From contig KK106982.1 in NCBI GenBank assembly GCA_000611775.1, positions 5,226,391 to 5,290,390 on the forward strand: a DNA stretch of 64,000 nt, written 5' to 3'. Positions 1 through 64,000 of the stretch are shown here, piece by piece (positions within the stretch are counted from its first letter, which is position 1; each line of letters begins with the position of its first letter). The notes beneath the pieces were generated by a model. It was not told the DNA's origin. It saw only the letters and a program-made list of their open reading frames with translations, and did no database searches. Made by a program: the position numbers and the translations under genes. The DNA is from Umbilicaria muhlenbergii. Taxonomy: Eukaryota > Ascomycota > Lecanoromycetes > Umbilicariales > Umbilicariaceae.

Positions 1-428
1 ACAGAATGATAAAATTGACTGTTTAACATCTGAAGAAGATCAGGCATTTATTTTTGAGTGACATCTTCAACAGCAGTTTCTGCTCTGTATGATGTCATGA
101 TGATACCTCACTGCCGGCTCATGTGCAGCAGGCTCATCATCATGAGTGTGTGATTTGAGAGAACCTCAGTCACATGTTGTCAGATACTGCTCACTGTGAC
201 TCTTGTATAAAAGTTGAAGTTGATCACTGCTTTGTGTCAGACAGAGGAGTCTGCACATGTTGCATATCTTTTTACAACCCTCATGAGCAATGCACAGCAG
301 AGTCTTTGATCATCACTGCTCTTGACTCTGAGAGCTCTGATGTTGTTGTCCTGACACGTGTTTATGATGATCAGAGGGATGACAGCACATCATAAGTCTG
401 CTTTTCTTAATCTCTTTTTATTTTGTTT

Positions 429-496
429 AGTATGACAAAGTGTCATACTTTATGTTGTACTTTTGTCATACTTTATGTCATACTTTTGCATTGTTA
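429..496. repeat. Short tandem repeats built on GTCATACTTTATG
   Basis: The words GTCATACTTTATG and GTCATACTTTTG recur several times within about 68 bp as an imperfect array. A related word occurs near 5979. It is non-coding debris of the repeat compartment with no visible function. Confidence 0.6.
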
Positions 497-1110
497 ATTA
501 GTCATAACATTCAATGACTGATCATCAGATCCTCATGCTGTCATCTTTTATCAATCATTATCAGCATCCTTCATGCCCTCTGCAGCTGCTCCTCAACATG
601 AGTTTCTTGACTCTCTTGAGATCAAAATGTGTTAATTCAGTAATTTTAAGAAGCTCATTTAAACTCTTACTGTCTTGCTGAAGAGCACTGCTCATGCTCT
701 CTGCATCCTCAACACTCATTAATCTTGTCATCATCAAGAGTATATTGAACTCTGTGAGCAGCATCATGTTGAGGAGATGAGGTCAAAGGCTTCATCAGAC
801 AATGAAGAAGAATTTAAGACAGCAGAAGACAAGTAGATAAATGAAAGTAACTTGATGCAACACTGATGAGGAGTTGAGTGTAAGATGTTGATCTCAGATT
901 CATTTTGATCTTTAAACCTGAAATGAAATGCTTCTGTGCTTAAGTGTTCTCTGCAATGTGACATGTCTGTGATAATGTAGTTCATGCAGTAATCTTATTA
1001 AAGATCTTGTTATAACATCATAACATCATAGCCCCTGTTGTACTTGTCATAGAGCACAGGCTTCATCATAAGAGATCAGGTTAACAAAGCTGACAAAGTT
1101 TTTAATTCTT

Positions 1111-1200
1111 AAGACTCATGACTTTTGTGACAGCTTTCTTAAGACTCATGACTTTTGTGACAGCTTTCTTAAGGCTCATGACTTTTGCAACAGCTTCTCA
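1111..1200 (-). repeat. 30-bp tandem repeat, three copies
   Basis: Three adjacent 30-bp units begin at 1111, 1141 and 1171. The first two are identical by eye and the third has a few transitions. The period is a multiple of three. The array lies immediately past the chromodomain end of the retroelement, so it may be a repeated C-terminal tail segment. Confidence 0.75.
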
Positions 1201-1214
1201 ATCAATCTTGAAGA

Positions 1215-4200
1215 ATCACATCATACAACTCACCTGAATTTCAGTTTATCAGAGTTGTCAGCATGAAATTTTCACATTTTTGCCTTTGCATTGCAGATGA
1301 AGTGTGTTGACTCTCATATGTCATTTCACACTTGATCTGTCAGCTTTCATTTGATGAGGTATTGAAGTCTGCTGTCATGAACATGATTATTCACAATTGC
1401 CTTGACTTCTCACTCATCATCTCAGTTGAGTAGTAGGTCTTTTCCTATCAATGCAGAGGACACATGACATGTGCCTTGAAATGACTTCAATAAGGTGATG
1501 TTGAATACATTATAAATGTTTTGATCCTCTGAGAGGTCAAGTTCATATGATGACTGACTTATCACACATCATATCATGAATGAGCTGAGTTTTTTTCAAT
1601 GCAGTTTCTTCATCTGTTTGTTCACTGACACATTCTTTTCATTGATCAGTATTAAATCACCTTCTTTGAATGTTATCTCTGTTCAGCGCTGATTATAATA
1701 ATTTACATACATTTCATTAACCTGTCATAACTGCTTCTGAGTTGTTGCAATTTGATCTTGAAGCTGCTGTGCATCTGCATAAGGTCTTATTTGTTCATGT
1801 GAGTGCTGTATAAGCAGCTTACTTAGACTCATCTGAGGGTCTCACTTTAAGTTAAGCTGAAAGGGGCTCTTTCCTGTAGCAGCATGTATGAAGTTGTTGT
1901 ATGAGAACTTCATGCAGGATAGAAGCTTGACTCAGTTCTCTTGCTGCTCATCAACAAATATGTATAAATACACCTTCAGGGACTGGTTCTGCCTCTCTGT
2001 TTGATCATCAGTTTGCAGGTGAAAAGCTGTTGACATGTTATGACAGCACTGCATGTGAAAGCAGAAGCTGATTCATTGCTCTGACATAAAAAGCTTATCT
2101 CTGTCTGTGATTAGAACTTTTGACACATCATGATGCTTAATAATGTCCTGAATAAACACTTCAATGAAGTCAGCAACTGACATTGTCTTCTGTACAGGAA
2201 TATAATGAGCCATTTTAATCAACTTATCAATTATGATGAGGATTAAATCTCATGTCATACTTTCATATGTGCTGCTTGATGACAGATTCATAATGAAGTT
2301 CATTATCACTGTATGTCATGACACTTCTGAGACTGATAATGAGTTTAATAACTTGTATGATTTGTGATGAGCTGGCTTCACCTTTTGACATTCAACACAG
2401 TTATGACAGTAACATCATATGTCTCTGACAGTGTCAGGTCAGTCATAAGATCATCACATTAATTTTGCAGTTCTTAACTTCCTGAAATGACCTGCAAAGA
2501 CATCATCATGAAATCAACTGATCATTACATTGTGAAGGGCAAAGTTCTGCAGAATGTAGATCTTACTGTCATAATATATGACATCCTCAATTTCCTGTCA
2601 ACATTTTTGTACATCTGACAGTATAAATGTCATATTTGACTGCATCTCTGATGTCATGATCATCTCTGAGTTCATGTCTATATTCATGTTTGTCATCTCA
2701 GACTCAGTCAAGTTGTTTTTATCCTCAAAAGGGGTAGCTAATCTCTGTCATACTCATCATATTAAACCGTCTTTCAACTGCTCAGTATGAATCACATGTT
2801 TAAGTTGTTTAATAAACATTCTTGTATAAGCTGTTATCTCCTCACCTATTGATGAGTGAGTAGACATGAGTTGAAGCACTTCAACAATGTCAGCAGAAGT
2901 GTTATCCTCAATTTAAAGATTAATAAGAACATGACTTGCATCACTGTTCATAACTGTAGTGTTTGCTGAACTATCCTTGATTGAGTGCTGCTGAGGCTCT
3001 GCATACTTAAGCTTTCTTATTCAGTCACGGCTTGCTTCTTAAGCATGTAGGTCATGAACTGCTGATGTTTCAGTCACATCATCAGCTTCAGTATTCATCA
3101 TATTAATATATTCATCACGGCTTGCTTCTTAAGCATGTAGATCATGAACTGCTGATGTTTCAGTCATGCTGTCAACTTCAGTATTCATCATATTAATATA
3201 TTCATCACAGCTTGCTTCTTCTTGAGCAGATAAGTTTCACACTGCTGATGTTTTAATGAGATCATCATCTTCAGTGTTCATCATACTGATAATATTCATT
3301 GTGACAGATATGATGTTCTCTTGTTGTAGCTTCTGTTGTACTGAGCGTCTTGACTGCAGTGTCATTGCAGCAAGCATGTATAATTTCTTCTGCACTGACT
3401 TATAGTTCTTGCTTTCTAAATGAAAGGACTGTCACATTATTTCAGTGATGATTGAGGTACTGACAGCCTTCAGCAGTTCATAATCAGGTCATCTTGACAG
3501 ACTGTCAGCAGAGTTCTTCTTGCCCTCTTGATATGTGACCTTAAAGTCATACTCAGTGAGCTTTTCAGCTCACTTGAGCTGCCTTCATGTGAGGTTTGAG
3601 GTAGTCATGAATCAAACAAGGTTTGCATGATCAGTCAGTATGACAATTTGATGTTTAGCACCCTGACAGTAGTGCTGTCAATGATGCATGATTTTCATGA
3701 TGACAAGGAGCTCTTGCTCATCTGTATCATATCAGGTCTCAGTATTTAGCAGCTTCTTACTGTAGTAAGTAACTGATAATCAGTGCAATTGACTGTTGAC
3801 TTCAAAGTGTTGCATCAAGATTTCATCAATTGTGAATTCAGAGGCGTTCATTTCAACCCTCATGAGTTTGTTTTCATTGAAATAATGTAGTAATGAAGCA
3901 CTCATGAAGATCTCCTTCAGAGCATTAAATGCTTTCAATGTGACTTTTGAGAGTGAAAAAAAAGCAGGTATGATGTTTTCTTGTTGTAGCTCTCCTCTGA
4001 CTTGCAGGTTGTGTGCTGAATACTCTGTATTAAATCTTTACAATGAGATCAGGTTGTTCTGCTTTCTTTTAATAACAATCTGTTGAGATTGAAGAGGAGA
4101 GGATGATGTATCCTCAGTTTTCTTTTTATTCTTTCCTGTTTTCAGGAGATTTAACAGTGATGCTGCAATTCATGAATAATCTCTTATAAACCTTCAGAAG

Positions 4201-6640
4201 AAGTTGATGAAGCTTAAAAAGACCTGCAATTCATGAACATTCTCTGAGGGTAGTTATTCTTCAACAGCGTGAATCCTTTCTGAACTCATATGTATGCCTT
4301 CAGTATTGATTTTAAACCTTAGGAAGTTCACTTCTGTTGCATTAAAGAAGCATTTGCTGATCTTAAGATGAAGATCATGATGTTGTAATATAATTAATAC
4401 TTGTCATACATGCTCCTCATGTTCAGATTCATCTTTGCTGAAGATCAGGATATCATCTAGATAAATCATGCAGATTATATCAAGGAACTCATCAAGAGTC
4501 TTATCAATGAATGCTTGAAATGTAGCAGGAGCATTCATGAGACTGAAAAACATGACAAGATATTTGAACAGGCTGAATCATGTTCAGAATGCTATTTTTC
4601 ACTCATCTTCACCCTTGATTCATATTCAATTATATGCATTCTTGCAGTTCAACTTAATGAACTTCTTAACTTCTTGAAGATGATTCAACATGTCTGATAT
4701 AAGTAATAATGAGTAGTGATTTTTAATGATAATATCATTCAAGTGCTTATAATCAATGACTAGTCATAGGCTGCTGTCTAATTTCAGTACAAACATAACA
4801 GGTGAAGCTGCAGGTGATATTAATTTACAGATTATGCTTGCCTTCATAACATCATCTAAATATACCTTCAGTACATCAAGCTCAGTCAAAGACATTGAGT
4901 ATAACTTTCTGAATGAAGGTTGCTGCTCTGATTTTAAGTCAATGACATGATCATGTGAACTTCTCTCAGGTAAAGACTGCTTCTCAGCTGCTTAAAATAT
5001 GTCTGTGAAGTCATGATATTCAGGAGGTAAACTGTCATAGACATTGTTGTACTTTTTATCATATCACAATGAGTTCATCTGTAGGGTATATTTTTTCATA
5101 TCAGTCATTAAGTTCAACAGTCCTATGAAGTGTTTCATAATGAAAAGGTTATTTATATGTAGAATGTTCTTCAGCACCTTCTTCTCACTGACAGTGAATA
5201 CTCAGTGTGCTGTGATATGCCTCACCTTTTTCCATAGGAATTTCCCCGTGTCGTATTCATGATTCAGGTTTGCATTGACTAGAAATGATAACCTGAGGAT
5301 GAAAGGAGCTGATGTGTTGTCTCATGTGACAAGAAAGCAGCTGTTATAGTGATAAAATTAACTATTGATGTAATATGCTGTAATAGTCAATATGATGAAT
5401 TCTGACAAGTCAATCATATTGCCTCATGTGTTGACTTGAGCTCCATAGGGTTCAGTTTGTAAAGACAGTTCATTGACAACATATCATGTGATAATATTGC
5501 CTTGACTGTCATTGTTAATAATATATGAGTATTTTTTCTTCAGATCATCTCTTGTTGTATGAAAGTTCACCTTTAACTGCCCTGATATCAGATGTGAGAT
5601 ATCATCAATGATAAATAAAAAGATGAGCTGAAGGTTGATCATGAATCATTTATTTGCATCAACTGCAGTAATGACTGCTGTTGATCATTCTGTTGTACAT
5701 TCATTTGTTCAATGATTAATGACTTCACACTTGATACAGAGGCCTGCTGCTTTTTGTGCATTTATTTCATTCTTGAGAATAAAGTCTTCTTGTCAGCATG
5801 AGGGTCCTGTGAACATTTGCATTATTGTCATGATCACTTTCTCTGCAACTGATATGTGATTTAAATTTCAGCTTTGATCACAGCTACTTTCTTGATAAAA
5901 ACCTCATGAATTGTTTTCTTTTTCATGATTAAATTGTTGAGGGTGAGAGGTTTATTATTCAGTGAAAGATTCTTTTCTGTCATAGTATGACGTCTGTGTT
6001 ATACTTTTGTCATTATTGTCAGTTTTGCTTTGATGATCCTTTTTGGTGTCTGAGCAGCTTCAGAACAGTTCATGATTGATGATGATATTAAGATGTGCTG
6101 AAATTTTCTGCACTGACTGTCTTGCAACCTGCGTTGAATCTCAACGTCATAGTTCAGTCAGGACGTGATGAGGAAGCCTTGATTATCAGCAGTTTTAAAT
6201 GAGTGTCTCATTAATTTCCTTGTGTGAAGTTGAAAGGAAGCAGTAGAGTTCTGATAATTTATCATATCAAAAGGTGATTATATCATGACTGTGAGGTTCA
6301 ACTGCATTAAAGATGATGATATTTCATTCATCTGTGTTTTCATCAAGGGATAAGTTCTTCTCTAGAACTTTTAAAAAGTTGTTGTAAATGACTCAAGTGT
6401 GATCATGCTGCTCCTTTTACTTTCATCAGTCACTCATGACTGTTTTCTCAAGGTAGGTGCCTGCTCAGATGATGAAATCTCATTCAATAAAGAATTGCTC
6501 TGACATCAGCTCTCAGTTCTGATTGATTTCATTCAGGTATTTTTGAAGTCTTCATCTCATGACTTTAACACCTCCTGCATAGAGGTGAGGCTCTCATGGC
6601 TTTACAAGGCATCAAAAAGGGGGAGGTGTGATGTCTGTTG
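1215..6640 (-). mobile_element. Decayed Ty3/gypsy chromovirus (gag-pol with chromodomain)
   Basis: A fossil LTR retrotransposon read on the minus strand. In element order: gag-like sequence from about 6600; a CX2CX4HX4C zinc knuckle near 5690-5745; reverse transcriptase with an intact YLDDIL core near 4447-4470; an RNase H region near 3480-3800; an integrase zinc-binding segment with its CX2C pair near 2390-2460; the integrase core to about 1850; and a chromodomain-like segment near 1290-1440. This order (RT-RH-IN-chromodomain) defines chromoviruses of Metaviridae. The element is broken by very many lesions and is non-functional. A purine-rich run lies near 6615, but no terminal repeats could be paired. 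The heavy sequence decay suggests an old insertion. Confidence 0.85.
3021..3290. repeat. 90-bp tandem repeat, three copies, inside the chromovirus
   Basis: Three units start at 3021, 3111 and 3201, each opening with a CACGGCTTGCTTC-like word. Copies one and two are nearly identical and copy three is more diverged. The array lies between the RNase H and integrase segments. The 90-bp period keeps the reading phase, so it looks like a linker expansion that predates most of the decay. Confidence 0.8.
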
Positions 6641-6860
6641 TAACTTGATGTTGTAGTTCATGTGATGAACCTGTGTTGTTTCTTGAGTTTACTGTAATCA
6701 TAGTTGAAGGACCTTCTTACAGATGTTGATTAAACTCTCAGAGCTTCCTTTTATTATTCTTAAACTTAATTTCTTGTCATACATGTTGTAGTTGTAGTCA
6801 CTGACGCTTGATGATCTCCTGATTATGAGCAGTGACTGCCTCAAGATCTTCAATGATGTC

Positions 6861-8249
6861 ACATCAGCAATTTAGCAAGTTAACTCTGAGTTAGTTTTTA
6901 GCACTTTGAGCGCTCTGAGCTTCTGATCTCATGTCTCAGCTAACAGCCGCTCTTAGCACCCTTTGAGTGCTTTGAGCTCAACCTTAAATCTTGAGCGGAA
7001 CATCAAAATTTTGTGATAAAAAAACAGTTATTAAAACAATTGTTTAAACAAGTACACACACAGTGTTATAATAACAGTAAAACTTATAATAAGTAAACTT
7101 TTGCTAAAATTCACTTTTCTGCAATAAAAAATCATGATTTGTTGAGTCTGAAAGCACTCTATAAGTGTTGAGTTCTGAATATTTAAAGAACTTCAAGATT
7201 TTCACCACTTAAAAATTTACACACTTTAATAACTTTTGCACCTCAACAGATACGAAGAAACTTTCAATGCACAAGTTATAAAGAACAGTATTCTCTATTA
7301 ATGTAAAACTAAAAGTTTCTTCATAACTGCTGTTGTTCTTAAGTTATATTTAATTCAAGTTTTCAACAGCGAAAAATCTTTCAAAAAAAGTCACATACTT
7401 TGAATAACTATTGCGCTTTTATACTTATAATATAACTTTCAGTTTATAAGGTGTAGAGAATAAGCTGTTTAAGAGTTTTCTTATACAAACTTTCTTTTTA
7501 TGTGTTGTTGTTGTTGAGTTATTCAAAAAGGCATTAAAAGTCTGTTTATTAATGTTGTGATTTTCACCACTGAAAGTTTGAAATCAATGTAACTTTTAAC
7601 AACAACAGTTATAAAAAAACTTTAAATTATAAAACTGTTGAATAGCTTCTTCTCTACAACTTATAAACTAAAAGTTATATCATAAGTATAAAAGCGCAAT
7701 AGTTATTCAAAGTATATGACTTTTTTTGAAAGATTTTTCGCTATTGAAAACTTGAATTAAATATAACTTAACAACAACAGCAGTTATGAAGAAACCTTTA
7801 ATTTAACATTAATAAAAAATACTGTTCTTTATAACTTATGCATTAAAAGTTTCTTCATATCTGTTGAGGTGCAAAAGTAATTAAAGTGTGTAAATTTTTA
7901 AGTGGCAAAAATCTTGAAGTTCTTTAAATATTCAGAACTCAACACTTATACAGTGCTTTCAGACTCAACAAATCATGATTTTTGATTGCAGAAAAGTGAA
8001 TTTTAGCAAAAGTTTACTTATTATAAGTTTTACTATTATTATAACACTGTGTGTGTACTTATTTAAACAATTATTTTAATAATTATTTTTTTATCACAAA
8101 ATTTTGATGTTCTGCTCAAGATTTAAGGTTGAGCTCAAAGCGCTCAAAGAGTGCTAAGAGCGGCTGTTAGCTGAAACATGAGATCAGAAGCTCAGAGCGC
8201 TCAAAGTGCTAAAAACTAACTCAGAGCTAACTTGCTAAATTGCTGATGT
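6861..8249. repeat. 1.39-kb near-perfect inverted repeat (foldback element)
   Basis: The sequence beginning at 6861 (ACATCAGCAATTTAGCAAG) returns as its reverse complement ending at 8249. Pairing can be followed inward to about 7465 opposite 7645, with a centre of symmetry at 7555, leaving a loop of about 180 bp that is itself partly complementary. Arms are therefore about 600 bp and look over 90% identical by eye. The outer 150 bp carry several GAGCGCT-type words resembling subterminal motifs of DNA transposons. There is no coding capacity. No convincing target-site duplication was found. Likely a non-autonomous foldback DNA transposon; a head-to-head assembly duplication is less likely because the arms differ by many scattered substitutions. 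Confidence 0.85.
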
Positions 8250-8369
8250 AAATCAATGAAAATACACTCTGTATTTCACACTTTTTTATTATGACTCACT
8301 GTGAATGATTCTTTATTTAAGTAAATCAAGTCATCACTGTCACCTGTAATAACTGAACAGGCTGAATCA

Positions 8370-8602
8370 NNNNNNNNNNNNNNNNNNNNNNNNNNNNNNN
8401 NNNNNNNNNNNNNNNNNNNNNNNNNNNNNNNNNNNNNNNNNNNNNNNNNNNNNNNNNNNNNNNNNNNNNNNNNNNNNNNNNNNNNNNNNNNNNNNNNNNN
8501 NNNNNNNNNNNNNNNNNNNNNNNNNNNNNNNNNNNNNNNNNNNNNNNNNNNNNNNNNNNNNNNNNNNNNNNNNNNNNNNNNNNNNNNNNNNNNNNNNNNN
8601 NN
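8370..8602. other. Assembly gap (run of N, 233 bp)
   Basis: A run of N lies about 120 bp beyond the palindrome. The nearby foldback and dispersed repeats probably caused the break. Apparent reading frames across it are meaningless. Confidence 0.98.
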
Positions 8603-8635
8603 CTACATGTTATGAACTGATGATTTATTGTGATA

Positions 8636-8710
8636 GTGAATAATGTTGAGATCATAATAAAGTGAGTGAAGATGATTGTGAATAATGTTGAGATCATAAA
8701 GTGAGTGAAG
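8636..8710. repeat. About 40-bp direct repeat, two copies
   Basis: The segment GTGAATAATGTTGAGATCAT followed by AAAGTGAGTGAAG occurs at 8636 and again at 8678, differing by a 3-bp insertion. It lies directly after the gap. Confidence 0.7.
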
Positions 8711-9009
8711 GTCATGATGTTATTTCAGTGTCACATGCTTTTATGTTAAGCCTAAAGTGTGCATTAATAAGATCATGTTAACATCATCCTCATCTTAAAT
8801 TCCTGTCACCCCTCACCTCAATCATTCACATTTTTATAAACTGTTTATTCCTTGACCTGCAAGCAGTCTTCTCATCAGTCATTAAATGCACATCTTTTAC
8901 TCATGATATTTCACGTCCTGGCCTTTGTGATGAGCCTCATGACTCTCATGATGCACATCTTAACCCTTATGATCAGTCTGCTCAGTCTGCTCTATTAAGA
9001 ATGAGTGTT

Positions 9010-9790
9010 ACCCTTGTTGAAGAAAGCTTCATTAGTGAGTCTTAACTTCTTTTATTAAAAAAGATGATATAATGATCTGTTGACTAATTATACATGACAG
9101 GCCTTGTAGAACTCTCATTATTATCAACTCAAGAGAGTGATTCTTAAGTTATCCCTGTTGCAGAAGTCTTCACTAATGAGTTTTAACATTTCTTATTTTA
9201 ACAAGATGTTATAATGATTTATTAGCTGATTATACATGATAAGTCTTGTAGAACTCCCCTCATCATCAGCTCATGTGAACAACTCATATGTCATACTTGT
9301 TGCAGAAGTCTTCATTAGTGAGTCTTGACATTTTCTATTATAACAAGATGTTATAATGATTTATTGACTGATTATACATGACAGGCCTTGCTGAACGCTC
9401 CTCATCATCAGTGCAAGTGAGTGAGTCCCTCATGATGACATCATCAATGAAAAAACACACTCATACAGTGCAATCTGATGATGAGAATGTGCAAATTGAG
9501 TAAATTTTAAACTCTTCAACACCCTCTGTTCCCTCATCATCAGCTCAAGTGAGTGATTCACATGTCACACCTGTTGCAGAAGCCTTCATTAGTGAGTTTT
9601 AATATTTTCTATTATAACAAGATGTTATAATGATTTATTGACTGATTATACATGACAGGCCTTGCTGAACGCTCCTCATCATCAGTGTAAGTGAGTGAGT
9701 CCTCTGTGATGACATCATCAATGAAAAAACACGCTCATACAGAGAAATCTGATGATGAGAATGCACAAACTGAGCAAATTTTAAACTCTT
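9010..9790. repeat. Four-copy direct repeat array with intron-like core
   Basis: Copies begin near 9015, 9160, 9300 and 9570. Each holds a GAAGNCTTCATTAGTGAG-like word, then a TATAATGATNTATTG-like word about 40-60 bp later, then CATGACAGGCCTTG or a close variant. The third and fourth copies belong to a longer unit of about 270 bp that includes GATGACATCATCAATGAAAA. The ending ACAG/GCC resembles a splice acceptor, so the unit may be a duplicated exon-intron segment of an old gene or element. Confidence 0.65.
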
Positions 9791-9856
9791 CAACACCCCC
9801 TGTTCTTACTACCCCTCATAAGCCGCGCACAAAGTGAATAAAGACTGAAGTGAATA

Positions 9857-11280
9857 GTGATATTAGCAGTTTTTAAACAAAGATCAGTAGGTATTCTAAT
9901 GATCTATTGTAACAAAATCATTAATCATGCATTCTTAGCACCCAAAACACTTAATAAGTATACAAAACCTTCAATTTATGTTGAAGGTGAAGAAGAAATG
10001 TTCATAACAGAAAAGGTTCAAACAAAAGTGATTATCAAGGCAGCAAACAGGATCATTGAAGTGTTTATGAAAGACTTTACAGATTTCAGCCTGAAAAAGA
10101 CTGCTGACTCATACTTCACAACATCTCAGAAGGTGATTGAGGCGTGTAAACTTCATCATGAGAGAATGCAGAATCCTGATGAGGCAGTGTTATTAAGAGC
10201 TGATGATCATGATCAAGCTGCTGTCTTTCAAGCTAGGAAAAAGCTAAGGTTTACTGATGCATGAAAAGCCGTCAACCCAGCAGATCAAAAGGTTATGAAA
10301 GAGAAGTATCAACTAAATGTTCTGATAAATCATTTCAATACTGATGAAAGTGATATGTGTTTTTCTTTCTACATTTTGATTCAGAAATCAACTCACAAAT
10401 GATAATTGAATTCTTTCAAGTGCAACATGAGCAACAGCTGCATCATGCAGCATATTAAGTGCAACAAGAAGAGAAACAGGAGCATGTAAAAACTCTTAAC
10501 ATAATAAAAACATTAAGAGAAGACTCTGAATCTGCATCTGAGCTGTTTATCTTTATGATAATATTATAATGATCTCTTGTAATGATCATGCATGCTTATG
10601 ACTATGCAGGATTCAAAAGATGATGAATATCAGAGAGTTGTCATCATCAGACTTGTCATCTCTGTGAAGTGTTATGAATGAATCACCTGAATTAATGATC
10701 TTCAAGACTTAATTAATACTGAAGATCTTAACTCAGCTGACATCATGAGAAAGTTTCATAAGCAGATTATGAACTCAGATCATATTAAAGATTCAGAAGA
10801 GTAATCAGTGCAGATCTTTTACATTTTAACATTTTATTATAATGATATTTATTCAAAACTGTTTAATTATCTGTACTCTGCTCTGAGACAACAGGTTCTG
10901 AAGGAGAATGTTATCATGATTGCTGACTCACAAGTTAAAACAGTTCATACAGAGTCATCTGAGGCATACTTTAATGAAGATGATTGAATGTTTAATTTCA
11001 TAATCAAAGAGTCATCTGAAATTCTTAAAGGAGATGATAATGAGGATGATGTTAATCTTCCCTCAATTATTATGAGTTCTGATGATTTCATTCAACATCT
11101 TGAAGCTGTTTTTGCCCCTGATGACAATAGTATCCTCATAGAGAGTGAGGTAGCTACAGGATATGAGGAGGAAAAGTTTAAGAATGAAAACATGAGTGAT
11201 GCAAATGCAGGTGATGCAAATGCAGATGATGCAAATGCAGATGATGCAGATGATGCAGATGATGAATAAATGAACAAATC
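9857..11280 (+). pseudogene. Unrecognised coding-like debris upstream of the hAT element
   Basis: An open stretch at 9857-10264 encodes about 135 residues with plausible soluble-protein composition (for example KKTADSYFTTSQKVIEA). A second stretch at 10988-11269 ends in a repetitive acidic Asp/Ala/Asn tail. GT-AG intron-like segments are visible at 9891-9938 and ending at 10609 and 10894. No family is recognised. The 9857 stretch ends at a TGA where tryptophan would fit, the same lesion type seen in the hAT transposase downstream. It could be an accessory gene of that element or a separate dead gene. Confidence 0.4.
11209..11268 (+). repeat. Short GATGCAAATGCA-type tandem repeats
   Basis: Units of 15 bp and then 9 bp (GATGCAAATGCAGGT, GATGATGCA) repeat to the end of the open frame at 11269, encoding an acidic Asp-Ala-Asn tail. 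Probably replication slippage within coding sequence. Confidence 0.7.
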
Positions 11281-11584
11281 AGAGTCTGAATCTCAATGAA
11301 GTAAACAAGCATTATCTGACGTGATCAGATATTTTCAAGGATGTTGACTGTTCAACAAATGTTAAGTGCATCAATCAGACTGTGTGATTCATCAGGTGAC
11401 ATTGATCATTATAATCACATGTTAAAATTCTTTTTTCAGAATAGTTTAGTCTTTAGTTCAATGCATGTATGTACTTTCTTAATTAAGTGATTAAAATTCA
11501 AGCTTCACTTAAATAAACTGTTTGATTTAAAGGGCTTTCTGTATTCTCATACCCTTTAACATTATTATTCATCTTAAGACAGCA

Positions 11585-14549
11585 TGATTTCCTCACAATT
11601 TATTCTTACTTCTGAAGATGATTGAGCTTCAGCTTCACAGTCAACTTCTGTTGATCTCTTATTTATCACTGAACCATCATCAGCATGTCTTTTATGAAAC
11701 AGAAAGGGTGATTATGTTCTCTGAACCTCTGAGTTTCATGATGAATTCAAAGAGTGGTGAGAGAGAATGAAATGAAGTCAGGATACACTCAAGAAGGTGA
11801 TAAGACACAAGTCTGTTCTCTGAGATAATACAAAGTGAAAGATTCTGCTGTGAGCATCATATCATGAAGTTGCTGAAATTAAAACTGAGAAGCCTGCTGT
11901 TATCTGTAAACTTTGTGAGAAAGTTCTGAAACATCTTAATCTTAATGATGCAGAGAGCAATGATATGACAAAGCATATCAGCATCAAAAATTGTGAGGTG
12001 AATCAAACAGAGCAGATGACTTTTCCTCAGTTATTACAAAAAGTACTGACTTCTTTAAACCTCTGTTATAACAATCTATTTTAATGATATGACTTCAGTT
12101 CATCAACTCTGTACTCATTAAGCCCGCGTTTAGCAGATTTACACAAGAAGCTTTTAAGGATCAACTTGTTTAAATAATCCTTGACCTCAACATGTCTTTT
12201 CACTCAGTTAAACATTCCTCATTTTTATGCTTGCTTGATTTTCTTCAATCTGATGTTGAGGTTTCTCATTGAATCAAGTTCTCTCACCTTGTTAAGAAGT
12301 GAGCAAAGGAACTTAAATAAACTGTATTAATAAGATTAAAATCAAGGATGAAAGTTTCTTTAGCACTTGACTGTTGAACAAGTTCAAATAACCTTGCATT
12401 CCTTGACATCACTGATTACTTCATAGATGATAATTAAGATTATCATGAGGTTCTTCTTGAGTTCTCTCCTCTTCACGGCAAGCATACAGGGAAGAATATG
12501 ACAAAGATGATAATGAATGTGCTTAATAATTATGAGCTCCTGAATAAGCTCCTTGCTATCACAGCTGACAATGCCTTAAATAATGAAACACTGCACACAG
12601 AGCTGGCATCACTGCTATGAAAATGAAAAATTCATTGAAATGAAGACATGAATACTGTCAACTGCATGACACATGTCTTTCAAATATCCGTCAAAGCACT
12701 ACTACACTCACTTAAAGTGTCAGCAAACAATGACAATCCTACAAAGAAGTGAGATGTCAAAACATTAAGTTAATTAAAAGAGGTGCATGAGAAGGATAAA
12801 GACTTTAATTTTACATTTCAAAAGATTTTAATCTTTCTAATGATATATTATAATGATCAATTAACTTTGTGTTCAGGTTCATGCATTAGCCATTGCAGTC
12901 AACTCATCATCACAATGACTTGAGAGATATAAAGTCACTCAGATCAATACACCCCCTCATTTGCAGAAGGGCTTAATTGAAGATGTTGTGACAAGATGAA
13001 ACAGTTCTTTCTTCATGCTTGAATGAGTATATGAGATGCGTGAGTTCAGCAGAGAATGAATAAAAGAGGAAAAGTTTATATGATGAGTTCTGATACTCAA
13101 TGACATTGAATGAGAGCAGGTCAGGTATCTCATCAGTTTATTATAATCATTTCAAAGCTTTACAGATGCGCTGAAAGTGACAGATCAGTTAAACATTTTT
13201 TGCACTTAAATCACTTATAATGAACTTTTCAATCATTTAAAGTGACAGCATTAAGAAGTTTAAAAGTTTAAACTCAAATAATCTTCTAGTCTGCAGGAGG
13301 CTATTGCAGCAGCAAAGAATAAACTTTCAACATATTATGAGTGAATGTATGATGAGCAGAGAGTGTTGTTTGCAGTAAATGCCTGCCTTGATCCTTCTTC
13401 AAAGCTTGATTTGTTCAAGGTAAGCAGTCAACATTTCTAATGATTTATTGTAATAATTTTAAACTTTATATTCTAATCACTACTGCAGGGCGCTGAATGA
13501 GACTCTGAGAATTATGCACAGTATCAACAAGAGTTCCTTGATTATTATGAAGTGAATTATCAAGAACAGGAGACTGTTCAGTATCAATCATGACAGCTCA
13601 CACCTTTTAACATGATGAAGAAATTCCTGAAGAGTGTTCTTCTAGCTTCAAGGAGTTCCACGCTTCAGAGATCAAAAGAGATGAAAAATTATCAAGAGAG
13701 TGAAGCCTCATGATACTTTAATGAAATGAAACTAAAGCATGACAACATTCTTCTTTTATGAAAACAGTTGAAGATCAGTAAGCCTGCTTTATTACAAATG
13801 ATAAAGGACATTCTTGTTATATCAGTAACTGATGTAAATGTGAAGCACCTTTTTTTCATGACATGAGATGTTGTTACTTATCATTGAAGTCACTTCAACT
13901 CAGACACTATATCTGACATCATGATAATCAAAAAATGTGACACTACTCACATTCATGATATGGTGGCACATGAGGAAGATATAAAAAAAAATACTCAAGA
14001 TGATTGATCTCCTCCTGCAGATGAACTCACCCTTAATGATCAAGAATGTGAAACACAATGAGTGAATATGAATGATGCTGAGAGTCTTACTCACATTTCT
14101 TTATCACATGATGAAGGTGATGCATCAAATGTCAGACATAAAGATGAAGGAGGATATATATCAACACATAAAAAAGAAAAACAATGAGTCATTGAAGTAT
14201 TCAGGTATGTTACTTAATGTAATATATTGTTGTCTGTCTAATAAGAAGCAGTGATACTGAGAAGTTAATGAATGAAGATTATGATGTGAATGAGCTGAAT
14301 AATGATGAGCCTTGAGCATTATCATTTGATGTTAATCATATGAGGTCACCTGCAAAGCTACAGAATGTTGCTGATGTAACTGAAGACTTAAATGAGCTAT
14401 CAATTCTATCAGGTCAGCATGATAAACCATTAAACTTAAATTTCATACTCATGAAAACATCAATCAGCTCAAAAGCAAGATTAAGATATGTCTTGAGTAA
14501 CAAGAGGCAGCTGCAAAGAAAACAGCTAAGATTAAAGTCATTAAGATAA
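11585..14549 (+). mobile_element. Dead hAT-family DNA transposon (transposase remnant)
   Basis: In one main plus-strand phase the remnant shows three hallmarks of fungal hAT transposases. First, a BED-type zinc finger at about 11,830-11,990 (ICKLCEKVLKHL, then H and C ligands after TKH). Second, the catalytic region at about 12,360-12,700, with the recognisable segments AFLDITDYFIDD and LLAITADNALNNE. Third, a hATC dimerisation segment at about 13,720-13,890 (KPALLQMIKDILVISV). A clear intron lies at 13420-13488. The frame is interrupted by dozens of TGA codons, most at positions where the family has tryptophan; the one at 12375-12377 falls in the LDCWTS-like motif. CpG is nearly absent. A C-terminal tail may continue to 14549. 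I could not define terminal inverted repeats or an 8-bp target duplication. Function is lost. Confidence 0.85.
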
Positions 14550-14599
14550 ATTGATAGTCTAGATCATTATAATGAATCATTATAATGTATTAATTTCTC

Positions 14600-15900
14600 T
14601 GTGTTTGAATTAACCTTTCCCCGTGTCTCAAAACCACTGACAGTCATATATAAGAAGTCACATAATCAGGATCTCATCAGAATTAAAGAATGAGATGAAA
14701 TGAAACTCCTGTCTTAATCTCAGAGAACAGGATTACTGCTTGATCTTGTATCTCATCTCATCTCATCTCATCCCTTCATCTTGAATCAGGACTCTCATCT
14801 CAGTGGTTACTTTAATTTCTTAAGCTTATATGAGAAAGGTGAGTGAGTTTTTTTATGTATCAGGTGTTCATCTTTTCTAACAGGCAGATGTTCAGGTTTT
14901 GCTTAAACAAAACTGCATTCATGATGAGTGCTTTGACACATAGATGATTGATGAAGCTGAACACATTATGATAGATTTGATGATTCTCCTTGACTTCAAC
15001 TGATTTGATGTCTGAATTGAGGTCAAAGTAACTGATATCTCAGGGCTTAAATGCTGAGTTACTCTTGATTCTGTCATTTATTAAATCAACAGAGTTAAGA
15101 GATTTAACTTCATCTGATGATCCTGATGAGCCTTGTGAGCCTGCTTGTATGTTAATCATGACTGCTGTTACTGCTGTCTGAACATTAACTTGAATAAGTT
15201 GCTGCATTTCTTCTCAAGAGATTCCTTCACTGTTGTTTATCATGCCTGAATCATGAGATGACCTTCATTCACTTTATATTAACTCAGTTTCACTTGTGAT
15301 CTGTTGAATAATGAGCTCATTGAATGATCCTGACATGAATGAGTCATGAGTAAAGGAGTCAGGATGATGTTCTGTTGAGGAATGACATTCTCATTCTCAT
15401 GAGCTTGAGGATGCAGCAGCTGAAACAGCTCCTAGAAGCTTACAGATATCATGATTTAATCATGATTTATCTGTGACTCACTCAAGTGATCAAGTGAGGA
15501 ATTCTCAAGATACTGCTTTGATGAATTAACTGAATTCCTTTAATTGAGCATCTGCTGATCTGATGTTTTCTTGAACAACACAGGTGATGACTTGTTTCCT
15601 GACTGTTGAGATGTCTTTCACTTAATGATGATCTGAGTTGATGAAGTCCTGAAGTTGATAGCTGAGTGCTATCATAGCTTGATTTAAAGCCAGTCAGTTG
15701 ATGTCTGACGTGAACATCAGATTGATGATTTACATGATAAAGTTAAAGCTTTATTAAGACTGATGCTAAGTAAGAAGACTTAACTGTTAAAGCAGTCTAT
15801 GATGCCTTAATGATCATTTATGATGATGTTGTTATCATTTTGTTGCAAGTGATAAAAGATGTCCTATTTTATTTATTAAGAAGTCAGCTTTTATGCTGAC
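14600..15900 (-). mobile_element. LTR-retroelement remnant, gag-like
   Basis: Read on the minus strand, about 15,300 down to 14,880 has a stretch resembling the gag capsid region of fungal gypsy-type elements, with an Asp/Tyr-rich segment followed by a conserved helix (HNVFSFINHL). Upstream, to about 15,900, is a serine-rich N-terminal-like part. It is a broken fossil with many lesions. No terminal repeats are seen. Family assignment rests on resemblance only. Confidence 0.45.
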
Positions 15901-15949
15901 TTCACTAAGTTATGCTAAGTTAAGTTAAAGTAAGAGGTGATGAGGCCCT

Positions 15950-17510
15950 GGTAGAGCTGAGGCTCTGATAAAGTCACAACAGAATGCATGTTGAATCAAT
16001 TACTCAAGCAGTTGATTCATTCAGACGGGCACCTCAATATCAACTTGATTAATAACAACAAGTGCACTCTCCACAACTATACTTGACTAGATGTCAACGT
16101 GAAAGGGATGAAGATGATGATTCAGGCTTACATTCTCTCAGTTATCATGTATGACCTATTATTAAGCCTTAAATGACAAAGACAAGTGAGGATGAACATT
16201 GACTTCAGTGAAGAAAAAGTGTCTATTCAAGATATTAATGAAAAGATGATAATGATTGATTGTTGAGTAGTTTCAATCAAGGTCCTTAAGCAAGTCCTTA
16301 TTGTTGAGATAAAGGAGAAAGATGATGATGACAATGAAAATGATCTCATTGAATCAATCTTTAATGAACTGAAAAAAGATCAGCACTGAGCAGAGATTCA
16401 AGCCCTCATCAGCACAAATCTGACCTTGATATGAAAGAGACAAGCAAAGCAAATCAGTGTCAAGCCTCTGAATTAATAATCACAAGATTAATCTGAGGAG
16501 AAGGAATCAAGAAAGAAGATGAATCATTTAAGCAAGAAGATAAAATTTATGATGATGAGGATTCCTCAAGAATGATAGCTCTGACACTGAAGGATGAAAC
16601 CTTAAAACTGAGAAAAATATCAAGATGATATTTAAAGCTCATGAAGTAACTCATATGACAGCATCAGTAACTCATCCATCATCAATCAAACTGATTGAAT
16701 AAAATATTCAATTAATGTTATCTCAACTATGAGTGAATTACATAAATGCAGCAACACTGAACATCTGATCTCAATATATATTTAAAATCACACTGAGCAT
16801 CAACACCTGATTGATTCAAGTTCATGAGTACAGTCTGGCTGAACTTCTTTTGAGGTATAAGCTGAGATTGACTCATTTCAACACACATTCACTTAAGCTA
16901 TCAACATGAACTGATGAAATGAAAGTGAAAGTGAACAAAGCTCATGACCTTTATGTGATTATTAAAGATGAAAACTGAGGATGTGCTACTGACTCACTGA
17001 TGACGCATCAAGGAAAGAATGAAGTAATGTGAACTACAATTCAAGAATTACTCAAAGCTGAGAATCTGATGTTAATGAGAGATACTCAGTTAAATAATCA
17101 ATGAGAAAGGAAATTGAAAGCAAGATAAAAAGAACTGAGGATACTGATTTAAATAATGAAAAAGAATCTCAGTGACTGAATAAAGATACTTTACAGTGAT
17201 GAGAAGCTCAAGAGATATCATATGCAAGACATAAAGAAGTATATAATTCAACTTCAGATCAGAAAAAAAGAAGAGATTTAAACATATAAATCATTAAACA
17301 ATGATAATCAAGATGATTCAAAGCTCATGAATGAAACAGCAATGACAGCCTTGTCACATTCATTCTATGACATCACCCCTACTGTTCAAATGAAATGAAC
17401 TGAAATGAAGTATGCAGGAGTACTGAGTCAAAGGGCAGTGATATTATCAACAACAACATATTAAGTGAGCTTGATATTTCATGATAATGAGGGGGTGATG
17501 CTATCATGAA
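15950..17510 (+). mobile_element. LTR-retroelement remnant, retropepsin-like and downstream part
   Basis: On the plus strand, about 16,000-16,250 resembles a retropepsin-type aspartic protease as found in fungal gypsy elements (a LINNNKC-like segment, then YDLLLSLK). Downstream to 17,500 is a charged coding-like region without a known domain. It ends near a purine-rich GAGGGGG run at about 17,491, which resembles the polypurine tract of a 3' end. It is broken by many lesions. It stands back to back with the minus-strand gag-like remnant, so the two are probably different insertions. Confidence 0.45.
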
Positions 17511-17522
17511 TACCCTCAATAC

Positions 17523-17632
17523 AATGATTGCTCATGCTCATGATTGCTGCTCATGATTGCTTACACTTACTTAATATAATGATTGCTCATGCTTATGATT
17601 GCTGCTCATGATTGCTTATATTTACTTATCAT
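17523..17632. repeat. 55-bp tandem repeat, two copies
   Basis: Two adjacent copies start at 17523 and 17578 with AATGATTGCTCATGCT; inside each, TGATTGCTGCTCATG recurs. It lies just after the 3' end of the retroelement remnant. Confidence 0.75.
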
Positions 17633-18235
17633 TAAACTGAGCTCCTGACTGAGCTCCTGACATTCACGCTAATATGAGCTCATTGCATCAATAGAATTAT
17701 CACATCATTACTTTTTATATTCAGGAATCATGACAGAGGAGTTTAACTTTACTTAATCAAATCTGATATGACATCTGATGATGAAGTTCTCTCATATGAT
17801 GTCTGAAGATGAAGTTCTCTCAGCCTTACTTCACTTAAGATGATTTAAATGATGAGATGATGATAATTCAAATCTGACTTCTACAATCATCATTTCATCA
17901 TTATTTCTTCATCATAATCAATCATCATGACTTACAAATAAGCTCACAACACCCTTTAATCATTAAAGTTTTAAGTTATCAAGCTTTAAGTCACTTCTGG
18001 CAATGATTTCACCTCAAACTCACTTGAAGATCAGTCTCTGAGCTCATGAAAATTTCACTTTAAACTCTTCTTCAAAACATGCCTTCAAACCTCACCTCAC
18101 CTCACTTCACATCAAAGGAACGCTTAACATAAGCACTCTGATTCAATCAGATAAAAGAAGCTGTTGCTTAAATTCAGAAATAATCATCATCAACTTATGA
18201 GTCATATGCTTTTATCAGATTAACTCAACTGATTC
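17633..18235. other. AT-rich repeat debris, no gene seen
   Basis: Low CpG and simple TCA/TGA-rich sequence continue here. A short direct repeat built on GATGAAGTTCTCTCA occurs near 17780-17820. No open frame or recognisable element part is visible. Confidence 0.5.
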
Positions 18236-19480
18236 ATGATGTTGAGCTTCATCTTAATGAATCACGCCTCAGGCGCTTCTGTGAGCAACACTTTAACAGA
18301 TAAACTTTCAGTCAGCAGAGCAAAGTTCATTGACTGCTTCACTGTTATGAACATCACTGATAAGATTGACTTGATGAGATTGATTCAATGTCATAAAGAT
18401 GCCCTCATGAACTCTGCTTCAGTCAGAAATCTCACTGAGCAGGAGAAGATGATTCACATTAAACATGTCAAGTACTTAACATCCTGCTTCAATATCCTGA
18501 CACGTGAGGATGAACATTATGAGTACTTCATTCACTTCCCTGATCAGATTAAGGAGATTCTTGAGTATATGATGAATGACTCATTATCTCCTGACCTGAA
18601 CACTTATCATATCAAGAAAGGGATCAGGCCTGATGTCTCAGATGAGACAAAAGCAGCAAAAGAAGTGATGATCAAGGTTGTAAAAAACACTGATAAGCTT
18701 GTGAAGAACACTGCTAAAGCAGTGCTCAAATTGATTAACTTTCATCATGCTGCTTCATTCAACTCAGAGGAACTCAAGACCTCAGCATTAATGAACTTGA
18801 AGATTATGTTTTTCAAGGATAACTTGAAAAAGGGAGTGATCTTGAGGATCATGAGATTGAACTCAGAATTCAAGCATGTTGTTCTCAGGTCCTTTAACAA
18901 GAATGAGTCAATCATGTGTCACCTCATCAATTACAACATTAATGATGTGAAGATTCACAAGACAACTGATCTGAATTACTCTCAGACTCATGAATTTATA
19001 ATCAAGCATGAGGATATAAAGTACTGCATGAATTAAATCAATGCACTCAGGGATGAACAAGGAGAGGAAGCACTCATCTTTAAGAAAATGAACAAAAAAG
19101 GCTGAACATCAGGATGAGGATATCATGACTTTCATCATATGATTTCCTTAAAGCAGTGAAGAGAGCAGTTGAATGAGTTCAAGAAGCACTTACATCATGA
19201 GACTGAAGAAGAGATCTATGAATCAGCTCAGATCTTTAAACATCAGAAGATTACAGAGGCTGCTGTCATCAACTATGTTGTTGCAACCTATACTCAGATT
19301 GCCCCGCTGATGATCAAGCTAATCATGGCCAGACGTGCAGCAGAGGCAACACAGAGCTTGTTGAAAGCTGAGCAGCTGAAGGCGGCTAATGAGTACATGA
19401 TTGTTCTGAACCAAGTACTGAACCAGACAGTTGTGGTTGTGGTGAAAGCTAGTGAAGATAGTGCCACATGGAAAGGGTAG
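18236..19480 (+). pseudogene. Unrecognised long coding-like segment at the edge of the repeat block
   Basis: Two open stretches in the same phase, 18236-19036 (266 codons) and 19169-19480 (103 codons), are separated by 132 bp that also read as protein except for three TGA codons; a TAA closes the first. The first part has an N-terminal low-complexity region and then mixed helical sequence (FIDCFTVMNITDKIDLM). The second is strongly helical and Lys/Glu-rich (QSLLKAEQLKAANEYM). No domain is recognised. It is much less damaged than the transposons to its left, and base composition normalises within its 3' half. It could be a dead host gene, a repeat-borne gene, or an intron-containing gene whose spliced form I cannot predict. 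Confidence 0.5.
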
Positions 19481-20110
19481 TTTGATTGATCCAATTGGCA
19501 AATGCGAGCACCGCTGAGGGTGATGATCTTTTCAGGGAGGGGGAGCCTGTCAAGGGGTTAGTCAGCGCCTTGGCACATTAGTGCCAAAACAGGAGTTTTC
19601 TTGAAGTTTTCTCAAGCTTTGCTTCGAGCTTTCCTAACCACCAGTTAGCAAGTCGAATGAAGCACTTCTTTGCTAGTGGTCCCTATTCAAGTAATTGACT
19701 GAATTGAACCCATCCGTAATCGCCCTTCTTCAATGTCCACGCATTTTCAATGGTGATGTAAACAGTTTAGGCAATGTTCTAGGCCACACACTGCAGCAAT
19801 ACTGTAGGCAGGCGCCCCAATTGGTTTTGAAGATTAGCGATCGATCCCTTACTGTTAAGTCGGTTCCGCCTTTTACATGCGTGTATGCACAGATCAACAA
19901 GTGAGAATGCCGTGTAGATGATGGCAGAGCGCAGTTCTGGGGCTCCGATGTTCTGCAGGGCAATCACAGAATATACATTGGTATACTCTCGTCGTGTCCA
20001 ATGCAGCATCCCCTCTTTACACCACCAATGCATAATCACACCTTCACCAATCAATCAATAGGACCGCATCATGACGTTAGACACGATGCTGGCACCTACA
20101 AGCTATCGAG
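19481..20110. other. Compartment boundary and upstream region of the MFS gene
   Basis: Composition switches here from CpG-poor, AT-rich to normal coding-arm sequence. No gene is supported; the short frames present are incidental. It probably contains the promoter of the downstream permease. Confidence 0.5.
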
Positions 20111-22325
20111 ATGTCTATAAAGTCTTTCACCTCGACTGATCACCTCAATGGCATTCGTCCACAAGAAGACGCGGCGGCAGCAACCACCACAAGCACCACA
20201 ATCACCGAAAGAGCTGATAACGCCCGTCCCACCATGCGCTCCAAAACCGTTGAAGATCAACTCCGCCGCAAGGTCGATCTGCGCTTGTGTAGCATCGCCG
20301 GCATCCTGTGTAGTCTCCTTCTACTTGACAGCGGAGTCATCTCCAGTGCTTCCGTCACGAGTATGATAGACGATCTGGGACTGCAAGGAAACAGGTTTTC
20401 GGTTGCTATCTTCACCTTTACTATCGCCTCGGTGACTTTCCAGTTACCGTCGACTATCGCAGTGAGGCTGTTTGGGCCAAGGATTTGGTTCGCGGGCACC
20501 ACCGTTACTTTTGGGGTTATTACCCTGGTATGGCGCTCTGGATTGCGGAGCGTATCCTCTGCTGAAGGATACCAGTGCACTGCGTTTATCCGAACCTGGA
20601 AGCAGATGATTGCTATGAGAATCTTGCTCGGGACAGCTATGGTAAGGCGCAAGATATATACTGGTGCCTCGTTCACTCATAGTCCCTATAGTCTGGCATA
20701 TATCCAGGACTCCTTCTGCTGATCTCAAGCTGGTACACAAGGGGTGAGTCACGCACTGACTGGACCATTCCGGGAACTCAATTGAGAGAAGCGTTCAGAG
20801 GAGCAGCAGCTTCGCTTCGCTTTCCTGCAAAGTGGTCAAGTGTTTATCCTCGCGACTGGAGGCATTGTCAACTTTGGCGTAAGTCTGAATTCACAGGTAA
20901 AGAAGACCACAAAGCACGTATTGCTGATGCTCTGTAGTTGAACCATCTTGACAAACGTGATAACCTGAGAGGCTGGCAATGGATGTACATTGTACAAGGC
21001 ATGGTCTGTATTCCATGTTGATTTCTTTCTTTAGACCTCCTGACAGCTCGTAGGTGGCTATAGTCATGGGTATCGTCACCTACTGGTGGATGATCGATTT
21101 CCCCGAGAACGCAAATCGAAGCTTCCGCTTCTTATCCAAACAAGAGACGGACCTGGCGGTAGCGCGCATCCAGAAAGATCGAGGAGATGTTGTGCTCACC
21201 CCTTTCACATGGACAGAAGTACTGAAACACTTCCTTGATCCAAAGATATATGGCTTCGCGGCCCTGTGCTTCTTGCTCGTAAGTTTGACTGATACTTTGC
21301 TGAGACAATGTTCCAACAATCTGACCCTGTTAGAATCTTGTCTCGACAGCCCTATCGTATTTTTCGCCGATCATGTATGATTCTCCTCCTAGGCCGCGAA
21401 ACCAGTTCTGCTGACAATGTTATAAGCCTCCAAGGCGGGATGGGTTTCACCTCAAACCAAGCCATAATACTATCTGCTCCTGTAAGTCCCATCAAGACGG
21501 TCCTTAGAACATGTGCTGACTCTGACAAGCCATACTATTATGCTGTCATCCCCGCACTCATATCCTCCCGCATTGGCGACAGTGAGTGTTCCAGCTTCCC
21601 AAGAACGTCTTCGTAACTACATGGCACTTACCGGGGTAGAATACCGTCTGCGAGGTCCAGTGATCACCTTCAACTCGTTATGTTTCATTGCAGGCTTTTC
21701 GATGCTGGGATTTTCCAACCAAGTCACCGTTCGCTACGTTGGGATCTACCTTGCGACAGGCGCCTATGTCTCCAACTGGGCCGCTTTGAACAGTTACCTG
21801 GCGAATAACATTACCGGGTAAAGCCCCTTGCGGTTGCACCTAGACGTGCCCAAGCTTACCACTGGATAGGCAATGGAAGCGTGGTGTGAACGCCGCTGCA
21901 GTAACTGCGTGCAATGGTCTCGGAGGTGTTGCTGGGAGCTTCATCGTTCGACAGACGGAGGCTCCGCGCTATATGACCGCCATCTGGGTCTCGATAGGGT
22001 AAGGTGTGACAGCGCACTGTCTGGAACTACTGCTGATTTTGTGTATCAGCTCGCAATTTCTTATGATCGGCATTGTCTGTGCATTCTCCGTGTACTTTTA
22101 TACTGCCAACAAGAAGCAGGTCAAAGGGAAGAAGGTCATTGAAGAGACTGTAAGTTGAAGGTGCCGTCGCGCAATCTTAAGAAATGAATATCTGATCTTC
22201 AGCACAGGAAGGCTTCCGATTTACCTATTAGCATATTTCGAACTTGGACCTATGCTTGCATTGAGGGGGAAGGTCGGGAATCAAAGATTACCTTACGAGT
22301 CCATTATATGAAAGCCGATCAATGA
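20111..22325 (+). CDS. Dal5-like MFS permease (anion:cation symporter family)
   Basis: A plasma-membrane transporter of the major facilitator superfamily, nearest to the allantoate/vitamin permease (Dal5/ACS) group; the substrate is likely a carboxylate or vitamin but cannot be fixed. The reading frame is split by about twelve short introns, all supported by protein continuity, for example 20528-20573, 20642-20691, the one opening with GTATGATTC near 21376, and the one ending CTTCAG near 22202. Family segments are visible in order: DSGVISSASVTSM in TM1, FQLPSTIAVRLFGPRIWF (TM2 and motif A region), RGWQWMYIVQG, IDFPENA, AALNSYLANNITG and the diagnostic TEAPRYMTAIWVSIG in TM10-11. No lesion was found, so the gene looks intact despite its many short raw frames. 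The start at 20111 is the first ATG in phase; the stop is at 22323. It is the first normal gene beside the repeat block. Confidence 0.85.
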
Positions 22326-22863
22326 CTGTGACTACTTGTGAACAAAATATCATATAAGACGCAACGGATAAGGTAAGATAGAAAAGCTCGGCTCCACGGG
22401 CAAACACAGACAGAGAAGACTATACACAGTGTCAAAAGGGAGTTATAGTGAGGAAGGAGTAGAAGAGTAGATAGTAATGCCAGACTGTGTTATTTGGAGA
22501 GCGAGACTTGCCCAGCGTCTCAGCCCTGCGAGCCTGCTAGGTTGTGCGAAGACGTGGACCGTGAGCAATCAACGGAATCTGCCGCCGTTGCCGGCGGATC
22601 GTTGCTGGATACTTGGGAATCAATTACTCTTCCATCATGCGACAACAGCTTGCCTTATCTGTGCGGTAGTGTAATGGCCGGGACATGGTAACAGGTGTTG
22701 TGGTCAAGACATCTGGTGACCGTTGAAAACCCAACTGCTCCTCAACTTCTCCCACGACCAGGATCAGTCCCAACGACATCATCACCTCAACGCCATTACA
22801 AAAATCCTCCGGGGACGACTGGCGTATGACTGGCAGTGCTGGTAAACCGGGCCGGCCGACGAG
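22326..22863. other. Intergenic region upstream of SLA1
   Basis: About 540 bp with no supported gene; small overlapping frames on both strands lack recognisable sequence. It holds the 3' end of the permease transcript and the SLA1 promoter and leader. Confidence 0.5.
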
Positions 22864-25800
22864 ATGGTGTTTCTCTCGATTGCCACAGCCCTCTACGACT
22901 ATCAACCACAAGGCGAGAACGAATTAGCTATACGGGAGGGTGACTTACTCTATATACTCGAGAAAGGCGAGGACGACTGGTGGAAGGCAAAGAAGAAGGC
23001 GCCTGGAGAAGATGAGGAGGAGCCTGTGGGGCTGATTCCTAACAATTACGTCGAGGAGGTAAGCATCTTAAGAGGAGACGGATCACTCAGTGGGCAGCAA
23101 GGGCTTGCATGGTCAGGCCTCGGACCCGGGCAGGTCCGTCATCAGCGCATCGATCGAGAGGAGGTAATGGCCTTGAAAAAGTGCTCGACTGATCTATCTT
23201 GCTCCTAGGCACAACCAACCCACCGCGCGAAAGCGCTTTATGATTACACTCGGCAGACCGATGAGGAGTTGTCCTTTACCGAAAATGCAGCTCTCACTGT
23301 TTATGAAACTTCGGACCCCGATTGGACGTTGGTGGGGCTGAATGGCGAATATGGCTTCGCCCCGGCCAACTACATCGAGATCGTTGGCGAAGCTGACTCC
23401 AGTCCTCCACCCTCGGCCTTGTCACCTCATATATCACAACGGGAGGTAGAAGATGAAGACCCCCCAACATCGGGGTATGGGGAAAGCCCACCACAAAGTC
23501 CAGCCGCTGCGCTTGCGGGCATCATCCACAAACAGTCAGCTGGCACGTCAGATAACAGGCAACGCTCATCTTCAGCTAATGTCAGCTTGCCGCCGCGTCC
23601 ACCGCAGTATACCCCGGACGCCTCAGACGAGGAAGCACCCCCTCCATCGCTACCACAAAGGCCGCCATCCCAACAAATTTCTCCGATATCTACAAATACT
23701 GCCCCTCCTCGATCGCCAGAATCACCGGGTATTGCTGCGTCACCACCGTATAATCGAGCCACCCATCATAAATCATCAACGGGGACTATAGAATTCGCCT
23801 CCGGTAGCTACCACCTCTACAGCATCAGCGAGATGGTCTCCGTCCTGGGGAAAAAGAAGAAAATGCCTACAACACTGGGACTCAACACCGCCACTGGAAA
23901 TATCATGATCGCCCCGGAGAAGTCTAAAGATGGACCCCAGCAGGAGTGGACAGCCGAGAAGCTCATTTACTACTCGATCGAGGGAAAACATGTTTTTATG
24001 GAGCTCGTTCGGCCAAGTAAGAGCCTTGACTTTCACGCTGGCGCTAAAGAAACCGCCCAAGAAATTGTTTCTGCTTTGGGTGAAATCGCAGGAGCCGCGA
24101 GGGCAGAAGGGCTTCGGGAGGTAATTGCAGCGGGTGCAGGATCTAGAGGAGGGCAGAAGAAAGGACAAGTGCTTTACGATTTTATGGCTCAGGGCGATGA
24201 CGAGGTAACGGTAGCTCTTGGTGATGAGGTTGTTGTGATTGATGATACGAAAAGCGAGGAATGGTGGATGGTACGTCGGCTGAAGAATGGTAAGGAAGGC
24301 GTGGTACCTAGCAGCTACGTCGAAATCACAGGTATCGTAGCTGCGACGGCATCGAGCACTAGTGGCCTCAACGCGGGTCGATCAACCGTCGAGCAGAACA
24401 GACTTGAGGAGGAGAGACTGGCGAAAGAGACTGCTCGGACTTCGAGGCAGCCAAGTGGAAGTGACGCAAAGGGCTCAGAGGTAGGCCCAGGCGTAGAATT
24501 ACCCACTAGAGGCAGCAGCCTTAATGGAGGCGATGATGGTAACATTGCGTCTTCACAGCGAAACAAGCGAGAGAGCAAACCTGCTGCACGTTCTACTTCA
24601 ACTGTTCCCACAGCAAACTCAAGTACGTTTCATTGAAAACCACACTGGGCTGGTCTATCGCTAATACACTTGGCGTAGAACCTGATACGGCAAAGACTCG
24701 GACATGGACAGATCGTTCGGGTTCCTTCAAGGTTGAAGCTGAGTTCATCGGCCTCAAGGACGGTAAGATACATCTCCATAAGCTCAATGGTGTTAAAATC
24801 GCTGTTCCTGTGGTCAAGATGGCTGTCGAAGACCTCGAGTACGTTGAGCGGAAGACTGGCGTGTCGCTTGACGACGAGAAGCCCTTGGCGGATATCCGGC
24901 GCAGGAGTACCCAAACGGCACGGAGCGGCGATCGGAAAAAGTCACAACTACCGTCGTCATCGGCACCTAAACCAGGAGCGTCCGTGGGACCAAAGCAGCC
25001 CGAGTACGACTGGTTTGAATTTTTCCTCAAAGCTGGTGTGAGTCCATATCATTGCGAGAGGTATGCATCCAACTTCAATCGAGATTCTATGGACGAGAGC
25101 GTGCTTCCCGAGATCACGCCAACTGTGTTGAGGACTCTGGGTCTCAAAGAAGGCGACATCCTTCGAGTGATGAAACATCTTGACAATAAGTACGGCCGGG
25201 TAAGCGCAAAAACAAAGCTTAGAAACGTCACCTTTGGGGATGAAGAATCGATCGACGACGGAAAGGAGGCTGAAAGCAGCACAACCCCACCAAATGGCAC
25301 TGCAGGAGGGCTTTTCTCTGGCCCTGGCGGCACGCTTCGAAACAACACCCGCAAAGGCCGTCCAGCTCCTACAGTCCAGACGAACGACATCGTGGATGCG
25401 AAAGCCTTTCAGCCCAAGAATGCCGAGGACGAGTCACGACAGGAACGCTCAGATTCGGCGTCGGCGCCAGAACCGTTAGCTTCTGTGACTGCGCCGGAGA
25501 AGAAGCTGATTGATAGCTTTGACGATGACGCGTGGGATGTCAAGCCATTGAAACAAGCACCCACTACTTCGCGCTCCGCTCCAGCCATAATAGAATCTAC
25601 TCCAAGTGCGCCATCACAGCCTGCGTTGACCGGGTCTTTAGCAGAGCTCTCGATCCTGTCGCCACCATTACAGCCTACAATCGCGCACAACACTGGAGCC
25701 CAGCAGCAACCCCAAATCCAACCCGCTGCGCAGTTTCAGCCTCAAACGCAGACGCAGCCGCAGCCGCAGCCACGACAATCACAGCAGCCGCAGCAGCAGC

Positions 25801-26880
25801 AAGGGCTCCCGTTACAGCCGCAGCTTACAGGAGCAAATCCATCGTTTTTCTCTCAGCTAAGTCAGCAGCCGACTGGCGCCCCACTCCTGCAAGCCAATCC
25901 ACCACAAAGCTTTCCCTTGCAGCAGAATCTCGCTCTGCAGCAAACTGGATTCGGCTCGCAGCCACTCCAGCAGAACAGCCCTCAAAGACAACGACCCCAA
26001 GCGCCTCAAAGTATGCAGTCGAGCTCACTGATACCGCCACCTCCGATGAGACCATTGTCGGCACCACAGAACATGTCGCAGCCAAGCAGCTTCGGGCCGC
26101 CACCCTTGCAGCAGCAGCTGACTGGCTACCAGAACCACAGTAGCCTCCAGACTCAGGTTGCACCTCCAGGCCAAAGCTTGCATGAGTTGAATCAGATGCG
26201 GTTACAGCAGCAAAACGGGCAACAACAGATGCAACCGCAATTTCAAGGGCAAGGCTTCGGACAGCCAAATCAAAGCTTTGGTCAGTATAGTAATGGCAGT
26301 GCACCTCAACAGACTGGATTTGGTCAATTGCCGCAAATGCAGCAACAGGCTACGGGAATTCAGTCGATGCAGCCGTATCTGAATGGCCAGCAGACGGGCA
26401 GTCCTTTTGCGGACCCCCGACCACAGCAGCAGACTAGTGGCTTCCAACCCATGATGCCACAGGCTACGGGTTCCCAACCACTACTCCCGCAGTCTACTGG
26501 CTTCCAACCATCTTTCCAAACCCCCCATGCGCCTTATCAACAGGCGCAACCAACCGGATCGATTAATGCTTTCCTGCCTCCGGCACTGCAGCCACAAGCC
26601 ACAGGGGCCAATGGGTTCGGTGGCAGACCCGGGTTTGGCCAGCCACCGCCATCCGCTCCAGCAATATCTCAGCAGCCACCTGTTGCGCCCCTGCAGCCGC
26701 AAAAGACGGGACCAGCGCCGCCGGTCAGATTCGGGGTGAGCGGGGAGGCCAAGAAGCTGATGCCGCAGGCCACGGGGCGAAGGGCGAATTTGTCGCAAGC
26801 TAGTAAGATCTTCTTACTTATAAAGCGTGTGGTCAATGCTGACGTATCTTATAGCGCCGCAAAACCCGTTTGGCTTCTAG
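22864..26880 (+). CDS. sla1: Actin cytoskeleton-regulatory/endocytic adaptor SLA1
   Basis: Sla1 links cargo carrying NPFxD signals and clathrin to Las17/WASP and Pan1 at cortical actin patches. Three exon joins are clear: introns 23059-23208, 24623-24678 and 26803-26854, giving about 1,250 residues, close to yeast Sla1. Domains: SH3-1 at residues about 1-65 (ALYDYQPQGENELAI), SH3-2 at 66-124 (ALYDYTRQTDEELSF), a Pro-rich linker, a conserved region near 250-350, SH3-3 at 382-440 (VLYDFMAQGDDEVTV), SHD1 at about 548-600 (DRSGSFKVEAEFIGLKDGK), and a SAM-like SHD2 at about 640-710. A long Gln/Pro-rich tail follows with many PQATG/QQTGF repeats, matching the LxxQxTG sites phosphorylated by Ark/Prk kinases in yeast. 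The last exon is only 26 bp and ends the protein in PQNPFGF, an NPF EH-domain ligand. The start at 22864 places the SH3 domain at once. Confidence 0.95.
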
Positions 26881-27611
26881 AAATCCCGTTTTTTTGCCTA
26901 CCTTGCGTCTTCCACCGGGAGGCATATTGTTGGGCTTGTCCAGGTCCGTAGTACATGCACTGCCGAGTATATGTACACTAGCTCATGGTCAGGCTGTGGG
27001 CTCGGCACTGTTTTGTAATTTACCTGCATTCCGGGCCTTTTTGTTGGGGTGGTGCCAGCGCTGTTGGCAGGTTACGACGCTGATATACCATTGGGGAACA
27101 AGCGGGCGATTCCAGCATCATTGTTGTCTGTTCATGGCATAGTACAGTAAGTAATAGGACTGGCATTTGGCGAGGCGATGGAGGATATAGTCGTTACATA
27201 TTACTCATAGACACGCATGCTTGAACGATCGCGCTGTGTGAAATGGTGTCTTACTTGCAGGGATGGAAGGGATGGAAGTGAGGAGGGTGTGCAAGGGGTG
27301 GGAAATCTATCAGCCAAACACGCCAAGCTAGCTTCGGGTCTAAATTCTCGAACGTTCCGGATAAAGTCTAACCCGCCGGGATGTTCTTCGGGTAACTCTC
27401 AGTAGCGCGAAATGCAAACGGGACAAATGCTTAGATGGAAGTTGATCAGCGATTGCAAAGATCTTTGTCGGCAGTGACAATTAGTATGCCACCGCCCTGC
27501 GCCAGATAGCTAGACTCTCCAAGCATTTGGTCACGATTAGCTAATCCATCCCTTCATAAAGAGAAGCTTCGAGCTTGACTCGTCGTTCTCTATATCTCCA
27601 CCCTCAAGTCC
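26881..27611. other. Intergenic region between SLA1 and the pirin gene
   Basis: No gene is supported. The pyrimidine-rich sequence just before 27600 may belong to the pirin promoter or leader. Confidence 0.45.
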
Positions 27612-28804
27612 ATGAAGTTCCTCATCTCGTCCATCTTAACCTGCCTCGCAGCTGCCCTACTATTCTCCACTGACTTCTTCAATTCACAACTGGCCTCCAT
27701 ACGACAAATCACCCCCTTCACAACCCTATTGACCACAACCACCAACCAAACAACTCCCAACTCCTCCCACCCCACCTCCCTCGCTCTCCCCCTCACCCCA
27801 CCCTCCTTCTTCGCCCCCTCCCACCCCCCCAACATGTCCGTCCCCCGCCCCATCCGCCAAGCCTTCCTCGCCGTCGAGCAATCCGAAGGCGCCGGCGCCC
27901 GCGTCCGCCGCTCCATCGGCACCCCCACCCTCCGCCACCTCTCCCCCTTCCTCATGCTCGACCACTTCAGCATCGCCCCCGGCGCCGGCTTCCCCGACCA
28001 CCCCCACCGCGGCCAAGAAACCATCACCTACCTCCTGCACGGCGCCGTCGACCACGAAGACTTCGCCGGCCACACGGGCACCATCGAGGCGGGGGATCTG
28101 CAGTTCATGACTGCGGGCCGCGGCATCGTGCACGCGGAGATGCCGCGGCGCAATCCCGACGGCAGTCCTAATGTCGGGCTGCAGCTGTGGGTCGATTTGC
28201 CGAGGGGGTTGAAGACGTGTGAGCCGCGGTATCGGGATTTGCGGAAGGCGGAAATCCCGACGGTGGAGGTCGATGCCGGGAATGTCCGGGTCAGGGTTAT
28301 CTCGGGCCGCAGCCATGGGGTCGATAGTGTGCAGGAGTTGGCGTATACGCCGGTGTGGATCTTGGATGTGACGGTGCGGCCGGGGGGGAGGGTCGCGCAG
28401 GAGGTGCCGGGGGGGTGGAACGCTTTTGCGTATACGGTGGAGGGGGAGACGGCGTTTGGGGTCGGGGACGGGCGGACGACGGTGGGGAGGTTCCATAATG
28501 TTGTTTTTGAGCAGGAGGGGGATTGCGTGAGGGCGGAGGTGGCGGAGGGGGCTAAGGAGGATGGGCGGTTCAGTAAGTTCATCCCTTCTGGGGTTGTCGT
28601 ACTGTGGAGGTGTGGTCGCTAACTTTGATTGTAGTCCTCGTTGCGGGACTCCCGCTTGATCAGAAGGTCGTGCAGTATGGGCCGTTTGTGCTGAATTCGC
28701 AGGAAGAGGTTTATCAGGCCATGCTTGATTATCAGAGCCATTCGAATGGGTTTGAGAGGGCGGCGGGGTGGAGGAGTGAGATTGGGAAGTCGATGGTTCA
28801 TTAG
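27612..28804 (+). CDS. Pirin-family cupin protein
   Basis: Pirins are bicupin metal-binding proteins; some act as quercetin dioxygenases or transcription cofactors. One intron, 28573-28634, joins GRF to a conserved C-terminal exon (VQYGPFVLNSQEEVYQA). The N-terminal cupin carries the iron-site segments DHPHRGQET and GRGIVHAEMP, so all usual ligands appear present. The C-terminal cupin ends with the family's usual GFERAAGW region. From the first ATG (27612) the protein is 376 residues and opens with a hydrophobic, signal-like stretch followed by a Thr/Pro-rich linker. From the ATG at 27834 (MSVPRPIRQAF) it is 302 residues, matching ordinary pirins. The long form may be a secreted or mitochondrial isoform, or the upstream part may be leader. 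The gene is very GC-rich, with strong codon bias. Confidence 0.9.
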
Positions 28805-29163
28805 ATGGTTGGAGTGGGCGTTTGGACTGGAGTATTTGGAGGAATGCATAGTTTTGGGAGTTGGTGGGAATATGTAGCTAGCGATAGATGAAATATGAAT
28901 ACGTTTATCTTGGCTTCCTTGTCCAGAGTTGCGAAGTGATCATACATATTTCCAGCCTCTTCACCACCATTGTAGAAGAGCAGCTGTTCTCGTCAACGAC
29001 TACGGTATTGGCCTGGCAGCAGCCTGCAGCAGCGTAGCGTGCGGAATACTCCATGACCTGATCCTCAACGCCGCAGCATGCATCTATCTATACCCGGGCA
29101 CAGCACCCCCATATCCACGCCACGCCACCTCATTGCCCGCCCTAACTTCTCCCTCTTCAAACC
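28805..29163. other. Convergent intergenic region
   Basis: This 3'-3' spacer lies between the pirin gene and the minus-strand JAC1 gene. No other gene or element is seen. Confidence 0.5.
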
Positions 29164-29884
29164 TCAATGCACCAGCACAACCGGCTTCCCCCTCTCCCAC
29201 GCCTGCAAGCTCTCCCTCACATTAACCCAATACCTCAACCTTACCGCCTCCTCCCTCGCCCTCTCCAAATCATCCTCCGCGAACGCCTCCCCCAACACCC
29301 GCACACTCTCCTCAATCCTCCCCTCATTCACCTCCCGCATCGGCTCCAACTCCTCCTCCCCCTCCGCCGCTTCGATCCCCTCCCGCATCTCCATCACCTC
29401 CATCAACAGCTCCGCATCCTCCACCCGCGCCCGCTCGTCCTCGGCGACGTCGATGCCTCGCTGTTGGAGCAGGTATTGCGCGCGCAGCAGCGGGTCTTGC
29501 AGCGTTTTGTAGGCGGCGTTGATGCGGGCGGAGAGGCCCTCGGCGCGGGGTTTGGAGGCGCCTGGGTGCCGGTCTGGGTGCGCGAGGGCTTGCAGTTGGA
29601 GGAACTCGGCGCGGAGGAGGCGGAGGTCGATGGGGAAGGGAACGCGGGAAGAGTTCGTAGTGGGTTTGCGGGCGGAGGGATTCTTTTGGGGGGGTGGTGG
29701 TGGTGGTGGTTGACGCATGTCTGGGTGAGAGATTATGGTGGGGTGGTCTGGTGGTTGGTGGTGATTTGTGCGTGCATAGCAGGCATGGAGGTCGTAGACG
29801 GGTGATGGGGCTAGTTGGAGCGAGGTCTGGTAGGAGGGCGGCTCGTAGTCGGCCTATGCTGCTGGCTGTCACTGTCCGTCTCAT
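29164..29884 (-). CDS. jac1: Mitochondrial J-protein co-chaperone JAC1/HSCB (frame break)
   Basis: Jac1 recruits the Hsp70 Ssq1 to the scaffold Isu1 to release Fe-S clusters in the mitochondrial matrix. The minus-strand sequence starts at 29884 with an Arg/Ser/Pro-rich presequence (MRRTVTASSIGRLRAALLPD), reaches THYELFP, and continues in another phase with the J domain (FPIDLRLLRAEF, then the HPD motif in LAHPDRHPG). The HSCB C-terminal helical domain follows (RINAAYKTLQDPLLRAQYLL) to the stop at 29164. The two phases meet near 29,650-29,670 without room for an intron, so one base seems gained or lost in a C-rich run. Because JAC1 is essential in yeast, a sequencing or assembly error is likelier than a true pseudogene. 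It is divergent from YOS9. Confidence 0.85.
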
Positions 29885-30284
29885 GTTGCTGTCGACTTGC
29901 CAAGCGGTAGAAGGGGATTCTGTCGGTTGGTGGGATGTTTTAGGCGCATGAGGAATAGTTTATAGCGTATGGACTTGTCAATGCTAGGACTTTTCAGCCT
30001 CGATGGAAGTCCAAGATAGGCCGAACCGATAGGGCTGCTCACGATTTGTCGGTAAGAAGGTCATCGAAGCAGATACCCGCTGATCTGGGATTTCGCAGGT
30101 GGACATGGTCTTGGAACCAGCGAGCGGGACTCCACTGCGCATAGAGATTCCGCTCCGCTCCGCCCCAGTTCGGCTTCGGTTGTGAATGTACCGACGTCCG
30201 AACCGCCAGTTGTCAAGTCCTCGATACAGTTGTGTCCACAACCCAAGCTTCTGTCAAGCTCGTCCTTCCAGATGAACTGGAGAC
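29885..30284. promoter_or_regulatory. Shared divergent promoter region JAC1/YOS9
   Basis: About 400 bp separate the start codons of minus-strand JAC1 and plus-strand YOS9, so both promoters must lie here. No consensus site can be assigned with confidence. Confidence 0.4.
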
Positions 30285-31896
30285 ATGAGACGGCGAATCA
30301 TCTTACTGGCCACGGCCAGTCTCGTGTACGGCAGTCAGAGCGTCTTCAGCGTCCATGATGATCTGCTTGCTTTTCCACAGGTACGGCCCCATACCTGACA
30401 TTGACCTGCGTTGACTTGGACCTCACTGACGGCGCTCACAGTATGAAGTAATTTTCTCCGACTCCTTCATTTCCGATACAGATGCAGAGTCGCGACTAGC
30501 ATACGCAGCATCAAGCTCCTCCACCGGAGCAAAACCCACGACCGAACCGCCAACCCCAGACCAAGAAACCTCCGGGGAGCTCGCCCAACGCGATGGCTCC
30601 AGCTCTTCCCCCCCAAACCCCCAAGACCCTAACTCCCCAGACTCCTCCGATACCTACGAGACCATGATCCTCAACGACAAGCGCTACCTCTGCACCATCC
30701 CCCGCGTCCAACCCCCCCTCCAAAACGAATCCTCCCACCCCACCACCCCCGCCGCCGCCGCCGACGACGAAAAAGAACTCGCCCGTGCCTCCGCTCGCGG
30801 CTGGGACCTCCTCAAAGATATGCAAGGCCACTGCCTCTACTACATCTCCGGCTGGTGGTCCTACTCCTTCTGCTACAACTCCCAAATCAAACAATTCCAC
30901 CAACTCCCGCCCACGAAAGGCTCCCCACCCTACCCACCCCTCGAAGACCCTTCTACCCCGTCGTATATCCTCGGCCAGTTCTCGGATCATCTACCTGATA
31001 ACCAACGCCCCCCTTCCACCCCCGACTCCGCGCATCATCATCATCATCCCAACGGTCTCGCTGAATCCACAGGCTCATCCCCCCCGCGGCCCGCCGGCAC
31101 CACCTCCCTCCAAGCCAAAGGCTCAAAACGCTACCTCGTGCAGTCCCTCTCCGGCGGCAGCACCTGCGACCTCACCGGCCGCGACCGCCGCGTCGAAATC
31201 CAATTCCACTGCCACCCGCAATCGCCCGACCGGATCGCCTGGATCAAAGAAGTCACCACCTGCGCGTATATCATGGTGGTTTATACCCCGCGCCTCTGCA
31301 ACGACCTCGCGTTCTTGCCGCCCCGCGAAATCGCCGCCAATAGTATCGCTTGCCAAGAGGTCGTCCCCGCCGCCGAGGTGGCGGACTGGGAGGCTCGCAC
31401 CGCGGCCGAGACCCACTGGGTCGACGCCGGCGCCGACGCGGGCGCGAAGGGCCGACCCGTCATCGGCGGGATTGTCGTCGGCGGGATGCAACATGTTGGC
31501 GCCGAGGGGCGGCGTCTCGCCCCGCCGCCGACGCAGGCGCCGCCGATCGATTCCGGGAAGAAGGATCTGGTGGCTCAGATGCGGCCGGGGGAGCAGGGGG
31601 GGAAGGTGCAGAAATTGGGGGATGAGGAGTTGAAACGGATGGGGTTTGAGCCCGAAGATGTCGAGGCGTTGCTGCAGGAGATTCAGGATATGGCGGAGGG
31701 GAAGGGCTGGAGGGTGGAGTTGGTGCAGGTGGGGGGGGAGAGGGAGTTGAGGGGGGTGGTGGCTGTCTCTTATAAACATCTAGATGTGTATAAGAGACAA
31801 GTGTTTATTGGACGGTGGGAGGGGGATGGGGAAGAAGGGGTGGAGGGGGGGAAGAGGGGGGAGGGGAGTGAGGAGGTTTATAAGGATGAGTTGTGA
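30285..31896 (+). CDS. yos9: ER lectin YOS9/OS-9 (MRH domain), with inserted adapter artefact
   Basis: Yos9 binds trimmed mannose on misfolded glycoproteins and hands them to the Hrd1-Hrd3 ubiquitin ligase in ER-associated degradation. Exon 1 (30285-30380) encodes a signal peptide (MRRRIILLATASLVYG). The intron is 30381-30441. Exon 2 begins YEVIFSDSF and contains the MRH lectin domain at about residues 155-350: GWWSYSFCYNSQIKQFHQL, TCDLTGRDRRVEIQFHC and CAYIMVVYTPRLC, including the Gln, Arg and Tyr mannose-site residues and the disulfide cysteines. The protein ends in KDEL, a luminal ER-retention signal. Bases 31763-31801 insert 13 in-frame codons (VSYKHLDVYKRQV) that match two head-to-head Tn5 mosaic ends and should not be taken as native. 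The length of about 516 residues is near yeast Yos9. Confidence 0.93.
31763..31801. other. Head-to-head Tn5 mosaic ends (library adapter artefact)
   Basis: CTGTCTCTTATAAACATCT (31763-31781) matches the reverse complement of the 19-bp Tn5/Nextera mosaic end with one mismatch. It is followed directly by AGATGTGTATAAGAGACAAG (31782-31801), the forward mosaic end with one extra base. No transposon body or 9-bp target duplication accompanies it. The 39-bp length keeps the frame open, so gene callers would translate it. Confidence 0.95.
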
Positions 31897-33250
31897 GGGG
31901 TTCGGTGGCTGGGGTGGTGGATGGAATGTGGAAAGGGGGTGGGCATGGTCGGGCGTCCTTGGGGGTTTACCGTGGTGTTGGGGTTGTTGTGTAGGTATAT
32001 GGTGTTCTTGCAGTGGGCTGTGCTGAAAATCGAAGATCCGTTGCTACTGTTCACGTCTGTACTTTTCACGAAGACATGCATGCGGATCTCAATCCGGGAA
32101 GAAACCTGCCCTGCTGGTCGGCGCTAGCCTCTGGGGTCCAAAATCTCATCCGTAGTGAGAGAGATTGGGGATGAGGTCTCCAGGCGTGTTTGATGGATAA
32201 CACCAGGAGAGAAGGGTAGAAATCGCCAGTCGAGGGAGATCTGGTATGCCTGCGACGCCTGGGATTGAATATTCAACACAGCCACAAGTTGAAATCCAGG
32301 TGAGAAGAGTCATATGAAGTAAGTAAAGTTGATCTATGTAAGAGGTCTGTGTGGTTGTAAGATACTCATACTCACTAAGTCAAAGGAAGATATCACATAA
32401 ATGACATTAAGATGTTCTTGACAGGATCAGAATTTGATAGAGAGAAAGGCGGGTGGAAGTTGATCGCAGTTATCATTAATGAGAAAATAAAGCAGAATGT
32501 GGATGAGTGTATGATAGACAGAGCTCAGGAGCAAAAGAAGAAAGTTAAGCTGGTGAGTGAGCAGGAGGAATTGAATCATCTTTAAATGACTCAATTTGAT
32601 GATGAATTGAAAGATAATGATTTCTAGCATGAGAACTCCTATTTACATGTGTACTGATGCTTGCACTACGCAGAAGATCCCCCTTGACTATCAGGTGTCC
32701 ACAAGAAATTGAAATAGCCAAGTCAGTGTTTAAGAAAAAACAAATTCATCACTCTTTCTGCTCATTGTTCCTTGAATGGCCCTGGTAGAACCAAATATCT
32801 TCTACGGTACTCTAACAACCGCTGTTGTGTATTGAGCAACCCTAACACGGTGATACTGTCAAGGAGCGGCGTGTAATTGAGACAGAGCAGATCAGCCTGC
32901 ACAAGGTTATAGATGAATGATTGCATCGCCCTGTAGCAAGTTATGTAAAGGAGAGGGGCGTAGCTGTTACTGAGCACACACATTGTTTAATCCGTGAGCT
33001 GTGATAGGGGATGAAACACTTTGAGCTAAGTCGAGAAGGAGAAGGAGAAGGAGAAGGAGAAGAAGAAGTAGTGAAAGATAATCTTGCGAAGCACTTCCAG
33101 ACTACAGAATAAGAGCTTCCTCGAGTGCTACAACTTCCTGCACTGATTTCATGAAGGCGATGAGAGTATAAAGACCCTTTGAAGATGATTATAAACCCTT
33201 AGACCGGTTCAGCACGTACTATCTCACAAAAGCAACAGCAGAAGCGGCAA
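31897..33250. other. Gene-poor spacer with possible repeat remnant
   Basis: No gene is supported in this spacer. Bases 32280-32640 are AT-rich with many TGA/TCA words like the left-hand repeat block, suggesting a small decayed repeat remnant. A GAGAAG-type microsatellite lies at 33033-33070. Confidence 0.45.
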
Positions 33251-35882
33251 TTACAGAAGCACCTTGTCATCATCACCCTCATTCTCAGACATGGACGTTG
33301 AAGCCATCACTCGAGATATTTCTCCTGTGTCCGTTAGGGGGTCCGTGTCAGTCACGGCATCATCTGCTGAAGACTGCATATCTGAACCTCGGTCGTTGTT
33401 GTCTTTCGTAGCGAGTATGACATTCTCCCACAGTTCAAAAAGCGCTTCCCGCAAGCCAGCCTTTGGGAATCGGACAAATATATAATCAAAAACGATGACT
33501 CCGGCATCATCCTTTGCTTCAGCGTCGATTCGATGAAGCGCGGCCTTGGCGAAGATTCGTACGGTCTGCAAGTCTGCAAACATTGCGATTTTGTGTAGTA
33601 CCGTCTCTTAGTGCGCGTTTCTCAAAATCACGTCTGCGTTTCGCTCTAAAAGCTGTTCAAGGATGCGGTGGGCGTCGTTCCTAATCGCACCGGACAACAC
33701 TGCCCCATTCACGATCTCGATATCTGCGCCCCAGTCTAGGAGGATTGCGGAGCCTTTCCAATTGTCCTGGCCTCTGTCTAGAGTGTACCATAACGGGGTC
33801 TTTCCCTTGTGATCGACGGCGTTGACGTTCGCTCCAGCACGCAAAAGGGGTATTATGAAGTCCGCGTTGCCTTCAAAACGACTCGCATGATGCAGAGCCG
33901 TGGACCCATCAGCTTCAGTCGACTTTACGTCAGTCCCGTGGGCAATGAGCGCCTTGAGTGATTCCAGACTTTGGCCACTTATAGCTAAATGCAGTGGAGT
34001 TGGTTGCGACTTTCCGAAGAGGTTTGGATTGGCCCCGGCGTTGAGTGGTAACCGGACTGCTGCTATGTCGCCTCTTATAGTAGCCTAAGAAAGGCTGTAT
34101 TCCCGGAAGGACCACCGGCGTTAATGTCGGAAGGCGATTGTTTCAGCTCTAGCGCCAGAGGCACGTGCGAGAGTCCAGTTACAATCCTGTGAAGGGTGGT
34201 AGACTGCCATGACTCCGCGTAGACTGGATAGTCGAGCACGGCCCTCATGATCTCTTCTTGGGCTTTTGTTAATGGAGTGGACATTGCCATAGACCAAGCG
34301 GACTCGATAGGCTGGCTGATCTTTACTTTAGCACAGTCTCTCAGCAGCCAGAGAACATGGAACGCGCCTTTGATCCTTGTCTTCCCAATATGGATCAGCG
34401 CCTTGATCGATTAAGAACTTACATAGCTCTAGGTGCTCCTGTTTAGCCGCGTACTAACATCGATGAGATTCTGTTAGTAGGAAGCACCTCACATAAACAC
34501 ACAGCGACACAACGAACAGGCAGACCGCAAAGATCTAGTGATGGTCTTGAACATAGACGTTCTGGAGACCCTTCGGAGCAGGTCGTTCACTGCAAAGCAC
34601 ACATATTCATCTCAGGAATGCAAAACATAGGACTGAATAACTTTAGCGACGACCCACTTGATCCTCTTTCAACAAGCTCATATGAGATTAATAAATACCC
34701 AAACTGAAAACTGCCATTGAATATGACCTTGCGCCTGAGACCCAGTAGAAAAACACTTACATGAAGTGCAGACCGTCCAAACTCATTGACATCATATGGC
34801 GATGCTACACCGCGCGTGAACAACTTCTGGATACTTCTGGTGCGACCTTGTATGGCCATGTAGAAAATAAGAGATCCCAAGGCAACAACACGGGGAATAT
34901 GGGGGCTCATTTGAGGCCCGCACAATGGTAAAATTGAGAAGGATGACGACAAGGCGCGCGCTAAGAACCAGGACGGGAAATAGTACGTGGTCCGTATAGT
35001 AGTGGTAGCGGTGGACTGTTGCCGACAATTGCGTTCAGTACAATCAGGGGCTAGGCTGGGCAGCCCTGAGTATCCAGCGAATAGGAATGCAAGAACTTGT
35101 CGTAATGGTCGATATGACTTCAGGCATCTTTTATGGCATGCACAGATGCATGAAGTTGTGCAGGAGGCCCTCCGGATCTTTCCTGTAACATGTATAGAAC
35201 TATACTTGTTTCCAGTGTCCTGGGCAACTGCCATTGGATCGGGCGGTAGGTCTGTCAACGTCTTGTCTTCTGTCTGCCGCAATTGCAAAAGCTCTGTAGT
35301 CGCCAGTCGGTAAAGCCGCAGCAGTACCTGCGAATGCTAACCACGACCACAGAGAATTCGGTCCAGACTCAACTCCGTACTCGAGTCCGTTGACCTAGAT
35401 AGAGTCATGTCAGCCATCGAAAGCATCTTCTATACCCCGAAGACCACAACACGTACGATGTAACTATCCTCCACGCCAATGGAGTCTTCAGGCCGATGTC
35501 TTTCAATTCCTCCTGCAGTACCTTGACCTTGTGCTTCGTCCGAAGCCATTCTATTCCAGCAGCCTGGGGCTCATGAGCTTTGTTGCAGTTCGGAAACAAA
35601 CACTTCACAAGCGCATCGATTTCGAGAAGTTTCTCCAGAGCCAGCTTCACTTGAATCAGTGTGAGTGAGGATTCCTGGAGCTCCCCAATCTTCAGCCTCC
35701 TGATCGTGTGCAATCGATATAACCTGTGAAAGTACAGCTTGAAGGTCCGAAACCTCATATATAGTGCTTAAGAGTTCGCCGGAAGCCTCTCGCAACGCTT
35801 GCAACCTAGTCAAAGACTCAACAATACTCGTGGCGGCGTCGATCACTGCATTAGTACTGGCGCTGAAAGACACTGGGTCCAT
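33251..35882 (-). pseudogene. Ankyrin-repeat protein with fungal N-terminal (Helo-like) domain, decaying
   Basis: The minus-strand gene starts at 35882 with MDPVSFSASTNAVIDAATSI, the pattern of the fungal N-terminal domain found on STAND and ankyrin proteins. A probable intron follows (GTTATATCG to CTCCAG, near 35,730-35,670), then a helical region and a conserved central part with CICACHKRC and YYFPSWFLAR, seen in related fungal ankyrin proteins. Several ankyrin repeats follow from about 34,800 to 33,500 (TPLHLAISGQSLESLKALIA, GSTALHHASRF, GKTPLWYTL, ETVLHKIAMFADLQTVRIF). A frame change with a TAG lies near 34,080-34,090 and an in-frame TAA near 33,608-33,610, just before ETVLHKIA. Unless these are sequence errors the gene is a pseudogene. 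NLR-like signalling or interaction is the family's usual role. Exon limits are uncertain. Confidence 0.7.
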
Positions 35883-36788
35883 GTACACTAGTACGTGATG
35901 GGGTCGGTGATAACAGGTGGCCACACAGAGCCTGAAAATTGTATATGCCTCACAACTTTCATTGAACACAGCCGTCGATGGCCAACGCGTCGTAGCAGCT
36001 CGAAACGGGGGGGGAAATACTGCAGCACGTGGCATCGAGATGCGTACTAACACCATGTTTGAGGAGAGAGCTCTTCTTCTTCCTTTGGCATGAAAATGAA
36101 CATGGTCCTGATGGAGTATTCGTGTGTTTTGTGCACAAAGCCCATCAAGCCTTACATCTCGAAGCAACAGAAGCGCGCAAATCCAAGAACAATTCGCAGT
36201 TGCCAGCTGAGGGGCGCCTGGAAACCTTCACAAAGAAAATGATAACCAGAGACGACCGGAGTGGAAAGCTGTGAAATACTCCAGCTATGTCGGCCCCTCG
36301 GACTAGTTTCCCCTAGATGGTCACAGATAAGCCTCCTCAGCAAAACAGAAAACATGTTTCCGATATCTTGTAATATGTACTACATAAAGAGCATTCGATG
36401 CAAGTTTTGAAGCAACTAGGGGCTTGTACCTCGCGGCGCAGGATCGAAACCACCGGCAGTCTGAAGCCGGGGATCCCGTCGACCAATCCACGAACTGGCT
36501 TCCATATATCCAAGAGCGAATCCTCCAGACTCAAGATACTCATGGCTTGCACGCCGGCTGCTTTCAAAACGGTTACTAACAGTGGAGTATCAAGCGGACA
36601 CCCCGCTGCAAAAGTAGGACTTCTTTCTACCCTGCGTCGCCTGAGTCGGCCCAAGGTATTATTATCTCTGCCTAGCCGGTGCTGCCTCCACTAACCTAAA
36701 ACTCCACCATACATGTCACAACAAACCAATCAACCAACGCAACTGATGACGAATCCCCCTTATACCCTAGTGGTTCCGGTCCTACCCC
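35883..36788. other. Intergenic region, no gene supported
   Basis: About 900 bp between the ankyrin gene start and the bL21m gene end. Several frames of 60-105 codons on both strands overlap each other and show no recognisable sequence or intron structure. Confidence 0.4.
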
Positions 36789-37529
36789 TTACATCTCCCC
36801 CATCCCCACCCCCTCCACCTCCTCCACACTCCTAACCTTCACCTCCATAACCCTCAACACCGTAAACCTCAGCTTACTCCTCGCATGCTTAACATGCCTC
36901 TGCCTCCTCTTCGTCTTCTCAATCACCCTCATCGGCTCGCTCTCCACCCCCAAAACCCTCGCTCGACACTCAAACAACCTCGGATCCAGATACGCCTTCT
37001 TCCCGTTCCCCATCTTCCCTGGTATGGGGTTTCCGGGCGCCGAGGCGGCCCGCAGCGTGTAGTCGCGGCTGCCGAGTACGGTCGCCCGGTCCAGGCGCAA
37101 GATGTCCCCGGGGAGAACGGACGGCATGTGGAAGGGGAGGCGGACGGTATCGCCGGGGGTGAGCAGGTAGGGGCGGGAGTGGATGTGCGCGGTTATGTAG
37201 TGGGGCGATTGGGCGTGGAGGAGGGGGAGGAGGCTGCGGATTTCGGCGGTGAGGGGGGTTGAGGGGGTTGAGGGGGCGTCGTGGGTGGTTGGTGGCGTGA
37301 GGGACGGTTGAGAAGCGCTGGAGGTAGTTTGGGGGTTGTTAGGTGGGCGCGATGATCCGGCGGATTGGTGGGCGCGGTATGTGGAGAGGGGTGAGGGCGG
37401 TGGTGAGGGATCAGTGGTATGGGAGGTTGTTGTGAGTCGGGCGCGGAGGGGGAGAAGGAAGGTTGGTGGGAGGGAGGTTGGTTGCCATTGCGTTTCGAGA
37501 ATGGCTCGTTTGATTGTTCGCGTGAGCAT
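36789..37529 (-). CDS. mrpl49: Mitochondrial large-subunit ribosomal protein bL21m
   Basis: This is a structural protein of the mitochondrial 54S subunit. It is a single exon of 246 codons. The N-terminus is a basic, Ser/Thr-rich presequence (MLTRTIKRAILETQWQ, then RARLTTTSH) followed by a Pro/Thr/Ser linker. The bL21 core starts near residue 105 (PYLLTPGDTVRLPFHMP, VLPGDILRLDRATVLGSRDY) and ends with the basic RNA-binding tail KTKRRQRHVKHARSKLRFTV, characteristic of fungal MRPL49. The C-terminus is Val/Glu-rich. Length and motif order fit the family, and no lesion is seen. It is transcribed away from NSA2, with starts about 200 bp apart. Confidence 0.9.
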   Translation of the reverse strand: MLTRTIKRAILETQWQPTSLPPTFLLPLRARLTTTSHTTDPSPPPSPLSTYRAHQSAGSSRPPNNPQTTSSASQPSLTPPTTHDAPSTPSTPLTAEIRSLLPLLHAQSPHYITAHIHSRPYLLTPGDTVRLPFHMPSVLPGDILRLDRATVLGSRDYTLRAASAPGNPIPGKMGNGKKAYLDPRLFECRARVLGVESEPMRVIEKTKRRQRHVKHARSKLRFTVLRVMEVKVRSVEEVEGVGMGEM

Positions 37530-37732
37530 CTTGGAGGTGTTCTGGTTGTTTGTGGAACGGTGATGCTGTGGATGTAAAGTATTCTATCGAGTCACTTCGT
37601 TGTTTCTCGATCTTCAAGATGTCTTCGACGCTAAGCTTAAACGAGATTAAGGCGATATTGAATCCGAACTTTTTGCAGGTCGCCGCAGGAACTCATGTCC
37701 AGCAGCATTGACTTAGATCAAACACATTCAAG

Positions 37733-38769
37733 ATGGTAAGCTCACAATATGAACACCCTGAACAAGTTATCGACTGCTAACATGCCTATAGCCTCAAAAT
37801 GAGTATGCCCCACCACCTGGAGCCACCTCTATGACGTCGAGATTGATACTAACTCCCACAGGTACATTGAGCGATGGACCAAGCAACACGGCAAGAGATT
37901 CGACCACGAGGAGCGAAAGCGAAAGCGCATAGCTCGAGAAGGCCACAAGCAATCACAAGATGCACAGAAACTCCACGGCCTCCGGGCCAAGCTCTACCAG
38001 AAGAAGCGGCATGCGGAGAAGATCCAGATGAAGAAGCAGATCAAAGCGCACGAGGAGCGCAACGTCAAATCCTCCGCTCCCTCCGAGCCCTCATCGACGC
38101 CGCTACCGCAGTACTTGCTCGACCGTTCGCAGACGTCAAATGCCAAAGCGTTGTCTAGTGCTATTAAGAATAAGCGCGCGGAGAAGGCGGCGAAGTTTAG
38201 TGTTCCGTTGCCGAAGGTGAGGGGCATAGCGGAGGAGGAAATGTTCAAGGTCGTCAAGACGGGGAAGAAGACGGCGAAGAAGGGGTGGAAGAGAATGATC
38301 ACGAAGCCGACTTTTGGTAAGTTCATGTTCGACGCATACCACCTTCGGCCCCGCAGAGGCATACACACAGGAAGAGGATGCTGACGGTTTTGGGATAGTG
38401 GGCAACGACTTTACTCGAAGACCAGTCAAGTACGAGCGCTTTATCCGACCTATGGGGCTGCGGTATAAGAAGGCGAATGTTACTCACCCGGAACTCGGAG
38501 TCACGGTTCAACTACCTATTATCTCTGTCAAGAAGAACCCTCAGAATCCCATGTACACGCAGCTGGGCGTTCTGACCAAGGGTACGATCATCGAGGTTAA
38601 CGTCAGCGAGCTTGGCTTGGTCACGGCTGGTGGCAAGGTGGTTTGGGGTAGATGGGCGCAGATTACGAACAACTGCGAGAACGACGGATGTGTTAACGCG
38701 TATGTTAGGTCCTCTCCTAGTAGTACGTGATGTGTGGTTGCTAATCATTGTAGGGTTTTGCTGGTATGA
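37733..38769 (+). CDS. nsa2: 60S ribosome biogenesis factor NSA2
   Basis: Nsa2 is a nucleolar factor needed for processing of 27S pre-rRNA and 60S maturation, with an eS8-like fold in its C-terminal part. Five exons are clear. Exon 1 is only the ATG (37733-37735); intron 37736-37791; an 11-bp exon encodes PQN and part of E; intron 37803-37861; a main exon begins [19 protein letters not shown]; intron 38317-38398; the next exon begins [18 protein letters not shown]; intron 38700-38753; and the last exon gives VLLV. The resulting protein is 261 residues, the family's usual length. Typical segments include [20 protein letters not shown] and the C-terminal [20 protein letters not shown]. The very small first exons explain why simple frame calling misses the start. 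Confidence 0.95.
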
Positions 38770-39599
38770 TTGGCTTTGGTTGATAGGGTTGCATAGCAAG
38801 GCGTTTGGGGTGTCTGGGGCCTTCCGGTGGGGAGAGTGGCAAATCCGTCCATTACTGTATGACACGTATAAGCTTTGTGTGGTCGACAAGACCTTGCGAA
38901 ACTGGAAGTGGAAGATGTGGAATTGGTATGATAGGTAGTGCTGCTGAGGGCGGATGGAGGGGATCCTGGGATCGAGTCCATGAAACAATGGAAGAGCAGC
39001 TTGAGATTACCAAATACACGGATCAGAGATTTCAGTGTGTCCTGCGATTACAATCCTGGTATTCCGGGTGCTCTGCTATTCATTGTCGATTTAACCAGTA
39101 TTTCCCCATTAGAATTGCTACCAACCATGATGGTGCGCCTGAAGTCCGTGAGGAAACGAGTTTGTCTAAGATCTGTGTGGCATCGTCTAGAGGCATCCTT
39201 AATGTAGGAACTTACAACATGGCTTCCAGACTTGACTACGGCCGCGAAGGATCTAGGAGCCTCTCAATCTGGTATTGAACATCGGCATATACTCATCTAC
39301 TTGTAAGGTCGAAGACTCTCCGGTAATCAAAACGTGTTCCATAGGCTTCATTTAGACAGGCATTAAAGCCAAGCCTCCCTGTATAACTATCACTATTTAC
39401 AAGTAATGGTATCGAACCCCCTCTACTTCCCGCATCTCAATACCCGCTCGAACGCACGACAGGAACCCAACCAATTCATGAATCATAACCCGCCCTCTAC
39501 TAGTCTCCTCATCCAACCCCAGACGACATCCAACCGCCTTTCTCAAAAATGCTCCCCTCCCACCCCCTCCTCCACTCCTATACCCTCCTCCTCTCCCTC
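38770..39599. other. Convergent intergenic region
   Basis: About 830 bp between the 3' ends of NSA2 and MPS1. No gene is recognised; open frames here lack family resemblance. Confidence 0.45.
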
Positions 39600-42182
39600 C
39601 TAAACCCTCCGCCCCTCCTCCACCGCCGCCTTAATACTCGCGAAAAAATGCCCCGGCCACCCGGCCACCTCCGCCTCACTCGGCCACCCCTTCTCCCTTA
39701 CATGCCCCAAAATAAACTGCTGAATCCGCGCCAACATCTCCGGCCCCACCGGCACCGTCCCCCTCCACTGCGCCTCCGGATACAAAAACGGATCCTCACT
39801 CCTCAGCAACTCCTCGACCGTCGGCCGCATCGTCTGATCCCGGTTCAAACACCGCTTCAGCGTGCGGATCAACCCGGGCGGCACCTCCACCCCGCCGACC
39901 CCGAGCGCGGGCATGTCGATCGCGTGGTGCGGGGAAGTGATGGCGCCGAGGCGGGCGAGCTGGTTCGGGATGTGCGCGAAGGGGGCGCGCCCGTACGCCA
40001 TCTGATACAGGATACACCCTAGACTCCAGACGTCGCTGGGCTTGCCCAGCTTCATGACGCGGCCGGCGGAGGCGGGCAGGCCGAGCGAGGCGTTGGCGTC
40101 GGTGATGGCTTCGGGCGACATGTAGTTGGGCGTGCCGATCGTCTGCTCGCGGTGCACGTTGACGGTGTCGTTCTGGATGGCGTTGGCGATGCCGAAGTCG
40201 ATGAGTTTGAGCTTGCCGCAGACGAGCAGGAAGTTGGCCGGTTTGAGGTCGGAGTGCACGATCGAGTGCGCGTGGACCGCGAGGACGCATTCGAGCATCT
40301 CTTTCCAGTAGTAGCGCGTCGAGGTTAGGTCGAAGACGGCGTCTTCGGGGTTGGTGCGGAGGCGGAGGATGCGGTCGAGGTCGGATTCGCCGAGTTCCAT
40401 GAGGACGCTGAGGGTGCGGCGGTCGTCGTTGACTTCCCAGTCGAAGAGTCGGACGACTCGTTCGACGTGTTCGAGTTTGCGGAGGAGTTCGATTTCGCCT
40501 TTGTAGCCGCGGATGGAGACTTCGTCTGCGTCTTCGAGATTGACTCTTTTCAAGGCAAACATCTTGTAATTCTCCGCCATGACTTTGTAGACCATGGAAC
40601 TTCCACCCCTGCCGATCTTGTCAAGACGAGTAAAAAGCTTGCCATTGACGGAAATGTGACTGCGCTTCTTCCTCGACTGAGAAGCCGACGCTGCACCTGC
40701 AGCAGCAGTGGCAGTCTCTAACATTGACATCTTTGGTGGTGGGGGAGCCGGCCGAAGAGGAGTATTCTGGCTTCGGGGCGCCAAGGGCTTCCTGACTGGA
40801 GAGACTGTAATTGGCGTGGCGCCGAGCATCTTCTCGTCTGGCAATACCGTGACTTTTTGGATTTTGTCGAGGAGATCGAGCCCGTTGGCTTTGTTGCGCT
40901 TGAAGGTTGGCGGTGGCTCACTTTCCTGATCGTATCTCGACGGTAGAGAGGGCAGTGGTGGCACCTTGAAGATCGGCTGCAGGTGTTTATCTGATGACTT
41001 GTTTGATTCACCAGATGTGGATATCGACCTTGGGTCTGAGGATACTATTTGGGACAAGGCGGTCCTAGGAGGATCGTTGTCTCTGTGCTTAACCGGACTA
41101 CCGTCGACGTGCAGAGAATGACTTGCGAATCGAACGTGATGCGATGGCCTTGCCTGCTCTTGCGCCGTTTGGGTCGCCACTTTCCAGTCTTCTTTTGGTG
41201 ATGCATCCATAATATTTTCTGGGGCTCCGATCTTGTTGTCTTCGACCATTGCTGCTTGATTTTCTCCAGTCACGACATCGCGTGGCTCTACTGCTGGACT
41301 GCGGTCTTCCTCGCTCTGCCGTCTGATCATGCCTCTTCTGGCCGGCCCACTCAAGAACCTCCCTGTAACCTTTCCCACCCGCTTCACCCGCAACGATCCA
41401 TGTATGCCAGTATCCTCAGTCTTTGCCCTGCCGTTGGCGAAACTTTCCAAGGACGTCGCTGCTGTGTCTTGAGCCACACTCGATTCCTGCCTTGAGGATG
41501 TTGCTGCATCAGATGGACCCTCAACGCTTTTCGCACTAAGCTTGGCTGAGTTTGAGTCGGGATCGGAGGCCGCGGTGCTACCTGAGCCTGCGCCAAAACC
41601 ATTGATACGCTCACTGCGCGGTCGCGGAGCTGGCGTGACCAAGTCGGTAGACCTCTCTGTGTTTAACGGGCTTCTCCCGACATTCGAGGTAGACACAGTC
41701 CTGCGCAGCGTTGCAGACCCGGCGGACCCAGCGCTGAGGCGTACAATTCGCGGGCTACGCTTTATTCTTGGTGGCGGCGAAGCAGTATGTTCCCTCAGTG
41801 CTGGTCTGAATGCAATCGGTTCAGACCTCTTCAGCGTAGATACCTGGCCTTCCTCCGATGTAAACTCAATATCTTTTTTGAGTGCGTGTGATGGTGGCGA
41901 AGCATCGATGATAGATGCATCATCCCCCAATATAGCCTTAGCCTCCGCGCTGAACTTCATCGGTGGTACGGGGAGCTCATCATCTGAGCTGTCGCCAACC
42001 GAGTACTGCCTGGTCGCCAGAGGCGGCGCAGACGTGCCATTGAAGGTAGAGACTCGTGATAGAGGCGATCCGCGTTTGAGGTTCGGTCTTGAAGGTTGAT
42101 CACGGGAGAAAGGGCGCGAAGGAGGACGCCTTGGGAAGGCTTCATAGCTTGATGCGAATTGGATTGGCGGTCCTTCTGCCAT
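39600..42182 (-). CDS. mps1: Spindle-checkpoint dual-specificity kinase MPS1/TTK
   Basis: Mps1 phosphorylates kinetochore proteins (KNL1/Spc105, Mad1) to start the spindle assembly checkpoint and, in yeast, supports spindle-pole duplication. It is a single exon of 860 codons. The first about 510 residues are Ser/Pro/Arg-rich and disordered, as usual for the family. The kinase domain covers about 515-800: glycine loop GRGGSSMVYK, ALKRVNLE with the ATP lysine, catalytic loop HSDLKPANF (HRD replaced by HSD as in the Mps1 family), LIDFGIANAI, activation segment GTPNYMSPEA and DVWSLGCILYQM. The GTPNYMSPEA segment and the HSDLKPANF loop single out the TTK family. The protein ends about 55 residues after the domain. 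The start is the first ATG after an upstream AT-rich promoter; no lesion is seen. Confidence 0.95.
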   Translation of the reverse strand: MAEGPPIQFASSYEAFPRRPPSRPFSRDQPSRPNLKRGSPLSRVSTFNGTSAPPLATRQYSVGDSSDDELPVPPMKFSAEAKAILGDDASIIDASPPSHALKKDIEFTSEEGQVSTLKRSEPIAFRPALREHTASPPPRIKRSPRIVRLSAGSAGSATLRRTVSTSNVGRSPLNTERSTDLVTPAPRPRSERINGFGAGSGSTAASDPDSNSAKLSAKSVEGPSDAATSSRQESSVAQDTAATSLESFANGRAKTEDTGIHGSLRVKRVGKVTGRFLSGPARRGMIRRQSEEDRSPAVEPRDVVTGENQAAMVEDNKIGAPENIMDASPKEDWKVATQTAQEQARPSHHVRFASHSLHVDGSPVKHRDNDPPRTALSQIVSSDPRSISTSGESNKSSDKHLQPIFKVPPLPSLPSRYDQESEPPPTFKRNKANGLDLLDKIQKVTVLPDEKMLGATPITVSPVRKPLAPRSQNTPLRPAPPPPKMSMLETATAAAGAASASQSRKKRSHISVNGKLFTRLDKIGRGGSSMVYKVMAENYKMFALKRVNLEDADEVSIRGYKGEIELLRKLEHVERVVRLFDWEVNDDRRTLSVLMELGESDLDRILRLRTNPEDAVFDLTSTRYYWKEMLECVLAVHAHSIVHSDLKPANFLLVCGKLKLIDFGIANAIQNDTVNVHREQTIGTPNYMSPEAITDANASLGLPASAGRVMKLGKPSDVWSLGCILYQMAYGRAPFAHIPNQLARLGAITSPHHAIDMPALGVGGVEVPPGLIRTLKRCLNRDQTMRPTVEELLRSEDPFLYPEAQWRGTVPVGPEMLARIQQFILGHVREKGWPSEAEVAGWPGHFFASIKAAVEEGRRV

Positions 42183-42602
42183 TGCGGCTAGCGTAGGACA
42201 CCTCGGTGCCTTTCTCGCCTTGGGGCGTATCGCTCACTCATCTAAGAAATGGCATGTTGGATGTCTAGCAGCAAGTAAGCAAGCAAGCAATCCAGCCCAA
42301 GAAGCAATTGGAGTTGGTGTCGCGATGAACGATGAACGATGAAATGGATGGGAGGTTGAAGTGGTGCGAGTATCACGAGAAATGCCGGTCGCGGTCGCCA
42401 TTGGCCGAACTTTAAAAAGTAAACAAAAAGCTCGGGCCCGCGACGCCGGAACTTCAACGTTTGCCACAACCCGAGCTCAGCCGATTAATGCTCAAGGAGG
42501 CAACGTCTAAGGCCCGTTCTTTACATATAACTTCTTTCTGGTTGGTACGCAGAACATTATCTAACTGGATATATCCTACTTCGAGATTTGGATCCCCTTC
42601 TA
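42183..42602. other. Spacer upstream of MPS1
   Basis: This 420-bp region between the MPS1 start and the end of the next minus-strand gene should hold the MPS1 promoter. No gene is seen. Confidence 0.45.
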
Positions 42603-44654
42603 TCACGCCAACAACTTCGATAGCTCCGGGTGGCCATCCTCAAGTCGATATGCATCGAGCGCAACCGGTATCGAACCAGAGTACCCAACATCCCCTTGCG
42701 CCGTCTCCAATTTCTTCGTCACTTTGCTGACCATCTTCGCAATCCACTGATCATTCACAATGCCCCCCACGACGGCCTTCTTCATGCCATCCTTCATGCC
42801 TTTGGACAAGGAATGCCCAAAGTCCCTCAAGCCGGTGACTTCCTTGTCCATGGCGTTGGGCTCCTTTTCCATCTCGACGACCTTGGTGGCCTTGATCAGG
42901 GCGGCGATGAAGTTGAGCAATTCCTGGTCGAAGCAGGCCGGTAAGCTGGCGTGGATGGACATCTTGACGTTGGTCTCGTCTTTCTCGGCTTGCTCGAGCG
43001 TCTCCTGTGCTTGGATCGTTTTGGGCATCCCATCCGCCTCGTGGACTTCCTTTTCAAGCTGCTGCTTGACTTGCTTGGTTGGCACGGGCGGAAGGAGATG
43101 TTCATGGTGTGGTAACAAAAAGCTAGGGATTGCAAAGGTTGCATCGGCTCCCCCCAGTCGAATTACTTGCTTCAAGTCGATTTCCTTGGGTAGCGTGCGA
43201 TACGCCATGACGTCGCCAAATCCTAGATAGCAGTTGATGTCGAACGTAGTCACGAAAGGTACCTGAGCCAGCCCCGTGATGTCGGCCAGCTCGAGGACAA
43301 AATTTGCGTCAGAAAGCCACGAGGCGATCCGCTGTTCAAGACGTCTGATCTCTGAAACGTCTTCGCCATATTCTTGAAAGATATGCTCCCCCAACATGGA
43401 CTTGATCCATCGTCCCGAGCCAGCGGCGGTGATGGATGCAATATTTATCGGATGAAAGTAACTCAAAGGATTGAGCAGTAGACGAAGCAGCAGAGGCAAG
43501 CGATGCAGGAAACGTCGCACATAAGGCGGGGAGAGATTCTGTAGGGTCGTGACCTTGATAGATCTTCGTGGCGGGTGGGGAATGGATGGTTTGTTATGAA
43601 GCTCCGAACAGATGGCGGCTCGCATATCCTTCTGATTTGTCTTATCAAGACCACTATCGACTCTGACAAGCTTCTTGACCTTTCTCCGAGCTTGGCTAAT
43701 AACACTTGATTTTTCGATGTACGAGAGGGTCTCCTGGTACTGCCTGCTTGCCTTTTCATTGTCTGGAGATAGCGTGGTGACGGATTTGAGGCCAACTTGA
43801 GGAGAGGAATCTTTCGGATTTTTGCCGTCTGTCATCGCATCAGTCATCTTGACAGCACCCGGACGTGAAGTATCTCCATTGGCAGCGGCAGCTTTGAGTA
43901 GAGGTGTATCAGTGACCATTACTGCATCACCGTCTTCGTCCTTTGTGCTTTCTTCGAGGTTTCCAAACGTCATCTCATACTCTCCACCCTTGATATTGGC
44001 ATATACGTCTCCAATCTTGACCCCTCTGAACAGACGGATCGTGACAGTGTCAGTCAATAGTGCGAGCTCCATATCATCTGACAACTTGATGCCGACCTCG
44101 ACGCCGTGGGCGACGATAGTAAGACTCGACAGAGAAATGGTCAAGCCGCGTACTACCATAAGGCCATCCACCTCGGTATCAATCTCCAGAGCTGGGATAT
44201 CAAAGAGGGCGATTTTGTCGTTGACGAGTTGCAATTGCTTGAGCAGCGATCTAAGATTTCGTCTCACGAGGTCCGCCACGAAATCGAATTGAAACAGACA
44301 TGTCAGGAAGATTGCGAAATAACAGTTCACAAGGAAAACCCAATACAGCAGCCAGGAGGTCGCCGCCACAGCATATGTTAGATGTAGAGTTGTCAGGAGT
44401 GTCCAGAGGGGGATAATAGATAGGACGCGGTAGCCTCTCGAAGCGCCAAGTAGTATACAATATGTCAGAACAGGCACACCTGAAAGAAGCCATCGTTGCG
44501 GCCAATCATAGAGGGCAACAAGCACGACGCAAGTGGCTGCGAACAGAGATGGTGTTGAAAGAAGGCCGTGCAAGTGGCCTACTGGGTCGACCTTTTCTTG
44601 CGCGGAGGGGTTCGCCCGTTTGCGACGGCGAGTCAGAAGTGGATTGATGGCCAT
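42603..44654 (-). CDS. Multi-pass membrane protein of unknown function
   Basis: A single 683-codon frame without a recognised family. The N-terminus is basic (MAINPLLTRRRKRAN), followed by about four hydrophobic segments at residues about 32-130 (FAATCVVLVALYDW, VPVLTYCILLGAS, PLWTLLTTLHLTYAV, WLLYWVFLVNCYFAIFLTCL). A long soluble part begins at about 140 with beta-rich sequence (VDGLMVVRGLTISLSSLTIV, GDVYANIKGGEYEMTFG), then a charged linker and a further globular part. The beta-rich portion loosely recalls lipid-transfer or AsmA-like proteins, but this is only an impression. The length, uninterrupted frame and codon use show that it is a real gene. Confidence 0.8.
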   Translation of the reverse strand: MAINPLLTRRRKRANPSAQEKVDPVGHLHGLLSTPSLFAATCVVLVALYDWPQRWLLSGVPVLTYCILLGASRGYRVLSIIPLWTLLTTLHLTYAVAATSWLLYWVFLVNCYFAIFLTCLFQFDFVADLVRRNLRSLLKQLQLVNDKIALFDIPALEIDTEVDGLMVVRGLTISLSSLTIVAHGVEVGIKLSDDMELALLTDTVTIRLFRGVKIGDVYANIKGGEYEMTFGNLEESTKDEDGDAVMVTDTPLLKAAAANGDTSRPGAVKMTDAMTDGKNPKDSSPQVGLKSVTTLSPDNEKASRQYQETLSYIEKSSVISQARRKVKKLVRVDSGLDKTNQKDMRAAICSELHNKPSIPHPPRRSIKVTTLQNLSPPYVRRFLHRLPLLLRLLLNPLSYFHPINIASITAAGSGRWIKSMLGEHIFQEYGEDVSEIRRLEQRIASWLSDANFVLELADITGLAQVPFVTTFDINCYLGFGDVMAYRTLPKEIDLKQVIRLGGADATFAIPSFLLPHHEHLLPPVPTKQVKQQLEKEVHEADGMPKTIQAQETLEQAEKDETNVKMSIHASLPACFDQELLNFIAALIKATKVVEMEKEPNAMDKEVTGLRDFGHSLSKGMKDGMKKAVVGGIVNDQWIAKMVSKVTKKLETAQGDVGYSGSIPVALDAYRLEDGHPELSKLLA

Positions 44655-45134
44655 CGTACTCCAGAGACAGGTCTTCTGGACATGGGCTTGGGTAATGTCT
44701 ATGTCAATGTTTTATGTACAAACTCTGCAATATCAATTCATTGTCGCGTTTACCTCCGGACGGAAGAAAGTTGGCGTGGATTATTGGATGCAGGTAGGTA
44801 CGCGACAACACTAAAGGTACGTCATATCTGATTAGCGCGCAAGCTGGTCCTCAAACCCTCATGCGCCTCAGCCTGGTAGACGTTTGATTGAAACAACCTC
44901 CAAGTATAAGATGTAGTGCTGGCAAATGGCCGGTTAACGTGGCAGAGCCAAGAGAGCTTTCTCATATCTATAACAACGAAGCATGGCATCGAAGCTCCCG
45001 GCCATCCACTGTCTAGACTGGCTGTATCTTGACCCCTCAGGACTCCACCAATCTACGCTTCCGAAGGCCTCCCAAAGGCAGTGATCACAACCACATCAAC
45101 ATCAATCCTTTCAAATATTCTGGCTCAGTACGTT
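44655..45134. other. Spacer, no gene seen
   Basis: About 480 bp upstream of the unknown membrane protein and downstream of the hydrolase gene. No supported coding sequence or repeat is seen. Confidence 0.45.
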
Positions 45135-46173
45135 TCACATGTTTCTTCGAAGGACATCTATCACCCAGTCCTTCCCTTGCACGCTCTCCGGCAGGTGATA
45201 GATCCATGCCAGCGGGAAACAGTGCATCTGCTTCTCCCCTTCCAACCACTCGCCTTGCACTCCGCACTCCTCACAGCGCTTCCGCAAAAGTACAGCATCC
45301 GGCGCCAGCACATCATAAGTGCCCACTACACCGTGGACTTTTACACCATGTTCCCGCAGTATCGAAAGATCCGCGAACAGTGGTGACAGCCGGGGATCCT
45401 CTCGATCCCATATTCCCGCCCAAGTCTTTGCTATCTCGTCAACGAAGGCCACACTGAGTACAGGATCGTGCTTCTGCGCCTCTTCCATCTCCGGGTTCGT
45501 ATTCGGGAGGCCCACGGGCGGTGAAATAGTCAAGATATTGTTGGGTGGAACCCCTCCCTCTTCGCGCAGAGCGCACAAGGGCAATGACAAGGTGAGGTTC
45601 CCCCCGGCCGAGTCTCCCACCAAACTAACCTTTTCACCCTCTTCAAGTGCCTTTACGCATTAGAGTCTTGTACAGCCGGACTAGATGAGGTAGTGTTTCT
45701 GGAGCAGGGCTGTTGGGCGCGAGCGGGTAGCTGATGATGCTGACTGTGGCGTTGGGGAGCTTGCTACTGAGCTCGGTGCAGAACTTCCAGTGCTCAGGCG
45801 ACGGGGGCATTTGAAAGCCGCCGCCTGCAAAGTAGTAGATTCGATGTTTTGGTGTTGCATGTTGAGGGTCTCCAGTGTGATTGGAATGGTTTGTATTTGC
45901 CTTGGCGGTAAGGTCGTAGATCCAGATGCCATCTTCCCGGCGCTCGTGGATATTGCATCGGCGGCGCGCATATGAGTGGGGAGTCAGGCGTGGCGAGCCT
46001 GCTGGAAGCGGTTTGCCTGGCTTGACCAGCAAAGTTCCAAAAGGGCGGATCAGAAATTGGAGTGTCGCCATTATCAGTGAGCGGTCGGTTCGCTTGGTGA
46101 CCCTAACCGATGGGGGGGGCCCTCCCCGAACTTCCTCCAGCCTGACTCTTTGCTTGTAGCCCTGAGTATTCAC
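45135..46173 (-). CDS. Alpha/beta hydrolase of the hormone-sensitive-lipase type (frame break)
   Basis: A probable esterase or carboxyl hydrolase. The first part (46173 to about 45650) has an N-terminal region (MATLQFLIRPFGTLLVKPGK) and the oxyanion segment YYFAGGGFQMPPSPEH, where family members have HGGG. The second part carries the nucleophile elbow GDSAGGN, the catalytic aspartate region VVGTYDVLAPDA and the catalytic histidine region QMHCFPLAW, ending at 45135. The parts are in different phases and join near 45,645-45,655 between TLMRK and ALEEGEKVSLV; the space is too small for an intron. One base is therefore missing or extra: either a recent null allele or a sequence error. Both halves are otherwise well conserved, favouring error or a very young lesion. 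Confidence 0.8.
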
Positions 46174-47614
46174 TCCTCATCAACCAAGAGGAGACGAAAA
46201 TGAAGTGTTGGCGTGGCACTCGAGTCTCAACTGCTAGATGTGCGTGAGCAAGACAATTGAATGGTGGGCCCACATGTCCTACGAGAGAGTCATGACATCA
46301 TACGATATACACAGAGCAGGGCGGTCCTCAGCGTCTTGAACACTACAAAGTGCAACCACTATATCAAAAATGTGACCACCTCTTATCAAGAAAGACAGAC
46401 TCAAAAGTAATTCACGTCCGACACATGTATGATTGATTTTATGATTGCCATTGCAGCCTACTTCAAAGCACAGTGTCCTCCTTTCTCAAATCATACCGGG
46501 GCTCTCCAACAAGCTCAGTGGTTCTGTTCACATGCTCCTACTTCGTATTATATCACTCAATCCGTTTTCTATATTCTCGCAATCACATCTTTGCTCCTTG
46601 TTTTTTGCCTCTCATCTATGCCTGTCTCTTTCGTACGCTGCTTAAAACAGGCTGCGCAGATGTTATCTACATGGATGGGACCCTCTGGACTAGGAAACAT
46701 AATTGCACTTCAAGCTCCGCGAGGAGCACCTGGAAGTATTTCAAAATATGAAGACACATGCACTGGGCGAAAATTCGAGAATGAGAAGCTAGAGAAGGTT
46801 AGGAAAATAAGTTTCGGCTTTGTATTCAATTACCCTGAATCTTCCATACACGCTGGGACGTGTGAGAGGAGAGCAATCGCTCAGAGCTTTTCACACGCTG
46901 ATCCTAGGTCCAGAATCTCATAGTGTCGGTTCCTCCAAGAGGCTGGAAGATAAGGAATGCTTCTCACGACACACCAAAACCGTCCTCTAGGCTAAGCCGA
47001 TCGTCATTCTCACAGCACACAATGGCGACCATCTTGCAGATTCATATCATAAGGGATATCATGAGGATCTGCATTAGACCGATCCATGGTCCTCTCAATC
47101 AATCATGAGCGTCGGCACCCCCATTACACGCGGTGGCAAGTATCTCCATTGCCTATTAGCAGTTGGCGAGGTGTTTCTATAACGGGATTCACAGCTGGTG
47201 TTCGGGGTACGCTCCGCTTCAAAATCTGGCAAGACCACGATATACCGTGCCTGCCCTGAATGGAATGATGCTATAGTGGGCGTGATTTAGGTTTAGCCCG
47301 CTTGTAGCTTCGCCTGTGGAGCCTTTGCCCCAGACTCAGACCCGAGCATGCCGAGAATAACACGGTAAGGTGTATGAGGTTGCGCGGGAACTTGTAAGGT
47401 ACCTGTACAGTCCTGGGACTCACATGTGTGAGAACCTCTTAATATCAATCGCGGAGCTGGCTGTTACCTTCTGCTTTTGCTCCTGCTTCCTTACCGCTCC
47501 TCGCTCTGCTTGCAGTCCACCATTACTACTTGGCTCTTCTTACTCACTTGACTCGCACCCACTGACCCAGATTGGCTATCAACTTGCCCTAAGGGACATC
47601 CTGTCGATCACGAT
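46174..47614. other. Long spacer; one doubtful 164-codon frame
   Basis: A plus-strand frame at 46429-46923 would encode 164 residues with one hydrophobic segment (FYILAITSLLLVFCLSSM). It has no recognised family and lies in sequence with low coding character. I do not call it a gene. The rest appears non-coding. Confidence 0.35.
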
Positions 47615-48796
47615 ATGGCGAAGCTCACTCGCCCAAAGGCAGATGTAGCTCCTTACAAAACAGAAAAAATGGTTACGCTTCTTTCAGTGTTCTCATGGAT
47701 GGATCCGCGCCCACGCCCAAGAACATTGACTTTTAGTGCAGGGAACAGTATGGAGACAACGCTTGCGCAGGGGACATCGCTGAGTGATCTACCATCTGAG
47801 ATGTTGCAGCACATCGCATACTTCTTACCAATCAGTGCTGCAGCATCCCTTGCACTATCAAACAAAAAGATTTGCCGAGACATTGGCACGCAATACTGGC
47901 AAATTTTGAAAGACTCAGGACACGGAAAATGCGAAGATGAGAAGTTCCAATTCCTCTCCCTGCTGGACAGAGACTACTCGCGATATCTTGTATGCTACAG
48001 ATGCAACACGCTTCATCCCCGAGACCCGTCGGACCTACCGCCAACAAGATATAAACGGTCCAACCGACACGAAGCACGCGCCTGCGAAACCGAGGACGGC
48101 AACGTATTACTCAACGATTTTCTCATTAAGATTGATTACAGGCACCTCCAGCTGGCGATGAAGATTTATCGCAATGCTGCACATTTCGGACCCATATCAG
48201 AGGCGCTCTCTCATCGTTTCACTGACAATGCCCTTGGAACGTCCCCCGTATTAACCAGCCAGCGGGCCTTGGTTACCGGTGAGGAGCTTTTAGTCGAGCA
48301 GCAGTACCTCTCTAAGCAGGACCACGCATCGGATATATTACGAAACCTTCAGCATTCCATGATCCACGTCTGTGGCCACCTTCTGTCTGCCAGACATGAA
48401 CCCTTTAGCGAGCTTCTCGCCTGCAAGCTCAGCCATCCGGACGAGGAGGCTTGCCCCGTATGCAGTGACAGCAGCCTCACCCACTGCCGATATTGCCCAA
48501 CAGACTTTGACGTCAGAGTATGCTCCATCAATACCGAGACCACCGTTGTCGTCAAGGTTTGGAGTAATCTGGGTGCTTTCAGAACTCCTTTGAATCCCAA
48601 GTGGCTTGCCCAGCGCAACATTCCGTCCGGACCTTGCCCGGTCGATTGGCTCCGTCCGTTTGACTTCGAGGTCGGAAGCGTTCGACGCGCTTTCAAGACG
48701 CAATCCCTGCGCACAGGATCTGGCTGTAAGCGCGGCTGGGGCGTCCTTCGGGACTACTTCAGTGCATTCTTGGGGGCAGTGCGCGGAGAGTTCTAG
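47615..48796 (+). CDS. F-box protein of a fungal-specific family
   Basis: This is probably a substrate-recognition subunit of an SCF ubiquitin ligase. The 393-codon frame contains an F-box at about residues 57-95 (LSDLPSEMLQHIAYFLP, then AAASLALSNKKIC). Downstream is a domain found in many Pezizomycotina F-box proteins, with a cysteine-containing YLVCYRCNTLHPRD segment near 128 and a second group CPVCSDSSLTHCRYCPTDF near 285-305; the paired cysteines could bind zinc. It ends with a Trp-rich stretch (NPKWLAQRNI, VDWLRPFDFEVGS). The start could also be the methionine at 47669 or later; the first 50 residues are not conserved-looking. Substrate unknown. The gene is convergent with PRP4. Confidence 0.85.
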   Translation: MAKLTRPKADVAPYKTEKMVTLLSVFSWMDPRPRPRTLTFSAGNSMETTLAQGTSLSDLPSEMLQHIAYFLPISAAASLALSNKKICRDIGTQYWQILKDSGHGKCEDEKFQFLSLLDRDYSRYLVCYRCNTLHPRDPSDLPPTRYKRSNRHEARACETEDGNVLLNDFLIKIDYRHLQLAMKIYRNAAHFGPISEALSHRFTDNALGTSPVLTSQRALVTGEELLVEQQYLSKQDHASDILRNLQHSMIHVCGHLLSARHEPFSELLACKLSHPDEEACPVCSDSSLTHCRYCPTDFDVRVCSINTETTVVVKVWSNLGAFRTPLNPKWLAQRNIPSGPCPVDWLRPFDFEVGSVRRAFKTQSLRTGSGCKRGWGVLRDYFSAFLGAVRGEF

Positions 48797-49109
48797 GAAG
48801 GCATGGAGGTCACGGTCGGTCGACGACTAATCCCTCATCATCCAACGCCGGCAACCCCCCGGGAGGCAACGACACAAAACCCGATTCAATGAACGCTGTA
48901 ATGAAGGCACTATTTGCCGCGTGGACTTCTTCGTCGACACGAGGGGACCGCTGATGTCCTTTCTGTCTGTTCGTGGTACATTGCGACCATGCTACGAGGA
49001 GTGTAGTTCTTGACGCGCATTAATAGTACGGGGACCTCCTATGCGTATAGCAAGGTGACCATATATAGATCATGTCCTGAGCAAGCCCCATGCCTATGCA
49101 TACAGCCAT
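48797..49109. other. Convergent spacer
   Basis: About 310 bp between the stops of the F-box gene and PRP4; nothing else is seen. Confidence 0.45.
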
Positions 49110-50878
49110 CTAAATCCCCACCCCATCATCCCTCCCCCACAATTTCACCGTCCGATCATGCCCACAGCTCGCGATCCACTTCCCATCCATACTCACATCC
49201 ACACTCAACACGTTCCCCGAATGCCCACTCAGCGTCTTCGCCAACGCCCAATCGTCCGCCGAGAAAACATTCACGTTCTTGTCGAACCCGCTCGACACGA
49301 AGAACGTCCCGCTCTTCTTCGGCTGCACTTCCCCCCTCTCGTCTGTTTCCGTCGACACAAGACCATTGCTTGCATTATCAAACCCCTTGAACCACCGCAA
49401 ATCAGACACCACGCCCCGATGCGCCCCCACCCCCCCCACCCCGCGCACCATCCGCACGTCCCAGCATTTGACCCACCCGTCCCCCGACCCCGACAAGATC
49501 CGATGCCCATCCACCCCCCAGTCCAGCGCGTAGATCTCGCGTATGTGCCCCTCGAGGATCATGACCGTCCGCCCCGTGCGCAGATCCCACACCCGCCCGA
49601 TACTGTCCAGGCCGCCGCTCGCGAGCAGCGAGCCGTCCGGGTGGAAACTCAGGGCGTACACTTCGCGCGAATGCCCTTCTTGCAGCAGCAGCTCCGTCGT
49701 CGTTTCCATGTCCCACAGCCGCCACGTCGTGTCGTACGAGGCCGAGGCGAGGTATTTGCCGCCGGGGTGGAACTCGACTCGGCACACGCGACCGGTGTGC
49801 CCGGAGAGGGTGGAGAGCGGCGTCGGTTGGGTTAAAGACCAGAGGTGGATGGAGCCTTCGCCGCCGCTAGAGGCGAGGTTGACCGCGTTTTCGGACACGC
49901 TGGTGCCGGGGAGGGTCGAGCCGGGATACCAAGAAATGCCGCCGACGCGGTCGGTGTGGCCGCGCAGGACGCTCTTTTCGCTGAGGTTGGGCACGTCGAG
50001 GAGTTTGATGCCGCCGGACCAGTTGCCGGCTGCGAGGATCTCGCCGTTGGGTGAGAAGCGCGTTATGCTGACGGGGCGGTCGCCGGCGATTTGGGTGCCG
50101 GATAGATCGAAGCCTTGGAGTCGGTCTTTGATGGTTCTGCGGTGTTTGATGTGGGTTCGTAATGGGATGGTCGATTCGACTTTCTGACTTGCTATTCGCG
50201 CTTTTGCTTTTGGTAGGGAATAGCGCGCGATGGCTTTTCGAGCTTGGAGTAGTTCCTCCATTCCTTCTGTGTAGAATTCTTCCTCTTGCTCTCCTTGCGC
50301 CCCGTCATCCTGCCCTCCTTCCTGCATTTGGATATCTCCTTCTCCATCCTCGTCGGCGTCTCGCTCGGCTTGCGAGGTCAGCAATTCCCTCAGTCGATCC
50401 CGTCGGTCTCCTGGACCTTCCCCAAATAGTGTAATAGGTTCCCCAAGCTCTCGTAGCCGTGCGCGCACTCGCCCGTCGTCTGTGGGTACTGCTATTGCAG
50501 CTGCGCGTCTGCGCCGCGAGAATTGTGAGAGGATTGCAGAGGCTTTTTCTGGTGCGACGCCGGCGGTCGCTGAGGGCATTAAGTAATCGCGGTCGAGTGC
50601 TGTTCAGGTCAGCCTGCTTGAAAGTCAATGGGTTTCAAGAATATAGGGACATACGTATATTTGCGAGGTCGACACCCATATCTGTATCCTGTCGCACCCA
50701 ACCCTAGCCATCAGCCGGTGCTCCTCTTACCCATCGTATATACACCCCCGTTTCCGAAGAGAAGCGAGCCTCTGGGATATCATATGAACACTGTATTGCG
50801 AGGTGTAGATCTTGGAGATGGGGAATAGCTTACCTCAGGCTCCTCCTCCACATACGCTTGTCGCGCCGGATGCATCAT
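49110..50878 (-). CDS. prp4: U4/U6 snRNP WD40 splicing factor PRP4
   Basis: Prp4 (human PRPF4) is a U4/U6 di-snRNP protein that binds Prp3 and is needed for tri-snRNP assembly. Exon 1 (50878-50834) encodes MMHPARQAYVEEEPE. Exon 2 is 34 bp (50688-50655, DTDMGVDLANI). Exon 3 (50599-49110) resumes with LDRDYLMPS. Together they give about 522 residues. The N-terminal half contains the PRP4 motif region (VPTDDGRVRARLRELGEP, ITLFGEGPGDRRDRLRELL). The C-terminal half is a seven-bladed WD40 propeller with repeats such as VLRGHTDRVGGISWYPGS, LSGHTGRVCRVEFHPGG, LQEGHSREVYALSFHPDG and TLSGHSGNVLSVDVS, ending HDRTVKLW. It shares a 381-bp divergent promoter with PTC7. Confidence 0.95.
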
Positions 50879-51259
50879 TGTGAAATCAGGAATTACTGGG
50901 AATCTCGATCAAGAACGATAGTTGCGAGATGGTCGATATTCTCACGGCGCAATGTTGTAAACCTATTAGGGGCGTTGAGGGTTGAACAATGTGGGCTGAG
51001 AGTGACGATGTTTTTGGAGCTTCCAACATCAGCCCTGCCGCGCCGTCGAAAATCTAAAGTTGAGACGCAATTTCTCCAACCCACTACAACCGCCAACAGG
51101 GTTGGATGGGCCATACTGAATGAGCATAGGGGTCGACAAAACCACGGCTTCACTGTTGTCCCGGTTGACTCTTCACGTAGCCACAGTGTCTGTCTAGGCT
51201 GGCCAGCTCTGTCGAGGTACGCCATGGACTTCTGGCTTTCTAGGCCACGGTAACATTCA
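50879..51259. promoter_or_regulatory. Divergent promoter region PRP4/PTC7
   Basis: A 381-bp interval between the start codons of PRP4 (minus) and PTC7 (plus). Both promoters must be here unless PTC7 starts further downstream. No specific motif is claimed. Confidence 0.4.
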
Positions 51260-52495
51260 ATGATGACCAAAGTTCGGCCAGCGACATACGCGAGCTTCTT
51301 CGAGGCACTCAATTCATCATACTGTTCCCCTCGCCAGGTTGAGATCCTACCATGGCAGCGTGTGAGGCACACACCCGGCTCTTGCTCCACAGCTGGCTTC
51401 CCGCCAACCTCTCAAAGGCAAACCCCTTCCCCTTGGAGCTGTCCACGACGCAGCTTCAATGATACCCGAACATTCTCCACCACCGCCCGTGGATCAAACT
51501 TCACCTACCGCCTCGCCGCCTCCTTCAACGCCAAAGACACCCGCTTCAACCCCCAGTCCGACCACTTCTCCTTCGACCCCGCCCTGCAGTCCCACGCCAC
51601 CACGAAATCCTCCCACCAACGCCCCAACAGTGGCCAAGACGCCTTCTTCATCAGCAGTGCGGGCAGCGAGTCAGACGTCGCTTTTGCCGTCGCCGACGGC
51701 GTAGGCGGCTGGTCGGATTCGGGTATCGACTCTGCGCACTTCTCCCACGGCATCTGCGAACATATGAAGGCTTTGGCGCGGGGGTCGGGGCGTGCGTCGA
51801 ACAAGCCTATTGGACCGCGCGAGCTGCTGGAACATGGGTATGAGGAGGTCGTCGCGGATCACTCGATCGTCGGCGGTGGGAGCACGGCGTGCGTTGCTAC
51901 CGGACGCAGCGACGGGACGTTGGAGGTTGCGAATCTCGGGGATTCGGGCTTTATACAACTCAGGCTCAATGCCGTGCATTATCACTCGAACCCGCAGACT
52001 CATGCGTTTAATACCCCCTACCAGCTCAGTATCGTGCCGCCGAAGGTGTTGGCAAGGTCGAAGCTTTTCGGCGGGATGCCTCTCGCCGATCGGCCTCAAG
52101 ATGCGAGCGTTACGACGCATCAGTTGCGGCATGGGGATGTGCTGGTTTTCGCGACTGATGGCGTCTGGGATAATCTTAGCCCGGCTGAGATCCTGAGGGT
52201 TGTTAGTCGGCAGATGACGAAGTCGAAGGCTTGGGTTAACACAGAGAAGGGTATGGCGGCTTCGGAGGGGTTGGTTAGGCTCACAAAGCCGGTCCCTGCG
52301 GTGGAAGTGGATGGGATGGATCTGCAGTCGCTCTTGGCTGTTCGTATTACGGGGGAGGCGAAATCGGCGAGTACGAATGTTAAGCGGGATGGGCCGTTTG
52401 CGAGGGAGGTGCAGAGATATTATCCGGGGGAGGATTTTCATGGTGGGAAGGTGGATGATATTTGTGTCGTTGTTGCTATTGCCGTTGGGATGTGA
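51260..52495 (+). CDS. ptc7: Mitochondrial PP2C phosphatase PTC7
   Basis: Ptc7 is a Mg/Mn-dependent serine/threonine phosphatase; in yeast it dephosphorylates Coq7 and other matrix proteins. It is a single exon of 411 codons. The first about 75 residues are basic, Ser-rich and likely a mitochondrial presequence (FNDTRTFSTTARGSNFTYRL). The PP2C core includes NSGQDAFFIS, the metal-binding VADGVGGWSDSG, GGGSTACVAT, NLGDSGF, LVFATDGVWDNLSP and the C-terminal GGKVDDICVVVAIAV. These carry the aspartates expected for the two-metal site. Other methionines are available, so the exact start is uncertain, but the presequence supports an upstream one. A long antisense frame over the same sequence is a shadow of its GC-biased codons. 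Confidence 0.93.
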   Translation: MMTKVRPATYASFFEALNSSYCSPRQVEILPWQRVRHTPGSCSTAGFPPTSQRQTPSPWSCPRRSFNDTRTFSTTARGSNFTYRLAASFNAKDTRFNPQSDHFSFDPALQSHATTKSSHQRPNSGQDAFFISSAGSESDVAFAVADGVGGWSDSGIDSAHFSHGICEHMKALARGSGRASNKPIGPRELLEHGYEEVVADHSIVGGGSTACVATGRSDGTLEVANLGDSGFIQLRLNAVHYHSNPQTHAFNTPYQLSIVPPKVLARSKLFGGMPLADRPQDASVTTHQLRHGDVLVFATDGVWDNLSPAEILRVVSRQMTKSKAWVNTEKGMAASEGLVRLTKPVPAVEVDGMDLQSLLAVRITGEAKSASTNVKRDGPFAREVQRYYPGEDFHGGKVDDICVVVAIAVGM

Positions 52496-52798
52496 AAGTG
52501 CTTTTCGGCATGTTCTTGCATGATGCATCAGACCGAGGATTCGCATCTGGGGGCCTCTTGATCTATCTGTTTGGGGGTGTGTGGCATATCTACGGCGTTC
52601 TCCTGTTGGCCGGGCATCTACTGAGGGAGGGGCCACGGGTTGTTTGTTGTATCTTGTATTCAAGTTTGAACTCATCACCTACCGTGCCAAGTCCGATGGT
52701 GTCGCCTCTATATATTTGGTACCGACGTTGGATATTATTGGAATACTTTATTCCTATTACTATAATAGCATACATCTTACAATTCACCAATACCATAC
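52496..52798. other. Convergent spacer
   Basis: About 300 bp between the stops of PTC7 and the MFS transporter; AT-rich toward its right end, probably the 3' UTRs. Confidence 0.45.
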
Positions 52799-54685
52799 CT
52801 AAGGCGTGCCTTGGTTCGCAAGCGCGCCCTCACCCTTAATCGCAGTATTCTCCTCGTCCTCCACGTACGCATACTTCGAATATCTCCGTATCGCGGCGCC
52901 CTTGTAGTAAAACACATACGGAATCGCGCAACACGCGAGTGCGATGAAGGCGAGCAAGCTGCTAGCCCATTCAAAGCCAAGGCGATCGTACATCTGTCCT
53001 GTGAAGAGGACCGTACATGCGCCCCAGATGGAGCGGAGGAAGGTCTTGGCGGCTAGAGCCGAGGCGGCTTGGTGCTGGTAGGAATCCACTAAGGCAGTGA
53101 GGTCAGTAAGGTAGGTACTAATCTTGAGTGTTTTTGTTGAGACTTACCTAGGTAATTATTACAAGAGTTATACAGAAAGATAAACCCGAATCCAACTGGG
53201 AACCCCCCAAGGGCGGGTCCTACCCACACCAGCCGAGGATACGACGTCCACGCAAAGATGAACAGACCAACAGGAACAAGCCAGCACGAGAACATCATCG
53301 GGATCAGTCTCGTCTCCGCCGGTGGCTTCCCGCCATGCTGAGCCACAAGCTTGAGGTAATGCTTATTGATAAGCGGTGAAAACGCAGCCGACGACACCAC
53401 GCCGACGGCAAGCGGAATGAACATTAAACCAGTGCTGCCGGCGCTCCATCCTTTGCCTCGTTGGTAGACGATTGGAAAGGCGACGAAGAACATGTACAGC
53501 AGACCGTAGAGCACGGACATGTAGATTGAGAGGAAAAATACAATCTGTTCCTGGAAGAGGAGTTGGAATGGTCGCAGCATGAATAGGCGTAGGCGCTCTC
53601 CCAAGGGCCGGCGCTCGATGTCTCGTTCCGTCACGTAGCGTTCATCTCCAGTCGACCTTCTCAATTTGGCTGCGCGCTTCGACAGCAGACTGGGTGTGTA
53701 TGTCTCGGGGACTGTGAATGAGATCAGGAGCCACGCGACACCAGATAGGATGAGTTGAATCCAGTAAAGCCATCTCCAGCCCTTGGCATCAGCTAAATAT
53801 CCTCCGACTAATGGACCAATAGCGGGACCGACAAAGGGCGCGGCGCTGAATGCGGCCATGGGGACACCACGTTCTTCTGTTCTCCACATGTCTGCCAGGG
53901 TACCGCCTACGAGCGTCATGGGTGCGCTGAATGCGATGCCGTCGATGGCGCGGGTGACGAGGAGTGTTTGGATGTTCTTTGCGACGGCGCCGGGGATGGT
54001 GAAGATGACGGCGAGTAGCAGGGTGGTGGCGTAGACGGGTCTTCTGCCTAGCATCTCGCTCATGGGGGCGAAGACCAAGGGTCCTGTGAGTTCTAGCGTC
54101 AGTACGATTTCACTACAAGAAAAGGGATTCTGGTAACGTACCTAAACCGAATCCAATGACGAAACCCGTGATGCTGAGCAGGGCCACCTCCTCCGATACT
54201 TTGAATTCTGCCGCCACACCCTCAATATCCGCCGTGATTACGGCACTCGAAAAAGCCACGACGAAGCAGGTGAAAGCCACGACGAAGCAGGTGAAAGCCA
54301 CCACCATCGTGCAATACCACTTGTAGGCCTTGGACCAGTTCTTCGGATTCTTGCGATCGTCCGTCTTGAAAGTCACCAGTTTATATTTCTCGATCTTGCC
54401 AGTCTTGTTCGTCTTCACCCTTTCCAATACGCCACCGGGGGTCTCCTGCGTGTATTCGGCGAGGTTGGCATTACGGCTGAGTGTGCGAGAGGGGAGATTG
54501 ACTAGATCTGCGCCGTCGTCTAAGGGGGGGGTGGTGGTGGTTGCTAGGGCTGGCTTTCTGGAAGGATGTCAGCATACAATGGTAAGAGGTGGCACAGTGC
54601 AGGATGCAGCTTGTAGCACATACTCTACATATGCTTCGGTGGTAGTGCTAATCGTAGCATCTGATTGACTTCGCTGGGACTCCAT
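52799..54685 (-). CDS. MFS drug:H+ antiporter (DHA1-type)
   Basis: A 12-TM transporter of the DHA1 type, likely exporting drugs, polyamines or metabolites at the plasma membrane. Four exons: 54685-54624 ([13 protein letters not shown]), 54557-54142, 54083-53148 and 53088-52799, about 567 residues. Family segments: [15 protein letters not shown] before TM1; motif A in [38 protein letters not shown]; motif C-like [40 protein letters not shown] near TM10-11; and the C-terminal [18 protein letters not shown]1 contains a tandem duplication of seven residues (VVAFTCF twice), encoded by two 21-bp units at about 54,252-54,298, lengthening the helix. All splice junctions restore phase, so the gene seems intact. 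Confidence 0.93.
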
Positions 54686-55825
54686 GGGCGTACAGGCGAC
54701 CTGGTAGATTCTGACAACGAGCTTGAAGGGAAATCATCTCGAAGAGAAGGGGCCATTGTGACCTTCATATAGACCGGCTGGTACAGTAGGCAAACCCACT
54801 ATTCCATGGATGCTTTCTGTATATCCCCCAATTCTTTTCTTCTCAAGCTCTGCTCTTCAAAGACTAGCATGCCCTACGCCACTAGCAGGCGTCCTAGAAT
54901 TCGGCAAAGGTGACGTCCAGAGGCTAATTGGCGGGAGCTAGGCCCTAAGAGGTCACCAAGGTCCGTATTCGTCCGACCTTTGCAATTCGTCCGATCTATT
55001 TCCGCGTCTTCTTTGCCGGATTTTTCGATTCGTGGTACTCCGAGAGTATCTTCTGAAGAACAGTGCTTCTACCTCATACACATAAGTTCCCACGGCGGTC
55101 GCCCGTCGTCCATGACCTCCCAAATGACTTTAGCACGCTTGGTTGACCACACTAGTAGTCTGCACGTGGGCATGCTTGGGATAGCTTGACCTGCGCCTAA
55201 GGGCTTAAAGCAAGTGCCAACTCTGCTGCGGTGGGACTTTCAGCGCCTTAACAACAAGAAGCACTCTTTTCGCTCCTGATAAGAATTTTCGACCGAGGAA
55301 GGGGCTCTGAATGTCCCATGCTACGTTGGCTGCCGGCAATCTTGGCTTGCAAGCGGGCCCCTGGACCGGAACTGATCATGGCCTCCAAAAACCAATCCAA
55401 CGACTTGCGAGGGATCTTCTATAGGCCTAATAGGAGCATTAATCAAAGCATTGCGCAGGTCCGAGATTGTGACGTTTAGGCTTCATCATGCAGAGAGAGA
55501 AGAAAACTTCTGTGGTGTAGCAGGTACGAGTCCGTTGACACTCCGATGAGGGACGTTGACAAGGCTAGGCTAGAGGCTCCGATAAAGCTTCGCTTCCCAC
55601 GAGCCGCAAGCACGAGCCACGAGCACCAAGCATGAGCGCCATATGGGTTCGGTCCAATCAGAACGAGACAGTCGCCACGGGTTTAGGGCGCCAAGCCAGT
55701 GGCAAACGCGATCAACCAACAGGGAGGGCAAATGAGACTGCGTACTCTGTTTCGAGCTCCAATACGGATTCATTCACGTAGAAGCGGTCAAGGTACGAAC
55801 ACCTTCTTGAGTGACATCTCCAGCC
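54686..55825. other. Divergent spacer between two transporter genes
   Basis: About 1,140 bp with no supported gene. It should contain the promoters of the MFS gene (minus) and the chromate transporter (plus). No recognisable binding-site cluster is claimed. Confidence 0.45.
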
Positions 55826-57778
55826 ATGTGGGCGTCCCTGTTCAACGCCTTGGGTACTCGGTCGGACAAGCCGCCGAATATCGCCCGCAACACATGGCTT
55901 GCTGTAAAGAGTGACTGGTATCTTGGCTTCACGAGTTTTGGGGGCCCGGCCGTCCATTTCCAGATTGTATGTGATCGTTGGGGACGCCGATAGTGGTCGA
56001 TTCTACTCACGACTATGGCGTCTCACAGTTCCACAAGCGATACGTTGACAAGCTTCAATGGATCGACGAACAAATGGTATATCGACCGCTCTGGTCAATC
56101 TGAAGTGACCGTTGCAATTGACGACCGTGGTATAGTATCAAGAGCTTTTCGCCGTTTGTCAGGCATTCTCCGGTCCTGGTAGCACCAAGATGTACTATTG
56201 CATCAATCTCATCCGCCACGGGTTTGTCCCTGCTTGCGTCGCATTCCTGGTGTGGAGGTACGCTATGAAATTGCTTTACTGTCCATTTTAGCGCAGCTGT
56301 TGATGCGATGTTTTCAAATGCAGCCTTCCAGGAGCAATAGGAATGTACGGATTATCCATTGGAATCTCAAAGGTTTCAGAGACTCTACCACGGCCGGCAT
56401 ATGCCCTTCTCTCTGGCCTTAACGCTGGGACCGTCGGCATCATTGCCCTGGCAGCAGTACAGTTGGCGCAGAAAGCAATCACAGATAAAGTCACTCGAAT
56501 TGTTGTGTTCTTGGGTGCTACGGCAGGCTTACTATATAATGCACTTTGGTACTTTCCCTTACTCATGTTTCTCGGTGGCTGTCTTACTATCGTCTGGGAC
56601 TTTCGGTGGCTGCACGGTCCGGCTAAGCAAGTCATGCGGGCGATGGATAAGAGACGAAAGCGCAATGGAAGTTCAGCGGGCAATGAGATTGAGATGAATC
56701 TACCTGAGGGTGCTCGTGGTGGAGAACTAGATGCGAGTGCTAAAGAAATAGATACAACAGAAGGGTCAGGTTCTGTGCCCACGGTTTCGATAGCCAACAG
56801 CGAAATGACTGAAACGCAATCGAAGAGGATGCAGTCGCAGCAGCATTCGGTGCTCCCGACTACAGAGAGTGAGGCTAGAGTCACTCAGACCAACCAAGAT
56901 GAGAGGAATCAGGATCGAGTTATCCCTGCTGGACGGGAGCTGAGTATATCTTGGCAATTTGGCACCGTTGTCATTGCTGGATTCTTCATAAGCTTCATAA
57001 TAATCATGGTACTACGCGGCACTCTCAAGAACCGTCCCCTTTTGTTCAGTCTTTTTAGCAATTTGTACCTTGCGGGAACTATCATTTTCGGTGGAGGGCC
57101 AGTTGTAATCCCGCTGCTTCGCGAGTCAGTCCGAACATCTCCCTTACTCTAAACTTATTTCTCTAACCCTACCATCACGAGATTGGCTAACGGGTGGAAT
57201 CTAGATACGTTGTTGCAGAAGGGTGGGTGTCACCTCGCGACTTTCTACTCGGTCTAGCCGTAATCCAAGCATTCCCAGGACCAAACTTCAATTGTAGGTC
57301 AACCCTCATTTACACACTTTACCTTACCATCCTCCCCATCCCCAATAACCACAACAGCTTACCCCCCTCCCCAGTCGCCGTCTACCTCGGCTCCCTCACC
57401 GCCCTCTCCGCCTCCCTCCCCAGCGCCACCGGTGCCCTCCTCGGCTACATCGCCATCTTCGCCCCCGGCATCATCCTCGTCCACGGCACCATGGATATCT
57501 GGCGCTCCCTCCGTACCCGCCGCTGGGTCAAATCCGGCCTCCGCGGCGTCAATGCCGCGGCTGTGGGACTCATCTATACGGCTGTTTATCGATTGTGGGA
57601 GATTGGCTATGTTGATGAAAAGTTTACGGCCGGGACGAGTCTGGGGAGGGATCCTTGGTGGGTGGTTGTTACCGCTACGAGTTATGTCGGGTGTTATTGG
57701 TTTGGGGTTGCGGTGCCGGTGGCGATTTTGTTGGGGGGGGTGATGGGGCTGGTTTGGTATGGGGTTGTGGCGGGGTGA
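55826..57778 (+). CDS. Chromate ion transporter (CHR family, two-domain)
   Basis: A CHR-family membrane protein thought to export chromate. The long, two-domain form is seen here. The start at 55826 gives MWASLFNALG. Introns: 55977-56028, 56077-56135, 56258-56323, one at the REYVV junction (GTCAGT to TCTAG, near 57,123-57,205) and one after GPNFN (GTAGGT to CCCCAG, near 57,293-57,374). The first CHR domain contains FTSFGGPAVHFQIFHKRYV, CQAFSGPGSTKM, LPGAIGMYGLSIGISKV and LSGLNAGTVGIIALAAVQLA. A hydrophilic linker of about 130 residues follows (RRKRNGSSAGNEIEMN). The second domain has EGWVSPRDFLLGLAVIQAFP and FAPGIILVHG. Both halves keep the family's GGP/FPGP-type signatures. The gene appears intact. 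It is divergent from the MFS gene. Confidence 0.92.
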
Positions 57779-58648
57779 GTGGGGGGGAGGGGTACTTGGG
57801 GGTTGGGTGTGCGTGTGAATTAAGTGGCGGTTCTCTGCTGGGGGTCCTCTCAACTACTCAAGAATTAAGACTTATCTGGAGATTGATGAAGGCAGAGATG
57901 ATAAAAGCCATGGAGCCCTGCAATGTCGCTTTCGCCGTCGTAGTGTCGAGAGGGGCTTCAGCTGGCAATTATTACTTTTTTGGGACATAGCCTTAAGGTA
58001 CAGTGGATGATATGTGACTACAGCGGCCCCCAGTTCACCCAGTGCCCTTTTATCGCGAGGAGCCGTCCAATTTGCAGAAGGCTGATCGATTGCTATGCGG
58101 TGTACTACCGCCGTCAAAAACATGCTGTTGCAGATATCACCCCCTCAACTATCTTTCCTTTCAAGAAGCTTCGCGGGGACGCTTCGTAAGAGTATCAGAC
58201 AAAATTCATGAACAGAGGGAGCGTGAGACTTGACAAAAATCAACGCATGGGTGTATGGATAAAATAAGTGACAATCATCAAAATAGATAACAGTCATCAA
58301 CTGAGGATCCTCTCAATCACTTACTGAAATTTTACAACATTCGCTTCGAAAATTGATACTCACTTTTGATGTTGTAGTACTTAGAGCGACCTTAGCTGAA
58401 GACCGTCAGTCAATTGTATATCTGTCTGCTGACTATTGTTCCTCTATTCATGACTCAGGTCTGGTACTCGTACTACTTTAGGGCTTTCATCACTGAGATT
58501 GTTCACTATTCATGCTCTTGCAATGTTGGATCATTTCCGTACCACAAGTTATGTGCGATACTTTCAAGTTGGTCTCACTACAACTACAAGTCAGGTATAC
58601 ATCTAATGAGGAAGTCTGAGCCGTGTGTTACCTTAACCCTGAGATTGA
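57779..58648. other. Intergenic region, no gene supported
   Basis: About 870 bp after the chromate transporter. Bases 58200-58640 are AT-richer, with TCATCA words resembling the left repeat block, possibly a short repeat remnant. Small frames are not convincing. Confidence 0.4.
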
Positions 58649-59422
58649 TTGGTGAGTACCATCAGCCGATCTGCTGCATCTCCCCGCTGTCCTACCTACA
58701 TAAACAAAGAATCACTCATGCAGGTCAAGATGAGCTTATATCAACATCCTCGCTTCCCCACCTCTTCTACGCTCTTCCCCATCATTGAACAACTTATTTC
58801 GAATACTCACATTACTACAAACCCACACCCTCATGGAACCCCTGCGGCATCGCCCCATCCAGTTCGTCGCGAGCAACCCGGATCCTCCACCTCCTTCTCA
58901 AGGCACGTCATCCTCACAACCCACCATCTTCTCCAAGTTAGCAAACACATGGAGAACTCATTCCTGAATACAGAGAACCGGCCCCGTCATCACACCCCCA
59001 TGTGGACCTGCTCCATCTGTTCCCGCACCATGCAGGCCCAAAACATCACCGCCCACACGAACGGCAAATCTCACACGCAGAAACTCAACGCTGTTGACGC
59101 GGCACAGAGGCTCGCGTTTGAACAATCTGTGGCGGAGCCGCAGTTGGCCGCGGAGGCTGTTGCAGCTGAGGCCGTTCCAGCTGCGGCTCCTGAGGCGGGA
59201 AAGAGCAAGAAGTCTAAGCGGAAGGGACGGAGGAATCATGCGTCGTCGGCGGGGAGATCGCAAGGTGGAGGCGGGGGCGGAGGGGGGGGCTATTCGTATT
59301 CGGTCGGCTATTCGTACTCGGAGGACTGTTATGGTGCGGTGTGTGGTGGGGGTCAGGACTGGTCGGTTTGTGATAAGGATTGTGGGTGGTGTGGGCATTG
59401 TATACATGGCGCTTCTTTTTAA
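58649..59422 (+). CDS. C2H2/U1-type zinc-finger protein with C-terminal CGWCGHC motif
   Basis: A 257-codon frame. The first about 100 residues are Pro/His/Ser-rich and may be leader; starting at the methionine at 58949 (MENSFLNTENRPR) is equally plausible. A single zinc finger follows: MWTCSICSRTMQAQNITAHT then GKSHTQKL, matching the CX2CX12HX5H U1/matrin spacing of RNA- or nucleic-acid-binding proteins. Then comes an Ala/Glu-rich linker, a Lys/Arg/Ser stretch (GKSKKSKRKGRRNH), a Gly/Tyr/Ser-rich low-complexity region, and a cysteine-rich tail (SVCDKDCGWCGHCIHG). That CGWCGHC tail is shared by a group of uncharacterised fungal zinc-finger proteins, as I recall. The function is unknown. Confidence 0.65.
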   Translation: MVSTISRSAASPRCPTYINKESLMQVKMSLYQHPRFPTSSTLFPIIEQLISNTHITTNPHPHGTPAASPHPVRREQPGSSTSFSRHVILTTHHLLQVSKHMENSFLNTENRPRHHTPMWTCSICSRTMQAQNITAHTNGKSHTQKLNAVDAAQRLAFEQSVAEPQLAAEAVAAEAVPAAAPEAGKSKKSKRKGRRNHASSAGRSQGGGGGGGGGYSYSVGYSYSEDCYGAVCGGGQDWSVCDKDCGWCGHCIHGASF

Positions 59423-59551
59423 TCCGCAATCATTCATCAAGCTGACTCCTTTACTTCCCCTCCTCTATTTCCACTCCTCTACGTCCTCTCCTCCCCTCCC
59501 TTCCCCTCCCCTACCTACCCCACCCCCCTCCCGCCTACCTCTACCGCATCA

Positions 59552-60866
59552 TCAACTCCCCCTCCCCCCTCCCCTCCTCCACCCATTCGACCGCCTCACC
59601 ACCCCCACATCCAGCGCCCACCACGTGTCGAAAAACCCCTGCCCCACCTCCCAGTTCTCCCCGTCCAGGGGGTCCTCGCTCCAAACCCGCACCCCCCCGC
59701 CATTATGCCCGCATACGTCTTCCATGTCGCTCACCAGCCGCATCAGCGATAATCGCTCCCCTGATGCCGCGGCCAGAACTCAGACGGCTGCGCGAAGATG
59801 GCGATTAATCTATCGCGCGCGGTGGGCCAGGGGAGGAGGTCCAGGATTGGGTGGTGCGGGAGGGTGAGTTGCGTGGGTGTGGGCTGGAGGTTTGGCGGGA
59901 GGAGGAGGTAGGCGTTCGGGTCTGGGGTTGAGGGGGTTGAGAAGGGGGAGTGGTAGAAGGGGCTCAGGGATGTGAGGTCCCAGATTAGATCGTCGCATGC
60001 TAGGCGGCGGGCGATTGAGAGGCAGGCGCGGAGGAGGCTGAGTTCGGGGACGGAGAGGGTAAGGTCGTCGGGGAAGGAGAAGAAGGCGGTTTGCTGGGTT
60101 TGGAGCAGGTCGCTTAGGGAGGGGGTTTCGGAGGGTGGGGAGAGATTGAATGGTGGGAGTATAGGAGAACTCCCGCTTGGTGGATCGATGGTGAAGCTCG
60201 TGTTCGGGAAATCTAGCGTGGGTGCTGCATCATTCCAAGATTCGATCATTGCCGATGAATCGGTCATGTGGCTGTCGTCAATCGACTCCGTGGACTGGTC
60301 CATTTCGAAAACGAAACCTGCTGTCACACTTTGAGGGCCAGTACGACGCTCTTCATGATGATTGCAGTCCGTCCCCAGGGAGGGAGGTCTGGAAGCTAGT
60401 GCCGTTTCTAATTCAATAATTCGCCGCCGTAGAGCTTCGATCTCTGGGTTACGAACATTATCTGTATGTTCAAGTGATTCTATTCGTTCTTAAGGCAGTT
60501 CAACGGCATTACTTCCCGCTACTTGAGGTAAAGCAGGCAGACTATGAGATGCTGAAAAGGCCTCTATTATGGCAGGACTGGCTATGAGTTGACCTGCGCT
60601 GCCATTCACAGTCAAGAGCGCCTCCAGCTGTTGTTGACGCTCTCTTTTGCGTTTTCCTGTAATAGAAATGAGCCAATTCTGAAATGCAAAAGTCGCCCCA
60701 AGGATCATGTACTGTAACGGCGCTGTGCTAGTATGTTCAACATCTTTTTTCTCTCAGCTGGATTCTCTGTGTTGTTTTCAGCCCTGAGTGTGCTGTCGTT
60801 AGAGGCTCGCCGTCGCCGCGATGGGGCAGGGATGACTCGCTCATCATGCTGCGCTACCAAAGACAT
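59552..60866 (-). CDS. bZIP transcription factor with DUF3425 domain (frame break)
   Basis: The start at 60866 gives MSLVAQHDERVIPAPSRRRR. The basic region is NPAERKKMLNILAQRRYRKR, continuing RKRERQQQLEALL after an intron (GTACATGATCC to TTTCTATTACAG, near 60,715-60,660). A second intron, GTCAACTC to GAACGAATAG (about 60,590-60,485), would remove an in-frame TAA and restore the zipper segment NPEIEALRRRIIELETALAS. The C-terminal half matches the DUF3425 domain of fungal bZIP factors: LRACLSIARRLACDDLIWDL, LPHHPILDLLPWPTARDRLI and, at the end, RLVSDMEDVCGHNGGGVRVW and FFDTWWALDVG. Between FWP and ASGERLSLMRLV (near 59,760) the phase shifts by one base in a C/G-rich run, probably a sequence error. 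It is a nuclear DNA-binding regulator; target genes are unknown. Confidence 0.85.
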
Positions 60867-61061
60867 CTTTGATAGAAAATAAAGCACAACTCATCAAATA
60901 AACTCTTTGCATGAATTCAGATATTTTTCTAATATTACAAGCAAAGCACGAAGTGTAGAAAGGAAGACAGTGCAAGTAAGACACTCAGGGAGACACGATT
61001 TACTAGCTGCAGTGAACTCGCGGGGTTGCGCTAACCCATTCCGTCCACTTTGCCGAGAGAG

Positions 61062-61080
61062 CATAACGTTATGCCGTGGA
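61062..61080. repeat. Palindrome CATAACGTTATG plus CCGTGGA, copy 1
   Basis: The 12-bp perfect palindrome CATAACGTTATG at 61062-61073 is followed by CCGTGGA. An almost identical word, CATAACGTTATGCCGTAGA, stands at 62429-62447. The two copies flank the alpha/beta-hydrolase gene in direct orientation. Confidence 0.7.
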
Positions 61081-61136
61081 GAACCTTGCCTTTACTTGGA
61101 CGGTGATAGGGTAGATTGAGATCCTCTGTACTGGCT

Positions 61137-62198
61137 TTATTTGTGGGATGGTTTGCTGGATTCCGCCTTCGTACACTTGTTGGCAAAGGCAAAAATATCT
61201 GCAAGACATTCTTCTTTGTGCGTGAGATACATGCCTGTCCTTGAACATCAGTGAACAATTACCGGCACAGCAGCAACAGCCGAACATACCGTGCCCAGAT
61301 TTCTTGTAGATCTTCATATCAGATCTAGGAATCAACTTCTGGACCAGTTCAGCACTTGCCTCAACAGGCATGCCGTTGTCCGAATCCCCATGGATAATGT
61401 CCACCGGCAAGTCGTACTTGCTGCCCAGCACGCCAAGCTCATCCGTGAAATCAGTCGCTGTGATGATTCGGACGCAACGCTCTATTGCCATATCATCCGC
61501 AGCTTCGACTATCAGCTGGTAGCGATTGAGCTGGGCGGGACTGGTTTCCACGCCCACATGCGCGCCGAATACGTTGGGTAGTGAGACCTGGACGAATGTA
61601 GGGCGGTCTTCACGGATACCGGCTAGGATTGCATCCCATAACTCCCGTGGGGGCGCCGTAGGATTGTCGGCTGTCTGTAGCGGGAATGGTAGAGAGGGGC
61701 CGAGGAACAGCATGCCCTTTTTGCGTCAGTATCATTGATCCCATCCAATATTCTTTCATCAATCGTCGGAAGACCGTAGGCTACCTTGCAGTGTTGTCGG
61801 ATGTACTCGCTTCTCATGAAAGCCCTAACAGCTTCACCGCATCCCATGCTAGCACCGACAAACACAAAGCCCGATTCCATCTTCAATCCCTTTGTGATTT
61901 GGATCAAGTCATCGGCAAAAGTATCGTAATCGACCACGAACCCTTCCTTTGCTTGCGAACCAGTCCAATCAATGTTGCCAAATTCGCGGCGGTCCGGTGC
62001 CACATAGCGGAACCCATGAGTCTCGCAAAGCGGTACAAGGAGGTGCTCGTACATCTTCGAGGACATTGGCCAGCCATGTAAGAAGACTAGCGCCGGCTTG
62101 GTAGAAATCGCATTGGCTCCGTGATCGAGGCTTGAGGAGGGGGGGTAGTCGCGGAAGAATAGCGACGCCCCATCTACTGAGCTGTTGGAGTAAGGCAT
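61137..62198 (-). CDS. Alpha/beta-fold hydrolase (haloperoxidase/esterase-like)
   Basis: A soluble alpha/beta hydrolase. The start at 62198 gives MPYSNSSVDGASLFFRDYP. The oxyanion-region motif is FLHGWPMSSKMYEHL; the nucleophile elbow is GASMGCGEA (Ser in GxSxG); the acid is in DIIHGDSDNGMP; and the histidine in KKSGHD is restored by the last splice. One intron (GTAGCC to AAAAG, about 61,794-61,711) joins HCK to GMLFLGPSLPFPL. Another (GTATGTTCGG to CTTGCAG, about 61,290-61,205) joins SGH to DIFAFANKC, ending SSKPSHK at 61137. The spliced protein is about 300 residues, normal for the family. The epoxide-hydrolase cap tyrosines are not obvious, so an esterase, lactonase or perhydrolase-like activity is likelier. 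It is flanked by direct copies of a short palindromic word. Confidence 0.88.
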
Positions 62199-62428
62199 GC
62201 TGTGGATTGTGAGATGGCGATGTTAGTTGTATGTATTCGTTTAGGTGTGAGCCCTGCTGGTACTATTGACCCGGTTTGGGGATGCTCAACGGTGTGTATA
62301 TATATAAACAGACATGACGCGATTCTATCATCAAAATCATGTTGTTGAACGAGTTCGACAAAGGGGAAGGATGATAACTTAAGGCGTAGTGATGCAATTG
62401 GCAAAATGCTGTGCAAAAGTAGAAAAGA

Positions 62429-62447
62429 CATAACGTTATGCCGTAGA
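62429..62447. repeat. Palindrome CATAACGTTATG plus CCGTAGA, copy 2
   Basis: Second copy of the palindromic word found at 61062; one transition distinguishes the 19-bp words. It lies about 230 bp upstream of the hydrolase start. Confidence 0.7.
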
Positions 62448-63742
62448 AGATGTGTTGGTATAGAGCATTTCCTTGATTGGCCTACAAAGCACATCGGACT
62501 CCGCCCCCCGGGCCCTTTTCGTGACCTGCCACTTATTTTGATGATGCGTCTCCCATTAGACTCGTAACGAGAGCCTTAACTGCGTCGCTTGATGTTCACT
62601 CCCTACTGGCCCACGGTTCTTTGGCAGGTTTGATGTCCGTAGCAACCGCGTTTTCCTGGAGACCGCCACCATAGTCGTGCCACCCCACTAAGAAGCTGAT
62701 AGCGAAAGAGAGGCAATCACGCGGCAGAATTCCCCGTTGCAAAGGTAGTCACCTAAGAAGCGCACTCTACGCTTCGCATTCATGCGATCTGTGAAGAAGT
62801 GCTGTGGCATAGACCGGGGAGCCGCCATGATACCAGTTGCAGCTGGGCGTTGACGTTGGTGTCTCTTTCTTGGCGTGGAGGTACCTAGGTAGGCTCCTGA
62901 GGCTTTATCGGCACTCTGCCACGGAACAGCCGAGAGCCGGGGCGCAAGACGCAGGGTCAAAGTGTGAACGGCCACAACCGCGACGGCGGCATTCGATCCC
63001 CCATTTTTGATGCTGAACAGCCCGAGCTTGTATACGAGGTAAGATGGCTACACTTTACTCCGTAGGAGCCTGTCACACGGGGCCTCTACGTCGAGGCATT
63101 ATCCTTCGACTTGCATTGAGTTCACCCACCATCCACCCATAATCTAAAGCCCCTTGCACCTCCAACCGGTGCCTCATTTCTTTGTTGGACCCCGTGGACG
63201 CCACCTTCTCTCAACCTCAATTCAACCGAAATTGGCGACTGGTGGCAACGTGGGGATCACTGGACGGCTGAGACGGAACGTGACGAGGCTAGAGAGGGTG
63301 TCTAAGCTCTCTGGGGCGTTGCTTAAAGACGCTCGAAGCCTCGAACGGTTCGTAGCGCGAGGGAAATACTCTGTTCGTATTAGATCCAACAGTAGCCCAA
63401 GCATTAATCTTCCTGACTTCGATAGTCACCAGCTACTTAGCATCACCATGGCAAACCAGGCAAAGTAGTCTACTCCTACCACAACCTACCGCGCAGCTTC
63501 TCCTTGATAAGCGTCAAAGCTCATCGACCAACGGTCCGGCGACGGCACGAGTAGTTCCAACTTGAATGGGAAATTGACTCGTACAATTACAAGCAACGAT
63601 GCCAACTCGGAGGACGCCGTCGACATGTTAGGTACAGGCGGACTTGAACCGATCGAAGATCTGGGCAATTCCAAGTTGGCAAACTCGAATATATAGAAGT
63701 ACCGGCCTTCGCTATGTCTGTTCATGCTCCAAGACTGTTTTT

Positions 63743-63825
63743 CGTTTCCTCCGCTCGTTACCTACACTCTTTTGCTTCGCTCGTTAGCCACATTCCTTTG
63801 CTACGCTCGTTACCTACACTCGTGG
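63743..63825. repeat. About 30-bp tandem repeat, three copies
   Basis: The word CGCTCGTTACCTACACTC, or CGCTCGTTAGCCACATTC, recurs three times with about 30-bp spacing, each preceded by a TTTGCTNCGCTCG-like or similar sequence. It ends about 30 bp before the start codon of the secreted-protein gene, so it lies in the presumed promoter or 5' leader. Confidence 0.7.
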
Positions 63826-63853
63826 ATTATACTCATTTAATACCGTTGCCGCC

Positions 63854-64000
63854 ATGCCTTCTCTACTACCATGTCTGTTGTTCGTGGCCTCCGCTTTAGC
63901 TGCACCTGCTCAGGTTGAGAGAGGCGTCCCCGCGTGCAATGCCGATAACTGCCTCCGTGCTTTCCAAAATCCTGCAGCTTCTGCCTCGGCGTCCGCGTTC
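63854..64000 (+). CDS. Secreted small cysteine-containing protein, N-terminal part (cut by window end)
   Basis: The start at 63854 gives MPSLLPCLLFVASALAAPAQ, a classical signal peptide with an Ala-X-Ala type cleavage site, followed by VERGVPACNADNCLRAFQNP. The CNADNCLRAF arrangement is common just after the signal peptide in fungal cell-wall or secreted proteins of unknown function. The frame stays open to the last base (49 codons). Function cannot be inferred from this part. Confidence 0.65.
   Translation, partial: MPSLLPCLLFVASALAAPAQVERGVPACNADNCLRAFQNPAASASASAF

Follow-up and report, generated by a model that had tools for sequence, protein, structure and literature searches.

Head-to-head Tn5 mosaic ends in a YOS9-like gene of the Umbilicaria muhlenbergii assembly are very probably library sequence of mate-pair type

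Introduction

The Tn5 mosaic end (ME) is a 19-bp word derived from the ends of Tn5, an engineered hybrid of OE and IE. Two copies, set head to head, were recognized in a first-pass annotation of a 64,000-nucleotide stretch of U. muhlenbergii DNA (the window; C2:5226391-5290390 in a 34.79-Mb assembly of seven contigs), inside a gene resembling that for the ER lectin YOS9. The question raised by this locus is whether such a word, within an open reading frame, is native coding sequence, the trace of a real transposon insertion or a product of library preparation and, in the last case, which kind of library left it there. The ME pair in the YOS9-like gene is no biological feature. It is with near certainty a library artefact of one kind or the other, mate-pair or ordinary tagmentation, and the 38-39 bp concerned are very probably the sequence of a Nextera Mate Pair-type junction adapter and not native DNA.

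Results

The mosaic-end pair and its host gene

The features at the locus, with their positions in the window, are:

30664-31896, + strand: open frame, YOS9/OS-9-like ER lectin (PRKCSH/MRH domain, C-terminal KDEL), holding the junction from about residue 367
31763-31781, - strand: Tn5 mosaic end, 18/19 identical, outer end at 31781
31782-31800, + strand: Tn5 mosaic end, 18/19 identical, outer end at 31782
31601-31999, + strand: G-rich, C-poor stretch round the junction (31800-31899: 58 G, 1 C)

The two MEs occupy 31763-31800 in the head-to-head arrangement first noticed from the letters, and a scan of the 64-kb window with up to three mismatches gave two matches, both belonging to this pair. 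Shuffled sequences gave a mean of 0.02 matches, and two matches occurred in 0 of 100 shuffles. Each copy is one base off the canonical word, which counts against an adapter origin. The first deviation is an A for C at 31775, while the second is an A at 31800 that can be read either as a substitution or as the insertion of one A ahead of the G at 31801, the latter reading giving the 39 bp of the first-pass annotation.

The frame remains open across the pair, which it translates as VSYKHLDVYKRQV, and its product terminates in YKDEL. Residues 55-168 of the product match Pfam PRKCSH (E=2.6e-17), and a PDB search of the frame matched six sequences (best E=1.8e-20) under the names ER lectin 1, OS-9, ER quality-control lectin and OS-9 homolog. 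The prediction of a YOS9/OS-9-like ER lectin made at the outset holds on the strength of these sequence matches. Among the PDB matches listed, the matched stretches reach residue 247 at most, and the junction lies about 120 residues beyond. The true start of the gene may be upstream of 30664. A search with six peptide patterns detected no prokaryote relatives of the protein.

Recurrence across the assembly

The first-pass annotation had proposed a genome-wide search for the ME and had suspected adapter-derived joins elsewhere. The search was run with an 18-base ME word at up to two mismatches over 34.79 Mb, and gave at least 28 matches (10 exact, 16 with one mismatch and 2 with two), compared with 0 for the reversed control word; all such genome-wide word counts are lower bounds. 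Under uniform bases, 0.001 exact, 0.05 one-mismatch and 1.4 two-mismatch matches are expected, and since 1.4 are expected where 2 were found, the two-mismatch matches may be due to chance. The 28 matches sit at 24 loci, at all of which the sequence was inspected. A 14-base inner remnant of the ME was matched 22 times genome-wide (reversed control 1, expected 0.26) and brought seven further loci, giving 31 ME loci; the outer 14-mer was matched 15 times (control 0). The suspicion was therefore well founded, with some 30 loci in addition to the YOS9 site. It was not borne out at the gap near 8370 in the window, where an adapter join had also been proposed: the edges of this gap (8370-8602) are without an ME end, and the window contains no ME beyond the pair.

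The palindromic junction core, allowing two mismatches, was found at four places genome-wide, all of them head-to-head pairs, while its reversed control gave one forward match and one reverse match:

Window: head-to-head core
C1:5477958: head-to-head core
C1:5478089: head-to-head core, 131 bp from the preceding one
C4:4400145: head-to-head core

Locus L010 (C1:5477567-5478515) has two ME junctions 131 bp apart within a tandem duplication, which may have arisen as the assembler looped through the adapter words. A clean copy of this tandem junction pair (C1:5477948-5478116) was found nowhere else in the genome. Separately, an AT-rich repeat carries an identical, exact ME at four of its places (L011, L012, L013 and L015), a pattern that a single contaminated consensus of the repeat would leave if it had been put into the assembly four times.

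Gap edges, index tails and library type

Runs of N adjoin the ME at 14/31 loci. In every one of these 14 the outer adapter end points toward the gap and the inner end lies on genomic sequence, which is the geometry expected of contigs that end in adapter. The other 17 loci, which have no contact to a gap, speak against the adapter reading.

The strongest rival, itself improbable, is that ordinary Nextera short-insert adapters were incompletely trimmed and that the assembler joined two read ends. The ME word is common to both kits, PMC11575248 printing it with the standard tails behind it, and most of the loci carry a single ME, as this explanation would have it. Read-through would, however, enter the index-side tails. 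Four i5/i7 tail words were absent, at up to two mismatches, from 31/31 ME loci, and the ME followed by an i7-type tail gave 0 matches genome-wide at up to three mismatches, the i5-type tail having been checked within the 31 loci alone. The four head-to-head cores are, in addition, what circularization would produce. With four such pairs and no index tails, a Nextera Mate Pair junction, which we take to be the ME joined to its own reverse complement over 38 bp, fits better than ordinary read-through. Thus, of the original proposal of a tagmentation library with incomplete trimming, the adapter origin stands, but plain read-through probably gives way to a mate-pair junction. As for the accompanying statement that such read-through peptides are known as a signature of contamination, a literature search on adapter peptides turned up nothing to back it, which does not amount to disproof.

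A TruSeq adapter word was also tried and rejected, with three matches of three mismatches each compared with two for the reversed control.

Tn5 biology and chance resemblance

A real Tn5-derived insertion in the organism, be it a transposon mutant or a natural relative of IS50, is highly improbable, even though the ME word comes from the ends of Tn5. The outer ends adjoin directly with no cargo between them, the 9-mers on either side of the pair differ, and no 9-bp target duplication was found in the flanks; 14 of the ME loci, moreover, lie at assembly gaps. Neither the exact OE nor the exact IE occurs in the genome. The OE word gave 18 matches at up to three mismatches, and its reversed control gave 20. 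Of these 18 matches, 10 are the ME itself or resemble it, and the best of the others is one site with one mismatch. The IE word did exceed its control (17 matches of two to three mismatches against 6), which is a point in favor of an insertion, but one of these matches is an ME site, the best two sites have two mismatches, and no IE with one mismatch was found genome-wide either. The Tn5 transposase DNA-binding domain (PF14706) gave 0 matches in the genome, in a search in which E. coli, among 14 controls, was positive.

That the site is native YOS9-like coding sequence resembling the ME by chance is extremely improbable, despite a frame that is open through the site up to the C-terminal KDEL, given two adjoining 18/19 matches where 0.02 are expected per window and the presence of the ME word at some 30 further loci.

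Insertion or replacement

The first-pass annotation had the junction adding 13 in-frame codons to the lectin. This is unproven, as two other comparable sites suggest replacement. The first is the AT-rich repeat: L011, L012, L013 and L015 have the ME between flanks where the copy at L035 (C4) has 19 different bases. For this comparison 12 loci, on both strands, were taken from 40 matches, and three have both flanks. Two of these belong to the ME copies just named, which leaves L035 as the single copy on which the argument for replacement from this repeat depends; the other nine loci diverge beyond the left flank. The second is a 14-base ME remnant at C1:5325176 (L070, C1:5323182-5327182, near 1995-2008), inside an AIM18/chalcone-isomerase-like gene whose sole PDB match is yeast AIM18. 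The frame of this gene is broken at the remnant. Its left piece matches Pfam Chalcone_2 up to model position 116 and continues for 12 residues; the right piece is read in a different frame and takes up the match at model position 140, so that about 10 model positions are apparently missing if the 12 residues are gapless. Taken together, the repeat and the gene indicate that an ME can stand where native bases were, and at both sites it seems, from these alignments, to replace them.

At the YOS9 site, a plain 38-bp insertion would break the frame to the KDEL, while one of 39 bp or a replacement would not. The open frame is itself a point against the adapter reading; its preservation could be due to a replacement, to a 39-bp insertion or to chance (1 in 3). 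A frame test of insertion versus replacement, covering the window and 14/30 other loci (eight translated), is to be read in the light of the few stops in G- or C-rich frames.

The possibility that two distant pieces of DNA were fused at the YOS9 site was considered and rejected, 31400-32200 matching itself once and its remaining seven matches in the genome being adapter sequence alone. This result is compatible with a small deletion.

Strand-asymmetric composition

Over the 100 bp that adjoin the ME on its inner side, the G-C imbalance exceeded the 95th percentile of the background (0.29) at 19/28 distinct sites, which are the 31 loci with the four places of the AT-rich repeat counted once (Mann-Whitney p=1.2e-9; background: 20 random stretches of 2 kb, giving 380 bins). 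The YOS9 site has values of 0.52 to the left of the pair and 0.58 to the right. The nine sites without strong skew, six of them AT-rich and three with a G+C of 0.51 to 0.56, are to be set against the adapter reading. A likely cause of the enrichment is that strand-asymmetric DNA was poorly covered, such that a few adapter-bearing reads would set the consensus.

A related pattern was observed in contiguous GC-rich islands of the window, in which the + strand tends to pass from C-rich to G-rich. The islands, with frames on either strand, are listed with their composition as read along the + strand:

27579-28622, + strand: C-rich to G-rich
29164-29853, + strand: C-rich to G-rich
30430-31896, + strand: C-rich to G-rich
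36789-37583, + strand: C-rich to G-rich
58649-59422, + strand: C-rich to G-rich

At a threshold of 0.25 and a G+C of at least 0.48, C-to-G transitions versus the reverse numbered 7 vs 1 in the window, 3 vs 0 in 20 random stretches and 23 vs 9 in 20 ME-bearing stretches; these counts are small, and the sampling of the ME-bearing stretches was biased. The same lean was seen in nine of nine settings in both the window and the ME-bearing stretches, and in eight of nine in the random stretches, the remaining setting giving no transition. Frames of either orientation show the flip, as YOS9 (+) and 29164-29853 (-) illustrate. We tentatively suggest, as a possibility somewhat short of even, that the artefact reflects an unusual trait of this genome, GC-rich gene islands that tend to flip from C to G whatever the strand of the gene, and that adapter became consensus here as such DNA sequences poorly. 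While the adapter itself is not new, a C-to-G flip inside genes that is independent of gene orientation may be; a literature search on the flip found nothing about fungal genes, judged by title.

Discussion

Two papers (PMC4074385, PMC6298255) describe a procedure in which tagmentation adds biotinylated junction adapters, the fragments are circularized and sheared, and the pieces that bear the junction are enriched. The junction seen here would have formed when two MEs were joined outer end to outer end as tagmented fragments circularized. Untrimmed junction reads would then have entered the assembly, or a gap-filling step, at places where genomic coverage was probably poor, and adapter reads would have been turned into consensus, in this case in the very G-rich 3' part of the YOS9-like gene.

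Beyond a warning about the assembly, the ME pair is of little interest. As a matter of data hygiene, about 30 loci of a chromosome-scale assembly carry adapter, often at gaps or at G- or C-rich spots, and since the artefact leans to G-/C-rich, strand-asymmetric DNA, other stretches of that kind may also be unreliable in this assembly. Some of the adapter copies lie within real genes or at their ends, namely the YOS9-like and AIM18/chalcone-isomerase-like genes together with a cryptochrome-DASH/photolyase-like and an Mso1-like gene, so that predicted proteins hold artificial peptides or broken frames. With native sequence seemingly displaced at two sites, the ME word should not be assumed to be a simple insertion. 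Regarding the latter two genes, the C-terminal end of the cryptochrome-DASH/photolyase-like frame runs into the ME at L062 (C1:10179447-10183447, near 1993-2011), and a frame with the Mso1 Sec1-binding region does so at L060 (C1:2535710-2539710, near 1992-2010).

Set beside known systems, the host gene has both the MRH (PRKCSH-like) domain and the C-terminal ER-retention signal of a YOS9/OS-9 ER lectin. The Tn5/IS50 ends OE and IE share with the word seen here the bases from which the ME was engineered, but ME-specific bases are present here, and the exact native ends and the transposase DNA-binding domain were not found. A standard Nextera read-through adapter has the 19-bp ME itself in common with these loci; it differs in its index tails, seen at 0/31, and in that the paired MEs here abut directly. 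The Nextera Mate Pair junction adapter differs from the window pair by the two single-base deviations, and from the other loci of the assembly in that most hold one ME or a truncated ME. It is nevertheless the closest likeness, with 36/38 bases and the head-to-head order in common, no tails seen, and further copies at many loci of the assembly, gap edges among them.
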